A stretch of DNA of 64,000 nt, taken from the NCBI RefSeq assembly GCF_006335115.1, contig NZ_VDMJ01000028.1:1-64000 (forward strand). Direction: 5' to 3'. How positions within the stretch are numbered: the first letter of the stretch is position 1; every line of letters begins with the position of its first letter. The notes under the pieces are model-generated. The model worked only from the letters and a program-made list of their open reading frames with translations. It did not search any database and was not told where the DNA came from. The translations under genes were made by a program, and so were the position numbers. Positions 1 to 64,000 of the stretch are shown here, piece after piece. The DNA comes from Streptomyces sp. NP160. GTDB taxonomy: Bacteria; Actinomycetota; Actinomycetes; Actinomycetales; Quadrisphaeraceae.

Positions 1-22
1 CCTCCCTCCCTCCCTCCCTCCC
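1..22. repeat. TCCC tandem repeat at left edge
   Basis: Five consecutive TCCC units open the window, so the minus strand carries a run of GGGA units able to form a G-quadruplex. The tract lies beyond the stop of the minus-strand gene that ends at 126. Its true length is unknown because the window starts inside it. Confidence 0.8.
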
Positions 23-94
23 GCACTCGCGCACTCGCGCACCTCAGTGCGTCATCAGGCCCCCTCGAAGGCGCCCTCGTGCGCGCGAGTGCGG
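21..94. repeat. Inverted repeat, probable terminator
   Basis: CCGCACTCGCGC (21-32) is exactly complementary to GCGCGAGTGCGG (83-94), giving a 12-bp stem with a 50-nt loop. The left arm also sits in a short direct repeat (GCACTCGC twice). It lies just downstream of the minus-strand gene 126-797 and could terminate it. No U-tract is visible, which is normal for high-GC actinobacteria. Confidence 0.55.
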
Positions 95-125
95 AAGAGG
101 TGCGGGGTGGGTGCGGTGGCGGGGG

Positions 126-797
126 TCAGCGGGCGGTGTGGCGGCTGCCGTCCTTGACGAGTGCCGGCAGCCGAGCGTCGAGGAGCTTGATGACCACGGC
201 CAGCACCGTCGCGCCGACGAACACCTGGAGCGCTCCTACCAGGGCGCCTGCGAGGCCCAGCTGGGTCGCGTCGAGGAAGCCGTAGGGGTACCAGCCGGTC
301 ACCGCACCGCGGACGAAGGTGTACGCGAGCCAGACCACCGGCCAGACGAACGCCAGCGCCACCGGGCGCCAGGTGAGCCGCGGCCGGGGCCCGAACACCA
401 GCCACACCAGCGGGAAGGCCACCGGCACGACGTCGTGGAAGATCGTGTTCGACACCACCGACCACCCCGTGGGGTGCTCGGTCCCCGCGAGCAGCACGGC
501 GTAGACCACGCCGGTGGCGGCGATGCTGAGCAGCGCGTCCAGGTGCAGCACCCGGAAGAGCGCACCCGACGGCTCGGGCCGCAGCGCGAACACCGCGGAG
601 ATGACCAGCACGAGGACGTTGCTGAGGATGGTGAAGTAGGAGAACAGGTTGGCGAGCCTGCCCGCCAGGCCCAGCCGGCTCCCGTCGACGGCCACGAAGG
701 CGGGGCCGCCGGCCACGGTCACCGACACGTCCACCACCAGGGCGACCACCACGAGCGCCGCGATGACGCCGTGGCAGACGCGCGGCACCGCGGGCAT
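126..797 (-). CDS. Pr6Pr family membrane protein
   Basis: A 223-residue integral membrane protein with about six hydrophobic helices. The stretch LFSYFTILSN after helix 1, the TGWSVVSNTIFH region and a PYGFLD motif near the C-terminus fit the Pr6Pr family, whose function is unknown. I chose the ATG at 797 because it overlaps the stop of the upstream gene (TGATG), implying translational coupling. An in-frame GTG at 863 would only add a charged, low-quality leader. It is the last gene of a minus-strand run of small membrane proteins. Confidence 0.75.
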   Translation of the reverse strand: MPAVPRVCHGVIAALVVVALVVDVSVTVAGGPAFVAVDGSRLGLAGRLANLFSYFTILSNVLVLVISAVFALRPEPSGALFRVLHLDALLSIAATGVVYAVLLAGTEHPTGWSVVSNTIFHDVVPVAFPLVWLVFGPRPRLTWRPVALAFVWPVVWLAYTFVRGAVTGWYPYGFLDATQLGLAGALVGALQVFVGATVLAVVIKLLDARLPALVKDGSRHTAR

Positions 798-1006
798 CAC
801 CGGTCGGTGACGAGCTTCAAGACGGCGAAGGCGCCCACCCCGATGAGCACGGGCCACAGCCACGGCGCGCGTCGCCGTCCACCTGCGTCACGCCCGAACT
901 CACCGCGGCGGCTGCGCACCACAAGGTTCACCACCAGCACGGCGAGCACCGCGACCGGCACGGCCGCGAGGATCCAGACGGGGAAGCCCTCGGGCACGGG
1001 GAACAC
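797..1006 (-). CDS. Small two-helix membrane protein
   Basis: Sixty-nine residues: hydrophobic helix at about 8-29 (WILAAVPVAVLAVLVVNLVV), a basic loop RSRRGEFGRDAGGRRR, then a second helix at about 48-66. The layout recalls short phospholipase-D-nuclease N-terminal-like membrane proteins, but I do not recognise a diagnostic motif. Its stop shares one base with the start of the downstream Pr6Pr gene, so the two are probably co-translated. Function unknown. Confidence 0.55.
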   Translation of the reverse strand: MFPVPEGFPVWILAAVPVAVLAVLVVNLVVRSRRGEFGRDAGGRRRAPWLWPVLIGVGAFAVLKLVTDR

Positions 1007-1048
1007 CCCTCCATCGTCGCGGACCGGCCCGCCGCGGTCGACCGCGCC

Positions 1049-1261
1049 TCAGCCGGCGGCCGGGCCCGCGGGGCCGGCGGGGCCACTCTGCGCGTGGGGG
1101 GTGAGGCCACCGCCCCGCTGGAGGCGGTCGGCGTCAGCGGCCCCGTGGCGCACGCCGAGGCGGACCAGCCAGTAGATGACGAACAGACCGACCACGGCCA
1201 CCAGCAGCGGCAGCACCATGCCGACGAGCAGCAGTGCGGGGTTGTCGAAGAGTGAGCGCAC
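1049..1261 (-). CDS. Small single-helix membrane protein (paralogue A)
   Basis: A 70-residue protein with one strong helix (about residues 10-34) followed by RLGVRHGAADADRLQRGGG and a flexible Gly/Pro/Ala tail. The helix-plus-GVRHG segment is clearly related to the C-terminal part of the neighbouring reading frame at 1266-1460, so the two look like a local duplication. No known domain is recognisable. It is co-directional with the genes on either side and only a few bases from the upstream one. Confidence 0.5.
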   Translation of the reverse strand: MRSLFDNPALLLVGMVLPLLVAVVGLFVIYWLVRLGVRHGAADADRLQRGGGLTPHAQSGPAGPAGPAAG

Positions 1262-1265
1262 CCCG

Positions 1266-1460
1266 TCACACCCCGTCCGTCGGAGCGGCCGGGCGTCCGG
1301 AGGCTCCCGGGTCGGGCGGCAGCTGCCGGCGGCGCGCGTCGAGCAGACCGTGCCGCACGCCCATCCGCACCGCCCAGTACAGCGCCACGACGACCAGCGT
1401 CCACAGGAGCAGCGGCACGAGCGTCAGGACGGCCGACTCGAACGGGTTGATGGCGAGCAC
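1266..1460 (-). CDS. Small single-helix membrane protein (paralogue B)
   Basis: Sixty-four residues if translated from the GTG at 1460: INPFESAV, then one membrane helix ending ALYWAVRMGVRHG, then a basic and Pro-rich tail. The YW-x-VR-x-GVRHG core repeats that of the protein at 1049-1261. No stop codon separates it from the reading frame upstream (see 1266-1971), and no convincing Shine-Dalgarno precedes 1460. It may therefore be a fused C-terminal domain rather than a separate gene. Confidence 0.4.
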   Translation of the reverse strand: MLAINPFESAVLTLVPLLLWTLVVVALYWAVRMGVRHGLLDARRRQLPPDPGASGRPAAPTDGV

Positions 1461-1971
1461 GCGATCACGGTAGGGCGCGGAACCCGCCGGAGGAACGTCC
1501 CCCGCCGGTCGGGTCAGCGCGGGTCGGCGCACGCGGCGGTGGCCGCGGTGCCGGTAGACGGCAGCGCTCCCGGCGGTCTCGGTGGCCCGCACCGCCGCCT
1601 CGTACTGGCGCCGGTCGAAGGCGAGGTCGGGCAGCTCCAGGAAGGCTGTGCCGGCGTCGGCGAAGCTGTAGCGGGACCAGGTCACGACGTCGTCGTCGAC
1701 CTGCACCACCGCGCTGAACGGACCGCAGCCGTCGTCGACGCAGCCGCACCCCAGCAGCGCGGTGTCGTCGCCGAAGCTCCCGAGCACCGGCTCGCCGAGG
1801 TAGGGCCGGCTCGGCCGGCGCACCCCGTCGGCCACCAGGCCCCCGAACCCGCCGCGGACCTCGCGCGGACGGCCGCGCGACGGACCGCCCGACTTCCGCA
1901 GCGCCCGCGTCAGCGGGCAGCCGCCCGACGCCCAGGTCCTCCTCCACGCTGCGGAACTCGACGACGTCCAC
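1266..1971 (-). pseudogene. Hypothetical protein with apparent -1 frameshift
   Basis: Two minus-strand frames each hold half of one protein. The upstream frame reads VDVVEFRSVEEDLGVGRLP from a GTG at 1971 preceded by GGAGG. The downstream frame continues VRGGFGGLVADGVRRP, then LGEPVLGSFGDDTALLGCG and FDRRQYEAAV. The second part resembles an uncharacterised actinobacterial family with a conserved LLGCxC motif. Joining them needs one extra base near 1855-1870. The second frame alone can start at an ATG at 2027 with a good GAGGAG, but its first 60 residues look like out-of-frame translation. The frame runs on into the membrane segment at 1266-1460. Real decay and a sequencing error are both possible. 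Confidence 0.5.
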
Positions 1972-2038
1972 CGCCACCTCCGGCTGGCACGGAATCCCGC
2001 TCGCGCGGCAGGCGAGCCGTCGATCATGCTCCTCGGCC

Positions 2039-2638
2039 ATGGACACCAGCAAGAGCAAGGCCGGCGGGACGACGCCGAGGCGGGCGCGCCTGCGCGTCCG
2101 CCTGCTCGACGCGATGGCCGAGCAGACCCTCGTGAGGATCCACCGCGCCAGCGACACCACGCACCGGCACGAGGGCTACGTGGTCGGCGTGGGCAGCGCG
2201 TGGGTGCTCCTCGCCGTGCTCGACCCGCGCATCGAGCTGGACGGCTGGACCGCCCTGCGGCTCGACGACCTGCTCCGCGTCAAGCGCCTCGGCGGTCCGG
2301 AGGCCTTCCCCGCGCGGGCGCTGCGGCGGCGCGGCCAGTGGCCGTCCACCGCCGTCCCCCTCGACCTCGACGACGACGGCGAGCTGCTGCGGTCGGCCGG
2401 CCGCTGCGCCCCGCTCGTGACCGTCCACACCGACGTCCTCGACGCCTCGGTCTGCTTCATCGGTGAGGTGGTCTCGGTCGACGACACCACCGCGACGCTG
2501 CAGACGATCGACCCCGACGCCGTCTGGGAGGAGCACACCGACGACTGGCTCCTCGCCGACATCACCCGCGTCGACGTGCTCGGTGGCTACGAGGGGGCCC
2601 TCGCACTGGTCGCCCTGCCCCGCAGGGGCGTCGGCTAG
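2039..2638 (+). CDS. Hypothetical protein, 199 aa
   Basis: A soluble, acidic, Asp/Leu-rich protein of unknown function. The pattern is two similar halves: a first segment (TLVRIHRAS... VVGVGSAWVLLAVL) and a second (ASVCFIGEVVSVDDTTATL), each followed by Trp and Leu-rich strands, suggesting two small beta-barrel (Sm/SH3-like) folds. Codon use is typical for the window. The ATG at 2039 starts about 70 nt from the divergent gene. The stop TAG overlaps the stop of the convergent gene within CTAG at 2635-2638. Confidence 0.6.
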   Translation: MDTSKSKAGGTTPRRARLRVRLLDAMAEQTLVRIHRASDTTHRHEGYVVGVGSAWVLLAVLDPRIELDGWTALRLDDLLRVKRLGGPEAFPARALRRRGQWPSTAVPLDLDDDGELLRSAGRCAPLVTVHTDVLDASVCFIGEVVSVDDTTATLQTIDPDAVWEEHTDDWLLADITRVDVLGGYEGALALVALPRRGVG

Positions 2639-3333
2639 AGCCACCACAGGACGGCGACCAGCAGGAACGCCCACCCGCCGCCGAGCCGCCACGCGCTCCC
2701 GCGCCGGACGAGCGCCCGGGGCAGCGCCGGCAGCGGCCCGGACAGGACCAGGTAGGCGATCACCCCGCCGGGCAGCAGGGAGACCCAAAACCACGCCCAG
2801 CGCGTCGCCCACCACGGCTCCGGCCCGCCGGCGAGCAGCGTCACCGAGCTGATGAGCAGGCAGACCGCCAGGAGCCCGGCCCACTCCGGCAGCTCCCAGC
2901 CCTGGAGCTCGGACGACGAGGTGCGGTACCCGAGCCGGTGCACCTGCACGTCGGGGTTGACGGCTGTCAGCGCGAGCGCGACGTCGGTGCCGACGAACGG
3001 GACGTCGGAGCCCAGGGGAGGTTCGCCCGGAGTGGCGGTCATGACGTCCGCCCGGCGGGTCACCCAGCCGTCACGCCACTCGACCCGCTGGTAGCCGGTG
3101 CCGGTGCTTCCCTCGGCCTGCCCGGGCTCCGCCCACACCTCGGTGACGCGGCCGCTCTCCAGTCCCTGCTGGAGGTCGGAGTACGTGCCTGGCAGCGAGC
3201 CGACCGCCAGCCCTGTCGCAGCGAGCACCGCCCAGCCGAGCAGCAGCAGCGCCCGCGCGACCCCGGTCGGCCCGATCCGCCCGCCGGCCGCTGGAGCGCC
3301 CGCCGCCGGGCCACCGGCCCACGTGATCGCCAC
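2635..3333 (-). CDS. Membrane protein of unknown function, 232 aa
   Basis: One helix near residues 27-47, an extracytoplasmic domain of about 100 residues (TYSDLQQGLESGRVTEVW, then VEWRDGWVTRR), then two or three helices in the last 80 residues. The order of helix, globular domain and helices suggests a sensor-like or accessory membrane protein. No enzymatic motif is seen. It converges on the 2039-2638 gene with overlapping stop codons. Confidence 0.6.
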   Translation of the reverse strand: MAITWAGGPAAGAPAAGGRIGPTGVARALLLLGWAVLAATGLAVGSLPGTYSDLQQGLESGRVTEVWAEPGQAEGSTGTGYQRVEWRDGWVTRRADVMTATPGEPPLGSDVPFVGTDVALALTAVNPDVQVHRLGYRTSSSELQGWELPEWAGLLAVCLLISSVTLLAGGPEPWWATRWAWFWVSLLPGGVIAYLVLSGPLPALPRALVRRGSAWRLGGGWAFLLVAVLWWL

Positions 3334-3428
3334 GGGCCGACCGTAGGGCGGGCGACCGCCGACACGACAGGGCGGCGCGCCGCCGAGCGGATCAGGGTGG
3401 GACCTGGACGCAGGGGTAGAGGGGCGTC

Positions 3429-3935
3429 ATGGCTCATAACGAGGACCGCACCGCCCAGGCAGACCAGGTCACCAAGGTCTCGAAGCTCGTCGCCGACCAG
3501 CGACAGGCGATGTTCACCACCACCGCCCCCGACGGCACGCTGACCAGCCGCCCGATGGCCGTGCAGGAAGCGGAGTTCGGCGGGGACCTGTGGTTCTTCG
3601 CCGAGGCCTCCTCCCGCAAGGTGCAGCACCTGGCGAACGACCCGCAGGTCAACGTCACCTTCTCCAGCTCGGACAGCTGGGTCTCCCTCACCGGGCGCGC
3701 CTCCGTGGTCCGCGACCCCGCCAAGAAGCGGGAGCTGTGGAACGCGGTGGTGGAGGCGTGGTTCCCGGACGGGAAGGACGACGACGGGATCGTCCTGCTC
3801 CACGTCGACGGCGACTCCGCCGAGTACTGGGACAGCCCCGGCGGTCGCGTGGCGACGGCGCTCAGCTTCGCCAAGGCCAAGCTCACCGGGAAGCAGTACT
3901 CCGGCGGCGACAACGAGAAGGTCGACCTGCCCTGA
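3429..3935 (+). CDS. Pyridoxamine 5'-phosphate oxidase family (general stress protein 26-like)
   Basis: A 168-residue split-barrel flavin-binding protein. The order of motifs fits the general stress protein 26 branch: MFTTTAPDGTLTSRPMAVQE early, LWFFAEASSRKVQHL, then NVTFSSSDSWVSLTGRA and a conserved ELWNAVVEAWFPDGKDD. Such proteins bind FMN or related cofactors; substrates are usually unknown. A TAGAGG hexamer 6 nt before the ATG suggests a leaderless promoter. It is monocistronic, 47 nt before the HAD gene. Confidence 0.85.
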   Translation: MAHNEDRTAQADQVTKVSKLVADQRQAMFTTTAPDGTLTSRPMAVQEAEFGGDLWFFAEASSRKVQHLANDPQVNVTFSSSDSWVSLTGRASVVRDPAKKRELWNAVVEAWFPDGKDDDGIVLLHVDGDSAEYWDSPGGRVATALSFAKAKLTGKQYSGGDNEKVDLP

Positions 3936-3982
3936 CCGGCCGGAGCTGATCGCCCGGTGACCGGCGCGGGCAGGATGGTGGT

Positions 3983-4645
3983 GTGGTCTCGCCGACACCG
4001 CCGCCTCCTGCCCGCGCCGTGCTCTTCGACGCCGACGGCGTGCTGGTCGACTCCCACGCCGGCTACCGCCGCGTCTGGGACCGGTGGTCGGCGCTGCACG
4101 GCCTCGACCCCGACGCCGTCCACGCGGCCACCCACGGGCGCCGCGTGCTCGACACCCTCGCGGAGGTGGCGCCCCACCTGGACGCCCCCGCCGAGGTCGC
4201 CCGGCTCACGGAGCTGGTGGACGACGACCCCGAGGCGTTCGCGCTGTACCCGGACGCCCGCGCGCTGGTCGAGCAGCTGCACCCGCTGCGCTGGGCGGTC
4301 GTGACCTCCGGGGACGACTTCCGCGTCCGCGACCGCCTCCGCGCCGGTGGAGCTCCGGTGCCCGACGTCGTCATCGGCGGCGCCGCCGTCGCACGCGGCA
4401 AGCCGGACCCGGAGGGCTACCTGCTGGCCGCTCGGCTGCTCGGCGTGGCAGCCGCGGACTGCGTGGTCGTGGAGGACGCCCCCGCAGGCGTCGCCGCGGG
4501 CCGCGCAGCGGGCATGCCCGTCATCGCCCTGACCACGTCGAACCCCGCACCAGCGCTGTCCGACGCCGACCTCGTCGTCGCCAGCCTGGCCGAGGCGGGC
4601 CCGCACCTGCTCGCCTGGGCTCAGGCGCAGCCCTCCACCTGGTAG
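3983..4645 (+). CDS. HAD-IA family phosphatase (beta-phosphoglucomutase/sugar-phosphatase type)
   Basis: A 220-residue haloacid-dehalogenase hydrolase. Motif I is DADGVLVDS (nucleophile Asp16, general acid Asp18), motif II is VVTSGDD, motif III is the Lys of RGKPDPEGYL, and motif IV is VVEDAPAGVAAG. The helical cap lies between motifs I and II, as in subclass IA. The likely substrate is a sugar or polyol phosphate, inferred from the GKPDPE and EDAPAG signature. Start is the GTG at 3983. The last 25 bases overlap the convergent lipoprotein gene. Confidence 0.88.
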   Translation: MVSPTPPPPARAVLFDADGVLVDSHAGYRRVWDRWSALHGLDPDAVHAATHGRRVLDTLAEVAPHLDAPAEVARLTELVDDDPEAFALYPDARALVEQLHPLRWAVVTSGDDFRVRDRLRAGGAPVPDVVIGGAAVARGKPDPEGYLLAARLLGVAAADCVVVEDAPAGVAAGRAAGMPVIALTTSNPAPALSDADLVVASLAEAGPHLLAWAQAQPSTW

Positions 4646-5388
4646 CGGCACAGCCGCTCCCACGCCTGCTGGGCGTACCCGGCCACCCGCGCCTGCGCCC
4701 CGCTCATCGAGTCCTCCCCGCCGGCCGCCCCGACGAGCACCACCGCCGTGCCGCGCCGCAGGACCGCCACGGCGTCGCCGATGCCGTCGGCAGCCGGGTC
4801 GTCAGCGGTCACGCCGTAGTAGTCGGTGACGATGCTCGTGCCCTGCGCGCCCACGTCCAGCGGGGTCACGCGGTAGCGGGTTCCGCCGCCGTCGCTGCCG
4901 GGTGCGGCCGCCGCGCAGGCGCTCGCCGCTCCGGCCACCCGCGCCGCCTCGGCCTGGGCGGCGTCCGCGTCGGCGTAGACGGCCACCTGCTGCACCCCCA
5001 CCGGCACCTCGAACTGCCCGTCGCCCTGCCGCAGCGACAGCACCTGCACCGCTCCCGACGGGCGGCCCAGGTCGCACCCGGTGGACAGCACCCACGGCTC
5101 CACGCCGCTCGTCACGGTCCGGGGCCCGTCGGAGGGCTGAAGGGCGCTCGCGGGCAGCAGCACGTCCTGCGGGAGGTCGGTCGGCACCGGCGTCGAGGAC
5201 GCGGAGCTCGAGGTCGTCCGCGGAGACGGCGCCCCGCTCGCCGGCCGCTCGGAGGTCACCGCCGCCGGCGTCGGACCGTCCGCCCCGCCAGCGCCGTCCG
5301 CGGTGCCGTCGCTGCACCCCACCACCCCCAGCAGGACGGCGGCGGCGACGCTCCCGCGGAGGCGGACGCGTGACGTCGTCGTCATCAT
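4621..5388 (-). CDS. Putative lipoprotein
   Basis: A 255-residue exported protein. From the ATG at 5388 the N-terminus is basic (RVRLRG), then hydrophobic, and ends in VVGC, a lipobox with the acceptor Cys at about residue 25. A low-complexity Ser/Thr/Pro linker to about residue 80 precedes a soluble domain. The C-terminal domain has Cys residues in TGCDLG, SACAAA, LCRY and EGCA that could form disulfides. Function unknown. A second ATG lies at 5385. It converges with and overlaps the HAD gene by 25 bp. Confidence 0.65.
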   Translation of the reverse strand: MMTTTSRVRLRGSVAAAVLLGVVGCSDGTADGAGGADGPTPAAVTSERPASGAPSPRTTSSSASSTPVPTDLPQDVLLPASALQPSDGPRTVTSGVEPWVLSTGCDLGRPSGAVQVLSLRQGDGQFEVPVGVQQVAVYADADAAQAEAARVAGAASACAAAAPGSDGGGTRYRVTPLDVGAQGTSIVTDYYGVTADDPAADGIGDAVAVLRRGTAVVLVGAAGGEDSMSGAQARVAGYAQQAWERLCRYQVEGCA

Positions 5389-5474
5389 CTGCCGATGGTC
5401 TCCGACCGGGCCCCGGGAGTCGATGCCGGCGCGGGTGCTTGACCGCCCCGGGAGGCGGGTGGACGGTGACCCGC

Positions 5475-6938
5475 ATGACGTCCAGCAGGTCATCAGGTGG
5501 GGCCGGGGGGCCGCTGGTGGAGCAGCGCTCCATCGACTGGGTGCCCGCTCGTGAGCGCCACGGGAAGGTCGCGCTGCAGGGCCCGTTCTGGTTCATGGGG
5601 AACTTCCAGCCCTTCACGCTGGCCATCGGGCTCATCGGCCCGGGCGTCGGCCTGTCGCTGGGCTGGTCCGCGGTGGCCGGCATCGCCGGGATCCTCTTCG
5701 GCACCCTCTTCATGGCCTTCCACGCCACCCAGGGCGCCCACCTGGGTCTGCCGCAGATGGTGCAGAGCCGGGCGCAGTTCGGGTACCGCGGGGTGCTCGT
5801 GCCGCTCTTCGGGTCCCTGGTGACGTTCGTGGCCTTCAACATCGTCGACACGGTGATCATCGGGACCGGGCTGGAGAGCCTGTTCGGGTGGGACCACGTG
5901 CTCGTCGGCGTCGTCGTCGGCGTGGTCGGCGCGGTGCTGGCGATCTTCGGGCACGACTGGCTGCACCTGGCGTTCCGGTGGCTGTTCTGGGTGTCGCTGC
6001 CGTTCTGGGTGGTGCTGACCGTCGGCGTCCTGGTCGGCGCCGCTGGCGGTGACGGTGCCGCGGCGAGCGGGGCGGCCGAGCCGCTCGGCTTCAGCGGCAC
6101 GGGCTTCCTCGTGCTGTTCACCGTGGCCGCCGGCTACAACATCACCTACGCGCCCTACGTCTCGGACTACTCGCGCTACCTGCCCGAGGACACCCCTCCG
6201 ACCAAGATCATCGCGTCGGTGTTCTGGGGCGCCGCGGCCTCCCCGGCGTGGCTCATCCCGCTGGGCGCCTGGTTCGCCACGAACCTCGGCGTGACCGACG
6301 CGCTCACCGGCATCCACGACGCCGGCAACGCCGTGGTGCCCCTGCTGGGCACCGTGCTCGTGGTGGTCAGCGTGCTGGCGCTGGTGGCCACCATGGGCCT
6401 GAACGCCTACAGCGGCATGCTCTCGCTCGTCACCGCCGCCGACTCGCTGCGCACCGTGCCGCGCACCCGCGGCGTGCGGGTGGTGGCGATCGTCGTCCTG
6501 GCGGTGGTGTGGACGGCGCTCGGCACCGCTCTCACCGACGCCAGCCAGGCCGTGACCAACGCGCTCATCCTCATGCTCTACCTGCTGGCGCCGTGGACGG
6601 CCATCAACCTCGTCGACTACTTCTTCGTCCGCCGCGGCCGCTACGCCGTCACCGACCTCTTCACCCCCGACGGGATCTACGGCCGCTGGGGCGTGCGCGG
6701 GCTGGTGGCCTACGGGGTGGGGGTCCTGGCGGAGCTGCCGTTCGTCAGCGTGCCCGGCGTGGTCACGGCGCCGGTGGCGGGAGCGCTGGACGGCGCCGAC
6801 TTCGCCCCGCTCGTCGGGCTGCTCGTGCCCGCTGTCGTCTACCTCCTGCTCTCGCGCGGCGTGGACCTGCGCGCCGAGCAGGCGGCGGTGGAGCGCAGCC
6901 GCGCGGAGCTCGCGCGCAGCGAGGTGCCCGCGCGCTGA
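5475..6938 (+). CDS. NCS1 family nucleobase/allantoin-type permease
   Basis: A 487-residue transporter with about 12 membrane helices. The N-terminal WFMGNFQPFTLAIG segment, FVAFNIVDTVIIG and the AGYNITYAPYVSDYSRYLP motif are characteristic of nucleobase:cation symporter-1 proteins that import cytosine, purines, allantoin or thiamine precursors. Start is the ATG at 5475. No riboswitch-like element precedes it and no catabolic gene is next to it, so the substrate cannot be fixed from context. Confidence 0.85.
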   Translation: MTSSRSSGGAGGPLVEQRSIDWVPARERHGKVALQGPFWFMGNFQPFTLAIGLIGPGVGLSLGWSAVAGIAGILFGTLFMAFHATQGAHLGLPQMVQSRAQFGYRGVLVPLFGSLVTFVAFNIVDTVIIGTGLESLFGWDHVLVGVVVGVVGAVLAIFGHDWLHLAFRWLFWVSLPFWVVLTVGVLVGAAGGDGAAASGAAEPLGFSGTGFLVLFTVAAGYNITYAPYVSDYSRYLPEDTPPTKIIASVFWGAAASPAWLIPLGAWFATNLGVTDALTGIHDAGNAVVPLLGTVLVVVSVLALVATMGLNAYSGMLSLVTAADSLRTVPRTRGVRVVAIVVLAVVWTALGTALTDASQAVTNALILMLYLLAPWTAINLVDYFFVRRGRYAVTDLFTPDGIYGRWGVRGLVAYGVGVLAELPFVSVPGVVTAPVAGALDGADFAPLVGLLVPAVVYLLLSRGVDLRAEQAAVERSRAELARSEVPAR

Positions 6939-6950
6939 CCGGGAATGCCG

Positions 6951-7412
6951 TCAGCCGTGCTGCGTGCGCTGGGCGCGCTCGAGACGGCGCGCCAGGTGCC
7001 GGGCGCCGCGCCGGTCGACACCGGCCAGCGGCACGCACCGCCCGTCCCGCAGGAGGAGGCGGCTGCCGGCGCTCCACCCGGTGGCCGGGAGGACGCGCCG
7101 CACCTCGGCCCACGAGATGCGCTCGCCGCGGCCTCGACCTGGACCGCGGCGGACGTCCACGCCCAGGGAGTCGACCTGTGTCGAGGCGTGCCACGGCACC
7201 AGCCGGCCCACGGCGAGCACCGTCGACACCACCAGCAGCGGCCACCCCGCGGCCGTCCCGAGGCTGCCGGGCTCGGACACCACGAGCAGCACCGCGCCCG
7301 TGGCGGCCAGCAGGGCCGAGACCGCCCAGGCCGGGTACCTGTCGCGCGTGCTCCAGCGGCGCGGGCCGCGGGTGACGTCGACGAGCAGCGGAGCCCTCCG
7401 ACGCCCGTCCAC
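6951..7412 (-). CDS. Small membrane protein, PH-domain-like
   Basis: A 153-residue protein with two adjacent helices (about 26-68) followed by a basic beta-rich segment (DSLGVDVRRG, then ERISWAEVRRVLP and SRLLLRDGRCVPLAG). Two N-terminal helices plus a short RISW-type domain is the layout of small actinobacterial bacterial-PH-domain membrane proteins. I chose the GTG at 7412. It converges with the NCS1 permease, 12 nt apart. Confidence 0.6.
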   Translation of the reverse strand: MDGRRRAPLLVDVTRGPRRWSTRDRYPAWAVSALLAATGAVLLVVSEPGSLGTAAGWPLLVVSTVLAVGRLVPWHASTQVDSLGVDVRRGPGRGRGERISWAEVRRVLPATGWSAGSRLLLRDGRCVPLAGVDRRGARHLARRLERAQRTQHG

Positions 7413-7468
7413 GGGATGATCATGGCGCTGTCCGCTGGGCGCCGCCGCCCACCGCTGGACCGGACGGG

Positions 7469-7945
7469 TCAGCCGGTGACGGGGTCGCTGCTCTCCGCGA
7501 GCTCGGCGAGCCTGTCGACCGAGGCGCGCAGCTCCTCCGGACCGGTGGCGCGAGCCCGCGGGAGGCGCTGCTCGTCGGTGAGCTGCGTCCAGTCGTAGGT
7601 GTGCGTGACGCGCGTGAGGGACGGGCCCAGCGGCTCCAGCTCCCAGCGCCACAGGTGGCCGGCGGGCGGCTCGCCCTCCGTGGCCGGGCGCCACGCGATG
7701 CGCCGTCCCTCGGAGAACTCCACGACGTGGTTCTCGCGGACGCTGCCCGTGGTGAGCGTCGTCCTGAAGACCTGCCCGGCGGCGGTGACCCGCTGCCCGG
7801 GCGCAGCCCCGGCGAGGTTGTCGTTGCCGTCCCACCGCGGCTGCCGCTCCGGGTCGGCGATGAGCTCGAAGAGGGTCGCGGCGTCGGCGGCCACGTCGCG
7901 GCTGGCGCTGACGACGCGCGCCTCGTCGGGAGTGGTGCTGCTCAC
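7469..7945 (-). CDS. SRPBCC (START/polyketide-cyclase-like) protein
   Basis: A 158-residue ligand-binding fold protein. The start region ARVVSASRDVAADAATLFELI, the ADPERQPRWDGNDNL motif and the late HLWRWELEPLGPSLTRVTHTYDW strand are typical of SRPBCC proteins, which bind hydrophobic ligands. Start GTG 7945 matches the family N-terminus and leaves about 58 nt to the divergent gene. A GTG at 7981 would leave only 22 nt. Confidence 0.8.
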   Translation of the reverse strand: MSSTTPDEARVVSASRDVAADAATLFELIADPERQPRWDGNDNLAGAAPGQRVTAAGQVFRTTLTTGSVRENHVVEFSEGRRIAWRPATEGEPPAGHLWRWELEPLGPSLTRVTHTYDWTQLTDEQRLPRARATGPEELRASVDRLAELAESSDPVTG

Positions 7946-8003
7946 GCGCGCATCGAACCACTCCGCGCTGCGCCGCGTCACCGCCCGTGGCAGCGTCGAC
8001 GGC

Positions 8004-9431
8004 GTGACTCCGACCGTGGATCCCGACGCGCAGGCCTACGACGTCGTCGTCATCGGAGCTGGTCCCGCCGGCACCGCGGCGGCGCTGCACGCCCGCAGGC
8101 TCGGCGCCACCGTCGCCGTGGTGGAGGCCTCCCGGGTGGGCGGCACCTGCGTCAACACCGGCTGCGTGCCCACCCGCGTGCTGGCCAAGGCCGCCCGCCT
8201 GGTCCGGGACGCGCGCGGCGCCGGCGCCCACGGCATCGAGGTGGAGGGCGTCAGCGTGGACTGGAGCCGCGTGGTCTCGCGGGTGCACGCCCGCGTCGAC
8301 GCGGTGCGCGCGGTGAAGCGGGAGGGGCAGCGCTTCGCCGAGGCCGGCGTGGACCTCTTCACCGAGGGGCGGGCGCGGTTCGCCGACCCCCACGTCGTCG
8401 TCCTCGACAGCGGCCGGCAGCTGCGCGCCGGATCGACCGTCCTCGCGGTGGGCGGTCGCTCGCGGCGCCTGCCCGTACCGGGGGCGGAGCTGGCGCTGGT
8501 GCCGGAGGAGGTGCTGCACCAGCCGTCGCTGCCGCCGCGCGTGGCCGTCATCGGGGCGGGCAACACCGGCGCCCAGCTGGTCACGGTGTTCTCGGCGTTC
8601 GGCTCTGCGGTGACGCTGCTGGACCTGGCGCCGCGGGTGCTGTCCTTCGCCGACCACGACGTCTCCGCCCGAATCTCCGCGGCCTTCACCGCGCAGGGCG
8701 TGCGCGTGCTCACCGGCATCCAGGGGGTGGAGCGCCTCGAGCGCGCCAGCTCCGGCGCGGTGGTGCTGCACTGGCTCGACGAGCGCGGCGCGGCCTCCAG
8801 CGACGAGTTCGACGCCGTGGTCATGGCCACCGGGTGGCCGGCGGCGCTGGACGGCCTCGACCTGGAGGCCGCCGGCGTGCGGTTCGAGAGGAACCGCGTC
8901 CCGGTGGACGAGCACTACCGCACCAACGTGCCGCACGTCCTGGCCGTGGGTGACGTGATCGGCACCGACATGCTCGTGCAGGCCGCGCAGTTCGAGGGGG
9001 AGACCGCCGCCGCCAACGCCGTGCTCGGCGCCCAGGCCCGCCGCCCGCACGAGCTGCTGCCGTCGGGCGGGTTCACCGACCCCGACTACGCCGGCGTCGG
9101 GCTCACCGAGGAGCAGGCCCGGAAGCGCGCCCCCGGCTGCCGGGTGGCCACCGTCGGCTACGACGCGCTCGACCGGGCCGTCATCGACGACCGCAGCGGC
9201 GGCTTCCTCAAGCTGGTGGTCGACAGCGGCCGCACGAGCATCCTCGGCGCGCACGCGGTGGGGGAGAGCGCCGTCGAGGTCATCCAGGCGATGACGACGG
9301 CGATGGCCGCCGGCGTGGAGCTGGCGACGCTCGCGCAGGTGCGCTTCGCCTACCCGACGTACAGCGCGGTGATCGGCCTGGCGGCGCGGCTGGCGCTGTC
9401 GCAGGAGTCCGACGCCGCCGAGCTGCACTGA
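8004..9431 (+). CDS. FAD-dependent pyridine nucleotide-disulfide oxidoreductase (mercuric reductase/SthA-like)
   Basis: A 475-residue flavoprotein. It has an FAD Rossmann motif VVIGAGPAGTAAA, redox-active Cys49 and Cys54 in GGTCVNTGCVPT, an NAD(P)-binding VAVIGAGNTGAQL, FAD contact AVGDVIGTDMLVQAA, and a dimerisation domain ending AYPTYSAVIG. The His-Glu catalytic pair of lipoamide dehydrogenase is absent (YPTYS instead of HPTLSE), which favours a mercuric-reductase or soluble-transhydrogenase-like enzyme. No mer genes are nearby, and there is no C-terminal vicinal Cys pair, so mercury reduction is unlikely. Confidence 0.85.
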   Translation: MTPTVDPDAQAYDVVVIGAGPAGTAAALHARRLGATVAVVEASRVGGTCVNTGCVPTRVLAKAARLVRDARGAGAHGIEVEGVSVDWSRVVSRVHARVDAVRAVKREGQRFAEAGVDLFTEGRARFADPHVVVLDSGRQLRAGSTVLAVGGRSRRLPVPGAELALVPEEVLHQPSLPPRVAVIGAGNTGAQLVTVFSAFGSAVTLLDLAPRVLSFADHDVSARISAAFTAQGVRVLTGIQGVERLERASSGAVVLHWLDERGAASSDEFDAVVMATGWPAALDGLDLEAAGVRFERNRVPVDEHYRTNVPHVLAVGDVIGTDMLVQAAQFEGETAAANAVLGAQARRPHELLPSGGFTDPDYAGVGLTEEQARKRAPGCRVATVGYDALDRAVIDDRSGGFLKLVVDSGRTSILGAHAVGESAVEVIQAMTTAMAAGVELATLAQVRFAYPTYSAVIGLAARLALSQESDAAELH

Positions 9432-9454
9432 CGAGCGAGGTCACCTGCCGCCAG

Positions 9455-9523
9455 GTGTCAGAACCCTGCCGCTTCGTGTCGGAACCCGGTCCCGGTACCG
9501 ACACCTCCGGGCAGGGTTCCGAC
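9455..9523. repeat. Clustered inverted repeats in the 9432-9725 intergenic region
   Basis: Four copies of a GTC(A/G)GAACC-like unit alternate in orientation. GTCAGAACCCTGCC (ending 9470) pairs with GGCAGGGTTCCGAC (9510-9523) with one mismatch. Nested between them GTGTCGG (9477-9483) pairs with CCGACAC near 9498-9504. The array follows the stop of the oxidoreductase by about 23 nt and could be a terminator or a palindromic mobile repeat. The rest of the 294-bp gap to 9726 shows no gene that I can support. Confidence 0.7.
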
Positions 9524-9725
9524 CACTCGGGGCACCAGGAACCGAGGGGCAGTTCGCGGAGCACGCGCCAGGACGACGACGCCGGTCAGCGTGGGGGCGG
9601 GAGCGTCCGCAGACGGCGCCAGGGCCATCGACGCACGCGAGCGATCACCCGCCCGCCGCCGCCGCTTGCGACGGAGGGTGACGGGCTGCAAGCGTTCGGC
9701 AAGCACGCGCTGTGACTCTGCGTGC

Positions 9726-10463
9726 ATGACGACGACGAGCAGCAAGCGCCTCTCGAGGCGAGGGGCCCTGGCGGCGGCGGTGCTGGCCGCGACCCTGGGC
9801 GCGGTGGGCGCAGCACCCGCCAGCGCCGCACCGAGCGACCGCACGGTGGTGGACGCGTGGCACCACGACTTCCTCCAGCGCGGGGCGGACGACGCGGGCT
9901 TCGACAGGTACACGTCCTTCATCCAGACCTTCGGGCCGGTCGCCGCCGCGGACGACCTCACGAAGACGCGCGAGTACGCGCAGCACCAGGTGGGCCAGCT
10001 CTACTGGAAGCACCTGCAGCGCCAGCCCGACCCGGGCGCCGCGTACTGGGTCGACGGGGTGGCCGAAGGGCGCTTCCCGCTGGAGTGGGTCAACCAGAAC
10101 ATCCTCGCCAGCCCGGAGTACGCCGCCCTGTGGGCGAAGGTCTACGGGTCCTCGAAGCCTTCGGTGACGGCGGACGCCTGGATCCGCACGCTGCTGAACC
10201 GGAGGGCGTCCGCTGACGAGACGGCCTACTGGGGCGACCGGATCAAGCGGTACGGGCGCCTCGGCGCCCTGCGCGACCTCTACTACACGCCCGAAGCCGT
10301 CTACCAGCGCATCAACGGCCACTACCTGGAGCTCCTCGACCGCCCGGTCGACGGCGGCGGCTACTCCTACTGGTACGGCCTGGAGACCAAGGACGACCGC
10401 GCGGTGCAGGTGCAGATCGCCGCGTCGCCGGAGTACCGGGAGCGCAGCGACGACCGGTCCTGA
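9726..10463 (+). CDS. Secreted DUF4214-type protein
   Basis: A 245-residue exported protein. The signal peptide (about 1-34) has a basic KRLSRRGAL start with a Tat-like twin arginine, a long Ala/Leu core and an ASA-AP cleavage site. The mature part contains three DUF4214-like repeats of about 60-70 residues with the pattern F-x-R-x-D..G-x-x-YW followed by S-P-E-Y (ILASPEYAALW, YYTPEAVYQR, AASPEYRERS). DUF4214 domains occur in S-layer and exported surface proteins. Binding partner unknown. Converges with the TetR gene 15 nt downstream. Confidence 0.8.
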   Translation: MTTTSSKRLSRRGALAAAVLAATLGAVGAAPASAAPSDRTVVDAWHHDFLQRGADDAGFDRYTSFIQTFGPVAAADDLTKTREYAQHQVGQLYWKHLQRQPDPGAAYWVDGVAEGRFPLEWVNQNILASPEYAALWAKVYGSSKPSVTADAWIRTLLNRRASADETAYWGDRIKRYGRLGALRDLYYTPEAVYQRINGHYLELLDRPVDGGGYSYWYGLETKDDRAVQVQIAASPEYRERSDDRS

Positions 10464-10478
10464 GGCCGCGCGCGGGGG

Positions 10479-11054
10479 TCAGCGGCGGGTCAGGTCGAGC
10501 ACGGCCTGCAGCACCCGGTCGCGGTCCTCGACGAGCGGGGCGTCGCCGTACAGCGGTGCCATGCAGATCCCGTCGGCCGCGGCGATGGCCAGGGTGGCCG
10601 TGAGCGGGTCGAGCCCGTCGGCCAGCAGCCGCTCGCGCCACCGCTCGGCGTCCGCCTGCATCATCGCCGCGACCGCCGGGTCGGTCTGCAGGTGCACGAG
10701 CAGCGTGGTGGCGCGCCGGGTGCGCTCGGCGTCGGCGGCGGCCGCGAGCGTGGCCCTGACGTAGGCGCGCGTCAGTCGACCGGGCGGCGGGACGGCGCCC
10801 GCGCCGTCGTCGTCCTCGCTGCTCAGAGCGACCTCGACGTCGTGCTCGAAGTCGTCCAGGAGCTGCTGCGCGACGGCGTGCATCAGCGACTCCTTGCTGC
10901 CGAAGTGGTACAGCAACCCGCCCTTGGTGACCCGGGCGCGCGAGGCGATCTCCTCAAGGCCCGCGCTTCCGCCGCGCTCGGCGACCACCTCGGCGGCGGC
11001 GCGGACCACCTGCTGCCGCGTCTCGGCGGCGGTCCTGCCCGTGGTGCGCCCCAT
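10479..11054 (-). CDS. TetR/AcrR family repressor of the adjacent MFS exporter
   Basis: A 191-residue regulator. The N-terminal helix-turn-helix is at about residues 33-52 (GLEEIASRARVTKGGLLYHF), followed by GSKESLMHAV, the classic TetR DNA-binding end. The C-terminal ligand domain is divergent, as usual. It is divergent from a 14-helix exporter gene, and the 102-bp gap between them holds a perfect palindrome (11114-11137), so it very probably represses the exporter and itself until a drug-like ligand binds. Confidence 0.88.
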   Translation of the reverse strand: MGRTTGRTAAETRQQVVRAAAEVVAERGGSAGLEEIASRARVTKGGLLYHFGSKESLMHAVAQQLLDDFEHDVEVALSSEDDDGAGAVPPPGRLTRAYVRATLAAAADAERTRRATTLLVHLQTDPAVAAMMQADAERWRERLLADGLDPLTATLAIAAADGICMAPLYGDAPLVEDRDRVLQAVLDLTRR

Positions 11055-11113
11055 GCGGTCACCAAGCCCTTCCGCGGGCGAGTCCGGTTGACAGCGCCTC
11101 CGCCCCTACGGTA

Positions 11114-11137
11114 ACTGTACTGACCAGTCAGTACAGT
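11114..11137. promoter_or_regulatory. Perfect TetR operator palindrome
   Basis: Two 11-bp half-sites, ACTGTACTGAC and its exact reverse complement, are separated by CA. The site sits 20 nt upstream of the exporter ATG and 60 nt upstream of the TetR start. Its spacing and AT-rich character against the GC-rich background make it an almost certain operator for both promoters. Confidence 0.9.
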
Positions 11138-11156
11138 TTCGACACGGAGGACGACG

Positions 11157-12701
11157 ATGGCCACGCCGGCGCTCGACGCGCACCAGGCACAGCCGCAGCA
11201 GCACCCGCACCCCCAGCGAGCCGCCGGCTGGCGGGAGTGGGGCGGGCTCGGGGTGCTCGTGCTCGCCGTCGTCCTGCTCGCCGTGGACGCCACCGTGCTG
11301 GCGCTCGCGGTGCCCGCGCTCACCGCCGACCTGGGCGCCACGTCCACCCAGGTGCTGTGGATCGGCGACGTCTACTCCCTGGCCCTCGCCGGCCTCCTCG
11401 TCACCATGGGCAACGTGGCCGACAGGATCGGCCGCAAGCGCCTGCTGCTGCTCGGCACCGCCGCGTTCGGGGGCGCCTCGCTGCTGGCGGCCCTGTCGCC
11501 CACGCCCGAGACCCTCATCGCCGCCCGGCTGCTGCTCGGCGTGGCCGGCGCCACGCTCATGCCGTCCACGCTGTCGCTGATCCGCAGCACCTTCACCGCG
11601 CCGCGCCAGCGCACCCTCGCCATCGCCATCTGGTCCGCCGGGGCGTCCGGGGGCGCCGCGCTCGGCCCGCTCGTGGGCGGCGCGCTGCTGGAGCACTTCT
11701 GGTGGGGCTCGGTGTTCCTCATCAACCTGCCCGTGGTGGCGGTGCTGCTGGTCGGTGGCGCCTGGCTGCTGGCGGAGTCCAAGAACCCCAGCCCCGGCCC
11801 GGTCGACCTGCGCTCCGTGGTGCTCTCCCTCGTCGGCCTCGTCGCTGCGGTGTACGCCGTGAAGCACCTCGCGCACGAGGGTCCGGACGCCGTCGTGCTG
11901 CTCGTGGGGGTCGTCGGCGCGCTCGGGCTGGTGTCGTTCGTGCGCCGCCAGCGCCGCCTGGCCCACCCGCTCATCGACGTGGAGCTGTTCCGCCGCCCGG
12001 CCTTCTCCGGCGCGGTGGCCGTCAACTTCGCCTCGGTGTTCCCCCTGGCGGGCCTGCTGTTCTTCTTCTCGCAGTACCTGCAGCTGGCGCGCGGGTCCAG
12101 CCCGCTGCAGGCGGGTCTGCAGGAGACACCGCTCATGCTCTCCGCGATCGGCGCCATCGCCGTCATCGGCCTCGTGCTGCCGCGCCTGGGTGCTGGGCGC
12201 ACCGCGGCCGTCGGGCTGTTCGCCGCGGCGGCCGGTCTGGTGCTGCTGGCCCTCGCCGAGGGGGCTCCGAGCTACCTGTGGCTCGCGCTCACGCTGGTGC
12301 CGATCGGCCTCGGCGTGGGGCTGAGCCAGACCGTGGCGGTCGACGCCGTGGTCAGCGCCGTCCCGTCGGAGCGGGCCGGTGCGGCGTCGTCGATCTCCGA
12401 GACCGCCTACGAGCTGGCCACCGCCCTCGGCATCGCCGTGCTCGGCTCGCTGCTGGGCGTGGTCTACCGCGCCGGGCTGCAGCTGCCGGCCGGCACCGAC
12501 CCCTCCGTGGCAGCGGCGGCCGGCGACTCCCTCGCCGGGGCCCGCGCCGCCGGTGCCGAGGGCGCCGCGCTGGAGGCGGCGCGCGAGGCGTTCGTCCACG
12601 CCATGCAGGTCACCTCGCTGAGCGCGGCCGCCCTCACGGCGGTCGCCGCCGTCATCGCGTGGCGGATGGTCCCGGCGCGCCTCAGCGGGGCGGCCCACTG
12701 A
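11157..12701 (+). CDS. MFS multidrug exporter, DHA2 (14-TM, QacA/EmrB-like)
   Basis: A 514-residue major facilitator with about 14 helices. Motif A-like GNVADRIGRKRLLLLG lies between helices 2 and 3, ARLLLGVAGATLMPSTLSLI is the helix-4 signature, and motif C is SGGAALGPLVGG. DHA2 proteins export lipophilic cations, dyes or antibiotics by proton antiport. Strong Shine-Dalgarno GGAGG precedes the ATG at 11157. Control by the divergent TetR protein is implied by the operator. The final 20 bp overlap the convergent small membrane gene. Confidence 0.9.
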   Translation: MATPALDAHQAQPQQHPHPQRAAGWREWGGLGVLVLAVVLLAVDATVLALAVPALTADLGATSTQVLWIGDVYSLALAGLLVTMGNVADRIGRKRLLLLGTAAFGGASLLAALSPTPETLIAARLLLGVAGATLMPSTLSLIRSTFTAPRQRTLAIAIWSAGASGGAALGPLVGGALLEHFWWGSVFLINLPVVAVLLVGGAWLLAESKNPSPGPVDLRSVVLSLVGLVAAVYAVKHLAHEGPDAVVLLVGVVGALGLVSFVRRQRRLAHPLIDVELFRRPAFSGAVAVNFASVFPLAGLLFFFSQYLQLARGSSPLQAGLQETPLMLSAIGAIAVIGLVLPRLGAGRTAAVGLFAAAAGLVLLALAEGAPSYLWLALTLVPIGLGVGLSQTVAVDAVVSAVPSERAGAASSISETAYELATALGIAVLGSLLGVVYRAGLQLPAGTDPSVAAAAGDSLAGARAAGAEGAALEAAREAFVHAMQVTSLSAAALTAVAAVIAWRMVPARLSGAAH

Positions 12702-12999
12702 CCTCGCACGAGGACGACGGCGCGCGCCGGCGTCCCAGCGCGTACCCGAGCAGCCCGGTGGTGGCGGCCAGCGCCACGGCCGCCACCGCCGCGGCCACCG
12801 CCTGCACCCGGCTGACCAGCAGCAGCGCGTCCCCGACACCGCCGACCAGGTCCCCCTCGGTCAGCGGGGAGTAGGCGAACCAGCCGAACTGGTCCGGCGG
12901 GTCGGCCACCACCGCGACGAGCATCGAGCCGACGAGGGCCACGAGGGCGACGACGACGGCGGCGGTCAGGGCCCGGCTGCTGCGCACGGCGCCGATCAT
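12682..12999 (-). CDS. Small two-helix membrane protein
   Basis: A 105-residue protein with two long helices (about 11-33 and 65-89) flanking a loop with QFGWFAYSPLTEGDLVGG. Two short helices with a YxPL-type loop occur in unnamed actinobacterial membrane proteins. Start ATG 12999 has a strong GAGGAG 4 nt upstream. The C-terminus overlaps the end of the MFS gene by 20 bp on the opposite strand. The 87 bp beyond its start, to the divergent gene, is low-complexity (GTG/GTC repeats). Confidence 0.6.
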   Translation of the reverse strand: MIGAVRSSRALTAAVVVALVALVGSMLVAVVADPPDQFGWFAYSPLTEGDLVGGVGDALLLVSRVQAVAAAVAAVALAATTGLLGYALGRRRAPSSSCEVSGPPR

Positions 13000-13086
13000 G
13001 CTCCTCGAGCGGGGTCGGTGGTGGTGGTGGTCGTCGTCGTCCTCCTCCCGGTGCGTCCGCGCGCGGCGCCGGGTGAGGATGGCCGC

Positions 13087-13533
13087 GTGGAGACGGCGGG
13101 GCAGCACGACGGCCGCGACGAGGCGTGGGTGGCCCGCCGCCGCGAGGCGGCCGCCGCCCAGGCCGACCGGCTCGCACGGGCCGAGGCCGCCGAGACCGAC
13201 GTCGCGCGGGAGCAGGTCCGCGACTTCGTGGAGCGCGCCCGGGCCTCCGGTCTGCCCACCGAGGAGCTGCGCGTGGTCGACGCCGCCGGCGGCCGCTACC
13301 GCACCGGCGTGCACGGCTGGGTGCTGCGGCGCGACGGGCGCGCGGGCGTGGGGGAGGACGGTGCGTTCTACCTCCTGGCCGTGCCGCTGACCGGTGCGGA
13401 GCGCCTGGTGGCGCGGTGGCGCGGCGTGCGCGTCGCCCCCAGCGACCCACCGCTGGTGTGGGGCCGCGGGGGGCGCGACGGAGACTCCATCGCCCTGGCC
13501 GAGCTGCTGGAGCGCCGACTCGCCGGAGGGTGA
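13087..13533 (+). CDS. Hypothetical soluble protein, 148 aa
   Basis: An N-terminal charged helix rich in Ala, Arg and Glu (about 8-60, coiled-coil-like: REAAAAQADRLARAEAAE) leads into a compact alpha/beta part with GVHGWVLRRDG, GAFYLLAVPL and SDPPLVWGRGGRDGDSIALAELL. I do not recognise the family. Start GTG 13087 is preceded by GAGGAT 6 nt upstream, the leaderless-type spacing seen elsewhere here. Monocistronic by spacing. Confidence 0.6.
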   Translation: METAGQHDGRDEAWVARRREAAAAQADRLARAEAAETDVAREQVRDFVERARASGLPTEELRVVDAAGGRYRTGVHGWVLRRDGRAGVGEDGAFYLLAVPLTGAERLVARWRGVRVAPSDPPLVWGRGGRDGDSIALAELLERRLAGG

Positions 13534-13652
13534 CGGTGCGTGGCGGACCTGTGGTCGCACGCCGATCACGGGTGGGTCACAGGGTGGTCGCAGGACGGCG
13601 TGTTGTGGCGATCTGCCCCAAGTGATCACTCCGTGCGATCTATCGTCGGCGC

Positions 13653-13991
13653 GTGACCCGTTCCGACCGCCCCCTCCGCACGCCGCGCGTCCCGCGCCTC
13701 CGCCGTGCTCGCGGCGAGGTCGCCCCGGACCCGGCCGCTCCGCAGCTGGCTCCGGCGCAGGGGCGCCTGAAGTCGGCGTCGGGGCGCGGCCTGCACGCCC
13801 TCGAGGTGGTGCAGCAGCCCATGCCGGGCCACCTGTACCTCGACCCCGACGTCCCGGCCGACGAGGTCATCGACCTGACCTGCGGCCCCTGGACCGGGCG
13901 CGCCAGCCACGTCTGGACCGGTGTCGGGTGGGCGCGGCTGGTGCCGGGCCCCATCGCCGTCGTCCCCACGGCCCGCCCCAAGGTGGGCTGA
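13653..13991 (+). CDS. Hypothetical protein, 112 aa
   Basis: A small basic protein with an Arg/Pro-rich N-terminal third, then LHALEVVQQPMPGHLYLDPD and VIDLTCGPWTGRASHVWTGVGWARL. Trp-rich, single Cys, no membrane segment. Family not recognised. The promoter hexamer TATCGT lies 6 nt before the GTG start, suggesting a leaderless transcript. Confidence 0.5.
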   Translation: MTRSDRPLRTPRVPRLRRARGEVAPDPAAPQLAPAQGRLKSASGRGLHALEVVQQPMPGHLYLDPDVPADEVIDLTCGPWTGRASHVWTGVGWARLVPGPIAVVPTARPKVG

Positions 13992-14025
13992 TCTCCTCAG
14001 TCCCCCGTGGGGGAGGATGGCGGGC

Positions 14026-15444
14026 GTGACCAGGCCGCTGCTGCACCTCACGCCGACCACCGGATGGATGAACGACCCGAACGGCCTGACGCAGTCCGGC
14101 GGCGTCCACCACGTCTTCTTCCAGCACAACCCCGACGCGCCGACGTTCGGGACCATGCGCTGGGGCCACGCGACCAGCCCCGACCTCGTCCACTGGACCG
14201 AGCACCCCACGGCGCTGTCGCCGCGGGCCGGCGGCCCTGACGCCGGCGGGTGCTGGTCCGGGTGCGCCGTGGACGTCGCGGGTGGCAGTGCGGCCGTCAT
14301 CTACACGGGCGTCCAGCGGCCGGAGGACGGTGGCCCCCAGCGCGCGGTGGCCCTGCGGGCCGTCTCCGAGGACGCGTCGCTGGTCTCCTGGCAGCCGGAC
14401 GCCGAGGCGGTCATCGCCGACTGGCCCGAGCTCGACCCCCCGCTGACCGACTGGCGCGACCACGCCGTGCTGCGCCCCGGCGACCTCGACGGGCAGCTCG
14501 GCTGGCGCCAGGTCGTCGCCGCCGGCACCGCCGGGCACGACGGCGCGGGGAAGCTGCTCTCCTACACCACCACCGACCCCGAGCTGCGCGACTGGGCCTA
14601 CGAGGGCGTCTTCCTCGACGCCGCCGCCGCGGGGCTGGACGCCCACGTCTTCGAGTGCCCCGACGTCTTCGCCCCGGTCGGCGACGGCCCCGGCCAGCTG
14701 GACGGGGCGGACCTGGTGGTGGTCCTGTCGTGGTACTCCAAGGACCCCGCCGCCGAGCTCCACCACTCCTCGGGCGCGGTGTGGCTGACCGGTCGCCTGG
14801 CCTCGGAGGAGGACGGCGCGCCCGCTCGCTTCGTCCCGGAGCGCCGCGGCGCGCTCGACCTCGGCTCGCGCTTCTACGCGCCGCAGTCGTACACCACCGC
14901 CGACCGCGACCGCCGGATCGCGTTCGGGTGGCTGCGCACCCAGGACGACCCGGCCAGCGCCGGCCGCACCAGCGTCGGCGCGCAGTCGCTGCCACGACAC
15001 TGGCGCGTGGTCGGCGGTCGCCTCCAGCAGGCGCCCGTGGCGGAGGTCAGCGGCCTCGCCGGTGACGTCGTCGTCGAGACCGACGAGCTCAGCGGCGCCG
15101 GCGTGCTGGACGAGCCCGCGCAGGCCGTGGTCGTGCACCTCGCGGTGGACGACGCCCGGGCGCTGGCCGCGAGCACCCTCGTGCTCGTCTCGCCGGAGGG
15201 GCGCCGCACGGTGGTGGACCTGTCGGCGTTCGGCCGCCCCACCACCGAGCGGCTCGTGGACGGTGCGTGGACGCCGGAGGAGACGCGGGTGCGCTGGGCC
15301 GACGTGTACGTGGACACCGGCATCGTCGAGGTGTTCGCCAGCGACGGCCGCGCTGCCGCGACCAGCGACCTGGCGGTCTCGGCCGTGGCCGCGGTCGAGG
15401 CCACCGGCCCGGCGCGCGCCAGCGTGCGGGTGCTCACCCCCTGA
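14026..15444 (+). CDS. Glycoside hydrolase family 32 (fructan/sucrose hydrolase)
   Basis: A 472-residue beta-fructosidase-like enzyme. WMNDPNG at residues 14-20 contains the GH32 nucleophile Asp17, HVFECPDVF carries the acid/base Glu of the EC motif, and a C-terminal beta-sandwich ends VRWADVYVDTGIVEVFASDG. The usual RDP stabiliser reads WRDH, so the Asp is kept but the Pro is changed. No signal peptide, so cytoplasmic. GTG 14026 has GGAGG 9 nt upstream; an ATG at 14017 is too close to it. A TCCCC/GGGGA hairpin (14001-14014) overlaps this Shine-Dalgarno. No sucrose transporter is adjacent. Confidence 0.9.
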   Translation: MTRPLLHLTPTTGWMNDPNGLTQSGGVHHVFFQHNPDAPTFGTMRWGHATSPDLVHWTEHPTALSPRAGGPDAGGCWSGCAVDVAGGSAAVIYTGVQRPEDGGPQRAVALRAVSEDASLVSWQPDAEAVIADWPELDPPLTDWRDHAVLRPGDLDGQLGWRQVVAAGTAGHDGAGKLLSYTTTDPELRDWAYEGVFLDAAAAGLDAHVFECPDVFAPVGDGPGQLDGADLVVVLSWYSKDPAAELHHSSGAVWLTGRLASEEDGAPARFVPERRGALDLGSRFYAPQSYTTADRDRRIAFGWLRTQDDPASAGRTSVGAQSLPRHWRVVGGRLQQAPVAEVSGLAGDVVVETDELSGAGVLDEPAQAVVVHLAVDDARALAASTLVLVSPEGRRTVVDLSAFGRPTTERLVDGAWTPEETRVRWADVYVDTGIVEVFASDGRAAATSDLAVSAVAAVEATGPARASVRVLTP

Positions 15445-15497
15445 CCCCTGCGGAAAGGCGTTGATCTGCCCCGCCGCGGCTCGGCAGGGTGGACCGC

Positions 15498-16436
15498 GTG
15501 AGGGGCGAGGGCGGCGGCCGGACGCAGTGGGGCGACCTCCCCGAGGACCTGCGCGTCGCCGTCGCCGCCGTGCTCGGCTCGCCCGTCGTGGGCGCTGCCT
15601 CCCAGGCGGGCGGGTTCTCGCCCGGCTCCGCGGACCGGGTGGTGGCGGCGTCCGGTCGGCGCGCGTTCGTCAAGGCGCTCGACGGCGCGCGCTACCCCGG
15701 GTCGGTCGACCTCCACCGCCGGGAGGCGCGCGTGCTCGGGGCGCTCCCCGCCGGCCTGCCGGTGCCCGCCCTGCTGGGGTGCGTGGACCAGGACGGGTGG
15801 GTGGCGCTGGTCACCGAGGACGTCGACGGCGAGAGCCCCGCCCTGCCGTGGCGGCGGCCCGCGGTGGAGTCCGCCCTCGACGCGCTGGGCGCTGTGGCGG
15901 CGGTGGAGGTCCCGCCCGAGCTGCGCGCGCTGCTGCCTCGTGCCGAGGTGGACACGCTGCACGACTTCGCCGGCTTCGAGCGCTTGCTCGCCGACCCCTG
16001 GCCCGATCTGGAGCGCGTCGACCCCTGGGCGGCCGCCCGGCTGGAGGAGCTGGCGGCGGTCGCCCGCCGCGGCGCCCGCGCGCTGGAGGGCGGCTCGCTC
16101 GTCCACGGTGACGTCCGCGCCGACAACCTCGTGCAGCGGCGCGACGGTGGCGTCGTGGTGGTCGACTGGCCGCACGCGATGCTGGGGTCCCCAGCCTTCG
16201 ACGTGGTCGCGCTGCTGCTGAACGCGAGGCTGTGGCGCAGCGACGTCGACGTCGACGTCCAGCTCGCAGAGCGGCTACCCGGCCGTGCGGACGACGCCAC
16301 CGCGGTGCTGGCCGGGATGGCGGCCTACTTCGTCGACGCCGGGCGGCAGCCTCCGGTGCCGGGGCTGCCCGCTCTGCGGCACTTCCAGGGGGCGCAGGCC
16401 GAGGCGGCGCTCGGCTGGCTGCGCGAGCGGTGGTGA
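15498..16436 (+). CDS. Aminoglycoside phosphotransferase (APH)-fold kinase
   Basis: A 312-residue small-molecule kinase of the APH/choline kinase fold. The catalytic loop is VHGDVRADNLV and the metal-binding DxD-like element is VVVDWPHA. The ATP-lobe lysine is probably in RRAFVKALDG. The substrate is unknown; such stand-alone APH proteins act on sugars, amino alcohols or antibiotics. GTG 15498 sits 7 nt after CAGGGT (possible leaderless promoter); GTG 15489 is an alternative. Convergent with the MFS gene across the hairpin at 16475-16579. Confidence 0.82.
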   Translation: MRGEGGGRTQWGDLPEDLRVAVAAVLGSPVVGAASQAGGFSPGSADRVVAASGRRAFVKALDGARYPGSVDLHRREARVLGALPAGLPVPALLGCVDQDGWVALVTEDVDGESPALPWRRPAVESALDALGAVAAVEVPPELRALLPRAEVDTLHDFAGFERLLADPWPDLERVDPWAAARLEELAAVARRGARALEGGSLVHGDVRADNLVQRRDGGVVVVDWPHAMLGSPAFDVVALLLNARLWRSDVDVDVQLAERLPGRADDATAVLAGMAAYFVDAGRQPPVPGLPALRHFQGAQAEAALGWLRERW

Positions 16437-16474
16437 CCTGCTGGTCGCACGCGCCCCGCGACACCACCTGCCGC

Positions 16475-16579
16475 TGCGCCACACCGCGTCTGCACCTGCG
16501 CGCTCCAGGGGCGTCTCGTCGACGGGCACGCCCCTGATCTGCGCAGGTACCGACCGCCCTGTGCCCGGTGTGTGGCGCA
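16475..16579. terminator. Nested inverted repeats between convergent genes
   Basis: Three nested stems fit one long hairpin. TGCGCCACACCG (16475-16486) faces CGGTGTGTGGCGCA (16566-16579, one 2-nt bulge). ACCTGCGC (16494-16501) pairs with GCGCAGGT (16541-16548), and AGGGGCGT (16507-16514) with ACGCCCCT (16528-16535). It sits exactly between two 3' ends and probably terminates both transcripts. Confidence 0.7.
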
Positions 16580-16607
16580 CGTCCTCCATCGTCGAGGGGC
16601 TGGGGCG

Positions 16608-17906
16608 TCACGGCTGACCGGGACTGGGACGGGGCGCGGGGTCGGCGGACGGACCCGAGCGCACCAGGGGGCTGAGCAGCACCGGCAGCACGCCGAGCGC
16701 CTCCACCGCCAGCGCCGTCCACAGCGTGGGCACGAGCCCGATCCGCTCCCCGAGCACACCGCCCAGCAGCGCCCCGATGGGCATCGTGCCCCACACGAGG
16801 AAGCGGACCGACGCGTTCATCCGTCCCAGCAGCGGCGCGGGCGTGATGCGCTGCCGGTACGTCACCTGCGCCACGTTGTAGACCACGACGCTGACGCCGA
16901 GCACGGCGCCGGAGACGGCCAGGAGCGCGACCGCGCCGTCGTCGTCGAGAGCGCCCCGGGCCACGAGCGGCGCGGCCAGGGGCAGCAGCGCCCCGGCGGC
17001 GATCCCCGGCAGCAGCGCCAGGGCGATGGTGCGGCCCTCGCCGACGCGGCGCACCACCGCCTGCACGGCCAGCGCGCCGAGCAGGGCGCCCGCGGCGCCG
17101 ATGCCCAGGGCCGTGCCGACCTGGCCCTCCGAGAGCCCCAGCTCGCGCACGGCGTAGAGCACGAGCAGGGCGCTGGTGGCGCTGCCGCCGAGGTTGGAGG
17201 TGCTCGTCGTGGCGACGATCCGCCGCAGCAGCGGCTGGTGGACGACGAAGGACAGGCCCTCCGCCACCTCCACGCGCAGCGAGCGGCGCGCGGTCCGGTC
17301 CGGTGGCGGCTCGACGTGGGAGATCCGGGAGAGCAGCCCGCTGGAGACGGCGAAGGCCACCGCCGAGACCCCGACCGCCAGCGGCGCGCCGACCAGTCGC
17401 GCCAGCCAGCCGCCGACCGCCGGGCCGCCCACCTGCGCCACCGACGCCGAGACCTGCAGCAGCGAGTTCCCCTCGCCGAGCCGCTCCGCGCGGACGAGGG
17501 AGGGCAGGTAGCTCTGGTAGGCGACGTCGAAGAACAGCGTCGCCACTCCCACCACGAACGCCACCGCCACCACCAGCGGCAGCGACAGCACCCCCGCCCA
17601 CCAGGCCAGCGGGAGGACGGCGAGGGCCACCGCCCGCACGAGGTTGCCGAGCAGCAGCACGCGGCGCTTGGACCAGCGGTCGACCCAGGCGCCGGCCGGC
17701 AGTCCGAGCAGCAGGAACGCCGCCGACTGCGCTGCGGTGAGCACGCCCATCTGCAGCGGCGAGGCCGCCAGGACCGTCACCGCGAGCAGGGGGACGACGA
17801 GGTCGCCCACCTGCGTGGCGCCCTGCGAGACGGAGTCGCCCGCCCACAGGCGGCGGAAGTCACGGCCGTCGGGTGCGCGCAGGAGGCTGGGAGGCACGAG
17901 GCCCAT
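16608..17906 (-). CDS. MFS transporter (12-TM, drug-exporter type)
   Basis: A 432-residue major facilitator with about 12 helices. It starts FRRLWAGDSVSQGATQVGDL, typical of the DHA3/MefA-like exporters, and has GLPAGAWVDRWSKRRVLLLGN as the helix 2-3 loop. ATG 17906 was chosen; a TTG at 17933 is also open. It is divergent from an ArsR-like regulator at 17975, with TTGACG-containing DNA and an imperfect AGTGGTT/AATCACT inverted repeat between them, so export is probably controlled by that regulator. Confidence 0.85.
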   Translation of the reverse strand: MGLVPPSLLRAPDGRDFRRLWAGDSVSQGATQVGDLVVPLLAVTVLAASPLQMGVLTAAQSAAFLLLGLPAGAWVDRWSKRRVLLLGNLVRAVALAVLPLAWWAGVLSLPLVVAVAFVVGVATLFFDVAYQSYLPSLVRAERLGEGNSLLQVSASVAQVGGPAVGGWLARLVGAPLAVGVSAVAFAVSSGLLSRISHVEPPPDRTARRSLRVEVAEGLSFVVHQPLLRRIVATTSTSNLGGSATSALLVLYAVRELGLSEGQVGTALGIGAAGALLGALAVQAVVRRVGEGRTIALALLPGIAAGALLPLAAPLVARGALDDDGAVALLAVSGAVLGVSVVVYNVAQVTYRQRITPAPLLGRMNASVRFLVWGTMPIGALLGGVLGERIGLVPTLWTALAVEALGVLPVLLSPLVRSGPSADPAPRPSPGQP

Positions 17907-17974
17907 GCGACACGAGTGGTTGGGGAACGTCAATCACTGAGCGCGGAGCGTCAGGTCGTGTCTACGTTGGGTGG

Positions 17975-18520
17975 GTGAGCGCTCAGACCTGGGACCTCCC
18001 GCACCGACGCGTCGCCACCGAGGCGGAGGCCAAGGCCCTGGCCTCGGCGGTGCGGCTGCGGATCCTGCGGATGTGCCTCGACACGCCCATGACCAACGCC
18101 GCCATCGCCGAGCGCCTCGGCCTCAACGCGGCCACCGCCCTGCACCACGTGCGGACGCTGGTGAACACCGGCTTCCTGGAGCCGATGCCCTCCACGCGCG
18201 GCCGCCGCGGCGCCCGGTCGGTGCCCTACCGCGCCACCGGGAAGTCGTGGCAGCTCGACGAGCAGCGCTCCGCCCGGGCCATGGTCGAGGCCTTCACGCA
18301 GACGCTGCCGGTGCTGCTCGGCGACGGCAGCGAGGAGGCCCCCGCCGACCCCGACCTGCGCGTCGCGCGCCTCGGGCTGCGCCTCGACGCCGAGGGCCGG
18401 GCCGAGCTGGAGCGGCGCCTGGACGCGCTGCTCGACGAGTTCGCCTCGCGGCCCGCGCACGCCGACGCGGCGCCGCTGTCGCTCTTCGTCGCCCTGCACC
18501 GCGACCCCGACCGCGACTGA
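17975..18520 (+). CDS. ArsR-like winged-helix regulator
   Basis: A 181-residue regulator. A winged helix-turn-helix covers about residues 13-90: VRLRILRMCLDTPMTNAAIA, then ERLGLNAATALHHVRTLVNT and GFLEP. The C-terminal half is acidic and helical. No CxC metal motif is present, so the signal is likely organic. Start GTG 17975 lies 6 nt after TACGTT, a leaderless arrangement. It probably regulates the divergent MFS exporter. Confidence 0.8.
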   Translation: MSAQTWDLPHRRVATEAEAKALASAVRLRILRMCLDTPMTNAAIAERLGLNAATALHHVRTLVNTGFLEPMPSTRGRRGARSVPYRATGKSWQLDEQRSARAMVEAFTQTLPVLLGDGSEEAPADPDLRVARLGLRLDAEGRAELERRLDALLDEFASRPAHADAAPLSLFVALHRDPDRD

Positions 18521-18533
18521 CGCCCCCCCGCTG

Positions 18534-18557
18534 CGTGATCGTGGACTTCCCGAGCAC
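18534..18557 (+). repeat. Dispersed intergenic repeat, copy A
   Basis: CGTGATCGTGGACTTCC followed by CGAGCAC, one mismatch from the core CCGTGATCATGGAC shared with copies near 39.3, 46.4, 49.7, 51.7 and 58.5 kb. It lies between two convergent 3' ends. A further CACTTCCCGGGGG follows, so it may double as a weak terminator. Confidence 0.6.
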
Positions 18558-18588
18558 TTCCCGGGGGCTCTCCAGGCCGGATCCCGCC

Positions 18589-19083
18589 TCAGGAGCCTGA
18601 CGGTGCGGTCGCCCCAGTCTCGGGCGGCCGCGTCACGTCGACCCACCGGTCACCGGTGAGCCCACCCAGCTGGTCCGGGGTCAGCCGCACCGCGGACCGG
18701 CGGCTGCCCCCGGCGGGGTAGACGACGTCGAACGCCCGCAGCGACTCGTCGCAGTGCACCTCCAGCGGCTCCGGGTGCCCGAACGGGCTGACGCCGCCGA
18801 CGGGCTGACCTGTCACGGCGTGGGCCTCCTCCCCGGGCAGCATCCGGGGCTTGGTGCCGAAGCGGGCCTTGAACTTGGCGTTGTCGAGCCGCGCGTCACC
18901 GCGCGCCACGACCAGCACCACGCGGTCACCGGCGCGCAGCGCCAGCGTCTTGGCGATCTGCCCCGGGTCGACGCCCAGCGCGTCCGCCGCTGCCTGCACC
19001 GTGGGCGTGTCCACGTCCGGCTCGACGACCCGCGTCCCCGGCAGGTGCTCGTCGAGGAAGGCCTGCACGCGCTCGGTGCTCAC
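18589..19083 (-). CDS. YbaK/EbsC family aminoacyl-tRNA deacylase
   Basis: A 164-residue editing-domain protein of the Cys-tRNA(Pro)/misacyl-tRNA deacylase superfamily. Family signatures are QIAKTLALRAGDRVVLVVARGD, DNAKFKARFG (with the conserved Lys), AVTGQPVGGVSPFG and VVYPAGGSRRSAVRLTP. It hydrolyses mischarged aminoacyl-tRNAs in trans. GTG 19083 gives the usual family length. Monocistronic. Confidence 0.9.
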   Translation of the reverse strand: MSTERVQAFLDEHLPGTRVVEPDVDTPTVQAAADALGVDPGQIAKTLALRAGDRVVLVVARGDARLDNAKFKARFGTKPRMLPGEEAHAVTGQPVGGVSPFGHPEPLEVHCDESLRAFDVVYPAGGSRRSAVRLTPDQLGGLTGDRWVDVTRPPETGATAPSGS

Positions 19084-19117
19084 CGGCCCATCCTGGCGCA
19101 GGCCGTCGCCCACTCGA

Positions 19118-19131
19118 CCCGTGATCACGGG
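19118..19131. repeat. Palindromic intergenic repeat
   Basis: CCCGTGATCACGGG is a perfect 14-bp palindrome 34 nt upstream of the YbaK gene start. It shares the CCGTGATC half with the dispersed repeat family, and the same CCGTGATCACGG palindrome recurs at 39867-39878. Confidence 0.6.
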
Positions 19132-19143
19132 GGAGGGGAGGGG

Positions 19144-19275
19144 TCAGGCGCAGATGACCTCGGCGACGCGGCGCTCGCGGGCCGCCCCGCACGCCGCGAG
19201 GATCGTGCCGAGCACCGCGACGCCCTCCACCTCGGTGTGGATCGGCCGGGTGCCGGTGAGCAGGCAGCCGGCCAC
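19144..19275 (-). CDS. Possible 43-aa small protein
   Basis: A short frame from GTG 19275 encodes a 43-residue peptide beginning VAGCLLTGTRPIHTEVEG and ending AEVICA. Codon use matches the window, and the Val/Leu/Ile content (VAVLGTILAACG) is protein-like. I do not recognise it. It fits between the YbaK start and the divergent DUF1345 gene. Could be spurious. Confidence 0.35.
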   Translation of the reverse strand: MAGCLLTGTRPIHTEVEGVAVLGTILAACGAARERRVAEVICA

Positions 19276-19282
19276 GGGGTGA

Positions 19283-20005
<723 letters not shown>

Positions 20006-20081
20006 CGCCGCCCGGCCGGGAGCGCAACGGGGCGCTCGGCTGCGGTCAGGCGGAGAGGGCGGTCCGGGTCTCGGGCCGGGG

Positions 20082-20522
20082 TCAGGTCTGGTCGAGCGTG
20101 ATGGTGGCCCAGACGCCCTTGCCGGCGCCGCCGCCGGGGCCCTCGTCGCTGACGCCCCAGTGCACCGACAGCCCCTCGACCAGCTGCATCCCGCGCCCGC
20201 TCTCGGAGTGCCACGGCACCTCGGCCTCGTGGCGCCGCGGCTCGCTGGTGGAGGAGTCGTGGACGCCCACCACCACCTGCTCGACGTTGCAGAGCAGCGT
20301 CAGCACCACGGGTGGCCGGCCGTGCTCGACGGCGTTGGTGACCAGCTCGCTGACCACGACGAGCGCCGCGTCCAGCGCGCCGCCCGCGTGCGCCGGGCAC
20401 AGGTGGTTGCGCGCGAAGCGCCGTGCAGCGCCCGGTGCCGTCGGGGTGTGGTGCAGCACCACCCGGGCGTGCTCTCGGTGCACGGGGGGCGCTTCGGGGT
20501 CGGCGGGAGCATCAGTGGTCAC
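20082..20522 (-). CDS. HATPase_c (anti-sigma factor-like) ATP-binding protein
   Basis: A 146-residue stand-alone GHKL ATPase domain. N-box DAALVVVSELVTNAVEHG, G1-like VVGVHDSSTSEP and G2-like SGRGMQLVEGLS are in order, the Bergerat fold of RsbW/SpoIIAB-like kinases. It has no membrane or sensor domain. In actinobacteria such proteins are usually anti-sigma or PP2C-partner regulators, but no sigma or antagonist gene lies beside it. The promoter region holds a GTCACAG/CTGTGAC inverted repeat just at the start. Confidence 0.82.
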   Translation of the reverse strand: MTTDAPADPEAPPVHREHARVVLHHTPTAPGAARRFARNHLCPAHAGGALDAALVVVSELVTNAVEHGRPPVVLTLLCNVEQVVVGVHDSSTSEPRRHEAEVPWHSESGRGMQLVEGLSVHWGVSDEGPGGGAGKGVWATITLDQT

Positions 20523-20735
20523 AGCAGTCCCACTGTGACACGGCGCTGTGATCGCGGCGCGCCGTGCGGCACCCGTTCGCGCGGTGCGTCGCGGACGACC
20601 CGTCAGCACCGCCGCGCGACGCGGAGCGCGTCGCGCTTGTCCCGGCCGCGGCGCTGGTGCGATCGTCGCGGTCAGCGCCGCAGGCACGACCGCCGGTCCT
20701 CTGGCGGCGACGGCCCTCGCGGAGGAGGTTCGTCC

Positions 20736-21185
20736 GTGCGTCGTCTGGTGGTGGCCGAGGTGGAGGCCCGCGACCTCACCACCTGTCGCCTGCTGGCCGC
20801 CTTCGAGCGGCGGCGCGAGCAGCTGCTCCCGGTCGCCTTCCTCGCCTTCGACGACGCCGTGCAGCTCGTGCACACCGCCCCGAGCCACCGGCGCCGCGGC
20901 ATCGGGTCGGCTCTGCTCGCGCGGGCGCGCGAGCAGGTGCCGGCGCTGTCCTACTCCGGCGACCACACCGAGCAGGGCGCGCGGTGGGGCCGGGCGCGCG
21001 GGCTGGACGTCCCGCACGCCGAGGCCTTCACCCCCGACGCCGAGGTGGCCTGGACGGCGTCCGCGGTCTACCTCCACCTGACGCACGCCGAGCCCGAGGA
21101 GCTGCTGCAGATGCGCCCGCTGCGGCTGGCGCGCACGGGGCTCCTCGGGCGCCTCCGACGGCGAGGGCTGCTCCGCCGGCGGTGA
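20736..21185 (+). CDS. GNAT-like N-acetyltransferase
   Basis: A 149-residue protein. The acetyl-CoA loop is HRRRGIGSALLARAREQ after LVHTAPS, which matches GNAT motif A (R/Q-x-x-G-x-G/A). The N-terminal half forms the beta strands typical of the fold, with AFLAFDDAVQLVHTA. The C-terminus is basic. A strong GGAGGAGG precedes GTG 20736 by 7 nt. Substrate unknown. Confidence 0.65.
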   Translation: MRRLVVAEVEARDLTTCRLLAAFERRREQLLPVAFLAFDDAVQLVHTAPSHRRRGIGSALLARAREQVPALSYSGDHTEQGARWGRARGLDVPHAEAFTPDAEVAWTASAVYLHLTHAEPEELLQMRPLRLARTGLLGRLRRRGLLRRR

Positions 21186-21209
21186 GCCCGGCTCGCCACC
21201 CGCGGCGCC

Positions 21210-22683
21210 TCAGCGCAGGGCGGCCCCGAGCCGCCGGGCGGCCTCCTCCAGCGCACCCGGTGGCTCGGCCGCGTACCCGAGCACCAGGCCCGCGGGCCCT
21301 GGGCGCAGCCGGTGCATCCCCAGCGGCTGCACGCGCACGCCGGCGCGTGCGCAGGCGGCGGCCGCCTCGGCGTCGTCGCGCTCCGCCCACGCCGTCCCCT
21401 CCAGCGTCACGAGCAGGTGCAGACCAGCGGCCACCCCGTGCACGCGCGCGCCCGGCAGGTGCTCGCGCAGCCCCGCCAGCAGCGCGTCGCGGCGGGCGCG
21501 CTGACGAGCGCACCCGCCGGAGGTGGCGGTCCAGGTCACCGCCCGCCAGGAGCCGCGCCAGCACCAGCTGCGGCAGCGAGGGGCTGGCGATGTCGCTGGC
21601 GTGCTTGGCGGCGAGCAGGTCGGACCGCAGGTGCTCCGGGGCGACCAGCCACCCCAGCCGCAGCGCGGGTGCGAGCGACTTGCTGGTGCTCCCGGTGTGC
21701 AGGACGACGTCGGGTGCGCTGGCCTGCAGCGCGGGCACCGGAGGCCGGTCGTAGCGGTGCTCGGCGTCGTAGTCGTCCTCCACCACCAGACGACCGGGCT
21801 GCGCCTGGCACCAGGCCAGCAGCGACCGGCGGCGCTCGGGCGAGAGCACCACGCCCGTCGGGTACTGGTGGGCGGGCGTGAGCACGGCCACCCGCGGCCC
21901 GTCCGGGCCCGACGCCGCCAGCGCCTCCACGTCCAGGCCACCGGCGTCGACGGGCACCCCCACGCCGCGCAGTCCCCAGTGCGCCAGCTCTTCGCGCGCT
22001 CCCCGCGAGCCCGGGTCCTCCACGGCCGCCGACCGGTGGCCCCGGGCCACCAGCACCTGCGCGGTCAGCGCCAGCGCCTGGGCCACCCCTGACACGACGA
22101 GCACCTCGTCCGGGGCGGCGCGCACGCCGCGGGTGCGGGCCAGCCACCCCACCAGCTGCTCGCGCAGCACCGGGTGACCGCGCGGGTCGGGGTAGCCGAG
22201 GTCGCGGGCGCTCGCCGCGCTCAGCACCTCCCGCTCCGCGCGGAGCCACGCGGTGCGGGGGAAGGCCGACAGGTCGGGCACGCCGGGCCACAGGTCCAGC
22301 ACCGAGGCGCCCTCGACGGACGCGGGTGGGCCACCGACGGGCCGGTGGAACCCCGGACCGGTCGCCGGTGCCTCGCGCGGCACCCGGACGGGGGCGACGA
22401 GGCCGGCCGCCACGCGCGTTCCGGCACCGGCGCGACCGGTGAGCAGCCCCTCGTCCACCAGTCGCGCGTAGGCCCCCACGACCACGCCGCGGGAGACGCC
22501 GAGGTCAGCGGCGAGGACGCGCGTGGAGGGCAGCAGCGCGCCCCGGGCGAGGCGCCCGTCGAGGACGGCCGCCCGCAGGTGGGCCGCCAGCCACTCGCCG
22601 GTGCCGCGCGGGGGAGCGGCGGCGCGGTCGAGCTGCAGGAGGTCGGCGCCGGGCGACCGCCCGGGGGTGTCGGTGGTGTCCAT
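21210..22683 (-). pseudogene. MocR-type GntR/aminotransferase regulator, frameshifted
   Basis: N-terminal GntR winged helix (LPSTRVLAADLGVSRGVVVG, YARLVDEGLL) followed by a type-I aminotransferase domain with SGVAQALALTAQ, VEDPGSRG, DDYDAEHRYDR and the PLP lysine in TGSTSKSLAPALRLGW. After GGDLDRHLRRVR the frame is lost, and the rest (RQRARRDALLAGLREHLPGA to the end) continues one frame over. One surplus base near 21507 explains this; without it the product is about 490 residues, full length. The catalytic lysine lies upstream of the break. It diverges from the EamA gene, its likely target. Confidence 0.82.
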
Positions 22684-22750
22684 CGGTCCTGCAGTCTGCC
22701 CCGGTGATGGACCTCGATCGAGGACCGTCTGGCGACCAGGCTGGCGGTCC

Positions 22751-23671
22751 ATGAGCACCGTGGTCACCGACCGACCCACCACCGGCCCACGCGGACGACT
22801 GGCCAGCGCCGCGGTCGCCTGCGGGGCCGCCGCGATGGCCTTCGTCGGCGGCAGCACGGCCGTGTCCGGGCTGCTGTCCGACGCCCCGCTGGCCACCGCG
22901 CAGGCCGTCCGCTACGGGCTCGCCTGCCTGCTGCTGCTCGGCGCCGCCCGGCTCGTCCGGGAGCCGGTGCGCCGCCCCCGCGGGCGCGAGTGGCTCTGGC
23001 TCGGGAGCACCACGGCCGCGGGGCTGCTGCTCTTCAACGTGGCGCTCGTGCGCGGCGCCGCGCACGCCGAGCCCGCCGTCTTCGGGGTGGCGGTCGCGAG
23101 CGTCCCCCTCGTGCTGGCCCTGCTCGGGCCCGTGCTGGAGGGGCGGCGCCCGACCGCGCCGGTCGTGACGGCCGCCGGAGTCGTCACCGCGGGCGCGGCC
23201 CTGGTGACCGGGGTCGGGCGCGCCGACGGGGCGGGCGTCGCGTGGGCCGTCGTCGTCCTGTTCTGCGAGGTGGGGTTCACGCTGCTCGCCGTGCCGGTGC
23301 TCGCCGCCCACGGCCCCTGGGGCGTCTCGGTGCACACCACCTGGCTGGCCGCCGTCGGCTTCGGCGCGGCCGGCCTGCTGGCCGAGCGGCCGTGGAGCGC
23401 GGGCACGGCGCTGACCGGTCCCCACGTCGCAGCCGTCGTCTACCTCGCGGTGGGGGTGACGGCGGTGGCGTTCGTGCTGTGGTTCAGCGCCGTGCGAGGG
23501 CTCGGCTCCGGGCGGGCGGGGCTCCTCACCGGCGTCGCGCCGGTGGCGGCAGCCGCGGCCGGTGTGCTGCTCGGCGGCCCGGTCCCCGCCGCGGGGGTGT
23601 GGGTGGGCACCGCCGTCGTGGGCCTCGGGCTCGTGGTCGGGCTGCGCGCGTCGGGCACGATGCGGCAGTGA
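22751..23671 (+). CDS. EamA/DMT-superfamily transporter
   Basis: A 306-residue transporter with ten helices in two EamA repeats (about 20-150 and 160-300). AMAFVGGSTAVSGLL begins repeat 1 and SGRAGLLTGVAPVAAAAAG is the usual helix-9 segment. Such proteins export amino acids or metabolites. ATG 22751 follows a 67-bp divergent region containing TCGATCGA, probably bound by the MocR protein. The stop overlaps the next start (GTGA), so the DJ-1 gene is co-translated. Confidence 0.85.
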   Translation: MSTVVTDRPTTGPRGRLASAAVACGAAAMAFVGGSTAVSGLLSDAPLATAQAVRYGLACLLLLGAARLVREPVRRPRGREWLWLGSTTAAGLLLFNVALVRGAAHAEPAVFGVAVASVPLVLALLGPVLEGRRPTAPVVTAAGVVTAGAALVTGVGRADGAGVAWAVVVLFCEVGFTLLAVPVLAAHGPWGVSVHTTWLAAVGFGAAGLLAERPWSAGTALTGPHVAAVVYLAVGVTAVAFVLWFSAVRGLGSGRAGLLTGVAPVAAAAAGVLLGGPVPAAGVWVGTAVVGLGLVVGLRASGTMRQ

Positions 23672-24282
23672 CGCGACGCGTGGGACTGCTGCTCTTCGAC
23701 GAGGTCGAGGTGCTCGACGCCTGCGGTCCGTTCGAGGTCTTCTCGGTGGCCGCCCGGGTGGCCGCCCGTTCCGGCGGGGAGCCGCCGTTCGAGGTGGTGC
23801 TGGTCGCAGCGGGGGACCAGGACGACGACGGCGAGCCCCGCGTGCGGGCGCGCGGTGGGCTCCGCCTGGGGGCCGACGTGCGCCTGGCCGACGCCCCGGA
23901 CTGCGACGTGGTGCTCGTGCCCGGGGGAGTGGTCGACGTGGTGGCCGCCGACCCGGGCGTGCTGGCGTGGCTGCGGCGCTGCCGCCCCGGGGCCGAGGTG
24001 GTCGCGTCGGTGTGCACCGGCGCGTTCGTGCTCGCGGCCGCCGGACTGCTCGACCAGCGGCCCGTGACCACGCACTGGGAGGACCTGGACGACCTGCGCG
24101 CCGACCACCCGCAGCTGCACGTGGTCGGCGACGTCCGCTACCTCGACCACGGCGACCTCGCCACCAGCGCCGGCATCAGCGCCGGCCTGGACCTGGCGCT
24201 GCACCTGGTGGCGCGGCTCGGGGGCCTCGAGCTGGCGACGGCCACCGCCCGGCAGATGGACTACGCCTGGCGCGACGCCTGA
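23668..24282 (+). CDS. DJ-1/PfpI family protein
   Basis: A 204-residue class-I glutamine amidotransferase-like protein. LLLFDEVEVLDACGPFEVFS at the start, VLVPGG, and the nucleophile elbow VCTGAFVLAAAGLL (Cys) followed by TTHWEDLDDL are the GlxA/isonitrile-hydratase subgroup marks. The C-terminal AraC domain of GlxA is missing, so it is an enzyme or chaperone, not a regulator. Co-transcribed with the EamA gene. The last 22 bp overlap the convergent ABC-F gene. Confidence 0.85.
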   Translation: MTRRVGLLLFDEVEVLDACGPFEVFSVAARVAARSGGEPPFEVVLVAAGDQDDDGEPRVRARGGLRLGADVRLADAPDCDVVLVPGGVVDVVAADPGVLAWLRRCRPGAEVVASVCTGAFVLAAAGLLDQRPVTTHWEDLDDLRADHPQLHVVGDVRYLDHGDLATSAGISAGLDLALHLVARLGGLELATATARQMDYAWRDA

Positions 24283-25994
24283 GGGGGGCGTGCGTCGTCG
24301 CGCAGCCGGCCGGCGCGGTCCAGGCGGAGCCGGCGGGTGAGGTCCAGCCGGTCGAGCACGGCGTCGTCGTGGCTCACCACGAGCAGCGCGCCGCGGTAGG
24401 AGCGCAGCGCGTCGACCAGCTGGTCCACCGTGGCGAGGTCCAGGTCGTTGGTCGGCTCGTCCAGCACGAGCAGCTGGTGCGCCGGCTCGGCGAGCAGCAG
24501 GCGGGCCAGCGCCACCCTGAACCGCTCGCCGCCGGACAGGTCTCCCACCCGCCGCTGGGCGGCGTCCCCGCGCAGCAGGAACCGCGCCAGCGCGTGGCGC
24601 ACCTCCTGCTCCTGCCGCCCGGGTGCCGCCGCCCGCACCTGGTCCAGAGCGCTGGCGCTCTCGTCGAGGCCGTCCCGGCGCTGCGGCAGGTAGCCGACCC
24701 GGTCGGTGAGCAGCTCACCCCACGGCCGCCGCTCGTCCCGCCCGGGACCCGCTCCGCGCACGAGCGCCTCCAGCAGCGTGGTCTTGCCGGCCCCGTTCGG
24801 TCCGGTCAGGGCCACCCGCTCGGGGCCTGCCAGCACCACCGCGCTCAGTCCGGGCCCCTCGTCGGCGTCCCCGGTCCCCGGGGGCGCCGCGGCAGCGCCG
24901 TGCAGCACGGCGAGCCGGCGACCCGCGGGCAGGTGCGGGTCCGGCAGGTCGATCCGGACGGCGTCGTCGTCGCGGACCCGGGCGCTGGCCTCCTGGAGAG
25001 CCTCCCGGGCGGCGACGACGTCGTCGTCGAGCTCCTGGCGCAGCCGCCCCGCCGACGCCTCCGCCTTCCCCTTGAGGGCGTTCGCCACGATGGGCGGGTA
25101 CCGGTTCTTCTCCTTCATCGACGCCGCGTACCGCTCCCGGCGCGCCAGCTTCACCTCCGCCTCGGCCCGCTGGCGGCGCTCGCGGCGCAGCACCTGCTCC
25201 GCGGCGGCCTCCGCGCGCAGCGCCGCGGCCTGCTCGGCGTCGAGGTGGGCCCGGTAGGCGCTGTACGGGCCCGCCACCGACCGCGTCCGGCTGCTGTGCA
25301 GCTCGGTGGTGGTCTGCATCCGCTCCAGCAGCGCGACGTCGTGGCTGACCACCACCAGCGCCCCGCGCCACCCCTCGACCACGGCGCCCAGGCGCTCGCG
25401 CGCCTCGCGGTCGAGGCTGTTGGTCGGCTCGTCGAGCAGCGTCACCGCGTGCGGGTCGGCGTCGGCGCGCAGCCGCAGCCCGGCGAGCGCCACGAGCACC
25501 GCCTCGCCGCCCGAGAGCTGGCCGACGCGCCGCTCGAGCGCGCCCTCGGGCAGGCCGAGGGCGTCGAGGACGGCGCTGGCGCGGGACTCGACGTCCCAGT
25601 CGTCGCCGACGCGCTCCACGAGCGCGGTGGCGCGGCCGGCGCCGGCGTCTCCGCGCTCGAGCTCGCGCAGCGCGTCGAGGGTGTCGGCCACGCCCAGCAG
25701 CTCGGCGACCCGCACGCCCGTGCCCAGGGTGAGGCGCTGGGGGAGCAGGGCCACCTGGCCCGCGGTGCTCACGGCTCCGGCCGTCGGGCGCAGCTGGCCC
25801 GCGACGAGGCGGAGCAGCGTGGTCTTGCCGGAGCCGTTGCGACCGACCAGGCCCGTGCGGCCCTCGGTGAACGTGCCGGTCAGCCCGTCCAGCACCACGG
25901 TGCCGTCCGGGTGCTCGAAGGACAGGTCGCTGAGGACGACGACGGGCGGCGCGGCGGCGTGGGCGGGCGCAGGGGTGTGCTGGGACGGGGACAT
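24261..25994 (-). CDS. ABC-F family ATPase (possible antibiotic-resistance/ribosome protection)
   Basis: A 577-residue soluble protein with two ABC ATPase domains and no membrane segments. Walker A sites are VGRNGSGKTTLL and TGPNGAGKTTLL, the signatures LSGGEAVLVALA and LSGGERFRVALARLLL, and the Walker B motifs TLLDEPTNSLD and LVLDEPTNDLD. The interdomain linker (about 230-300) is highly charged, the part that reaches the ribosomal centre in ABC-F proteins. It may be a translation factor or a resistance protein. It follows a structured 215-nt leader with a short upstream frame, as resistance ABC-F genes often do. Confidence 0.85.
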   Translation of the reverse strand: MSPSQHTPAPAHAAAPPVVVLSDLSFEHPDGTVVLDGLTGTFTEGRTGLVGRNGSGKTTLLRLVAGQLRPTAGAVSTAGQVALLPQRLTLGTGVRVAELLGVADTLDALRELERGDAGAGRATALVERVGDDWDVESRASAVLDALGLPEGALERRVGQLSGGEAVLVALAGLRLRADADPHAVTLLDEPTNSLDREARERLGAVVEGWRGALVVVSHDVALLERMQTTTELHSSRTRSVAGPYSAYRAHLDAEQAAALRAEAAAEQVLRRERRQRAEAEVKLARRERYAASMKEKNRYPPIVANALKGKAEASAGRLRQELDDDVVAAREALQEASARVRDDDAVRIDLPDPHLPAGRRLAVLHGAAAAPPGTGDADEGPGLSAVVLAGPERVALTGPNGAGKTTLLEALVRGAGPGRDERRPWGELLTDRVGYLPQRRDGLDESASALDQVRAAAPGRQEQEVRHALARFLLRGDAAQRRVGDLSGGERFRVALARLLLAEPAHQLLVLDEPTNDLDLATVDQLVDALRSYRGALLVVSHDDAVLDRLDLTRRLRLDRAGRLRDDARPPQASRQA

Positions 25995-26022
25995 GCGGGG
26001 GCTCCGGACGGTCGGCGGCGGT

Positions 26023-26085
26023 GCGCTGACCGGCGGTGCTCCTCCCGCGTCGCGGGCGGAGGCCGGTTCAGCGCGCGGTCAGCGC
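26023..26085 (-). promoter_or_regulatory. Candidate attenuator in the ABC-F leader
   Basis: Reading on the minus strand, GCGCTGACCG (at 26085-26076, inside the short leader frame) is perfectly complementary to CGGTCAGCGC (26032-26023), close to the ABC-F start. Between them a compact hairpin (26061-26039) has a CTCCGCCCG/CGGGAGGAG stem with one mismatch and a 5-nt loop. The two pairings could be coupled to ribosome position in the leader frame. The rest of the 26000-26214 leader shows no other gene. Confidence 0.5.
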
Positions 26086-26103
26086 GGTGCCGGAGGTCTC
26101 CAC
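26068..26103 (-). CDS. Candidate 11-aa leader peptide
   Basis: GTG at 26103 opens an 11-codon frame, VETSGTALTAR, ending in TGA, with a GGAAGGGG Shine-Dalgarno-like sequence about 5 nt upstream. Its end overlaps one arm of the attenuator-type pairing. It is about 74 nt before the ABC-F start. Leader peptides of this kind sense ribosome-targeting drugs in other systems; here that is an inference from position. Confidence 0.4.
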   Translation of the reverse strand: METSGTALTAR

Positions 26104-26214
26104 CGGTGCCCCTTCCGTCGACGACAGGACGGCGACCATGCTGCGCCCGCCGGCGCCGGGGCGCCAGCGGTTTCCGGGGGCCGCAGCCGTGGCCCCGTCT
26201 GCACCCCCGGGGGC

Positions 26215-26745
26215 TCACTCGGCAGGGGCCACCGCTGCCGGCCCCGCTCCAGCCGCTGCTCGCCGCTGCGCGGCAGCACGGAGGTGACCGACCGCCAGCC
26301 TCGCCACCAGCACCGTGAGCACGGCGGTGATGACCACCCCTGCGGTCGGCAGCACGTCCAGCACGGCGATGGCGGCGAAGCCGGTCACCTGGGTGATGAG
26401 CACGAAGCCGCCGGCGTCGTACAGCCGTGAGGCCTCTGCGGGGGTGCGCCGCTGGACCGCGCGCGCCGCCCGCGCGGCCTGGCCCGCGGCCACGGCGGCC
26501 AGCACCCCGAGCCCGACGAACACCACGTGCGCCACCGTGGGCTGGTCGCGCCACCCGGAGGCCACCGCCGCCGCCAGGGCCAGCGCCATCACCGCGGTGG
26601 CCGCGACGAGCACCACCGCAGCCGTCCGCGCCGCCCGTCGGGGCAGCCCGCGGGGGAGCAGGACGACGACGGCGGCCAGCAGCGAGGTGACGGCCGCTGC
26701 CGCGTGGACGGAGACGAGGGCCGCGTGCACCCCTCGACGGTCCAC
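26215..26745 (-). CDS. Membrane protein of unknown function, 176 aa
   Basis: Four predicted helices at about 10-32, 40-62, 67-87 and 115-145, with a basic cytoplasmic loop RRTPAEASRLYDAGG in between and an Ala/Arg-rich tail. DUF2306-like or cytochrome-b561-like folds are possible but no heme ligands are clear. It is transcribed toward the ABC-F gene, but the 220-bp gap suggests a separate unit. Confidence 0.6.
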   Translation of the reverse strand: MDRRGVHAALVSVHAAAAVTSLLAAVVVLLPRGLPRRAARTAAVVLVAATAVMALALAAAVASGWRDQPTVAHVVFVGLGVLAAVAAGQAARAARAVQRRTPAEASRLYDAGGFVLITQVTGFAAIAVLDVLPTAGVVITAVLTVLVARLAVGHLRAAAQRRAAAGAGPAAVAPAE

Positions 26746-26870
26746 CCCGGTGACCTGTGCGCGGCAGCGGCGACCGGCGGGCGGCGCCCTCCACCGACCG
26801 GTGGGTCCCGGTGGAGGGTCGAGGGGCCAGCCCCTCGACGCGACCCGCTCCGCAGGGCCAGTCTCGAGGC

Positions 26871-27245
26871 GTGGACCTCATCACGGCAGAGCGAGCCCTG
26901 CAGGACGCCCAGCGCACCGCCGACGTCGACGCGCTGGACGCGCTGCTGCACCCGCTCGTCGTCGCCGCGGGACCCGACGGCGCGGTGTTCTCCAAGGAGG
27001 ACGACCTGAGCAGCCACCGCTCGGGCGCGCTGCGCATCACGAGCCTCGTGGAGGAGCAGCTGGAGGTGGAGGAGGCGGGAGCGACCGGCGTCACGCGCCT
27101 GGTCGCCTCGGTCGAGGCGGTCCAGGGCGGAGGGCCGGTGACGGCCCGGCTGCGGTACACGCGCCTGTGGGTGCGTGACGGCGAGGCGTGGCGGGTGCTC
27201 GCCGCGACCATCACGCCCCTCGCGGACGGTCCCGCGCCGGCCTGA
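26871..27245 (+). CDS. DUF4440/NTF2-like protein
   Basis: A 124-residue small alpha+beta barrel protein. ERALQDAQRTADVDALDALL, then LHPLVVAAGPDGAVFSKEDD and the final RLRYTRLWVRDGEAWRVLAA strand match the SnoaL/NTF2-like DUF4440 layout. These bind small ligands or act as scaffolds; no catalytic dyad is obvious. Start GTG 26871. It converges with the TetR gene 9 nt downstream. Confidence 0.8.
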   Translation: MDLITAERALQDAQRTADVDALDALLHPLVVAAGPDGAVFSKEDDLSSHRSGALRITSLVEEQLEVEEAGATGVTRLVASVEAVQGGGPVTARLRYTRLWVRDGEAWRVLAATITPLADGPAPA

Positions 27246-27254
27246 CGCCGCGCC

Positions 27255-27872
27255 TCAGCCCGCGGGCGGGCCCCCCTCGCGAGGGAGCGCGCGGCGTGCC
27301 AGCGGCGAGGCCAGCAGGGCGTCGGCGGCGTCCTCCACGATCCGGCGGCCCTGCTCGCGGGAGACGCGGCCGCTGGTGACGAGCGCTGCCGTGCCCTGCA
27401 GCGTCGCGGCGAAGAGCAGCCCGAAGCGCTCGCGCTCGTGCGCGTCGTCGTCGTCCGCCGGCGGCGACAGGGCGCTGTCGAGGGTGCCGAACAGCCGCGC
27501 CGCGGCGTCCCTGACGCGGTCCGAGCCCCCGTCGACCTTGGCCGAGAACATCAGCTCCACGAGGGCGGCCTCGTCCACGGCGAAGTCGACGTAGGCCCGG
27601 CCGACGCGGCGCAGGCGGTCCGCGCTGCCGGTGGAGGCGTGCAGGGCCGACCGGATGCTCTCGGTGAACCTGTCGAAGCCGCGCTCGGCGAGGCTGTCGA
27701 GCAGCGCCTGCCGGTCGATGAAGTGGCTGCGCGGCGCCCCGTGGCTCACGCCCGTGCGGCGCGCCAGGTCTCGCAGGGACAGCGCCTCGACGCCGCTCTC
27801 CCGGAGCACGGTCTCGGCCTCGTCGAGCAGGGCCGCCCGCAGGTTGCCGTGGTGGAACGGCCGCGACGTCAC
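27255..27872 (-). CDS. TetR family repressor of the adjacent SDR gene
   Basis: A 205-residue TetR regulator. HTH at about residues 31-50 (SLRDLARRTGVSHGAPRSHF) followed by IDRQALLDSLAERGF. The C-terminal half has the LMFSAKVDGGSDRVRDAAARLF segment of the WHG-type TetR ligand domain. It is divergent from the SDR gene at 27935, and the 62-bp gap carries an AT-rich inverted repeat (27891-27925), so it should control both. Confidence 0.88.
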   Translation of the reverse strand: MTSRPFHHGNLRAALLDEAETVLRESGVEALSLRDLARRTGVSHGAPRSHFIDRQALLDSLAERGFDRFTESIRSALHASTGSADRLRRVGRAYVDFAVDEAALVELMFSAKVDGGSDRVRDAAARLFGTLDSALSPPADDDDAHERERFGLLFAATLQGTAALVTSGRVSREQGRRIVEDAADALLASPLARRALPREGGPPAG

Positions 27873-27890
27873 CGGCCGAGCATAGCCTGA

Positions 27891-27925
27891 TCTAGACGTT
27901 GCCTAGTTACTAGTCAGCGTCTAGA
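27891..27925. promoter_or_regulatory. TetR operator in TetR/SDR divergent region
   Basis: TCTAGACG (27891-27898) pairs with CGTCTAGA (27918-27925), and CTAGTTACTAG (27903-27913) forms an inner palindrome. The 35-bp site covers most of the 62-bp gap, including TAGATT, the likely -10 for the SDR gene 7 nt before its ATG. Binding should block both promoters. Confidence 0.85.
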
Positions 27926-27934
27926 TTCATCCGC

Positions 27935-28810
27935 ATGGCCACCTCCGGACCCACCGTCCCCACCACCGACGTCTCCGGGCTCCGCGGCCGCACCGCGGTG
28001 GTGACCGGGGCCAGCAGCGGCATCGGCCTCGCGACCGCGCGGGTGCTCGGCGCCGCCGGCGCCCGGGTGGTGCTGGCCGTGCGCGACCTCGAGAAGGGCC
28101 GGCGGGCGGCGGCCACCGTGCCGGGGGAGGCCGTCGTGGCCCACCTCGACCTGGCGGACCTGGGGTCCGTGCGCGCCTTCGCCGACGGCTGGCGGGAGCC
28201 CGTCGACCTGCTCGTCAACAACGCCGGGGTCTCGTCGCCCACCCTGCAGCGGACCCGCGAGGGCGTCGAGCTGCAGTTCGCCACCAACCACCTCGGGCAC
28301 TTCGCGCTCACCAACCTCCTGCTGCCGCGGGTGGCGGGCCGTGTGGTGTCGCTGTCCTCCCAGGCCGAGCGCGCGGGGCGCCTGCCGCTCGACGACCTCG
28401 GCTGGGAGCGCAGGCGGTACACCGAGTCGCGCGCCTACGCGGCGTCCAAGCTGGCCACCCTGGTCTTCACCGCCGAGCTGCAGCGGCGCCTGTCCGCCGC
28501 GGGGTCACCCGTCCTCGCCACCGCCGCGCACCCCGGCTACGTCGCGACGGGGATGACGGGACAGGGCACCGGCGCGCTGGCGCGGCTGCTGCTGCGGCTC
28601 GCCCAGGCCTCGGAGGACGGCGCGCTGCCGGTGCTGCTGGCCGCGACCGGCGACGTGCCGGGCGGGGCGTTCACCGGGCCCGAGCGGCTCCTGCACATGC
28701 GGGGCGGAGCCCAGCTCATCGGCCGCTCGAGGCGCGCGCAGGACCCGGCGCTGGCCCGTCGGCTGTGGGAGGTCTCCGAGCGCGCCAGCGGCACCTCCTT
28801 CCCCCTGTGA
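27935..28810 (+). CDS. Short-chain dehydrogenase/reductase (retinol-DH-like)
   Basis: A 291-residue SDR. Cofactor motif TGASSGIG near residue 28, NNAGVSSP, catalytic Ser in SLSSQAERAG and the YAASKLATL active-site Tyr/Lys. The Arg-Asp-Leu in LAVRDLEKGR after beta-2 suggests NADP preference. The length and TNHLGHFALTNLLLP are like the retinol dehydrogenase/protochlorophyllide reductase-like group. Substrate unknown. Repressed, by inference, by the divergent TetR protein. Confidence 0.88.
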   Translation: MATSGPTVPTTDVSGLRGRTAVVTGASSGIGLATARVLGAAGARVVLAVRDLEKGRRAAATVPGEAVVAHLDLADLGSVRAFADGWREPVDLLVNNAGVSSPTLQRTREGVELQFATNHLGHFALTNLLLPRVAGRVVSLSSQAERAGRLPLDDLGWERRRYTESRAYAASKLATLVFTAELQRRLSAAGSPVLATAAHPGYVATGMTGQGTGALARLLLRLAQASEDGALPVLLAATGDVPGGAFTGPERLLHMRGGAQLIGRSRRAQDPALARRLWEVSERASGTSFPL

Positions 28811-28855
28811 GCGCGGCGCGGGAAGCGGGGCGCGGGCCGGCGGGGTTGCACGGGC

Positions 28856-29284
28856 ATGAGCACCGACGAGGAGCTGCACGCCCTGCTGGCGTCGTCACGG
28901 CTGGGGGTGCTGGCCACGATCAAGCGCGACGGGACGCCGCAGCTGTCACCCGTGACCCCCTTCTACGACAGGGAGCGCGGAGTCGTCCTCGTGTCCGTGA
29001 CGGAGGGCCGCGCCAAGACCGCGAACCTGCGTCGCGACCCGCGCGCCGCGCTGGAGGTGACGAGCGCCGACGGCTGGTCGTGGGCGACGGCGGAGGGGTC
29101 GGTCGAGCTCACCGGCCCGGGCACCTCACCGGTCTCCGCGGAGGTCGAGGCGCTGGTCGACCACTACCGCCAGGCCGCTGGCGAGCACCCCGACTGGGCC
29201 GAGTACCGCGAGGCGATGGTGGCCGACCGCCGCGTCCTCGTGACCCTGCGCGTGGAGAAGGTCTACGGCGCCACGGTGCGCTGA
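28856..29284 (+). CDS. F420-dependent PPOX-class flavoprotein (TIGR03618-like)
   Basis: A 142-residue split-barrel protein. HALLASSRLGVLATIKRDGT, PQLSPVTPFYDRERGVVLVS and TAEGSVELTGPGT are the hallmarks of F420-binding members of the PPOX family in actinobacteria. They reduce or bind F420 or biliverdin-type substrates. It follows the SDR gene by 45 nt and could be co-transcribed. Confidence 0.85.
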   Translation: MSTDEELHALLASSRLGVLATIKRDGTPQLSPVTPFYDRERGVVLVSVTEGRAKTANLRRDPRAALEVTSADGWSWATAEGSVELTGPGTSPVSAEVEALVDHYRQAAGEHPDWAEYREAMVADRRVLVTLRVEKVYGATVR

Positions 29285-29340
29285 TCGCACGCGGCCCTGG
29301 CTCTGGCGCAGGGCGGCCGGTCGCCGGTAGCGTGCCGAGC

Positions 29341-29387
29341 GTGATCAGCGCCGTGCGCCGTCTGTGGTGGCCGCCCTCCTAGGGCGG
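29341..29387 (+). promoter_or_regulatory. Candidate leaderless 13-aa peptide with overlapping hairpin
   Basis: TAGCGT then 7 nt then GTG (29341) is the same leaderless promoter pattern used by real genes here, but the frame is only VISAVRRLWWPPS and ends at 29382. A hairpin CCGCCC/GGGCGG (29371-29376, 29382-29387) with loop TCCTA has the stop codon mostly in its loop. It precedes the methyltransferase gene by about 100 nt and could be a leader peptide/attenuator. It may equally be a decayed gene start. Confidence 0.4.
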
Positions 29388-29489
29388 GCACTCCGCAGCG
29401 CACCAGCGCCTCGCAGTCCCTCAGCCCTCACCGGCTGACGGGTCTCGCGCGAGCAGCGCCCCTCGGTCGGTCCCGACCCAGGAGCACCC

Positions 29490-30233
29490 ATGACCACACC
29501 CCAGCAGGGCTCGTCCGGCTTCGGCGACGTGCTCGTCAGCGCCCGGTCCCTCGCCGAGTACCGCGGGATGTTCGGCCTCACCGACGCCGACCTGGCGGGC
29601 ACCGTGCTCGACTGCCCCGGCGGAGCCGCGTCCTTCACCGCCGAGGCCCGCGGTCGGGGGGTCGACGTCGTCGCCGCCGACCCCGCCTACCCGCCACCAG
29701 GGCCGAGCGACGAGCGGGGTCGCGCGCTGCGGCGGCTCGGGGAGCGCGCGGCGGCCGAGGCCGAGCGCGGGTCCGCGTGGGTGCGCGAGCGCGCGGGGGA
29801 CTTCGTGTGGACGTTCTTCCCCACCCCGCAGGAGCACCTCGCCCAGCGCCTGCGCGCCGCGGCCGTCTTCACCGAGCACGCCGCGGCGGAGCCGGAGCAC
29901 TACGTGCAGGCGAGCCTGCCGCAGCTGCCCCTCGGCGACGGCGTCGTCGACCTCGTGCTCTGCTCCCACCTGCTCTTCACCTACGCCGACCGCCTCGACG
30001 ACGCCTTCCACCTCGCGGCGCTGCGGGAGCTCGTCCGCGTCGCGCGTCGCGAGGTGCGCGTGCACCCGCTCGTCGTCGTCGGCGGAGACCGCGAGCACGA
30101 GGGCCTGGCGGCGCTGCTCGAGCAGCTGGCCGATGACGGTGTCGCCGCCGACCTCAGGCCCACGGGCGGGTACGCCTTCCAGCGCGGAGCGGACCGGGTG
30201 CTCGTGCTGCGCCGGAGGACGATGGCGGGGTGA
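29490..30233 (+). CDS. SAM-dependent methyltransferase-like protein
   Basis: A 247-residue class-I methyltransferase-like fold. Motif I is degenerate (VLDCPGGAASFTAEARGRG instead of D-x-G-x-G), then VVAADPAYPP gives an acidic residue after beta-2, and DGVVDLVLCSHLLFTY is motif post-I/IV with the LLFTY seen in many uncharacterised family members. Target unknown. Its stop overlaps the next gene (GTGA at 30230-30233), first of a three-gene operon. Confidence 0.7.
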   Translation: MTTPQQGSSGFGDVLVSARSLAEYRGMFGLTDADLAGTVLDCPGGAASFTAEARGRGVDVVAADPAYPPPGPSDERGRALRRLGERAAAEAERGSAWVRERAGDFVWTFFPTPQEHLAQRLRAAAVFTEHAAAEPEHYVQASLPQLPLGDGVVDLVLCSHLLFTYADRLDDAFHLAALRELVRVARREVRVHPLVVVGGDREHEGLAALLEQLADDGVAADLRPTGGYAFQRGADRVLVLRRRTMAG

Positions 30234-30769
30234 GCGTCCTCGTCGTCATCGCGGGCCCGCAGGCGTCCGGCAAGAGCACGGTCGCGTCCGCGCTGGGGGA
30301 GCGGCTGCGGGAGCAGGGGGAGGTGGTGGCGGTCGTCGAGCTCGACGCGCTCGCCGCCATGGCCCTGCCCACCCTGCCCGGCTGGGACGTGGCGCACCGG
30401 GTCTACGAGGTCGTGACGGGGCTGTGGCTCCGGTCCGGGACGACGTGCGTCATCGCCGAGGGAGGTGGCTCGCAGGCGGAGGTTGACCGGGTGGTCCGGC
30501 AGGCGCCCGCCGGCACCGCAGTGCTGACCGTCGGGACGACGACGAGCGCGGCCGTGGCCCACGAGCGCGCCCAGGCCGACCCCACCCGCGGCCTCTCCCG
30601 GCAGCTCGACTTCCTCACGGGCGTCTACGACAGCTGGGCGGGCGAGCTGGACCGGATCGCCCCCGACGTGGTGCTCGACACCACCGCGTCGACCGTCGAG
30701 GAGTGCGTGGCGTCCCTCGCGCGGGAGGTCGGGCGGCGGCGCGGCGCCCCTGTCGCGCCCGGCCCGTGA
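30230..30769 (+). CDS. P-loop kinase-like ATPase
   Basis: A 179-residue P-loop NTPase. Walker A is VIAGPQASGKSTVASALGER at residues about 6-25, and VVELDALAAM carries the DxD-type acidic residue. The size and VARG/ERAQAD-type lid region fit a small-molecule or nucleotide kinase (zeta-toxin/gluconate-kinase-like). Substrate unknown. Four-base overlaps on both sides place it in the middle of an operon with the methyltransferase and a membrane protein. Confidence 0.7.
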   Translation: MSVLVVIAGPQASGKSTVASALGERLREQGEVVAVVELDALAAMALPTLPGWDVAHRVYEVVTGLWLRSGTTCVIAEGGGSQAEVDRVVRQAPAGTAVLTVGTTTSAAVAHERAQADPTRGLSRQLDFLTGVYDSWAGELDRIAPDVVLDTTASTVEECVASLAREVGRRRGAPVAPGP

Positions 30770-31223
30770 ACCGCGAGACTCCCGCCGTGGACACCGTGCG
30801 CGGCTGTGCCGCGACCCTCGGCGGGACAGCGGTCGTGCGCCTGGGCTCGTGGGCGTGGGCCCTGGCGGCCACCTCCGTGCCGGCGGTGCGCGCCGCCGAG
30901 GCCCGGGCCCTGGGTGACGGGCACATCGCGGAGGTGCCCGGCCTGGACGAGCTGGCGCTGGGACCCGCGGCGCAGCGGTGGGGTGCGCGGCGCGGTCGCG
31001 CCGGTGCAGGGGTCGGGCTCCTGGCCGTCGGCGGGGGCGTGCTCTCCCTGGTCGTCACCGGCCCGCCGGGGCCAGCATCAACTACGACGGGCTGCCGCTC
31101 GTCGGCGGGGGCGTGCTGGTCGGAGCCCTGGTGCTCGGTGTGCACCTGGCTCTGCGACCGCTCCTGACGCTGCAGCGCCCTGCGGGGGAGAGGCCGGCTG
31201 AGGCACGGCTGCACGGCCGCTGA
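30766..31223 (+). pseudogene. Two-helix membrane protein with apparent frameshift
   Basis: The first frame runs from GTG 30766 through ALGPAAQRWGARRG and helix VGLLAVGGGVLSLVVTG, then degenerates after PPGPAS. Another frame takes over with SINYDGLPLVGGGVLVGALV and a second clear helix to a stop at 31223. One missing base near 31070 (in gccggggccagc) explains the break and restores a product of about 152 residues. Whether the gene is truly broken or the read is wrong cannot be told. It overlaps the kinase gene by 4 bp. Confidence 0.65.
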
Positions 31224-31311
31224 CGGCGCTGGTCCGTCGTCGTCGGGGGCGTGCGGCCGGCGTCGGTCTCTCGGGAGGGCGTGCCCGGCGAGGCGTGGTT
31301 AGCGTGGTGCG

Positions 31312-32160
31312 GTGGACACCTTTGCCCTCGGCAACCTCTCGGTGCACCGGATCGGCTTCGGCGCGATGCAGCTGCCCGGCCCGGGCGTCATGGGACCTCC
31401 GCGGGACCGCGACGCCGCCATCGCGGTGCTGCGGCGGGCCGTCGAGCTGGGCGTCGACCACATCGACACCGCCCAGTTCTACGGGCCCGACGTCTCCAAC
31501 GAGCTCATCCGGGCCGCGCTGCACCCCTACCCGGACGACCTCGTGCTGGTGTCCAAGGTGGGTGCCGTCCGCGACGCGGACGGCGGCTGGCTGCCCGCGC
31601 AGCGGCCTGAGGAGCTCCGGTCGGCCGTCGAGGACAACCTGCGCTCCCTGGGCGTGGAGCAGCTCGGTGCGGTCAACCTGCGCCTCCACGACGGGGAGTC
31701 CGTGGCGCTGGAGGACCAGCTGGCCGAGATGGTCGCGCTGCGCGAGGAGGGCAAGATCGCCGGCGTCGGCATCTCCACGGCCACCCGCGAGCAGGTCCAG
31801 CAGGCGGTGGAGCAGGCGGGGATCGTGTGCGTGCAGAACGCCTTCAGCCTGCTCGACCGGTCCGACGCCGACGTGGTCGAGCTCTGCCACGGGGCGGGCG
31901 TCGCCTACGTGCCCTACTTCCCCCTCGGGTCGGCCTTCCCCGGCACCCCCAAGGTGGTGGAGGACCCGGCGGTGCTCGCGGTCGCCGCGCGCACCGGTGC
32001 CACCCCGGCCCAGGTGGGCCTGGCGTGGCTGCTGGCCCACCGCGACAACGTGCTGCTCATCCCGGGGACCTCCAGCGTCGCGCACCTCGAGGAGAACGTG
32101 GCCGTGGCGGACGTGCAGCTGTCACCGCAGGACCTGGAGGAGCTCGAGCGCGACCGCTGA
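31312..32160 (+). CDS. Aldo/keto reductase
   Basis: A 282-residue NADPH-dependent oxidoreductase. GFGAMQLPGPG starts the barrel; the catalytic tetrad fits Asp in HIDTAQFYG, the Tyr of the same motif, Lys in VLVSKVGA and His in LRLHDGESV. NADPH contact is near LLIPGTSSVAHLEENV. The group (perakine reductase/YdhF-like) takes small aldehydes and ketones. GTG 31312 lies 6 nt after TAGCGT, a leaderless start. Confidence 0.9.
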   Translation: MDTFALGNLSVHRIGFGAMQLPGPGVMGPPRDRDAAIAVLRRAVELGVDHIDTAQFYGPDVSNELIRAALHPYPDDLVLVSKVGAVRDADGGWLPAQRPEELRSAVEDNLRSLGVEQLGAVNLRLHDGESVALEDQLAEMVALREEGKIAGVGISTATREQVQQAVEQAGIVCVQNAFSLLDRSDADVVELCHGAGVAYVPYFPLGSAFPGTPKVVEDPAVLAVAARTGATPAQVGLAWLLAHRDNVLLIPGTSSVAHLEENVAVADVQLSPQDLEELERDR

Positions 32161-32243
32161 GCGGCGGGGGTGTCGGGTGCGATGACTTCCGGTGGGCCGA
32201 CCGGTCACCCCTCCACGCACACCGTCCGACGAGGGGACCCGCC

Positions 32244-32702
32244 ATGACCGCACGAGTGATCGAGAAGACCGTCGACATCGCCGCCCCGCCCGAGCGCGTG
32301 TGGCACGTGCTCCTCGACGACGTCACGTACCGCGACTGGACGTCGGTGTTCGCGGAGGGGTCCTACGCGGACACCGACTGGCAGGAGGGCAGCGTGGTCC
32401 GCTTCCTCGGTCCCGAGGGCGACGGGATGCTGGGGCGCGTCGTGGCGAACCGCCCGCACGAGCTGGTCGACGTCGAGTACGACGGCTTCGTCTCCGGCGG
32501 CCAGCCGGTCACCGAGGGCGAGGCGGCCGCCGAGTACCGCGGGACCCACGAGACCTACCGCCTCGAGGCGGTGGAGGGCGGGACGCACCTGGTCGTCTCC
32601 GCGCCGATGGGCGAGGAGCACTACGACGCGATGGTGGGGGCGTGGGACGAAGCGCTCGTCCGCGTGAAGCAGCTCGCCGAGGAGGCCCCGCCGGCCGCGT
32701 GA
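32244..32702 (+). CDS. SRPBCC (START-like) protein
   Basis: A 152-residue ligand-binding protein. VIEKTVDIAAPPERVWHVLL, then YRDWTSVFAEGSYADTDWQEG and the final helix YDAMVGAWDEALVRVKQLA fit the AHSA1/SRPBCC fold. ATG 32244 is preceded by a weak GAGGGG. No enzymatic motif. It converges with the TetR gene 71 nt away, with no strong hairpin between. Confidence 0.82.
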   Translation: MTARVIEKTVDIAAPPERVWHVLLDDVTYRDWTSVFAEGSYADTDWQEGSVVRFLGPEGDGMLGRVVANRPHELVDVEYDGFVSGGQPVTEGEAAAEYRGTHETYRLEAVEGGTHLVVSAPMGEEHYDAMVGAWDEALVRVKQLAEEAPPAA

Positions 32703-32773
32703 GAACGGCCCCGGCGACCGCAGCTGCACCGCGCGGCCGCCACTGGCTCGGCGGCCTCCACCGTGCGGCGAGG

Positions 32774-33415
32774 CTACGCAGCGCGGGTGGCGACCAGGTC
32801 GAGTGCGGCGCTGCGCGCACGTGCCGCAGCTCCGGGGTCGCCGCCCGCCGTCATGACGACGAGGGTCCCCTCGTAGAGCAGGTGGAGGTGGCCCCCGAGG
32901 TCGGGATCGCCCGCCAGGGCGTCCAGCAGCGCGCGCATCCACGCCTTCTCCGCGCGGATGACGGGGACGGCGGGGTGGTCGCCGTCGCCGACCTCGGCGA
33001 AGGTGTTGACGAAGGCGCAGCCGCGGCGCTGCCCACCCATCCACGTCTCCAGCACCTCGAACAGGCGACCCACCCGCTGCTGGCGGGCCAGGGACGGGTC
33101 CGCCGACACCTCCAGCGACTCGAGCTCGGCCAGCACGTGGGCGCGCCAGCGGTGGGCCCGGCGCAGCAGGTACAGGGCGACCAGGGCGTCCTTGGAGCCG
33201 AACCGGTCGTAGAGCGTCTTCTTGGTGGTGCCCGCGGTGTCGGCGATGAGGTCGACGCCCACGGCACGCACCCCACGGCCGTAGAACAGGTCGCTGGCGG
33301 CGTCCAGGAGGCGCTCACCGGCCGCGGTCAGGACCGGCAGCGGCTGCAGGACGGGCCGCAGGGCCGGTGGGGTCGCAGCGTCGAGGACCGTCAGGGCGTG
33401 AGCGGGCAGGGACAC
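32774..33415 (-). CDS. TetR family regulator
   Basis: A 213-residue TetR protein. An N-terminal extension of about 30 residues precedes the HTH: LIADTAGTTKKTLYDRFGSKDALVA. The C-terminal domain has GGQRRGCAFVNTFAEVGDGDHP, close to the TetR_C_33-type domain of drug or toxin responders. GTG 33415 was chosen. It is divergent from an EamA transporter, with the palindrome at 33446-33459 between them, so it is probably that gene's repressor. Confidence 0.85.
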   Translation of the reverse strand: MSLPAHALTVLDAATPPALRPVLQPLPVLTAAGERLLDAASDLFYGRGVRAVGVDLIADTAGTTKKTLYDRFGSKDALVALYLLRRAHRWRAHVLAELESLEVSADPSLARQQRVGRLFEVLETWMGGQRRGCAFVNTFAEVGDGDHPAVPVIRAEKAWMRALLDALAGDPDLGGHLHLLYEGTLVVMTAGGDPGAAARARSAALDLVATRAA

Positions 33416-33445
33416 GGGACCACCTCTCCTCGGGACACTGCGAGT

Positions 33446-33459
33446 ATACCGACCGGTAT
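33446..33459. promoter_or_regulatory. TetR operator palindrome
   Basis: ATACCG-AC-CGGTAT is a 14-bp palindrome in the 106-bp divergent region, preceded by GAGT and followed by GGTTAC. It lies 31 nt upstream of the TetR start. The AT content is unusually high for the window. Confidence 0.8.
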
Positions 33460-33521
33460 GGTTACCTGCCTCGCATGTCCCTACCGGATGGTGCCTCCCC
33501 GTCGCGATCGAGGTCCGGGCG

Positions 33522-34436
33522 GTGAGCGCCCGTGTGCTGGCCGTGGCCCTCGTGCTCTTCTGGAGCTCGGGGTTCATCGGCGCTGAACTCGGGTCCTCCA
33601 GCACCGACGCCGCTACGGTGCTCGCCTGGCGCTGCCTGGTGCCGGCGCTCCTGCTGGCTCCCCTCCTGCCGCGGCGATGGCGGCGCTGGCCCGCCCGCGA
33701 GTGGGGCCGCCAGGTGGTGCTCGCGGTCCTCTGCCAGGGCCTCTACCTCGCGGGCATCTACTGGGGGGCGGCGGCCGGCGTGCCCGCGGGGACCTCAGCG
33801 CTCATCGGCTCCCTGCAGACGGCGCTCGTCCTCGTCGCCGTGGCCGTCGCGAACCGGCGCCCGGTGAGCCGGAGGCACGTGGCCGGGCTGGCGGCTGGGA
33901 CCGCCGGCGTGGCGCTGACCGCCGTCGGGGACGTCGGAGCGGGAGCCTCGCTCCTGGCGCTGCTGCTGCCGGTCGCGGCGGTGCTGTCCCTCGCCGCGGG
34001 CACGGTGCTCCACGAGCGCTGGGGAGCGGGCAGCACGCCGACGATGCCGCTGGCGCAGAGCCTGGCCCTGCAGTGCTCGGTCGCCGCAGTGCTGACCTCC
34101 GGGGCTGCCGCTGCGACCGGGGACCTCCTGCCGCCGCCCTCGGCGGGCTTCTGGGTGGCGCTGGCCTTCGCCGTCGTCGCCGGGCTGGGCAGCTACGCCT
34201 GCTACTACCGCGCGATCGACGTCCTCGGGGCCGACCGGACCAACGCCCTGCTCTACCTCACCCCCGCCGTGACCGCGGTGTGGGCTGCGGCGGTGTTCGG
34301 CGACGACCTCCGGGTCACCACCGTGCTCGGGCTGGCGCTCAGCGGCGCCGGGGCGGCCCTGCTGCTGCAGCTGGGGTCGTTGCGTCCGGAGGTGCGGCGC
34401 GCCCCGGTGGCCCCACCGCCCGACGGGCTGCGCTGA
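33522..34436 (+). CDS. EamA/DMT-superfamily transporter
   Basis: A 304-residue transporter of ten helices in two repeats. It begins VLAVALVLFWSSGFIGAELG, the usual first helix of DMT exporters, and contains GTSALIGSLQTALVLVAVA and RTNALLYLTPAVTAVWAA as the repeat signatures. Its start GTG 33522 lies 63 nt beyond the TetR operator. Substrate unknown; probably induced when the repressor binds its ligand. The 220-bp gap to the next gene holds no clear gene. Confidence 0.82.
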   Translation: MSARVLAVALVLFWSSGFIGAELGSSSTDAATVLAWRCLVPALLLAPLLPRRWRRWPAREWGRQVVLAVLCQGLYLAGIYWGAAAGVPAGTSALIGSLQTALVLVAVAVANRRPVSRRHVAGLAAGTAGVALTAVGDVGAGASLLALLLPVAAVLSLAAGTVLHERWGAGSTPTMPLAQSLALQCSVAAVLTSGAAAATGDLLPPPSAGFWVALAFAVVAGLGSYACYYRAIDVLGADRTNALLYLTPAVTAVWAAAVFGDDLRVTTVLGLALSGAGAALLLQLGSLRPEVRRAPVAPPPDGLR

Positions 34437-34656
34437 GCGGTAACGCCCCGACGCGAGGGTGCGGGCTGCAGGTGGGCGGAGGCAGCAGGCGCGCTCGTCT
34501 CGGAGGCGGGGGCGTTGTTGGTGGGGTCGTCCACGTGGGCTCCTCGCTCGCCCGTCGGCTGGTCGCAGAGGTGTGTCGCTGACTCCCTCGATCGTCGCGG
34601 GAGGGCGGGGTCGAGCCGGGGCGGCGACCACCGGGGGCGTGCGAGAAGGTGGGGGC

Positions 34657-35442
34657 GTGGTGCGCATCGCCGTCGTCTCGGACGTCCACGGCAACCTCAC
34701 CGCCTACCGCGCGGTGCTGGAGGACGCCGACCGGCGCGGCGCCGACGTCGTCCTCAACCTCGGGGACGTCGCCGGGAAGGGGCCCCGGGGCTCGGAGTGC
34801 GTGCAGCTCACGCGCGAGCGCTGCGCGCTGACCGTGATGGGCAACTGGGAGGTCGTGCTCTCGGACCTGTCGCGCCGGATGGTGCACCCCGGCATGCAGT
34901 GGTGGCGCGCGGAGCTGTCCGACGACGACCGCGCCTGGATGCGCTCCCTGCCGCTCGCCCACCACCTGCTGCTCTCGGGACGGCAGGTGAGGTTCGTGCA
35001 CGCCTCCACCGACAGCCCGTTCACGCGCATCTGGCGCCACCACAGCAAGGAGGAGTTCGACTCCTTCTTCGAGGCCACGCCGCTGACGGAGCGCGACGGC
35101 CCGACGCCCACCCCCGACGTCGTCGTCTACGGCGACCTCCACCACGCCTACAGCGAGGTGATCGACGGCCGCACGCTCATCAACTGCGGGTCGGCGGGCA
35201 ACCCCCTCGACGAGGACCCGCACCTGTCGTACCTGCTGCTGGAGGGAGAGCTGGACTCGGCCGAGGCCGCGCCCTTCACCTACCAGTTCGTGCGGGTGCC
35301 GTACGACGTCGACGCCGAGGTGGCGGTGGCGCGCGAGCTGGCCATGCCGCTGACCGCGGAGTACGAGGTGGAGCTGCGCACGGGCGTGTACCGCTCGCTG
35401 CACGTGGAGCGCGGCCTGCGGACCCCGCCGCCGGAGGCCTGA
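34657..35442 (+). CDS. Metallophosphoesterase (YfcE/MJ0936-like)
   Basis: A 261-residue calcineurin-like phosphoesterase. Motifs in order: SDVHGN, LGDVAGKGP, GNWEVVLS (GN-x-E/D), VHAST and VVYGDLHHAY with CGSAGNP. The active-site metals should be Mn or Fe. The family includes phosphodiesterases, but the substrate is not known. Possible -10 GAAGGT 6 nt before GTG 34657. Confidence 0.85.
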   Translation: MVRIAVVSDVHGNLTAYRAVLEDADRRGADVVLNLGDVAGKGPRGSECVQLTRERCALTVMGNWEVVLSDLSRRMVHPGMQWWRAELSDDDRAWMRSLPLAHHLLLSGRQVRFVHASTDSPFTRIWRHHSKEEFDSFFEATPLTERDGPTPTPDVVVYGDLHHAYSEVIDGRTLINCGSAGNPLDEDPHLSYLLLEGELDSAEAAPFTYQFVRVPYDVDAEVAVARELAMPLTAEYEVELRTGVYRSLHVERGLRTPPPEA

Positions 35443-35492
35443 GGAGACGCGCACGACGTGCGCGTCGCCGTCCTGACCGGTACACCGGGGCG

Positions 35493-37121
35493 GTGATCGA
35501 CTCGACCGAGGCGTCCGCCGGCCTGGAGGGCACGGCCTCCACCGCCACCCGCGAGGAGCTGTTCCAGCTGGCCCGCCGCCGCGGCCTGCGCGTGACCCGG
35601 CGGATGACGCGGCCCGCGCTCATGGAGCTGCTCTCCGCCGGCGGCGACGCGGAGCCGTCCGGGCCCGGCGCCCCCGACCACGGCGGTGACGGCGAGCCCC
35701 CGGCGGCCTCCCGCGTGGAGGCGTTCACGCTGCTCGCCCAGCGCCGGGCGGCAGGGGAGATGGTGCTGCTGCCGCGCCTGCTCACCGGCACCGAGCGGCG
35801 CATCCACGTGCGCCAGACCATCCGCGAGGACCACCAGACCCGCATCGCCACGCATGACGAGGAGGCGCGGGAGAAGTTCGACAAGCTCGCCGCCTCGCCG
35901 TTCTCCTTCTTCCGCGGCACCGCGCTGCTCTTCTACCGCGACATGGCCGGGGAGGACCCGTGGATGCCGACGGTGCTGTCCGCCGGTGACGTGCACCCGG
36001 ACAACTTCGGGGTGGTGCCCAACCGCGACGACGTGCCGGTCTTCGGCATCGACGACTACGACGAGGCCGCCTACGCCCCCTTCACGTGGGACCTCAAGCG
36101 CGGGGCCACGGGCTTCATGGTGGCTGCGGAGAGCGAGGGGCAGAAGGGCGGGGCGCGGCAGCGGAGCACCGCCGAGGCGTTCGTGCGCGGGTACGCCGAC
36201 GCGATGCGCGCCTACGCCGCGGACGCCACGGAGGCCTTCGACGAGATGCGCCGCGACAACGCCCCACCGCTCATCGCCGACCTGCTCGACCACGCCGTGC
36301 GCGGCTCCCGCGCCGCATACCTCACCAGCAAGTACCTCGACGACACCGGCCGGCGCTTCGCTCCCAGCAGGAAGATCGTGCCGGTGAGCAGCCGCCTGGC
36401 CGAGTTCCAGGAGCTCGTGGACCGGTACGTCGAGGAGAACGAGATCGAGGTGCCGCCCCGCGCGGACGGCATGCGCGTCAAGGACGTCGCCGTCCGCAAG
36501 GGTCAGGGCACCGCCTCCCTCGGGCTGGCCCGCTACTACCTGCTCATCGGCGGCGCCGACGAGCGCGGCACCGACGACCTGCTGCTCGAGGTGAAGCAGG
36601 CCCGGCGCTCCGCGCTCGCAGGTCTGGTGCCGCCGTCGGACATCAGCCCCGACGACCACGAGGACCACGCCGACCCCTCCGTGGGCGGGGACGACCCCGA
36701 CGGCGGCGCCTCCGCGCGCCACGGCGCCCGGATCGCCCACGCGCAGCGCGTGGCCATGGTCAACGGCGGGGTCTTCTACGGCAGCGTCCAGCACGGCGGC
36801 GACAGCTACCTCGTGCGCGAGCGCAGCTGGTACCGCGACAGCGTGGACCTCACGTCCCTGTCCGGGCAGGGCTGGCTCGACTACGCCCGCGTCTGCGGCC
36901 GCGTGCTGGCCAACCTGCACGCCCGCTCCGACGAGGCCGGCCGCGTCGACCACGACGTCGAGCCGGAGATCCTCTCCGCGATGGCGCCGCTGGACCTGTT
37001 CGTGGAGGACGTCGTCGAGTTCGCCGCCGAGGCCGCCGACCGGGTGCGCACCGACCACGGCACCTACCGGCGCGACCACGCCCACGGGGCGTTCTCCAAG
37101 GTGGACCGGGTCTACCGCTGA
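35493..37121 (+). CDS. DUF2252 family protein
   Basis: A 542-residue protein. The first about 45 residues contain a SAP/Rho-like helix pair (TREELFQLARRRGLRVTRRM, then TRPALMELLSAG), and the rest is DUF2252 with AGDVHPDNFG, FGIDDYDEAAYAPF and the late VCGRVLANLHARSDEAG. DUF2252 proteins resemble APH-type kinases (DVHPDNFG is like HGD-x-N). The N-terminal DNA/RNA-binding-like helix pair is an uncommon addition. Stand-alone gene. Confidence 0.85.
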   Translation: MIDSTEASAGLEGTASTATREELFQLARRRGLRVTRRMTRPALMELLSAGGDAEPSGPGAPDHGGDGEPPAASRVEAFTLLAQRRAAGEMVLLPRLLTGTERRIHVRQTIREDHQTRIATHDEEAREKFDKLAASPFSFFRGTALLFYRDMAGEDPWMPTVLSAGDVHPDNFGVVPNRDDVPVFGIDDYDEAAYAPFTWDLKRGATGFMVAAESEGQKGGARQRSTAEAFVRGYADAMRAYAADATEAFDEMRRDNAPPLIADLLDHAVRGSRAAYLTSKYLDDTGRRFAPSRKIVPVSSRLAEFQELVDRYVEENEIEVPPRADGMRVKDVAVRKGQGTASLGLARYYLLIGGADERGTDDLLLEVKQARRSALAGLVPPSDISPDDHEDHADPSVGGDDPDGGASARHGARIAHAQRVAMVNGGVFYGSVQHGGDSYLVRERSWYRDSVDLTSLSGQGWLDYARVCGRVLANLHARSDEAGRVDHDVEPEILSAMAPLDLFVEDVVEFAAEAADRVRTDHGTYRRDHAHGAFSKVDRVYR

Positions 37122-37174
37122 GCGGCGGCCCGGTGCCGGAGCAGCCGGTCGGTCGGCGCTGGTTGGATCGCGGC

Positions 37175-37630
37175 GTGGAGGAGTGGCGCGAGGACCGGGT
37201 CGGATCGGCGCTGAGGGGCGAGAACCCGCGCGTGTTCGCGCGGATGCCGGCGGCCTTCGCCACCATGGGCGAGGCGCAGTTCCTCCCCGGCTACTGCGTG
37301 CTGCTGACGGACGACCCCGCAGTCACGCGGCTGTCCGACCTGGCGCCCGCCGCTCGGCGCGACTACCTCGACAGCGTCGCCGCCCTCGCCGAGGCGGTGG
37401 AGGGGGCGTGCGCCGCAGCAGACCCGGCCTTCCGGCGGGTCAACGTCGAGATCCTCGGCAACGCCAGCCCGTTCCTGCACACCCACGTCTGGCCCCGCTA
37501 CGCGTGGGAGCCGGACCACGTGGTCCGGCGCCCGGTGTGGGTCTACCCGATCGAGCGCTGGCACGAGCCCGCCACTGCGCTCGGACCCCAGCACGACGCG
37601 CTGCGGCAGTCCATCGCGGACCGGCTCTGA
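37175..37630 (+). CDS. HIT-like diadenosine-polyphosphate hydrolase homologue
   Basis: A 151-residue protein of the HIT superfamily. WREDRVGSALRGENP at the start, EAQFLPGYCVLL, NVEILGNASPFLHTHVWPRY carrying the H-x-H-x-x-x triad region, then AWEPDHVVRRPVWVYP. GTG 37175 fits the family N-terminus and lies 6 nt after TTGGAT; an in-frame GTG at 37133 is less likely. Confidence 0.82.
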   Translation: MEEWREDRVGSALRGENPRVFARMPAAFATMGEAQFLPGYCVLLTDDPAVTRLSDLAPAARRDYLDSVAALAEAVEGACAAADPAFRRVNVEILGNASPFLHTHVWPRYAWEPDHVVRRPVWVYPIERWHEPATALGPQHDALRQSIADRL

Positions 37631-37654
37631 CGCCTGCCGTCGTCGTCCCGCGCG

Positions 37655-38293
37655 TCAGAGGCCGAGCAGCAGGGTGGCCGCCAGCGAGGCCATGACGACG
37701 GCGATGACCGCGTCGAGCACCCGCCAGGCGACGGGCCGGGCGAACAGCGGTCGCAGCAGGCGCGCGCCGAAGCCCAGCGCGGTGAACCAGATGATGCTCC
37801 CCGCACCCGCGCCGGCGGCGAACCACCAGCGCTCGGCGCCGTGCGTGCTGGCGATGGACCCGAGCAGCACCACCGTGTCGAGGTAGACGTGCGGGTTCAG
37901 CCACGTCAGCGCCAGGCACGTGGCGAGGGCAGCCGCGAGGGTGGTGCTGCTCCCGGCGGTGTCGGCGCGCAGCGCGGCCTCGCCGCCGGCGGGGCGCAGG
38001 GCGCGGCGCGCGGCCAGCACGGCGTACCCGGCGAGGAACAGCGCCCCCGCGACCCTGACGACGACGAGGGCCGGCGGCCACGCCTGCAGCGCGGCTCCCG
38101 CTCCGGCGACCCCGGCCACGATGAGGGCGAGGTCGGACAGCGCGCAGACGGCGACGACGCCGAGCACGTGCTCCCCGCGCAGCCCCTGGCGCAGCACGAA
38201 GGCGTTCTGCGCGCCGATCGCCACGATGAGCGACAGCCCCAGGCCGAGGCCGGAGGCGGCGGCGAGCAGGTGGGGGTCCGAGGTGAGGAGCAC
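37655..38293 (-). CDS. lysE: LysE/ArgO family amino-acid exporter
   Basis: A 212-residue exporter with six helices. SLIVAIGAQNAFVLRQGLRG near the N-terminus, the ALSDLALIVAGVAG segment and TWLNPHVYLDTVVLLGS are the LysE/ArgO signatures. It exports basic amino acids (lysine, arginine). It is divergent from a LysG/ArgP-type regulator with 82 nt between, the arrangement known for lysE-lysG in Corynebacterium. Start GTG 38293. Confidence 0.88.
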   Translation of the reverse strand: MLLTSDPHLLAAASGLGLGLSLIVAIGAQNAFVLRQGLRGEHVLGVVAVCALSDLALIVAGVAGAGAALQAWPPALVVVRVAGALFLAGYAVLAARRALRPAGGEAALRADTAGSSTTLAAALATCLALTWLNPHVYLDTVVLLGSIASTHGAERWWFAAGAGAGSIIWFTALGFGARLLRPLFARPVAWRVLDAVIAVVMASLAATLLLGL

Positions 38294-38375
38294 GGGAGTG
38301 ACGCTAGGGAGCGCGCCGGTGTGAAGTCCATCGACACTCTCTGCACTTGGTGAAGCAGCGCTTAACGTGTGGGTC

Positions 38376-39290
38376 GTGGACCTCGACCTGGGACAGCTGC
38401 GGGCGCTGGCCGCCGTCGTCGACGCCGGCACGCTCGAGGCCGGGGCCCGGCAGCTGCACGTCACCACCTCGGCGGTGAGCCAGCGGCTGCGGGCCCTGGA
38501 GCAGGCCACCGGTCGCGTCCTGCTCGTGCGCTCGCGGCCGGTGCGGCCGACGAGCTCCGGCGAGGAGGTGCTGCGCCTGGCCCGCCAGGTGTCGCTGCTC
38601 GTCGCCGACGCGGCGGCCGCCCTGGGACAGGACACGGGCGACGGCGCTGCCGGTGCGGGTCCAGCGCGCCCGCCCGTGCTGCCCCTGGCCGTCAACGCCG
38701 ACTCCCTGGCCACCTGGGTGCTGCCGGCGCTGGCCCACCTCGCCGGCCCCGAGGCGGAGGTGTGCCTCGACCTGCGCCGAGAGGACCAGGCGCACACCGC
38801 GCGGCTGCTGCGCGACGGCACGGTGGTCGGCGCGATCACGGCGGACGCCGTCGCCGTCCCCGGCTGCTCGGTGCGGCCCCTCGGCGCCATGCGCTACCTG
38901 GCGGTGGCCACCCCGGAGGTGGCCGGTCGCTGGTCGGACGACCGGGGGAGCGCGCCCGTGGTGGTCTTCGACCGCGACGACGACCTGCAGGACGCGTGGC
39001 TGGCCGCTCGGGCCGCCGCGGGGGAGCGCCTCGACCCGCCGCGCCACCACGTCCCCGCGTCGGTCGACTTCTCCGAGGCCGTGCGCCTCGGCTGGGGGTG
39101 GGCGCTGCTGCCGCAGGCGCACGCCGCCGCCGACCTGGAGGCCGGGCGGCTGGTGCTCCTCGACGAGGCGCCGGTCGACGTGCCGCTCTTCTGGCAGCAG
39201 TGGAAGCTGCGCAGTCCCGCGCTCGACGCCGTCGCGGCGGCGCTGGCCTCCGCGGCGCGCACCGCCCTCGTCCAGCCCCCCTCCCCGTGA
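38376..39290 (+). CDS. lysG: LysR-type regulator, LysG/ArgP family
   Basis: A 304-residue LysR protein. HTH at about residues 17-40 (AGARQLHVTTSAVSQRLRAL), then EQATGRVLLVRSRPVRPT, and the LPLAVNADSLATWVLPAL effector-domain start typical of LysG/ArgP. GTG 38376 lies 7 nt after TAACGT (leaderless), and DLDLGQL fits ArgP starts; GTG 38367 is less likely. It should activate lysE when Lys or Arg is high. The stop overlaps the repeat at 39285. Confidence 0.88.
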   Translation: MDLDLGQLRALAAVVDAGTLEAGARQLHVTTSAVSQRLRALEQATGRVLLVRSRPVRPTSSGEEVLRLARQVSLLVADAAAALGQDTGDGAAGAGPARPPVLPLAVNADSLATWVLPALAHLAGPEAEVCLDLRREDQAHTARLLRDGTVVGAITADAVAVPGCSVRPLGAMRYLAVATPEVAGRWSDDRGSAPVVVFDRDDDLQDAWLAARAAAGERLDPPRHHVPASVDFSEAVRLGWGWALLPQAHAAADLEAGRLVLLDEAPVDVPLFWQQWKLRSPALDAVAAALASAARTALVQPPSP

Positions 39291-39342
39291 CCATGGACCT
39301 CCCGCGCGCTCTCCGGCCGTGATCATGGACCTCCCGAGCGCG
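39285..39342 (+). repeat. Dispersed intergenic repeat, tandem pair B/C
   Basis: CCGTGACCATGGACCTCC (from 39285, overlapping the lysG stop) and CCGTGATCATGGACCTCC (from 39317) are direct repeats 32 nt apart, differing at one base over 18. Both are followed by a CGCGCG or CGAGCGCG stretch. They fill the 60-bp gap between two convergent genes. Confidence 0.75.
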
Positions 39343-39350
39343 GCGCGCGG

Positions 39351-39809
39351 TCAGCGCAGCGGCGGGGCCGTGTCGTCGCCCTCGGCGCGCGGCCCGTGGA
39401 TGCGCCGCTCGGACTCCTCGATGCGCACGTCGTCGATGCTCGCCTCGCGCCGGCGCATGAGGCCGTCGGCGTCGAACTCCCACAGCTCGTTGCCGTAGGA
39501 GCGCCACCACTGGCCGTCGACGTCGCGGCACTCGTACTGGAACCGGACGGCGATGCGGTCGTCGGTGAACGCCCACAGGTCCTTGCGCAGCGCGTAGTCG
39601 AGCTCGCGCTCCCACTTGCCGCGGAGGAACGCGGCGATCTCCTCCCGGCCCCGCAGGAACGTCGAGCGGTTGCGCCACTCCGAGTCGGGCGAGTACGCGG
39701 CGGCCACGCGCTCGGGGTCGCGGGTGTTCCAGGCGCCCTCGGCGGCCCGCACCTTGGCGCGGGCGGTGGTCGCGTCGAACGGGGGGAGGGGCGGTCGCTG
39801 CTCGCTCAC
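39351..39809 (-). CDS. DUF1348 (NTF2-like) protein
   Basis: A 152-residue SnoaL-like protein. [33 protein letters not shown], then [37 protein letters not shown] and [18 protein letters not shown] are the DUF1348 signature in order. Function unknown. ATG 39809; divergent from hisD. Confidence 0.9.
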
Positions 39810-39866
39810 GGCTGCAGTCTCTCGACCGGGCGGGTCTCTCGCGCGGCCGGAAAGTGCTCTGGACGT

Positions 39867-39878
39867 CCGTGATCACGG
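39867..39878. repeat. Palindromic intergenic repeat
   Basis: CCGTGATCACGG, a perfect 12-bp palindrome in the hisD upstream region, identical to the core of the element at 19118-19131. A G-rich run follows. Possible protein-binding site. Confidence 0.6.
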
Positions 39879-39912
39879 GGAGGGGTGGGGGGCGGCTCTA
39901 GGCTTGACCCCC

Positions 39913-41265
39913 GTGAGCAGCACGACGCAGGCCCCCGTGACGATGCGACGCCTCGACCTGCGCGGCCAGCACGTCGACGCGCGCGAGCTGCGCAGCCGCA
40001 TGCCGCGCGCGGAGGTCGACGTCGAGGCAGCGCTCGCCGTCGTCCGCCCGGTGGTCGACCAGGTGCGCGAGGGCGGCGCCGACGCCGTCCGCGACCTCGG
40101 CGAGCGCTTCGACGGCGTCCGCGTCACCGACCTGCGCGTCCCGGCGGCCGCGCTGGCCGCCGCGCTCGAGGCCCTCGACCCCGCCGTCCGAGCCGCCCTG
40201 GAGGAGTCGATCCGGCGCAGCCGCCTCGTGCACGCCGACCAGCGGCGCAGCGACGTGGTGACGCAGGTGGTCGACGGCGGCACCGTCACCGAGCGCTTCG
40301 TGCCCGTCCAGCGGGTGGGCCTGTACGTGCCCGCCGGCGTCGCGCCGCTGCCCAGCAGCGTGGTGATGAACGTCGTCCCGGCGCAGGAGGCCGGCGTGGA
40401 GAGCCTCGCCGTCGCCACCCCGCCGCGCCGCGGTAGCGGCCCGGACGCCGCCCTGCCCGACCCGACCATCCTCGCCGCGTGCGCCCTGCTCGGCGTCGAC
40501 GAGGTGTACGCGGTCGGCGGCGCGCAGGCCGTCGCGATGCTCGCGCTCGGCGCCCGCGAGGCCGACGGCTCCCAGAGCTGCCCCCCGGTCGACCTCGTCA
40601 CCGGCCCCGGCAACATCTACGTCACCGCCGCCAAGCGCCTGCTGCGCGGTGTCATCGGCACCGACGCCGAGGCCGGCCCCTCGGAGGTCGCCGTGCTCGC
40701 CGACGACACCGCCGACCCCGAGCACGTCGCCGCCGACCTCATCAGCCAGGCCGAGCACGGCGAGGCGTCCGCCGCGGTGCTCGTCACCGACAGCGCGGCG
40801 CTGGCCGACGCCGTCGACGAGGCCCTCGCCCGCCGCGTCCCGGCGACGCGGCACGGCGAGCGGGTGGCGGTGGCCCTGGCCGGACCGCAGTCGCTGGTGG
40901 TGCTCGTCGACGACGTCGAGGCGGGCCTCGCCGTCGTCGACGCCTACGGCAGCGAGCACCTGGAGATCCAGACCCGGGACGCCGCCGCCGTGGCCGCCCG
41001 GGTGCGCAACGCCGGTGCGGTGTTCGTCGGGGCCTACGCCCCGGTCTCGCTGGGCGACTACTGCGCCGGGTCCAACCACGTGCTGCCCACCGGCGGCACC
41101 TGTTCGCACACCGCGGGGCTGAGCGTCGCGACGTTCCTGCGCGGCATCCACGTGGTCGAGTACTCCAAGGAGGCGCTGGCCGACGTCGCGCCGCACGTGC
41201 TCGCGCTCGCCGGCGCCGAGGACCTGCCCGCCCACGGCGAGGCCGTCTCCGCCCGCCTGCCCTGA
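39913..41265 (+). CDS. hisD: Histidinol dehydrogenase
   Basis: A 450-residue Zn-dependent enzyme catalysing the last two steps of histidine synthesis (L-histidinol to L-histidine, 2 NAD+). Signatures: [53 protein letters not shown] (catalytic Glu/His region), and [17 protein letters not shown] (Zn site). GTG 39913 was chosen; TAGGCT is 8 nt upstream, a leaderless spacing. The rest of the his operon (hisC, hisB) does not follow; the next gene is a VOC protein. Confidence 0.95.
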
Positions 41266-41326
41266 CGCCGCCGCACCCGTCCAGCGGGGCTCGACGGCTG
41301 TCGGTGGTCGGTGCTGGGATCGGGGC

Positions 41327-42112
41327 ATGAGCCGCCGCACCCGTCCGTGGCCCGCGGGCCTGCCGTGCTGGACCGACCTCGCCTCGCCCGACCCGGCCGC
41401 GGCGCGCGCCTTCTACGCCGCCGTGCTCGGGTGGGAGTTCCGCCTGCGCGGTGAGGGGCCCGACGCGTACGCGCACGTCGTCGTCGACGGCGAGGTGGCG
41501 GCGGGGCTCGGGCCCGTCACCGAGGCGCAGTCGGCGGGGTGGTGCGTCTACCTCGCCACCGACGACGCCGAGGCCACCGCCCGCGCGGCCGTCGCAGCGG
41601 GCGGCCGCGTGGTCGCCGGCCCCGAGGCGATCGGCCCGCAGGGCCGGGTGCTGTTCGTCGCCGACCCGTCCGGTGCCGTCACCGGTGCCTGGCAGGCGGG
41701 GGCGCTCATCGGCGCGAGCGTCGTCAACGAGCCCGGCGCCCTGGTCTGGGAGGACCTGCGCAGCGCGGACCCCGACGCCTCGCGCGCCTTCCTCCGGGAG
41801 GTCTTCGGGCTCGAGGCGGACACCTTCGACGGCGCCCCCGACGGGTACACCACGCTCCGCCTCGCCGGGGAGCAGGTCCCGTGCGGTGGGGCGGGGCCGC
41901 TGTTCGGCGCACCCGGTCCGGGCTGGCTCGTGTACTTCCTCGTGCCCGACACCGATGCCGCGGTGGCCGCCGCCACGGCGGCGGGCGGCGGCGTGGTGGG
42001 CGCACCCGACGACACGCCGTTCGGCCGCATGGCCGTGCTGACCGACCCGCACGGCGCGCGGTTCGCCGTGATGCGGGCACCGGACGGGGCGCCCCAGCCC
42101 GACAGGTCGTGA
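41327..42112 (+). CDS. Two-domain VOC (glyoxalase-fold) protein
   Basis: A 261-residue protein of two tandem VOC modules. Repeat 1 starts CWTDLASPDPAAARAFYAAV and repeat 2 VWEDLRSADPDASRAFLREV; each ends in a DP-x-G-A strand (ADPSGAVTG, TDPHGARFAVM). Enzymatic metal ligands are not clear; this family (CFP-30B/hydroxylase-like) is usually of unknown function. Its stop overlaps the next start (GTGA), so it is co-expressed with the XRE-cupin gene. Confidence 0.85.
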   Translation: MSRRTRPWPAGLPCWTDLASPDPAAARAFYAAVLGWEFRLRGEGPDAYAHVVVDGEVAAGLGPVTEAQSAGWCVYLATDDAEATARAAVAAGGRVVAGPEAIGPQGRVLFVADPSGAVTGAWQAGALIGASVVNEPGALVWEDLRSADPDASRAFLREVFGLEADTFDGAPDGYTTLRLAGEQVPCGGAGPLFGAPGPGWLVYFLVPDTDAAVAAATAAGGGVVGAPDDTPFGRMAVLTDPHGARFAVMRAPDGAPQPDRS

Positions 42113-42726
42113 CGGCGGAGCTGGGCGCCGGCGGTGACGACCCCGGCGCCCTCGTCGGCGCCGCCGTCCGCGCGCGCCGCACGGCAGCGGGCCTGTCGGT
42201 GGCGGAGCTCGCCCGCCGCGCCGGGGTGTCCGGACCCTTCGTCAGCCAGCTCGAGGGCGGGCGCTCGTCGGTGAGCATCCCGGTGCTCTACCGGCTGGCG
42301 TCCGCGCTCGGCTGCGCCGCCAACGACCTCCTGCCGCTCACGGGGGAGCTGCGCCGCACCACGCGCGCCGGCGAGGGACCGCGCTACCGGGTGAGCGAGG
42401 ACGACGACGAGGGCCGGCCGCCCCAGCGCTCCCGGCTGCTCACGCGCACCGGCGAGGGCGTGCTGCTGGAGGCCCACCACTACGTCATCGACCCCGGAGA
42501 CGCCGAGCAGGACTGGTTCTCCCAGCCGGGGGAGGTGTTCGTGCACGTGCTGCGCGGTCACCTGGCCGTGGAGTTCGCGGACGGGTCGAGCACCGACCTG
42601 GGCCCCGGCGACTCGCTGCACCACGAGGGCGAGGTGCCGCACCGCTGGGTGCTGCGCCCGGGTCCCGACGGAGCCGTCGAGCCGGCCGAGGCCCTCGCCG
42701 TCGTCACGGCGGCGAGGAAGCCGTAA
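42109..42726 (+). CDS. XRE-family regulator with cupin sensor domain
   Basis: A 205-residue protein. N-terminal HTH at about residues 20-75: RARRTAAGLSVAELARRAGV, SGPFVSQLEGGRSSVSIPVL, YRLASALG. The C-terminal cupin barrel has QPGEVFVHVLRGHLAVEFAD and GDSLHHEGEVPHRW. Such PuuR-like regulators control amino-acid or polyamine metabolism. It shares an overlap with the VOC gene and lies 47 nt before the oxygenase gene, whose upstream palindrome may be its operator. Confidence 0.85.
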   Translation: MTAELGAGGDDPGALVGAAVRARRTAAGLSVAELARRAGVSGPFVSQLEGGRSSVSIPVLYRLASALGCAANDLLPLTGELRRTTRAGEGPRYRVSEDDDEGRPPQRSRLLTRTGEGVLLEAHHYVIDPGDAEQDWFSQPGEVFVHVLRGHLAVEFADGSSTDLGPGDSLHHEGEVPHRWVLRPGPDGAVEPAEALAVVTAARKP

Positions 42727-42746
42727 CACGACCGTCACCCACCTTT

Positions 42747-42763
42747 CGTAAGCAGCACTTACG
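42747..42763. promoter_or_regulatory. Inverted repeat before the oxygenase gene
   Basis: CGTAAG (42747-42752) and CTTACG (42758-42763) flank CAGCA, a 17-bp inverted repeat overlapping the TACGGT hexamer 8 nt before the ATG at 42774. Probably an operator, perhaps for the XRE-cupin protein just upstream. Confidence 0.6.
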
Positions 42764-42773
42764 GTCAGGGGTC

Positions 42774-43832
42774 ATGAGCGCTGGTTTCGAGGTCCCCGTC
42801 GTCGACATCTCCCCCTACGTGACCGGTGGCAGCGACGCCGAGCGCGCCGCCACCGCGACGGCCATGGACGCCGCGTGCCGCACGGTCGGCTTCGTGCAGG
42901 TGGTCGGCCACGGCGTGCCCGAGGAGGTGGCCGACGGGCTCGCGTCGGCGGTCGACGACTTCTTCGGGCTGCCGCTGGAGACCAAGAAGCAGCTGCGCGC
43001 TCCGAGGGGCGTCAACCGCGGCTACACCCCGCCCAAGAGCGAGAACCTCTCGCTGTCGCTGGGGGTGGAGGCGGCCAGCCGCATGAACGACTTCTTCGAG
43101 GCCTTCAACACCGGCGCCGCCGTCAGCGACTACCCGGACGCTCCGGTCGCGCTCGACCCGGCGCACTACCCCGAGGACCTGTGGCCCGGTGAGGACCTCG
43201 TGCCCGGCTTCAAGCGCCGCGTCCAGGCGTGGGAGGCCGAGGCCGGTCGGGTGGCCCGCACGCTCACCGACGTCTTCGCCGACGCGCTCGGCCTGGAGCC
43301 GGGCTGGTTCCGCGGCGTCACCGGCCACAGCCTCGACGTGCTGCGCATGAACAACTACGCGCTGCCGCCCGGCACGGTCGACCTGGACGGTGACCTCACG
43401 GGCATGGGCGAGCACACCGACTACGGCATCGTCACCGTGCTGTGGGCCGACCGGGTCCCCGGCCTGCAGGTGCTCGGCGCCGACGGCGGCTGGCACGACG
43501 TCATGCCCGCCGACGGCGCGCTGCTGGTCAACCTCGGTGACGTCATGGCGCGCTGGACCAACGAGCGGTGGATGTCGACCCTGCACCGCGTGAAGCCGCC
43601 GATCGTCGACGGGACCATCGAGCGGCGCCGCTCGGCGGCGTTCTTCCACGACGGCGACGTCGACGCCGTCATCACCGCCCTGCCCGGGACGGTCGAGGAC
43701 GGCGAGGAGCCGCTCTACCCGCCGATGACCGTGGGGGAGCACATCGCGGCGAAGCTCGCCGGCTCGCGCGACCTGCGGAAGAACGCCGACGCCGCGCGCG
43801 AGGCCGCCCGGGTGCTCGCCTCGACACGCTGA
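42774..43832 (+). CDS. 2-oxoglutarate/Fe(II)-dependent oxygenase (isopenicillin N synthase-like)
   Basis: A 352-residue enzyme. N-terminal DIOX domain (VPVVDISPYV, then VGFVQVVGHGVPEEVADGLA), then a catalytic jelly roll with the HxD pair in GEHTDYGIVTVLW, a distal His in STLHRVKPPIVDGT and the RxS 2OG-binding motif in RRRSAAFFHDGD. The plant-type family hydroxylates or cyclises small molecules. Substrate unknown; no NRPS gene lies nearby. It ends in a strong terminator. Confidence 0.88.
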   Translation: MSAGFEVPVVDISPYVTGGSDAERAATATAMDAACRTVGFVQVVGHGVPEEVADGLASAVDDFFGLPLETKKQLRAPRGVNRGYTPPKSENLSLSLGVEAASRMNDFFEAFNTGAAVSDYPDAPVALDPAHYPEDLWPGEDLVPGFKRRVQAWEAEAGRVARTLTDVFADALGLEPGWFRGVTGHSLDVLRMNNYALPPGTVDLDGDLTGMGEHTDYGIVTVLWADRVPGLQVLGADGGWHDVMPADGALLVNLGDVMARWTNERWMSTLHRVKPPIVDGTIERRRSAAFFHDGDVDAVITALPGTVEDGEEPLYPPMTVGEHIAAKLAGSRDLRKNADAAREAARVLASTR

Positions 43833-43839
43833 CCGCTGA

Positions 43840-43885
43840 CCCCTCCCGAACCGCAGCCGAGGGCCTGGTCGCGGTTCGGGAGGGG
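43840..43885. terminator. Bidirectional terminator, 15-bp perfect stem
   Basis: CCCCTCCCGAACCGC (43840-43854) and GCGGTTCGGGAGGGG (43871-43885) form a perfect 15-bp stem with a 16-nt loop. It lies between the 3' ends of two convergent genes, 8 nt after the oxygenase stop. Confidence 0.9.
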
Positions 43886-43900
43886 GAAGACGCGCCGTCG

Positions 43901-44740
43901 TCAGAGGATGGGGCGGCCTCCGGTCACCGCGATGCGGGCGCCGCTGATGTAGCTGCCCTCGTCCGAGGCCAGCAGCACGTACACCGGCGCCAGCTCCGCC
44001 GGCTGCCCGACGCGACCCAGCGGGGTCTCCTCCCCGAAGTGCTCGACCTTCTCCTCCGGCATCGTCGAGGGGATGAGCGGCGTCCAGATCGGGCCCGGCG
44101 CCACGGAGTTGGCCCGGATCCCGCGCTCGCCGAGCAGCTGCGCCATCGACGCCGTCATGTTGGCGATCGCCGACTTGGTCGCCGCGTAGGGCAGCAGCTG
44201 GGGCGAGGGGTTGTCGGAGTTCACGCTGGACGAGCCGATGATCGACGAGCCCGGCCCCATGTGCGGCAGCGCCGCCTTGGTGAGGTGGAAGAACGCCGAC
44301 AGGTTGGTCGCGATGGTGCGGTCCCACTCCTCGTCGGGCGTCTCCTCCAGCGAGTCGCGGCTCATCTGGAACGCCGCGTTGCTCACCAGCACGTCGATGC
44401 GGCCGAACTCCTCGACCGCCTTCGCGATGACCGCGCGGCAGTGCGCGGGGTCACCGAGGTCACCCGGCACGAGCACGCACCGCTGACCCGCCTCCTCGAC
44501 CCAGCGCCGGGTCTCGGCGGCGTCCTCGTCCTCGCTGAGGTAGGAGACCAGCACGTCGGCGCCCTCGCGGGCGTAGGCGATGGCCACGGCACGGCCGATG
44601 CCGCTGTCGCCGCCGGTGATGACGGCCTTCTTGCCGGCGAGGCGGCCGGAGCCGCGGTAGCTCTGCTCGCCGTGGTCGGGGGCCGGGTCCATCGCGGCGG
44701 TGGTGCCGGGGACCGACTGCTGCTGCGCGGGCTGGGACAC
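43901..44740 (-). CDS. SDR family oxidoreductase (glucose-dehydrogenase/YhdF-like)
   Basis: A 279-residue SDR. A disordered Gln/Pro-rich N-terminus to about 30, then AVITGGDSGIGRAVAIAYAR, DLGDPAHCRAVI, VSNAAFQM, SSIIGSSSVNSDNPSP (catalytic Ser) and YAATKSAIANM (Tyr/Lys). The TGGDSGIGRA form with the N-terminal extension is that of stress-induced YhdF/YghA-like SDRs. GTG 44740 has GAGGAG 8 nt upstream. Confidence 0.88.
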   Translation of the reverse strand: MSQPAQQQSVPGTTAAMDPAPDHGEQSYRGSGRLAGKKAVITGGDSGIGRAVAIAYAREGADVLVSYLSEDEDAAETRRWVEEAGQRCVLVPGDLGDPAHCRAVIAKAVEEFGRIDVLVSNAAFQMSRDSLEETPDEEWDRTIATNLSAFFHLTKAALPHMGPGSSIIGSSSVNSDNPSPQLLPYAATKSAIANMTASMAQLLGERGIRANSVAPGPIWTPLIPSTMPEEKVEHFGEETPLGRVGQPAELAPVYVLLASDEGSYISGARIAVTGGRPIL

Positions 44741-44910
44741 GGTGGTGCTCCTCGGGGTGGCGCGAGGGCCGTCGCGCTCGACCCGGTGCCGGGGCACTAC
44801 CCCGCGTCCGCCCGCTGACGCACCGCCTGGAGCGGGACTTCCTTGATCGTCGCTGGTCACGCGGGCGTGGGAGACGGGGGTGCGGCTGCGGCAGGGCAGA
44901 ATCCCCCCAC

Positions 44911-46401
44911 GTGGCAGACGCAGCACCCACGCCCACGAGCTCGCGCGACGGGCGCCCACCCGCCCCTGGCCGCCTGGGCGGTCTCGACAGGTACTTCTCG
45001 ATCACGGCCCGCGGGTCGACGGTCGGGAGGGAGGTCCGCGGTGGCTTCGCGACCTTCTTCACGATGGCGTACATCGTCGTCCTGAACCCGCTCATCATCG
45101 GGACGGCGGCCGACGTCGACGGCCGCGTGCTGGGCGTCCCCGCGGTCGCCGCGGCGACCGCCCTCGTGGCCGGCGTGATGACGCTGCTCATGGGCGTGGT
45201 CGGCAGGTACCCCTTCGCCATCGCGGCGGGGCTGGGCCTGAACGCCTTCGTGACGTTCTCCGTGGCCTCGCAGATGACGTGGGCCGAGGCGATGGGCCTG
45301 GTGGTCGTCGAGGGGATCGTCATCACGGTGCTGGTGCTCACCGGCTTCCGGACGGCGGTCTTCCGCGCCGTGCCCTCCCAGCTCAAGACGGCCATCGGCG
45401 TCGGCATCGGCCTGTTCATCGCGCTCATCGGCTTCGTCGACTCCGGCTTCGTGCGCACCCCCGCGGGCGGCGGAACGCCGCTGGAGCTGGGCGTCGGAGG
45501 CAGCCTCACGGGCTGGCCCACCGTCACCTTCGTGGTGGGCCTGCTGCTCACCCTCGTGCTCATGGCCCGGAAGGTGAAGGGCGCGATCCTCATCGGGATC
45601 ATCTCGGCGACGGTCTTCGCCGTCGTCGTCGAGGCGGTCACGGGCGTGGGCCCGCGCACCGCCGCTGACGGCGCGACCAACCCCTCGGGCTGGAGCCTCG
45701 TGGTGCCGCAGCTGCCGTCGCAGCTGGTCGGCACGCCCGACCTGTCGATCATCGGAGCGGTCGACCTGCTCGGCGGCTTCGCCCGCGTCGGCGTCGTCGC
45801 TGCGGTGCTCGTCATCTTCACGCTGGTCCTGGCGGACTTCTTCGACACCGTCGGCACCGTGACCGGCGTGACCGCCGAGGCCGGACTCCTCGACGCCGAC
45901 GGCCAGGTCCCCGGCGTGCAGCGGGTGCTGCTCGTCGACTCGGTGGCCGCGGCGGCCGGTGGCCTCGGCTCGGTGTCGTCCAACACGACCTTCGTCGAGT
46001 CGGCCGCGGGTGTCGGCGAGGGCGCCCGGACCGGGCTCGCGAGCGTCGTCACGGGCGTGCTGTTCCTGCTGGCGGTGTTCTTCACGCCGCTGGTGGAGGT
46101 CGTGCCGTTCGAGGCCGCCTCGCCCGCGCTCGTCGTCGTCGGGTTCCTCATGGCCACCCAGGTGCGCTCGCTGGACTGGAGCGACCTGGCGCTCGCGGTG
46201 CCGGCGTTCCTGACCATCGTGGTCATGCCGTTCACGTACTCGATCAGCAACGGCATCGGCGCGGGGCTGGTCTCCTACGCGCTGCTCATGGCGGTGACGG
46301 GGCGCGCGAAGACGGTGCACCCGCTGCTGTGGCTGCTGGCGGCGCTGTTCGTCGTGTACTTCGCGATCGCGCCGGTCGAGTCGCTGCTCGGCGTCCGCTG
46401 A
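44911..46401 (+). CDS. NCS2 family (AzgA-like) purine permease
   Basis: A 496-residue transporter of about 12-13 helices. FFTMAYIVVLNPLIIG, GLGLNAFVTFSVASQMTW, FFDTVGTVTGVTAEAGLLD and SSNTTFVESAAGVGEGARTG are the AzgA-type signatures. It takes up adenine, guanine or hypoxanthine with protons. CAGAAT lies 8 nt before GTG 44911. The next gene is 51 nt downstream, across a repeat. Confidence 0.9.
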   Translation: MADAAPTPTSSRDGRPPAPGRLGGLDRYFSITARGSTVGREVRGGFATFFTMAYIVVLNPLIIGTAADVDGRVLGVPAVAAATALVAGVMTLLMGVVGRYPFAIAAGLGLNAFVTFSVASQMTWAEAMGLVVVEGIVITVLVLTGFRTAVFRAVPSQLKTAIGVGIGLFIALIGFVDSGFVRTPAGGGTPLELGVGGSLTGWPTVTFVVGLLLTLVLMARKVKGAILIGIISATVFAVVVEAVTGVGPRTAADGATNPSGWSLVVPQLPSQLVGTPDLSIIGAVDLLGGFARVGVVAAVLVIFTLVLADFFDTVGTVTGVTAEAGLLDADGQVPGVQRVLLVDSVAAAAGGLGSVSSNTTFVESAAGVGEGARTGLASVVTGVLFLLAVFFTPLVEVVPFEAASPALVVVGFLMATQVRSLDWSDLALAVPAFLTIVVMPFTYSISNGIGAGLVSYALLMAVTGRAKTVHPLLWLLAALFVVYFAIAPVESLLGVR

Positions 46402-46424
46402 CCCCGCCCCCACCCCCCGGCCGG

Positions 46425-46449
46425 CCGTGATCATGGACCTCCGGAGCAC
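46425..46449 (+). repeat. Dispersed intergenic repeat, copy E
   Basis: CCGTGATCATGGACCTCCGG then AGCAC, ending immediately before the thpR start. The 25-bp unit differs from the inverted copy at 51699-51723 at a single base. It overlaps the likely Shine-Dalgarno region (CCGGAGCAC). Confidence 0.8.
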
Positions 46450-46452
46450 GTG

Positions 46453-47055
46453 ATGCGCCTCTTCGTGTCCCTGGAGCCACCGCTGGACGCGACGCAGCCG
46501 GTGGCCGACGCCGTCGCCGAGCTCGGCCGGGTGCCGGGCGTGCGGTGGTCGCCTCCGTCCCGCTGGCACGTGACCCTGGCGTTCCTCGGTGAGCTCGACG
46601 ACGACGACGTCCGCCGTCTGCTGCCGCCGCTGCGCTCCGCCGCGGCGGCGACCGGTCCGGTGAGGCTGCGTCTGGCGGGCACGGGGACCTTCGGCACGAG
46701 CGTGCTCTGGGCGGGGGTGACCGGCGACGTCGAGCGGCTCGCGGCCCTGGCGGCTGGCGTCGCCGACGCGGCGCGGGCGGCCGGGGTGGCGATCGAGGAG
46801 CGCGCCTACCGGCCGCACGTCACGCTCGCGCGCGCCGCCGGGCGGGGTGGGGCCGGCGCGCTCGGCCAGCTGGCCGACCAGCTGGCCGACCAGCTGATCG
46901 GCGCGCGGGGACCGACGTGGACCGCCACCGGAGCGCGACTGGTGCGCAGCCACACCTCTGACGGGCGCTACGAGGTGCTGGAGCACCTGCCGCTGGTGGC
47001 CGACGCTCCATGGTCACGGAGGGGCAGGGGAGGTCAGCGGCCGCGGGACAGGTAG
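46453..47055 (+). CDS. thpR: RNA 2',3'-cyclic phosphodiesterase
   Basis: A 200-residue LigT/ThpR protein of the 2H phosphoesterase superfamily. The two H-x-T motifs are HVTLAFLGEL and HVTLARAAG. It opens 2',3'-cyclic phosphates on RNA and reverses 2',5' linkages. ATG 46453 is preceded directly by an in-frame GTG. The Ala/Gln/Asp repeat LGQLADQLADQLIG is an in-frame 12-nt duplication. The last 22 bp overlap the convergent ABC gene. Confidence 0.9.
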   Translation: MRLFVSLEPPLDATQPVADAVAELGRVPGVRWSPPSRWHVTLAFLGELDDDDVRRLLPPLRSAAAATGPVRLRLAGTGTFGTSVLWAGVTGDVERLAALAAGVADAARAAGVAIEERAYRPHVTLARAAGRGGAGALGQLADQLADQLIGARGPTWTATGARLVRSHTSDGRYEVLEHLPLVADAPWSRRGRGGQRPRDR

Positions 47056-47999
47056 GTCCTGCGGACGACGTCCTCCACGTCGGGCTCCTCCACGGACAGG
47101 TCGCGCACCTCCACCCGGTCGCTCACCGCTGACAGGACCACCGCCGCCGTCGTGGCCGCGTCGTCGAACGCCAGCCGCTGGCGCAGCCCGCCGGCCTCGC
47201 TGCCGAGGTGCTCGGCGTGCGGTACGCCCACCAGGTCCGGGCTCGGCGCGGCCAGGTCCACCACGAGCACCCGGCGCGCGCCCACCTCCTTCGACAGACC
47301 GCTGAGCGACCCGTCGTAGGCCAGGCGGCCGCGGTCGACCAGCAGCACCCGCTCGCACAGCCGGGACACGTCACCCATGTCGTGGGTGGTGAGCAGCAGC
47401 GTGGTGCCGTGCGCCGCCCGCTCGGCCAGGAGGAACTCCCGCAGCCGCTGCTTGCTCAGCACGTCCAGGCCGATGGTGGGCTCGTCGAGCACGAGCAGGT
47501 CGGGGGAGTGCAGCAGCGCCGCGGCCACCTCCCCGCGCATCCGCTGCCCCAGCGACAGCTGCCGCACGGGCGCTGTGAGGAACTCGCCCAGCTCGAGGCG
47601 TTCGACCAGCTCGGCCGTCCGCTCGCGCTCCCGCGCAGCGCTCAGCCCGTGCACGGCGGCGAGGATCCGGTACGACTCCGCCAGCGGCAGGTCCCACCAC
47701 AGCTGCGACCGCTGCCCGAAGACCACCCCCAGCCGCCGGGCCAGTGCCCGGCGCTGAGCGACCGGCTCCAGCCCGCAGGTCGTCACCGTGCCGGAGGTGG
47801 GCACGAGGATGCCGGCGAGCATCTTGATCGTCGTCGACTTCCCCGCGCCGTTCGCGCCGATGTACCCCACCGACTCCCCGGCCCCGATGGTCAGGGTGAG
47901 GTCGTCGACAGCGGTCACCTCGCGCCGCCCGAGCACGCCGGACCGCACGCGGAACCTCCGCGTGAGCCGCTCCACCTGCACGGCGGGCGTCGTCGTCAT
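47034..47999 (-). CDS. ABC transporter ATPase (ABC-2 exporter type)
   Basis: A 321-residue ATPase. Walker A YIGANGAGKSTTIKMLAGIL, Q-loop VFGQRSQLWWDLPL, signature LSLGQRMRGEVAAALL, Walker B LLVLDEPTIGLDVLSK and H-loop TTHDMGDV. The FGQRSQLWWDLP form is the ABC-2 subfamily that pairs with DUF990-type permeases. Its start overlaps the permease stop (ATGA at 47996-47999). Its 3' end overlaps thpR by 22 bp. Confidence 0.92.
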   Translation of the reverse strand: MTTTPAVQVERLTRRFRVRSGVLGRREVTAVDDLTLTIGAGESVGYIGANGAGKSTTIKMLAGILVPTSGTVTTCGLEPVAQRRALARRLGVVFGQRSQLWWDLPLAESYRILAAVHGLSAARERERTAELVERLELGEFLTAPVRQLSLGQRMRGEVAAALLHSPDLLVLDEPTIGLDVLSKQRLREFLLAERAAHGTTLLLTTHDMGDVSRLCERVLLVDRGRLAYDGSLSGLSKEVGARRVLVVDLAAPSPDLVGVPHAEHLGSEAGGLRQRLAFDDAATTAAVVLSAVSDRVEVRDLSVEEPDVEDVVRRTYLSRGR

Positions 48000-48820
48000 C
48001 CTCCGCCCCCCTGGTAGTGCCGCACGCCGGTGCGCCAGGCCAGCAGCGCGACCGCCCACGTCCACACCGCGGCGAGCGGCGCCAGCCAGCCGGCCCACCC
48101 GGGCAGCCACCCCGGCCCCGGCAGGTCGAGCAGCGCCACCACCGGCAGGTACGCGGTGAACGCCATCGGGATGGCGAAGCCGAAGACCGCCACGAGGGGC
48201 TTCGCCCACACCGACGCCGGCTGCGTGGCGGCGTAGCGGCCGCCGTAGACGGCGGCGGCGGTGGCCTCGGCCGCGTCCACGAGGAAGAACTGCACGCCCG
48301 CCGCCGCCACGAACACCGCCGCGAACGTCAGCGCGCTGGTCAGGACCACGAGCGCCAGGAACGCGACGAGCAGCGGCGTCCAGGCGACGTCGTTGACCGC
48401 CACGCCCACGCCGAGCGCCACCACGGCCACGCCGATGCGCGTGACGCGTCGCAGGCTGATGTCGCTGGTCACCAGCTGCGCGAGCAGCGGCTGGGGCCGC
48501 AGGTAGAAGACGTCGAGGGTGCCGCTGCGCAGGTAGGTCGGCAGCGTGTCGAGGTGGCCGACGACGAGGTCGGCGAGGCTGAAGGACAGGTCGGCGATGC
48601 CGAAGACCAGGACGACGGCGGCGAGGTCGAGCCCGCCGAGGCTGTCCACGGAGTGGAACAGCACGAGCACCTCGGCCAGCTGGACGACGCCGACCAGCAG
48701 CGAGCTGAGCAGGTCGAGCGCGAAGCCGCCGCGGTAGCTGGTCTGGCTGCGGACGCGGCTGGCGACGACGGCGCGGTAGGGGCGCCACCGCGAGCCCCGC
48801 CGCCCCAGGACCTCAGCCAC
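47996..48820 (-). CDS. ABC-2 family permease (DUF990-like)
   Basis: A 274-residue membrane protein of six helices. LVLFHSVDSLGGLDLAAVVL, LRSGTLDVFYLRPQPLLAQL and FAIPMAFTAYLPVVALL are the motifs of ABC-2 permeases with the RPQPLL-type amphipathic loop. It pairs with the following ATPase and the preceding permease as a heteromeric exporter. Substrate unknown. Overlaps the next permease by 8 bp. Confidence 0.88.
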   Translation of the reverse strand: MAEVLGRRGSRWRPYRAVVASRVRSQTSYRGGFALDLLSSLLVGVVQLAEVLVLFHSVDSLGGLDLAAVVLVFGIADLSFSLADLVVGHLDTLPTYLRSGTLDVFYLRPQPLLAQLVTSDISLRRVTRIGVAVVALGVGVAVNDVAWTPLLVAFLALVVLTSALTFAAVFVAAAGVQFFLVDAAEATAAAVYGGRYAATQPASVWAKPLVAVFGFAIPMAFTAYLPVVALLDLPGPGWLPGWAGWLAPLAAVWTWAVALLAWRTGVRHYQGGGG

Positions 48821-49676
48821 CCTGCACCTCCAGGCGGCGTCGGCCGGCGCGGGTCATCAGCTGGCCGGCCACGAGCGCGCCCGCCAGCCAGGCGAGCTGG
48901 GTGAGCAGGGCGAGCGCGGCCTCGGCGCCGACCACGCGGCCGGAGAGCAGGTCCACCGGTGTCTGCAGCATCGAGGGGAACGGCGTCGCCTGCGCCAGCG
49001 CGAACAGCCGACCCGGGAAGATCGACACCGGGACGAACAGTCCGGCGAAGAAGCCGGCCACCACCATGTAGAAGACCTGCAGCCCGCGGGTCTCCACGGT
49101 CCAGAAGCCGGTGGCGGCCACGAGGTAGACCACGAGGTGCGACAGGACGACGGCGAGCAGTGCGCTGAGGAGCCCGGCGCCCAGGACGGCGGGGTCGAGG
49201 GGGATGCGCATGCCGCCGACCGTCAGCGCGAGCACGAGGATCGGTACCCCGCGCGGCAGCAGCGAGAACAGCGCCCGGCCGACCTCCTGCGCCGTGGTGG
49301 AGGTCTGCAGGTCCAGGGGTCGGAGCAGGTCGACGGCGACGCTGCCGTCCCGCATCCGGTCCGCCAGGTCGATGCGCCCGAAGAGGTTGACCGAGCCGAG
49401 CAGCGCCTGGCTGAGCCAGGCGTAGGCGATGACGGCACGGGTGTCGTACCCCGCCAGCTCGCCGCCGCCCGCGGCCACGGCGGCGGTGAGCACGCTGACC
49501 TTGAGGAAGCCGAAGGTCGCGTTGGCGACGAGGCCGCCCAGCGCTGCTGCCCGGTAGGTGGAGCCGCGGCGCCAGCCGGCGGCGAGCAGGCGACCGTGCA
49601 CCCGCAGCCAGGTCGCGCCGGTGGGGCTGTGGTCAGGGCCCGCCTGCGCTGGCTGGCCGTCGTGACGCACGGTCAC
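48813..49676 (-). CDS. ABC-2 family permease
   Basis: A 287-residue membrane protein, first gene of the three-gene exporter operon. GRLLAAGWRRGSTYRAAALG at the start, DRMRDGSVAVDLLRPLDLQT (the R-P-x-D amphipathic element also seen in its partner) and six helices. GTG 49676 begins GTGACC. The intergenic region upstream holds the 49739-49790 hairpin. Confidence 0.86.
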   Translation of the reverse strand: MTVRHDGQPAQAGPDHSPTGATWLRVHGRLLAAGWRRGSTYRAAALGGLVANATFGFLKVSVLTAAVAAGGGELAGYDTRAVIAYAWLSQALLGSVNLFGRIDLADRMRDGSVAVDLLRPLDLQTSTTAQEVGRALFSLLPRGVPILVLALTVGGMRIPLDPAVLGAGLLSALLAVVLSHLVVYLVAATGFWTVETRGLQVFYMVVAGFFAGLFVPVSIFPGRLFALAQATPFPSMLQTPVDLLSGRVVGAEAALALLTQLAWLAGALVAGQLMTRAGRRRLEVQGG

Positions 49677-49738
49677 AGGAACCTACTCGCGAGGCCACCT
49701 CCCGCCAACCCCTCGATCACCGCGGGGTGGCCGACCGT

Positions 49739-49790
49739 CCATGATCACGGTGGTAGCGGGAGCACGAACCCCGTCCCACCGTGATCATGG
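49739..49790. repeat. Inverted pair of the dispersed repeat (15-bp arms)
   Basis: CCATGATCACGGTGG (49739-49753) and CCACCGTGATCATGG (49776-49790) are perfect reverse complements with a 22-nt spacer, so two repeat copies face each other and can form a hairpin. A second small hairpin, CCCGC-AA-GCGGG, follows at 49794-49805. Located between the ABC-2 operon start and the end of the GNAT gene. Confidence 0.85.
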
Positions 49791-49840
49791 TCCCCCGCAA
49801 GCGGGAGGTGCCCCCAGGTCGGCCACCAGGCTCGGCGGGG

Positions 49841-50311
49841 TCACAGCTCCAGCGCGTAGGTCCGGTAGGTGGTGTCGCGGACCCAGCCCTCGCTCTCGTA
49901 GAGGGCCTGCGCGGACGTGTTGGTGTGCGCGGTCTCGAGGACGGCCGTCGTCGCGCCCGCGGCGCGCGCCCGCTCGGCGACGGCGCGCAGCAGCGCCCGC
50001 CCGACACCGAGCCGGCGGGCGGCCGGGTCGACGAAGAGGTCGTAGAGCACCCACGCCGGGGCGAGCTCGAGCGAGGCCCAGGAGGGGTAGCACTGCGCGA
50101 ACCCCACCACCGCCCCACCGCGGGCGGGGTCCTCGGCGAGCAGGACGACGCCCTCCCCGTTCGCGATCCGCGCTGCCAGGTACGCGATCACCTCGGCGGG
50201 CTCGCGGGGGTGCTCGTAGAAGTCGAGGTAGCCGGCGAACAGCCGCGCCACCTCCTCGACGTCGTCGACCGTCGCCGTCCGCACCACCACACCGCTGGTC
50301 ACGGGGGTCAT
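49841..50311 (-). CDS. GNAT N-acetyltransferase
   Basis: A 156-residue GNAT protein. VRTATVDDVEEVARLFAGY, YDLFVDPAARRLGVGRALLR (acetyl-CoA loop R-x-L-G-V-G) and TAHTNTSAQALYESEGWVRD are the three canonical regions, in order. ATG 50311. Substrate unknown. Upstream DNA has a GGCCGA/TCGGCC inverted repeat. Confidence 0.9.
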   Translation of the reverse strand: MTPVTSGVVVRTATVDDVEEVARLFAGYLDFYEHPREPAEVIAYLAARIANGEGVVLLAEDPARGGAVVGFAQCYPSWASLELAPAWVLYDLFVDPAARRLGVGRALLRAVAERARAAGATTAVLETAHTNTSAQALYESEGWVRDTTYRTYALEL

Positions 50312-50418
50312 CCTGGCGCGCCGTGCGGAGCGCCGGAAGGGATGGCCGACCTGGGGAATCGGCCGACGGAGGGCGAGGGCGCTTGCGACCGAGCGGGGGC
50401 GAGCCCCACAGTGAGCGG

Positions 50419-50766
50419 GTGAGCCAGGAGCGCGGAGCCGTCCACCGGCTCGTCGTCGCGCTCGCGGTGCTGCTCGGGCCGCTGCTCCTGCTGGGGCCGT
50501 CCGCCCTGTCCGGCCACGGGCTGCCGCAGGCCCTCGCCGGCGGCGCGCTGGCCGCGGCCGTCCTCGCCGGTTCCGCGCTGGCCGCTGGCCTCGCGGTGGC
50601 GACGGCGCTCGCCGTCCTGCTGCTCACCGCTCCACCGCGCGCGCCCGCCGCGGTGCGCTGGCAGGCGGACGTCGTCGTCCGCCTCGACGACAGGCCGGGA
50701 CGCCCCGGCCGCACGCGCTCACGGGCGCCGGGCGCGGGGACCTCCCCGCGCCGCCTCGCCTGCTGA
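50419..50766 (+). CDS. DUF6412-like membrane protein
   Basis: A 115-residue protein with two helices (about 10-30 and 38-65) and a basic tail DRPGRPGRTRSRAPGAG. In actinobacteria a DUF6412 protein of this size precedes a short YidC homologue, exactly as here (50-nt gap). GTG 50419. It probably works with the insertase, by context only. Confidence 0.65.
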   Translation: MSQERGAVHRLVVALAVLLGPLLLLGPSALSGHGLPQALAGGALAAAVLAGSALAAGLAVATALAVLLLTAPPRAPAAVRWQADVVVRLDDRPGRPGRTRSRAPGAGTSPRRLAC

Positions 50767-50815
50767 CGACCCGGCGCGGGGGACCACCGTCCCCTCGCAC
50801 GTCTGGAGCGTCCGC

Positions 50816-51691
50816 ATGCCCTCGTCCTGGTCCCTGCTCAACCCGCTCGCCTGGCTGGAGACCGCGGTCTCCGGCGTCCTCGTCGCCGCGCACGCGCTGC
50901 TCGGCGCGCTCGGGCTCGACCCCGCCTCCGGTGCCGCGTGGGTCGGCGCCGTCGTCGTCCTCGTGGTGCTGGTGCGGCTCGCGCTGCTGCCGCTGGTGCT
51001 GCGGCAGGTGCGGGTCTCCCACCGGCTGGCGCGCATCGCCCCGCAGCTGCGCGCGCTGCAGGGCCGGTACTCCCGGCCCACCGGTCCGGGCGGGCGGAGG
51101 CAGCTCACGCGCGACCCCGCCGAGCTGGCCCGGTGGCGTGCCGAGCAGAAGGCGCTGCACGCCGAGGCCGGGGCATCGCCGCTGTCCTTCCTGCCGGTGC
51201 TGCTGCAGCTCCCGGTGATGGTCGCGCTGGCGCGGGTGCTCGACGGGGCCGCCCGCGGGCACGCCGTCGGGCTGCTGACGCCGGTGGCCGCGGCCCAGGC
51301 CGGGGCCGCCACGGTGCTGGGCGCACCGCTGTCCGCCTCGCTGCTGGGTGGGGGCGACGGTGGAGCGGGGACGCTCGCGGCAGCGGCGCTCGTCGTCGTC
51401 GTCGCGGTGGCGACGTGGGTCACCACGCACCGCCAGCTCGCCCTCGGCACCGCCCCCGAGGCGCTGGAGGGGCCGGTCGGCCAGGCCCAGCGGATGACCG
51501 TCTGGCTGGTGCCGCTGGCCATGGCCGCCGCCAGCGCGGCGGTGCCGCTGGGGCTGCTCGTGTACTGGGCCAGCTCGGCGGTGTGGTCGCTCGGCCAGGG
51601 CGCAGCGCTGCTGAGGTGGATGCCGACGCCGGGGACGCCGGCCGCAGCCGCGCGCGAGCGGCGGCTGGCGGCGCGCGAGGTCGGGGTGTGA
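50816..51691 (+). CDS. yidC: YidC/Oxa1 family membrane insertase (second copy type)
   Basis: A 291-residue YidC. Five helices with LNPLAWLETAVSGVLVAAHA, VLVVLVRLALLPLVLRQV followed by VSHRLARIAPQLRAL, FLPVLLQLPVMVALARVL and PLGLLVYWASSAVWSLGQG. It lacks the large periplasmic domain of Proteobacterial YidC, as in Gram-positives. The usual rpmH-rnpA-yidC-jag context is absent, so it is an accessory paralogue. Confidence 0.9.
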   Translation: MPSSWSLLNPLAWLETAVSGVLVAAHALLGALGLDPASGAAWVGAVVVLVVLVRLALLPLVLRQVRVSHRLARIAPQLRALQGRYSRPTGPGGRRQLTRDPAELARWRAEQKALHAEAGASPLSFLPVLLQLPVMVALARVLDGAARGHAVGLLTPVAAAQAGAATVLGAPLSASLLGGGDGGAGTLAAAALVVVVAVATWVTTHRQLALGTAPEALEGPVGQAQRMTVWLVPLAMAAASAAVPLGLLVYWASSAVWSLGQGAALLRWMPTPGTPAAAARERRLAAREVGV

Positions 51692-51698
51692 GGCGGTG

Positions 51699-51723
51699 GT
51701 GCTCCGGAAGTCCATGATCACGG
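51699..51723 (-). repeat. Dispersed intergenic repeat, copy G
   Basis: On the minus strand this reads CCGTGATCATGGACTTCCGG then AGCAC, one base different from the copy at 46425-46449. It starts 8 nt after the yidC stop and separates yidC from the FHA-like gene. Confidence 0.8.
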
Positions 51724-51764
51724 TGGGGTGGGCCGGGCGCCGGGGGAGGGCTACGCTCCGCGGC

Positions 51765-52550
51765 GTGCCCTCGCAGGTGCCCCGCCCCCCGGTGGCCGTG
51801 GTCCGGTGCGGTGGCCAGCGCCGCGAGCTCGCGCCGGGGGAGCAGCTCGCCTTCGGCCGCGGGCAGGGCAACGACCTGCGCATCGGTCACGACCCGGCCG
51901 ACCTGCGCATCCCGCGCTACGCCGGCCGCCTCGAGTGCCGCCCCGACGGCGTGCTGCTCCACAACACCTCAGACAAGCGGGCGCTGGTGGTGGAGACCTT
52001 CCCCGGCGAGCCGTTCGAGGTGGCCCCGCTCATGGTGGCCGGCACCGGCCCGCACGACCTCGTCACCGTGCGGATCGACGGCGAGCACGGCCGGTACGCG
52101 CTGTCCGTGGACGTCACCGGGCTCCGCGCGGCCGGGCCCGCGCCGCGGGCGCCGCTGCCCATGACGGCGGTGGTCGGCGGCCCGAGCAGCGCGACGGTCG
52201 GCTTCGCCCGGATCGAGTCGCTCACCCCGCGCCACCGGCTGCTGCTGTGCGCGTTGTGCCTGCCGTCGGCGTTCGGGTGGAACGGCCAGCACGGCACGCC
52301 GTCCTACGCCGAGATGGAGCAGATCCTCGCCGAGCGCGGACACCGCACCAGCGCCAAGACCGTCCGCAACGTCCTGGACGACCTGCGCCGGGAGCTGGCC
52401 ACCGCGCACGGCGTCGACGGGGTGTGGGAGGAGGCCGGCGCCGAGCGCGCGGGCCGGGAGTCGTACCTCCCGCGGCTGGCGCGGTGGGCGCGCCTGAGCG
52501 GCAACGTCACCACCGAGGAGCTCGCCGACTTCGAGGCCCTCGCCGGCTGA
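51765..52550 (+). CDS. FHA-like domain fused to winged helix
   Basis: A 261-residue protein. N-terminal FHA-like fold (about 10-105): LAFGRGQGNDLRIGHDP then IPRYAGRLECRPDGVLLHN. The FGR loop is kept, but the S-R-x-H phosphothreonine pocket reads PRYA, so ordinary phosphopeptide binding is doubtful. The C-terminal half (about 165-261) is helix-turn-helix-like: PSYAEMEQILAERGHRTSAK, TVRNVLDDLRREL. Next to two Ser/Thr kinases, so it may relay their signal to DNA. TACGCT 7 nt before GTG 51765 suggests a leaderless start. Confidence 0.75.
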   Translation: MPSQVPRPPVAVVRCGGQRRELAPGEQLAFGRGQGNDLRIGHDPADLRIPRYAGRLECRPDGVLLHNTSDKRALVVETFPGEPFEVAPLMVAGTGPHDLVTVRIDGEHGRYALSVDVTGLRAAGPAPRAPLPMTAVVGGPSSATVGFARIESLTPRHRLLLCALCLPSAFGWNGQHGTPSYAEMEQILAERGHRTSAKTVRNVLDDLRRELATAHGVDGVWEEAGAERAGRESYLPRLARWARLSGNVTTEELADFEALAG

Positions 52551-52677
52551 CACGACCTCTGACCTGCGAGGACGACGACGCCGGGCACCCGTGCCCTGCT
52601 GCGCGGAGCGCGGTCGGAGTTGTCTCTCCTCATCGCCACCGGCACCCCGCCGGGGCAGGCACACCGAGGAGCCCGCC

Positions 52678-53430
52678 GTGAACGCCACCAGCCCCGCCGC
52701 CACCGCCACCACCGCCACCACCGCTGCGACCCGCCGCAGCCGCCTCCGCTCCCGCGCGGCCCGCCTGGGCATGCTGGTGTCCCTCTTCGCCCTGCCGCTC
52801 GGGGTCGGCGGGATCGCGCTGGCCGGCGCGGCGAACGCCGCCGAGCCGAAGACCGTGCACACCAGCGACGGCCGGTCCGTGGACGCGCTCGGCGGCAAGC
52901 ACTCCGACGGCTTCGGCGCCGACGGCAGCTACGACCCCCACGCCCACGTCGTGTGGTGGGCCGCCGGCGAGCGCTTCACCGAGAGCCACCACGACGGCTG
53001 CAACCCGTACACCTTCATCTACGGCGGCGTGGAGACGGACCCGCGCTGCCCGGTCGGGCAGGTGACGAGCGACTGGAACGTCGACTTCACCAAGGACGCC
53101 CTTCAGCAGGCCGGCTTCCGCACCTACGACCTGAGCAGCAGCGACCTCACCACCTTCTGGGGCCTCGGCCTGGTGACGAACTACTACCACCACGTCGACC
53201 ACCCGCAGGACGACTACGTGCCCCTGGGCGGTGACGTGGTCCTCTTCACCGACGCCTCGGGCGAGCAGGGTGCCGTCGGCGTCGTGCTCGAGGCGAAGAG
53301 CGCGTCCAAGGTCAAGGTCACCGTCGGTGACGTCAGCGGCAAGCTCGTCACGAAGTGGATCGACCCGGCGACGGCGACGGTCCGCGGCTTCCACGTGACC
53401 AGCTACGTGACGCCGGACTACCAGGGCTGA
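52678..53430 (+). CDS. Secreted protein with degenerate CHAP-like domain
   Basis: A 250-residue secreted protein. A long basic N-terminus (RRSRLRSRAARLG), hydrophobic core and ANA-A cleavage near residue 55. The mature domain has GCNPYTFIYGG (Cys108), CPVGQV (Cys124), SDWNVDFTKDAL and GDVVLFTDASGEQGAVGVVL with a C-terminal beta strand. In CHAP amidases the WN position is WC (nucleophile) and GAVG is GHV (His). Both are substituted, so it is probably non-catalytic. The same domain ends the kinase at 56278-58263. GTG 52678 has CGAGGAG upstream. Confidence 0.75.
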   Translation: MNATSPAATATTATTAATRRSRLRSRAARLGMLVSLFALPLGVGGIALAGAANAAEPKTVHTSDGRSVDALGGKHSDGFGADGSYDPHAHVVWWAAGERFTESHHDGCNPYTFIYGGVETDPRCPVGQVTSDWNVDFTKDALQQAGFRTYDLSSSDLTTFWGLGLVTNYYHHVDHPQDDYVPLGGDVVLFTDASGEQGAVGVVLEAKSASKVKVTVGDVSGKLVTKWIDPATATVRGFHVTSYVTPDYQG

Positions 53431-53474
53431 GGTCGGCTCGTGCCGCCCCGTCCACCACGAGACGTGTGACGGCC

Positions 53475-53533
53475 GACGTGCAGGAGTCCCCTGCGCCCCC
53501 CGCACCGGGGGCCGCGGGGGACTCCTGCACGTC
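53475..53533. terminator. Bidirectional terminator, 17-bp perfect stem
   Basis: GACGTGCAGGAGTCCCC (53475-53491) pairs perfectly with GGGGACTCCTGCACGTC (53517-53533), 25-nt loop that itself can pair (CCCCC/GGGGG). Lies between the 3' ends of the secreted protein gene and the propeller kinase gene. Confidence 0.9.
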
Positions 53534-53554
53534 CGGAGTCACGCCCCGCCCTGG

Positions 53555-56182
53555 TCAGCGACCGACGTCGAGGATGCGCACCTGCCCCTGGTCCAGCAGC
53601 GTGACGTAGGCCTGCTCGCCGTCCGGTCGCACCGAGATGCTCGTCGGGTTCCCCCCGACGGGGATGCTCGCTGTGACGGTGTTCGTGGCGGTGTCGAGGA
53701 CGTCGACGGTGCCGGCGTCGACGTTGGCCGTGTACAGGTGCTGGCCGTCGGGGGCGAAGGCGATGTCCTGCGGCTTCGCGTCCACCGGGACGGTCGCCAC
53801 CACCGCGTGCGTGGCAGCGTCGATGACCCACACCTCGTTGCTGTCGTAGCAGACCACCGCCACCCGCGACCCGTCCGGCGAGACGGCGGTGCTGTGGGGC
53901 GCCTCGCCCACGGCGACCTCCTGGGTCGTCTGCCGCGTCGCCGCGTCGATGACGCTGATGACCCCCGACTCGTGGTTGGCCGTGAAGACGGTCTTGCCGT
54001 CCTTGCTGAACGCCACCCAGTGCGGGTTGGGGGCCACGTCCTTCTCGGCCACGACGGTGGCGGTCGCGACGTCGATGATGTCGAGCTTGCCGGTGTCGTG
54101 GCTGGGCACCCACAGCTGGGAGCCGTCCGGCGTCGTCGCCGACGCGAAGGGCCGCTGCCCCACCGGCACCACGTGGGTGATCTCGTTCGTCGCGGTGTCG
54201 AGGAACACCACGTCGTTCTGGTCGTACGTGGTCGCGCCCGTCTTGCGGTAGGTGCTGATGTAGGCGGTACCGCCGTCGGGGGAGAAGGACAGGAACTGCG
54301 GTGGCCCCGCGTCGACCGTGATCGTCGCGGTGACCTGGTTGACGGCGGTGTCGATGACCGTCACCACGCCCGCGTCGCGGTTGGCGACGTAGGCGAACCG
54401 CCCGTCCGGCGTCACCTCCACGAAGCCCGGCGTCTCGCCGACCGGGATGGTGGGCCCGACCGCCGGGATGGCGACGCTCGCCGCGGGCGCCACGGCCGCC
54501 GGTGTGCTGGGGGCGCTGGTCGCCGGCGTCTGCGCCGCAGGCCCCTCGACGGCGCTGGAGGCGGCCGGGGTCGCCTCGTCCGGCCAGAACAGCCACCACG
54601 CCCCCGCGCCGACGGCCCCGACGAGCAACAGGGCGACGACGACGAGGGCGACCAGGCCGCCGTGGCGCCTGCGGCGCTGCTCGCCCGCGCCGGGCGGCGG
54701 TGCCGGTGCCGAGGTGGGGGCGCTGGGTGCGGCGTGCGCGCTGCGCGGGGCCGGCGCGTGCTGCCGGGGCGCCGGCCGCTGCCCGGCGTGCGCTCGCGGA
54801 CGGCCCCCGTGGGAGCGGTCGACGGGGCGCGGCGCAGGCCGAGGGGGACCCGGCGGGCCGTCGGTGGGCCGGGCGACGGTCGGCTCGTCCGCCAGCGGCG
54901 CCGCCGCAGCGCGGGGCAACACGGTCAGCGGCTCGTTCGCGCGGGCCGGGGCTCCTCCCGGCGACCCCGCTCCGGGCGCACGCGGGCGGACCACCTCGAC
55001 GGTCTCCTCCTCGGCGCCCGCTGCACCGGCGGCGGGGGCCGCCGTCCGGCGCGCCTCGACCGTCTCCGCCGCCTCGACCGGCACCACCGCCTCGACCGGC
55101 ACCGCCGCCTCGACCGGCACCGCCGCGGCGGCGGCCGCCGGCAGCGGGTCGGTGGTGCGGTGCGCTCCACCTGCGACCACCAGGCCCAGCCCGACCGCGC
55201 CGGCGCCTGCGGCGGTGGCCGGTGCGCTGGCGGCGGGGACCTCCGGCGTCGCCGGCGTCGTGCGGCCGCGGTCGTCGTCGTCCTCAGCAGCGGGGGAGGG
55301 GCCGGCGGTCGGCGCGTCGCGCAGGTCGATGACGTCGCCGCGGTCCGTCCAGCGCACCGGCGCCGCCCCGCCGAGCGCCTCCTGCGCAGCCGCGGCCAGC
55401 TCGCCGGCGGTGGCGTACCGGTCGTCGGGGTTCTTCGCCATGCCGCGCAGCACCACGTCGTCGAGGGCGGCGGGCAGCGCCGGGTTCACGCTGCTGGGCG
55501 GCTCCGGCTCGGTGTAGAAGTGCGCGTACATGAGCGATGGCAGGTCGTGGCCGGGGAAGGGCCGCCGCGAGGTGAGGAACTCGTAGAGCATGCAGGCCAG
55601 CGAGTAGACGTCGGCGCGGGCGTCGATCGGCTGCGTGGTGAAGCGCTCCGGCGCCATGTAGTCGAGCGTGCCCACGGTGGCGCCGGTGACCGTCAGCGAG
55701 GTGCGGGTGGTGCCGACCTGCCGGGCGATGCCGAAGTCGACCACGTAGACGAAGCCGCTCGGCGTCACGAGGAGGTTGGACGGCTTCACGTCCCGGTGCA
55801 CCAGCCCCTCGGCGTGGGCGGAGTCGAGCGCCTGCGCGGTCTGCTCGACCAGGTGCACGGCCTGATCGGGCGTCAGCTCGCCGCTGGCGAGCAGCCCGGC
55901 GGCGTCGCGGCCGTCGACCAGGCGCATGTCGATGAACAGCCGCCCGTCCACCTCGCCGAAGTCGTGGATGGGGATGATGTGCGGGTCGCGCAGGCGCGCG
56001 GCGATGTGCTGCTCGCGGCGGAAGCGGGAGCTGTACTCGTGGTCGTGGCTGAACGCCTCGGGCAGCACCTTGAGCGCCACGCGGCGGTCGCGGACGGTGT
56101 CGTGGGCGCGGTGCACCTCGCCCATGCCGCCCGCGCCCAGCAGGGCCTCGAGCACGTAGGGACCGAGCGAGCGCTGCTCCAT
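53555..56182 (-). CDS. Transmembrane Ser/Thr kinase with extracellular YVTN beta-propeller
   Basis: An 875-residue receptor-type kinase. Cytoplasmic kinase domain (about 8-270): Gly loop GAGGMGEV, Lys38, HRDVKPSN with Asp131, DFG 149-151, APE 177-179. A long Pro/Ala-rich linker (about 290-505) contains three VPVEA repeats encoded by an 18-bp repeat near 55080-55130. One helix at about 509-532. The outside part (about 575-875) is a seven-blade YVTN/NHL-like propeller with units such as [25 protein letters not shown] repeats are absent. ATG 56182. Next to its paralogue at 56278. Confidence 0.93.
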
Positions 56183-56277
56183 GGCGCCACCTCCGCCGGC
56201 GGACGCTACTCGCGGCGAGCGTCGCCCGACAGGGTGCTGGCCCGTGTCCGCGCGGGACCCGCCGGGGGAACGCGCCC

Positions 56278-58263
56278 TCAGCCGCAGGCGAGGCGCACGT
56301 AGCCGGTGACCGGTTCGCCGCGCTGGGTGGAGACGGCGGGGTCGACCCAGCGCGTGACCAGCGCGTCGTCGTCGTCACCGACCACCACCTTGACCTTGGA
56401 CGGGCTCGCCGCCTCCAGCACGAGCCCGACAGCGCCGGTGCGCCCCGACGGGTCCGTCCACAGCACCGCGTCGCCGGGGCCGGGCGTGACGGCGGCCCCC
56501 GGCGCGTAGGGCGTGTAGTCGCCCTCCTCGCGGAAGGTGGTGAGGTCGTCGTCGCGCACCGCGTCGGGCAGGCAGCCGCCGTTGACCCACGCGTCCTTGA
56601 CGAAGTCGACGTTCCAGTCGCTCTTCACCTGCCCGACGGGGCAGGCGGGGTCGGTCTCGACCCCTCCGTAGATGAACGTGTAGGGGTTGCAGCCGTCTCC
56701 GTCGACCTCGCGGAACCGCTCCTGCGAGGCCCACCACACCGCCTGCTCGCCGTGGTCGAGGGAGCCGTCGGCGGCGTAGCCGCTGGGGTAGGTCGCAGCC
56801 ACCGCGTCCGGGTGGACGCCCGCGTCGCTGCCGCCCGTGGCCCTGCCGGCTCCGCCGGTGCTGGCCCCTCCTGCGTCCGCCGAGGACGACGACGAGGGCG
56901 CACCGCCCGCCGCGGCCTCGCCCGCACCCGCGGTGGCCCCGGAGGGCAGAGCGCCGGCGTCGCTGCCGGGCTCGGAGGAGGTGCCGGCAGCGGTCTGGCG
57001 GGCGTCGCGGTCGAAGGGGCCCAGGCCGAGGAGCATCGCGACCCCGACCGCCGCCAGCACGACCAGCGCGGCGCCGCCCACCAGCGCCAGCGGCGCGCGG
57101 CGGCGCCGTCGGCCCGCGGGACGCCCGGGGGCGGCGCTGCCCTGCCACGCCGGCGCGGTCGCAGGCTGGGTCGGCTGCTGGGTCGGCTGCCTGAAGGCCT
57201 GGCCGTGGCCCCCGCGGAGCTCGGTCTCCTGCGCCTGCTGGGTGCCCGACGCCGCCGGGGTCCACGTCGGCGCGGCGGCGGTCTCCGCTGCGGCGGCAGC
57301 AGCTGCCGCTGGCGGTGGTCCGGGCGCCCAGGTCGGCGCGTCTGTCGGCTCGTCGTGCTGTGAGCCAGTCGCCGCGCGCGTCGTCGTCGTCATCGCGGGG
57401 TCGGAGGGAGGCGGTGGTGGCGCCCAGCCCGGCGCGTGCTGGGCGCGGCCGCCGAGGGCCGCGTGGGCGGCGGCGGTCATCTCGCCGCACGTGGCGAAGC
57501 GGGCGGCCGGGTCCTTCGCCATGCCGCGCAGCACCACGGCGTCGAGGGCGGGCGGGAGGCCTGGCACCCGTTGGCTCGGCGGGACGGGGCGGACGTGGAA
57601 GTGGGCGTACAGGAGGCTCGGCAGGTCGTCGCCGGTGAAGGGGCGGGCGCCGGTCAGGCACTCGTAGAGCACGCAGGCCAGGGAGTAGACGTCGCTGCTG
57701 GGCTCCAGCGGTGCGGCGGTGAAGCGCTCCGGCGCCATGTACGCCAGCGTGCCGAGGGTCGCGCCGGTGGCGGTCAGCGACGTCGCGGTGGCGGTGGTCG
57801 ACCTGGCGATGCCGAAGTCGACGACGTAGACGAAGCCCTGCGGCGTGACCAGGAGGTTGGAGGGCTTGATGTCGCGGTGGACCAGCCGGGCGGCGTGTGC
57901 GGCGTCGAGGGCCTGCGCCGCCTGGTCGGCCACGTGCACGGCGCGCTCGGGGGGCAACGGGCCGTCGTCGAGGACGTGGGCGAGGTCGCGGCCCTCCACG
58001 AGGCGCATGTCGATGAAGAGGCGGCCGTCGACCTCGCCGAAGTCGTGGATGGGGATGATGTGCGGCTCGTTGAGCTGCGCGGCGACGTGCTGCTCGCGGC
58101 GGAAGCGGGCGGTGAAGTCGTGGTCGGCGCCGATGCCGTCGGCGAGCACCTTGAGGGCCACCTGCCGGCCGCGGACGGTGTCGACGGCGCGGTGCACCTC
58201 ACCCATCCCGCCCGCGCCGAGCAGCGACACCAGCTCGTACTGACCCAGCCTGCGCTGCTCCAC
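56278..58263 (-). CDS. Transmembrane Ser/Thr kinase with extracellular CHAP-like pseudoenzyme domain
   Basis: A 661-residue kinase whose first 270 residues closely match the neighbouring kinase (Lys38, HRDIKPSN Asp131, DFG 149-151, APE 177-179). Linker to 390, basic GRRRRR stop, one helix about 391-413, Ser/Gly/Ala linker, then a domain at about 500-660: GCNPYTFIYGG (Cys525), CPVGQV (Cys541), SDWNVDFVKDAW and GDAVLWTDPSGRTGAVGLVL. That domain matches the secreted protein at 52678 and looks like a CHAP amidase with Cys to Asn (551) and His to Ala (611) changes. Likely a cell-wall sensor. Confidence 0.92.
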   Translation of the reverse strand: MEQRRLGQYELVSLLGAGGMGEVHRAVDTVRGRQVALKVLADGIGADHDFTARFRREQHVAAQLNEPHIIPIHDFGEVDGRLFIDMRLVEGRDLAHVLDDGPLPPERAVHVADQAAQALDAAHAARLVHRDIKPSNLLVTPQGFVYVVDFGIARSTTATATSLTATGATLGTLAYMAPERFTAAPLEPSSDVYSLACVLYECLTGARPFTGDDLPSLLYAHFHVRPVPPSQRVPGLPPALDAVVLRGMAKDPAARFATCGEMTAAAHAALGGRAQHAPGWAPPPPPSDPAMTTTTRAATGSQHDEPTDAPTWAPGPPPAAAAAAAAETAAAPTWTPAASGTQQAQETELRGGHGQAFRQPTQQPTQPATAPAWQGSAAPGRPAGRRRRRAPLALVGGAALVVLAAVGVAMLLGLGPFDRDARQTAAGTSSEPGSDAGALPSGATAGAGEAAAGGAPSSSSSADAGGASTGGAGRATGGSDAGVHPDAVAATYPSGYAADGSLDHGEQAVWWASQERFREVDGDGCNPYTFIYGGVETDPACPVGQVKSDWNVDFVKDAWVNGGCLPDAVRDDDLTTFREEGDYTPYAPGAAVTPGPGDAVLWTDPSGRTGAVGLVLEAASPSKVKVVVGDDDDALVTRWVDPAVSTQRGEPVTGYVRLACG

Positions 58264-58337
58264 CCGGCCACCTCCGCGGGGCGGAGCGTAGTGGCGCGGC
58301 CGGTCGCAGCGGGAGGGTCGTCGTCACGCCCGGGCGC

Positions 58338-58414
58338 GTCCCGCCGACCATGCAGAAACCGGGCCGGAGGCCTGCTGGGGCCCTCGCTCAGGACTTCTGC
58401 ACGCCCGGCGGGAC
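58338..58414. terminator. Interrupted inverted repeat (58264-58566 intergenic region)
   Basis: GTCCCGCC (58338-58345) pairs with GGCGGGAC (58407-58414), and inside it TGCAGAA (58351-58357) with TTCTGCA (58395-58401). The inner part resembles the arm of the 53475 terminator (CGTGCAG-x-AGTCC). It lies between the succinate-semialdehyde dehydrogenase end and the kinase start, so it may terminate the lactone operon. Nothing else gene-like is seen in this 303-bp gap. Confidence 0.55.
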
Positions 58415-58531
58415 GTGGAGCATCGACCGCTCGGGCGCCGATGTGTTGTCACCGGGAGGCGCCTGACCCGTCGAAGCGGTGGTGGGGGCGGCGGTCCTGC
58501 ACGTCCGTCGTCACACAGGAGGTGGCCGTCC

Positions 58532-58545
58532 GTCCATGATCACGG
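58532..58545 (-). repeat. Dispersed intergenic repeat, copy H
   Basis: Minus-strand CCGTGATCATGGAC, a perfect match to the repeat core, 22 nt after the end of the dehydrogenase gene. Confidence 0.75.
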
Positions 58546-58566
58546 TCGAACGGGGGTGGTGCGGGG

Positions 58567-60057
58567 TCAGGCCCAGGGGTCGGCGATGCCGGCGTAGAGC
58601 GTCTCGAGGTACTCCTCGATGCCCTCTTCGCCGCCCTCGCGGCCCAGGCCTGACTGCTTGACCCCGCCGAACGGCGCCGCCGGGTTGGAGATGACGCCGG
58701 CGTTGATGCCGAGCATCCCCGTCTCCAGGCGCTCGGTCAGCCGCAGCGCCCGCGCCGTGGAGCCCGTGTACGCGTAGGCGATGAGCCCGAACTCGGTGTC
58801 GTTGGCCAGGGCCACGGCCTCGTCCTCGGTCTCGAAGGTCGTCACCGGGGCGACGGGGCCGAAGATCTCCTCCTTGAGCAGCCTCGAGCCGAGCGGGACG
58901 TCGGCGAGGACGGTGGGGGAGAAGAAGTAGCCCGGTCCCTCGACGCGCCCGCCCCCGGTCAGCACCTTCGCGCCGCGGGAGACGGCGTCGTCGACGAGGT
59001 CGGCGATCTTGGTGCGTCCCTTCTCGTTGATGATCGGGCCCACCTGCGCGCCCTCCTCGGTGCCGCGCGCCACCTTCATGCCGCCGATGCGCGCCGCGAG
59101 CTTCGCCGAGAACGCCGCCGCCACCGCGGAGTGCACGTAGAAGCGGTTGGCCGAGGTGCACGCCTCCCCGCCGTTGCGCATCTTCGCCAGCAGGGCGCCC
59201 TCCACGGCGGCGTCGAGGTCGGCGTCCTCGAAGACGAGGAACGGGGCGTTGCCGCCCAGCTCCATCGACGTCCTCAGCACCTGCTCGGAGGCCTGCTTGA
59301 GCAGCACCTTGCCCACCGGCGTGGAGCCGGTGAAGGAGAGCTTGCGCAGCCGGGGGTCCGCGATGAGCGGCCCGGTCACGTCACCGGCCTTCGTGCACGG
59401 GATGAGGTTGACCACGCCGTCCGGCAGCCCCGCGTCGAGGAGGACCTGCGCGAACAGCAGCGCCGTGAGCGGCGTCTCCGCCGCCGGCTTCAGCACCACG
59501 GTGCACCCCGCGGCCAGCGCCGGCGCGATCTTCCGCGTGGCCATGGCCAGGGGGAAGTTCCACGGCGTGATGAACAGGCACGGGCCCACCGGCTTCTTCA
59601 CCACCAGCAGGCGCTGCTTGCCGTCCGGTGCGGGCAGGTAGCGCCCCGCGACGTGGGCGGCCTGCTCCGAGCTCCACCGGAGGAACTCCGAGCCGTACGC
59701 CACCTCGCCGCGCGCCTCGGCCACGGACTTGCCCATCTCCAGCGTCATGAGCAGGGCGAGGTCGTCGGCGCGGGCGGTGACCGCGTCGAAGGCGCGCCGC
59801 AGCAGCTCGGCCCGCTCGCGCGGCGCGGTGCGGCCCCAGGAGTCCTGCGCGGCGACGGCGGCGTCGAGGGCGGCGGCGCCGTCCCCGACCGTGGCGTCGG
59901 CGACGGTGGTGAGCACGGCGCCGGTGGCCGGGTCCTCCACGTCGAAGCGCTCGCCGGAGGACGCGGGCACCCAGCGCCCGCCGATGAGCAGGTCGGTGGG
60001 GACGCTCGCGACGAGCGCCTCCTCCCGTCCCTGCTGCGTGGAGGTGTCAGTGGTCAT
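58567..60057 (-). CDS. NAD(P)-dependent succinate-semialdehyde dehydrogenase
   Basis: A 496-residue aldehyde dehydrogenase. TPWNFPLAMATRKIAPALAA, FTGSTPVGKVLL, ELGGNAPFLVFEDAD (catalytic Glu) and GGEACTSANRFYVH (catalytic Cys) with FGPVAPVTTF give the SSADH group. It would oxidise succinate semialdehyde to succinate, the last step of gamma-butyrolactone breakdown. Its ATG overlaps the upstream alcohol dehydrogenase stop (ATGA, 60054-60057). Corresponds in role to AttK/BlcA. Confidence 0.9.
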   Translation of the reverse strand: MTTDTSTQQGREEALVASVPTDLLIGGRWVPASSGERFDVEDPATGAVLTTVADATVGDGAAALDAAVAAQDSWGRTAPRERAELLRRAFDAVTARADDLALLMTLEMGKSVAEARGEVAYGSEFLRWSSEQAAHVAGRYLPAPDGKQRLLVVKKPVGPCLFITPWNFPLAMATRKIAPALAAGCTVVLKPAAETPLTALLFAQVLLDAGLPDGVVNLIPCTKAGDVTGPLIADPRLRKLSFTGSTPVGKVLLKQASEQVLRTSMELGGNAPFLVFEDADLDAAVEGALLAKMRNGGEACTSANRFYVHSAVAAAFSAKLAARIGGMKVARGTEEGAQVGPIINEKGRTKIADLVDDAVSRGAKVLTGGGRVEGPGYFFSPTVLADVPLGSRLLKEEIFGPVAPVTTFETEDEAVALANDTEFGLIAYAYTGSTARALRLTERLETGMLGINAGVISNPAAPFGGVKQSGLGREGGEEGIEEYLETLYAGIADPWA

Positions 60058-61220
60058 GCTCCCGATCCTCCACCCGTGCTCCCCGACCCGCTCTCGGGCC
60101 CGTCGAAGAGCACCACCTGCCGCACCGCGCGCCCGTCGGCGAGCGCGTCCATCGCCTCGTTGATGCCGTCGAGCGTGGTGCGCGAGGAGATCAGCGCGTC
60201 CACCGGCAGGCGCCCCTCGCGCCACATCTGCGCGTAGGTGGGGATGTCGCGCGCGGGCACCGCCGAGCCCAGGTAGCTGCCGACGATGGTCCGCGCCTCC
60301 GCGGTGATGCCGAGCGGCCTGATGGTCGCCTCCGCGGTCGGGGCGGGCAGGCCCACGGTGACCGTGGTGCCCCCGACCCCGGTGAGCGCCACCGCGGTCT
60401 CGAAGGCGCGGGCGTTGCCGGCGGCCTCCACCACCACGGGAGCCTTGAGGCCCGCCTCGAGCGCCTCGGCGGGGGTGTGCACCGCCGTGGCGCCCAGCTC
60501 GCGGGCGCGGGCCAGCTTCTCCGGCACCGCGTCGACGCCGATGACGTCGCCCAGGCCCAGCGACACCGCGGTGATGAGGGCGGCCATGCCCACCCCGCCC
60601 AGGCCGACCACCACCACGGTGTCGCCCTGGGCCGGCTTGCCGGCGTTGAGCACGGCGCCCCCGCCGGTGAGCACCGCGCAGCCGAGGACGGCGGCCACCT
60701 CGGGGGGCACGTCGTCGTCGACGGGGACCACCGAGCGGCGGTCGACCACGGCGTGCGTCGCGAACCCGCTGACGCCCAGGTGGTGGTGCAGCTCACCGCT
60801 GAGCCCGGAGCCGTCCGCGCCGTGCAGCCGCCGACCCCCGCCGAGCAGCTCGCCGGCGTTGTTGGCCGCCGAGCCCGGCGTGCAGGGGAGCCGGCCGTCG
60901 GAGCGACAGCCCGCGCACTCCCCGCAGCGGGGCAGGAAGGCCATCACCACGCGCTGCCCGACGGCGAGGTCGTCCACGCCGTCACCGACCTGCTCCACGC
61001 GGCCGCAGGCCTCGTGCCCCAGCAGCATCGGGACCGGACGCACCCGGTTGCCGTCCACGACCGACAGGTCGGAGTGGCAGACGCCGGCGGCCTCCATGCG
61101 CACCAGCAGCTCGCCTGGGCCCGGCGGGTCGAGCTCGACGTCGACCACCTCGATCGGCCGGCTGCTCGCGTAGGGGCGCTCCCTGCCGATCTCCACCAGG
61201 ACGGCGCCGCGCGCCCTCAC
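60054..61220 (-). CDS. Zn-dependent alcohol dehydrogenase (gamma-hydroxybutyrate step)
   Basis: A 388-residue class III-like medium-chain dehydrogenase. Catalytic Zn ligands lie in GVCHSDLS and LLGHEACGRVEQVG; the structural Zn Cys cluster is FLPRCGECAGCRSDGRLPC. NAD is bound at VVVVGLGGVGMAALITA. By operon position it should oxidise gamma-hydroxybutyrate to succinate semialdehyde (AttL/BlcB role, though BlcB itself is a different dehydrogenase family). GTG 61220 overlaps the upstream stop by 4 bp. No HxxGH-type formaldehyde-specific insert is evident. Confidence 0.88.
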   Translation of the reverse strand: MRARGAVLVEIGRERPYASSRPIEVVDVELDPPGPGELLVRMEAAGVCHSDLSVVDGNRVRPVPMLLGHEACGRVEQVGDGVDDLAVGQRVVMAFLPRCGECAGCRSDGRLPCTPGSAANNAGELLGGGRRLHGADGSGLSGELHHHLGVSGFATHAVVDRRSVVPVDDDVPPEVAAVLGCAVLTGGGAVLNAGKPAQGDTVVVVGLGGVGMAALITAVSLGLGDVIGVDAVPEKLARARELGATAVHTPAEALEAGLKAPVVVEAAGNARAFETAVALTGVGGTTVTVGLPAPTAEATIRPLGITAEARTIVGSYLGSAVPARDIPTYAQMWREGRLPVDALISSRTTLDGINEAMDALADGRAVRQVVLFDGPESGSGSTGGGSGA

Positions 61221-61669
61221 GACGCCGCTCCCGCGCCCGCCGCCCTCGCGGGGGACGACGACGGGGGCGCGGCGGCCTCCTCGGCCCTGGCGGCCTTCGC
61301 CGCGGCCAGCGACGCCGCGACGTCGTCCCCGGCGCGCAGCGGCCGTCCGGCGAAGACGCCCTCGTGCGCCAGCACCGGGCGGCGGTCACCGGCCAGCTCG
61401 GGGTGGCGCTCCTCGAGCGCCTCCCGCTCCTCGGCCACCGCCCGCCAGTGCGCGACCGTCTCCCGGTCGCCCCGCCCGACGCCCTCCCAGCTGCGGGGCA
61501 TCCGCTCGCGCGGCACCCCCGTGGACGCCCGGCCGCCGATGTTGAGCCGGCTCGGGCGGCGGCGGGTGGCGGAGCCGCACGCCGGGCACGCCGGGTCGGG
61601 GCTGCTCATCGACGCCAGGCCCGCCTCGAAGCGGTGCCCCTGCGCGCAGGTGAAGTCGTGCAGCACCAT
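61217..61669 (-). CDS. FmdB-like zinc-ribbon protein
   Basis: A 150-residue protein. FTCAQGHRFE and CPACGSATRRRPSRLNIGG form a short zinc ribbon (three Cys and one His visible rather than four Cys). The remainder is helical and Glu/Arg/Ala-rich (WRAVAEEREALEERHPEL). FmdB-type proteins accompany amide/lactone catabolic genes as regulators or chaperones. It lies between lactonase and dehydrogenase with 1-bp and 4-bp overlaps, so it is a true operon member. Confidence 0.8.
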   Translation of the reverse strand: MVLHDFTCAQGHRFEAGLASMSSPDPACPACGSATRRRPSRLNIGGRASTGVPRERMPRSWEGVGRGDRETVAHWRAVAEEREALEERHPELAGDRRPVLAHEGVFAGRPLRAGDDVAASLAAAKAARAEEAAAPPSSSPARAAGAGAAS

Positions 61670-62493
61670 CAGCGGTACTCCCCGTCAGGGGCGTAGCGCA
61701 GCTGCTTCGCCTGCTCGCCGTCGTGCCCGAAGATGACCTCCGCGCCGGTCTCCTCGGCGATGCCGCGGAGCTTCTCCACGCTCTCCAGCCACGCCAGGTT
61801 GTTCCAGACGATGGCGGCGCCCACGGCCGGCGGGCCCCAGGAGTCGCGCAGGTAGACCGCGTCGGAGGTGAAGATCTTGGTGCCCTCCTGGGGCAGGTCC
61901 ACGCGCAGCGACATGGTCCCCCAGGTGTGGCCGGGGGTCTCGATCACCGAGATGCCGGGGAGGATCTCCACGTCTCCGCTGACCGTCTCGATCGGCAGGC
62001 CCTGGTAGTCGCTGACGATGTGCGCGCCCTGGCTGTACCCCTGGATCTTCGAGGCGCCCTCGACCTCCTTGTCGTTGGCGATGATCCGGGTCCTGCCGTT
62101 CATGAAGTCCCGGGCGTTGGCGGCGTGGTCGAAGTGCAGGTGGCTCAGCACGAGGATGTCGACGTCGTCCGGCGTGAGCTCGAGCGAGGCGAGCGAGGAG
62201 TCGAGGTAGCCGGGGCCGTCGACGGGCTCCTTGACGGGGAAGAAGTCGTGGAAGCCGGTGGGGGCCCAGCGCTCCTCCCAGTCGCGCGGCACGCCGGTGT
62301 CCCACAGCACCCGGCCCTCGGGGTGCTCGATGAGCACCGCGTGGGTGGGGCAGTCGCCCCAGACCACGGGGTCGTCCTTGTGGTGGCGGTCGCGGATCGT
62401 GCGGCCGCCCTTGAGCAGCAGCCAGGTCAGGTCGGTCTCCATCACACCGGTGGAGAGCACGTGGAGCTTCATCTCGGGAGCAGCACCAGTCAC
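61669..62493 (-). CDS. Metallo-beta-lactamase-fold lactonase (AttM/AiiA-like)
   Basis: A 274-residue lactonase. [15 protein letters not shown] gives the HxHxDH dinuclear Zn motif, then [13 protein letters not shown] (His), [13 protein letters not shown] (Asp bridge) and IFGHDGEQ (last His). The length and [20 protein letters not shown] match AttM/BlcC-type gamma-butyrolactone and acyl-homoserine lactone lactonases. GTG 62493 with GAGGAG 7 nt upstream. First gene of the operon; 143 bp from a divergent regulator. Confidence 0.88.
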
Positions 62494-62574
62494 GGAGGGA
62501 CTCCTCGTCTCGCGTCATCGCGGGGACACCGCCTGAGGGGACGGCGCCCGCCCACCCTGCGTCGCCGCGGCGGG

Positions 62575-62623
62575 CGATGACCATGGACGACGCGCACACA
62601 CTGGCGGCCACGGGGTGTGCGCG
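62575..62623. promoter_or_regulatory. Candidate operator in lactonase/GAF regulator region
   Basis: CGCGCACAC (62591-62599) and GTGTGCGCG (62615-62623) form a 9-bp perfect inverted repeat with a 15-nt spacer. A third half-site, GTACACACC, follows. A degenerate repeat copy, CGATGACCATGGAC, sits at 62575-62588. It lies in the middle of the divergent promoter region, the natural site for the regulator downstream. Confidence 0.65.
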
Positions 62624-62636
62624 GTACACACCTGTC

Positions 62637-64000
62637 GTGACCACCCTGGAGGGGACCGGCACCGTGGCCGGTCGTCCGCTCGGCTCCTTCGCGGCGCCGT
62701 CCCCGGCGGCGCTGCTGCGGGCCGTCCACGACTCGGCCACCGACCTCGCCAGCGTGCGCGACCGCTCGGTGATCCTCCGGGCACTGGTCCGCCGCACCCG
62801 CGCCCTGCTGGGCGCCGACATGGCCTACCTGTCCCTCAACGACCTCGACGCCGGCGAGACGTGGATCCACGTCACCGACGGCGTGCGGACCCGCGCGTAC
62901 GCCGAGATCCGCATGCCCTTGGGCACGGGCATCCTCGGGTCCGTGGCCGCCGGCGGGACCTCGGTGCACACCGACGACTACCTCGCCGACGCCGACCTCA
63001 ACCACCTCACCCACATCGACGAAGCGGTGGCCGCCGAGGGGGTGCGCGCCATCAGCGGCGAGCCGCTGCGCGTGGACGGGCACCTGGTCGGGGCGCTGCT
63101 CGTGGCGCACCGGACCCCGGTGGCGATGCCGCCGGCCGGGCTGGAGGCGCTGCGCCTGCTGGCCCTGCAGGCCGCCGTCGCCCTCGAGCAGACCCGCCGC
63201 GCCAGCGAGATCGCCGCGCTGCGCGCCGCCGCGTCCACCGCCCAGGGCGACGCCGACCTGCTCGACCTCGACGCGCGCCTGCTCGCCGCCGTCGGCGGCG
63301 GGGGCGGGTGCCGCGCCGTGGTCGAGGAGCTCGCCGCCGCGGTGGGCGCACCGGTGGTCCTGGTCGACGACGACGCCCGCGTCCGCTGCAGCGCCGGCGG
63401 CCGTCACGCGGACCTCGACGACGACGGTGGGGCGACGGCGGTCGTCGTCGTGCCGGGCGGCCCCGCCGGGGCGAGCCGGCTGGTCAGCCCGGCCGTGGGG
63501 GAGCGCGCTCACCGCGCGCTGGGCCGCGGGGCGCTCGCGGCGGCGGCGGCGCTGCAGGTGGAGCACGAGCTCGCCGAGGCCGCCGACAGGTCGCCGTCAG
63601 CGCTGCTCGACGACCTGGTCGACGAGCGCGGAGTGCGCCGCGAGGTGCTCCAGGAGCGCGCGCTGGCGCAGGGCCTCGACCTGCGCGAGCCGTCCTCGTC
63701 GCTGGTGGCGGTGGTCCCGCCGGCCGACCGCCAGCGCAGCGTGGCGGCGCTGCGCCCCCTGGTGGAGGGCCGCGGACTCGTGGCCGTGCACGCGGGCCAC
63801 GTCTGCCTGGTCTGCTCGCGGCGGGGTGCGAGCTCTGACGAGCTGGGTGCCGCGGCGCAGGCGGCGCTGGCGGGGGCGGGGGTGAGCGCCGTGGTCGGCT
63901 GCGCCGACGCGGAGCCCGCCGTCGCCGCGCGCGGCACCGGGTCCGTCGGGCGGGCGCACGCCGAGGCCGCGCAGGTCGCGCGGGCCGCGCAGGTGCTCGG
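62637..64000 (+). CDS. GAF-domain PucR/CdaR-like regulator, 3' end outside window
   Basis: Open from GTG 62637 to the right edge (454 codons seen). A GAF domain covers about residues 30-190: LGADMAYLSLNDLDAGETW, then MPLGTGILGSVAAGGTSVHT, DGHLVGALLVAHRTPVAMPP and LLALQAAVALEQTRR. A second domain includes LLDDLVDERGVRREVLQERA and LDLREPSSSLVAVVPPADRQ, as in PucR-family proteins whose HTH lies at the C-terminus, here missing. It is divergent from the lactonase operon and likely its regulator. Confidence 0.8.
   Translation, partial: MTTLEGTGTVAGRPLGSFAAPSPAALLRAVHDSATDLASVRDRSVILRALVRRTRALLGADMAYLSLNDLDAGETWIHVTDGVRTRAYAEIRMPLGTGILGSVAAGGTSVHTDDYLADADLNHLTHIDEAVAAEGVRAISGEPLRVDGHLVGALLVAHRTPVAMPPAGLEALRLLALQAAVALEQTRRASEIAALRAAASTAQGDADLLDLDARLLAAVGGGGGCRAVVEELAAAVGAPVVLVDDDARVRCSAGGRHADLDDDGGATAVVVVPGGPAGASRLVSPAVGERAHRALGRGALAAAAALQVEHELAEAADRSPSALLDDLVDERGVRREVLQERALAQGLDLREPSSSLVAVVPPADRQRSVAALRPLVEGRGLVAVHAGHVCLVCSRRGASSDELGAAAQAALAGAGVSAVVGCADAEPAVAARGTGSVGRAHAEAAQVARAAQVL

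Follow-up and report, generated by a model that had tools for sequence, protein, structure and literature searches.

A catalytically dead CHAP-like domain shared by a receptor Ser/Thr kinase and a secreted protein of Streptomyces sp. NP160 suggests the reuse of a cell wall hydrolase

Background

The PASTA kinases PknB and PrkC are single-pass receptor Ser/Thr kinases with an ectodomain that likely faces the cell wall. The PASTA ectodomain of PknB binds muropeptides (PMC3145798), and growth is perturbed when the PknB PASTA domain is over-expressed or added (PMC4632501). Other receptor kinases carry different ectodomains, as exemplified by PknD of Mycobacterium tuberculosis. Wall hydrolase domains have moreover been described in a catalytically inactive state. 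RipD (Rv1566c) of M. tuberculosis is a secreted, non-catalytic protein with a fold of the NlpC/P60-CHAP superfamily, whose dead NlpC/P60 domain still binds peptidoglycan (PMC12067865), and the dead LytM factors DipM and EnvC regulate cell wall hydrolases (PMC10336132, PMC10268282).

The locus described here shares features with each of these systems. Its kinase resembles PknB and PrkC in the single-pass layout and the likely wall-facing ectodomain, but differs from them by the lack of PASTA repeats, by an ectodomain derived from a dead hydrolase and by a free secreted copy of this domain encoded nearby. The free copy in turn resembles RipD, as the fold was kept and the catalytic residues were replaced, whereas RipD belongs to the NlpC/P60 rather than the CHAP branch and carries the substitutions Ala-Ser-Glu. 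To our knowledge, no kinase-linked copy of RipD is known. In the literature searched, which covered few subscription papers, no Ser/Thr kinase with a fused CHAP-type domain was found.

Results and discussion

Organization of the receptor kinase and its secreted counterpart

The window, i.e. the whole stretch of DNA that was analysed, comprises 64,000 nucleotides of contig NZ_VDMJ01000028.1. An intact open reading frame on its reverse strand (56278..58263) encodes a receptor Ser/Thr kinase of 661 amino acids with a significant Pkinase match (PF00069, E 1.9e-41). The deduced protein consists of a catalytic domain (approximately residues 9-265; 57469..58239, reverse strand), a Pro/Ala-rich linker, a single transmembrane segment (residues ~394-412), a Gly/Ser/Ala-rich extracellular linker and the dead CHAP-like domain (residues 488-661; 56281..56802, reverse strand), which was assigned by hhalign and HMM comparisons with CHAP proteins. 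All catalytic motifs of the kinase are intact (VALK38, HRD129, DFG149 and APE177), and the topology predicted by hydropathy places the transmembrane segment C-terminal to the catalytic domain, so that the protein combines the complete catalytic domain, the single membrane passage and the extracellular C-terminal domain of a receptor (Hanks-type) Ser/Thr kinase. Among the NCBIfam families, the catalytic domain was most similar to the homologous StpK7 (MSMEG_1200; E 2.2e-104 over residues 2-276); this match scored far below the full-length cut-off of the family (350 versus 900 bits) and ended short of the ectodomain. Matches to the PADLOC model PD-T4-6 were attributed to generic kinase-domain similarity.

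PASTA repeats were not detected in this kinase by the Pfam search. The original prediction of a route unlike that of the PASTA kinases thus applies to the architecture of the CHAP-like kinase but not to the genome as a whole, since PASTA-containing Ser/Thr kinases are encoded elsewhere in the same genome; the CHAP-like kinase therefore represents an addition rather than a replacement. The adjacent gene (53555..56182, reverse strand) encodes a further receptor kinase, in which profile searches revealed a YVTN-type beta-propeller ectodomain, again different from that of the CHAP-like kinase. The catalytic domains of both kinases are 69% identical, and this identity in combination with the different ectodomains of adjacent kinases suggests an exchange of the ectodomain after kinase duplication.

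The secreted copy of the domain is encoded by an intact open reading frame on the forward strand (52678..53430; 250 amino acids), whose GTG start codon is preceded by the ribosome binding site gaggag. A predicted Sec signal peptide with cleavage after the ANAA motif at residue 55 (52678..52842, forward strand) is conserved in four free copies, and the N-terminal hydrophobic segment of residues 30-48, ending in ANAA, fits this prediction. The domain constitutes most of the secreted protein and shares 60% identity with the kinase ectodomain along an alignment of 163 residues (E 1.6e-50), in line with the prediction that one domain occurs both as an ectodomain and as a free protein. These are the only two copies of the dead domain in the 4.77-Mb genome. 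The two genes are transcribed from different strands, are separated by a further gene and do not constitute an operon, an arrangement that counts against the wall-ligand model outlined below. A comparable arrangement is known from Brassica, in which the S-receptor kinase is linked to the S-locus glycoprotein, a secreted version of the kinase ectodomain; these plant proteins consist of unrelated domains, and the analogy is one of layout only.

A CHAP-type fold without catalytic residues

Single-sequence searches of Pfam, NCBIfam and PDB left the domain unmatched, the Pfam CHAP family (PF05257) being absent for either copy even at an E-value of 10, and PDB profile searches provided at best marginal matches to NlpC/P60 hydrolases. 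The comparison with true CHAP proteins by hhalign, on the other hand, yielded a probability of 98.4% (E 4.3e-15), and an HMM scored 34.9 against an independently found CHAP set, compared with 20.5 for the best shuffled control. An AlphaFold model of the domain (pTM 0.78) was matched best by the CHAP endolysin domains of LysGH15 and LysK in the Foldseek search (probability 1.00), and the VIA-align search returned Z-scores of 10-11, with NlpC/P60 or CHAP proteins in nearly all of the top rows. According to the profile, HMM and structure comparisons, the modelled domain is a diverged papain-like CHAP/NlpC-P60 fold, and the CHAP layout that had been proposed by reading the motifs is supported at the structural level.

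The alignment was anchored by four CHAP proteins of Actinomycetota (L067, L068, L069 and L071), which exceed the Pfam CHAP cut-off and display the motif NCNPYT...WC(A/S)DF...GDAVV...HV with the catalytic WC and HV residues. They share with the dead domain the fold, the order of motifs, the GD-V strand, the C-terminal GYI/V-P and, in most cases, the structural Cys pair, but they retain the catalytic Cys and His, are not kinases and show 20-27% identity. The position of the nucleophile Cys is occupied by Asn551 in the kinase (56611..56613, reverse strand) and by Asn134 in the secreted protein (53077..53079, forward strand), and that of the catalytic His by Ala611 (56431..56433, reverse strand) and Ala199 (53272..53274, forward strand), exactly at the residues named in the original prediction. 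These positions do not vary freely: in the genome under study and in Quadrisphaera granulorum, Asn is present in all six copies and Ala in four of the five copies that reach the His position, the fifth carrying Thr. The structural Cys pair and the GD positions are likewise kept in the dead copies.

The invariant Asn and the Asp retained at the third catalytic position (VGD/IGD) could indicate that the domain is still enzymatically active by means of another residue in an atypical active site. This is highly improbable, as both Cys and His are lost, one copy carries Thr in place of the His, and the other Cys pair is probably structural because true CHAP relatives possess it besides the nucleophile.

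Distribution and divergence of the dead domain

The dead-domain family is known only from the genome under study and Q. granulorum, which share the gene order, and was absent from the plasmids, phages and viral contigs searched. Apparent homologues in two further genomes (G368 and G078) were rejected as fortuitous similarities, one to a lipoprotein unrelated to the domain and one to a region encoding a transporter. The presumed linkage of kinase and free copy holds in both genomes that possess the pair; it does not extend to two additional free copies of Q. granulorum, one of them broken, which are unlinked to the CHAP-like kinase, and the free form is therefore not strictly a partner of the neighbouring kinase. 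With a ratio of three free copies to one kinase in this species, the free form may have a role of its own, which also weighs against the wall-ligand model outlined below. A putative regulator gene upstream (51765..52550, forward strand) shows the same restriction among 13 genomes; its product contains an FHA-like GRxxxNDLxI motif, recognized by eye, in the N-terminal half and a predicted helical C-terminal half, whereas Pfam and PDB profile searches detected no FHA domain and the single-sequence model was poor (pLDDT 38).

The narrow distribution, the truncated copy and the strong divergence of the free copies might be taken as signs of a lineage-specific module under relaxed constraint, in which the kinase acquired the domain by a recent chance fusion and the free copies would be paralogues in decay that lack a specific function. 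This interpretation is improbable in view of the fixed Asn, the maintained GD and Cys positions, the intact reading frames and the gene order kept in two species. Moreover, the ectodomain is 67% conserved between the species, compared with 41% for the adjoining linker region, and the leader of the free copies is conserved above their coding region. This leader is an upstream element of about 98 bp that is common to all four free copies, with identities of 79-89% among them compared with 36-68% immediately upstream. The element is a probable promoter/operator, is located at 52582..52677 (forward strand) in the window and contains GGGCACCCGTGCCC; its core occurred exclusively upstream of free copies in the six congeneric genomes searched. 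A riboswitch was rejected, as there was no Rfam match and the RNA fold was no better than that of shuffled sequences.

The syntenic free copies are only 55% identical between the species, compared with 90% for their neighbours. The dN/dS values of 0.5-1.8 were not taken as positive selection, since the synonymous sites are near saturation at a GC3 of 0.965. Fast divergence is unusual for a binder of an invariant ligand such as peptidoglycan and counts against the wall-ligand model outlined below. Rapid divergence of free copies and ectodomain relative to their neighbours would be expected for co-evolving protein surfaces, and the dead domain may accordingly bind another hydrolase or itself instead of peptidoglycan, the free copies acting as activators, inhibitors or ligands by domain-domain contact, in the manner in which DipM and EnvC regulate hydrolases. 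In the same direction points the stretch from CNPY to DWNVDF, in which 33 of 36 residues are identical between the free and the kinase copy of the genome under study, compared with 45% in the remainder (permutation p 5e-5). No such match exists, however, between the kinase and the free copies of Q. granulorum, and the occurrence of a comparable stretch in a third free copy points to sequence retained from an ancestor. A survey of the genome directed at CHAP proteins also revealed no active CHAP partner. We consider a protein-protein module rather unlikely, albeit the least so of the alternatives. Recent gene conversion in the stretch was rejected, because its synonymous sites are as diverged as those elsewhere (pS 0.39; saturation median 0.46, range 0.25-0.64). 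The combination of fast-diverging secreted dead hydrolases, a shared regulatory element and a kinase with the same dead domain could also represent a soluble-ligand or decoy system for self- or kin-specific wall signalling, laid out like a receptor that is accompanied by a secreted version of its ectodomain; this reading is improbable.

A model of the CHAP-like kinase system

The dead CHAP ectodomain and its free copy suggest that a former wall-degrading enzyme has been recruited to sense the wall or to serve as a binding partner. The fold by itself indicates no ligand, and binding of a wall ligand is putative. With RipD as the nearest precedent, the ectodomain would most likely serve as a sensor that binds the wall without catalysis, and the secreted copies, under common regulation, would share the ligand of this sensor or mask it. 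A CHAP-family wall hydrolase would have lost the nucleophile Cys to Asn and the His to Ala, while keeping the fold and the structural Cys pair, and would then have been fused as an extracellular domain onto a duplicated StpK7-like receptor kinase. The dead cleft may bind a wall-derived ligand without cutting it, either a stem peptide of peptidoglycan or a partner attached to the wall. Inside the cell, this binding may alter how the kinase domain clusters or how active it is. The secreted copies, expressed under their own shared upstream element, may bind the same ligand and could set the threshold of the kinase, either as soluble decoys or by presenting the ligand while bound to the wall. We assign a probability of roughly 45% to this model as a whole.

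Conclusions

What activates bacterial receptor Ser/Thr kinases is understood for only a minority of them, the PASTA kinases being the main worked example. Since the ectodomain described here is a disarmed wall hydrolase, the substrate of the old enzyme is the likely class of ligand, and the free copy constitutes a natural reagent that makes the ligand question directly testable. The two related species show how a new sensor can arise when a duplicated kinase is fused to an enzyme that has lost its activity.

Domain composition of the receptor kinase and the secreted protein

The gene at 56278-58263 on the minus strand is an intact open reading frame for a receptor Ser/Thr kinase of 661 amino acids (Pkinase, E-value 1.9e-41). 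Its catalytic domain is complete and of the Hanks type (K38, HRD129, DFG149, APE177), and the single hydrophobic segment (residues 394-412) is followed by an Ala/Gly/Ser-rich stretch and by a C-terminal domain that begins at about residue 488. The gene at 52678-53430 on the plus strand, preceded by a gaggag ribosome-binding site, specifies a secreted protein of 250 amino acids with a hydrophobic N-terminal segment up to ANAA. The original prediction placed both reading frames correctly and assigned to them one shared domain, attached to the kinase in one case and free in the other. In agreement with this, the secreted domain as query had just two matches in the whole genome, itself and the copy on the kinase (60% identity, E-value 1.6e-50).

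Fold and catalytic residues of the CHAP-like domain

The domain matched no entry in Pfam or NCBIfam. A profile of the family detected four distant proteins in 396 genomes of the phylum (L067, L068, L069 and L071; E-values 6.7e-11 to 1.7e-4), all of which score above the Pfam CHAP cut-off. One of them reads NCNPYTAAF...GC...EEWCSDFANWVWMKAG...PGDAVVWGY...DHVGIV...SGN...GYITP; the order of motifs is common to the family and these relatives, in which the catalytic Cys and His are intact. The hhalign comparison of both groups (98.4%, E-value 4.3e-15) aligned the DWN of the family to WC and GAVG to HVGI or HVAI of the relatives. Since these proteins had been found with the family's own profile, five CHAP proteins retrieved independently with PF05257 served as a second set, yielding a score of 34.9 compared with 20.5 for the best of 100 column shuffles. 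Moreover, with HMMs of either CHAP set, the five full-length members of the family outscored 500 shuffled sequences. An AlphaFold model with six sequences as input (pTM 0.78, mean pLDDT 76) retrieved with Foldseek the CHAP domains of LysGH15 and LysK as best solved structures (probability 1.00, E-value about 2e-3), and the top rows of VIA-align were NlpC/P60 or CHAP proteins (Z 10-11). The CHAP/NlpC-P60 fold is taken as established, which supports the CHAP layout formerly read from the sequence.

All six copies have Asn at the nucleophile position. Five extend to the His position, where four carry Ala and one Thr; the sixth is broken upstream of it. The third catalytic position is Asp. Alignment to true CHAP relatives bore out the predicted exchanges of Cys for Asn and His for Ala in both copies of the window, and the residue numbers assigned to them proved right on re-reading. 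The Cys residues of GCNPYT and CPVGQ are matched in true CHAP relatives alongside their catalytic Cys, so their role is probably structural, as a pair, rather than that of substitute nucleophiles. With the catalytic Cys and His lost and this Cys pair apparently structural, the domain is, as judged from sequence, almost certainly a pseudoenzyme. Two extra Cys residues (GGC/AGC and C-terminal AC) are common to the kinase copies and absent from the free copies.

Distribution and history of the gene region

The domain was detected in two of 13 genomes of the bacterial family, those of strain NP160 and Quadrisphaera granulorum DSM 44889, with no true further copy among 396 sampled genomes of the order and none in the plasmids, phages and viral contigs searched. 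Both species share the gene order YidC-like gene, putative regulator, secreted copy, propeller kinase (a receptor kinase whose ectodomain is a YVTN-type beta-propeller, 53555-56182 in the window), CHAP-like kinase and aldehyde dehydrogenase. Q. granulorum contains two additional free copies at other loci, one broken near a contig end: homology of this third free copy (L017 8331-8708, contig 24) stops at DWNADFVL without continuation in any frame in the 90 bp left, representing either a broken gene or an assembly end.

At the equivalent site, one congener carries the propeller kinase without the CHAP-like kinase or the secreted gene, and two others have neither kinase. As the propeller kinase stands alone in that congener, stepwise assembly or loss of genes is seen at this site. 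The catalytic domains of the two adjoining kinases are 69% identical, and a five-residue insertion is common to the syntenic free copies and missing from the kinase copies. In the simplest history, the kinase would have been duplicated and its ectodomain then swapped for the dead CHAP domain of the secreted protein, all before the two species diverged.

The putative regulator (51765-52550), with an FHA-like motif recognized by eye and a C-terminal half predicted to be helical, occurs in the same two species as the module. In Q. granulorum, a paralogue of this regulator (L084 7427-8215) adjoins a Ser/Thr kinase (L084 8246-11800) that probably has a STAND-type ATPase region and shows no obvious transmembrane segment; the two form a second regulator-kinase pairing. 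Additionally, a palindrome, GTGCAGGAGTCC...GGACTCCTGCAC, lies between convergent genes at 53466-53542. Similar translated stretches recur after genes at several congeneric loci (L015, L016, L095 and L096), which suggests a genus-wide REP-like or terminator element.

Sequence divergence

Between the two species, identity amounts to 90% for the kinase domain and the putative regulator, 81% for the propeller, 67% for the kinase's CHAP-like domain, 55% for the mature secreted protein and 41% for the kinase linker and transmembrane region. The ectodomain is thus constrained, though loosely, when compared with the linker. Positive selection is not claimed, because synonymous sites are close to saturation (GC3 0.965). 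From CNPY to DWNVDF, the free and kinase copies of the window are identical at 33 of 36 residues, compared with 45% elsewhere (permutation p 5e-5). Recent gene conversion across this stretch is disfavoured, since divergence at its synonymous sites matches that of the remaining sequence; no comparable match was found between the kinase and free copies of Q. granulorum.

Shared leader of the free copies

The approximately 98 bp before the start codon (52582-52677 in the window) are 79-89% identical across the four free genes, including those of L015, L016 and L017 in Q. granulorum, compared with 36-68% just upstream and 57-73% in the coding sequence. Its core motif occurs once in strain NP160 and three times in Q. 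granulorum, each time before a free copy, and is absent from the four other congeners among six congeneric genomes searched. The leader contains the palindrome GGGCACCCGTGCCC, and three of the four copies contain CTCTCCTC, complementary to the Shine-Dalgarno sequence. No known RNA family matched the leader, and its RNA folding was not better than that of shuffles. It is most likely a promoter/operator.

Proposed function

The CHAP-like domain of the kinase would face outward, where its dead cleft may bind, but not cut, a wall ligand; occupancy of the ectodomain would alter kinase activity, and the free protein may take the same ligand and so tune the signal. By analogy, the ligand-binding step has a direct precedent in RipD, whose NlpC/P60 domain keeps peptidoglycan binding although its catalytic residues are replaced (PMC12067865). 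A possible precedent for ectodomain signalling, and for an effect of the free protein, is PknB: muropeptides bind to its PASTA ectodomain (PMC3145798), and growth is disturbed if this ectodomain is over-expressed at the cell surface or supplied in recombinant form (PMC4632501). The leading alternative is that the dead domain interacts with proteins, in the manner of dead LytM regulators (PMC10336132, PMC10268282).

The literature searched, which included few subscription papers, yielded no Ser/Thr kinase described as having an ectodomain of the CHAP or NlpC/P60 type. Receptor Ser/Thr kinases whose ectodomain faces the wall are known in kind; a dead CHAP ectodomain, and free, co-regulated copies of the same domain, would be new.
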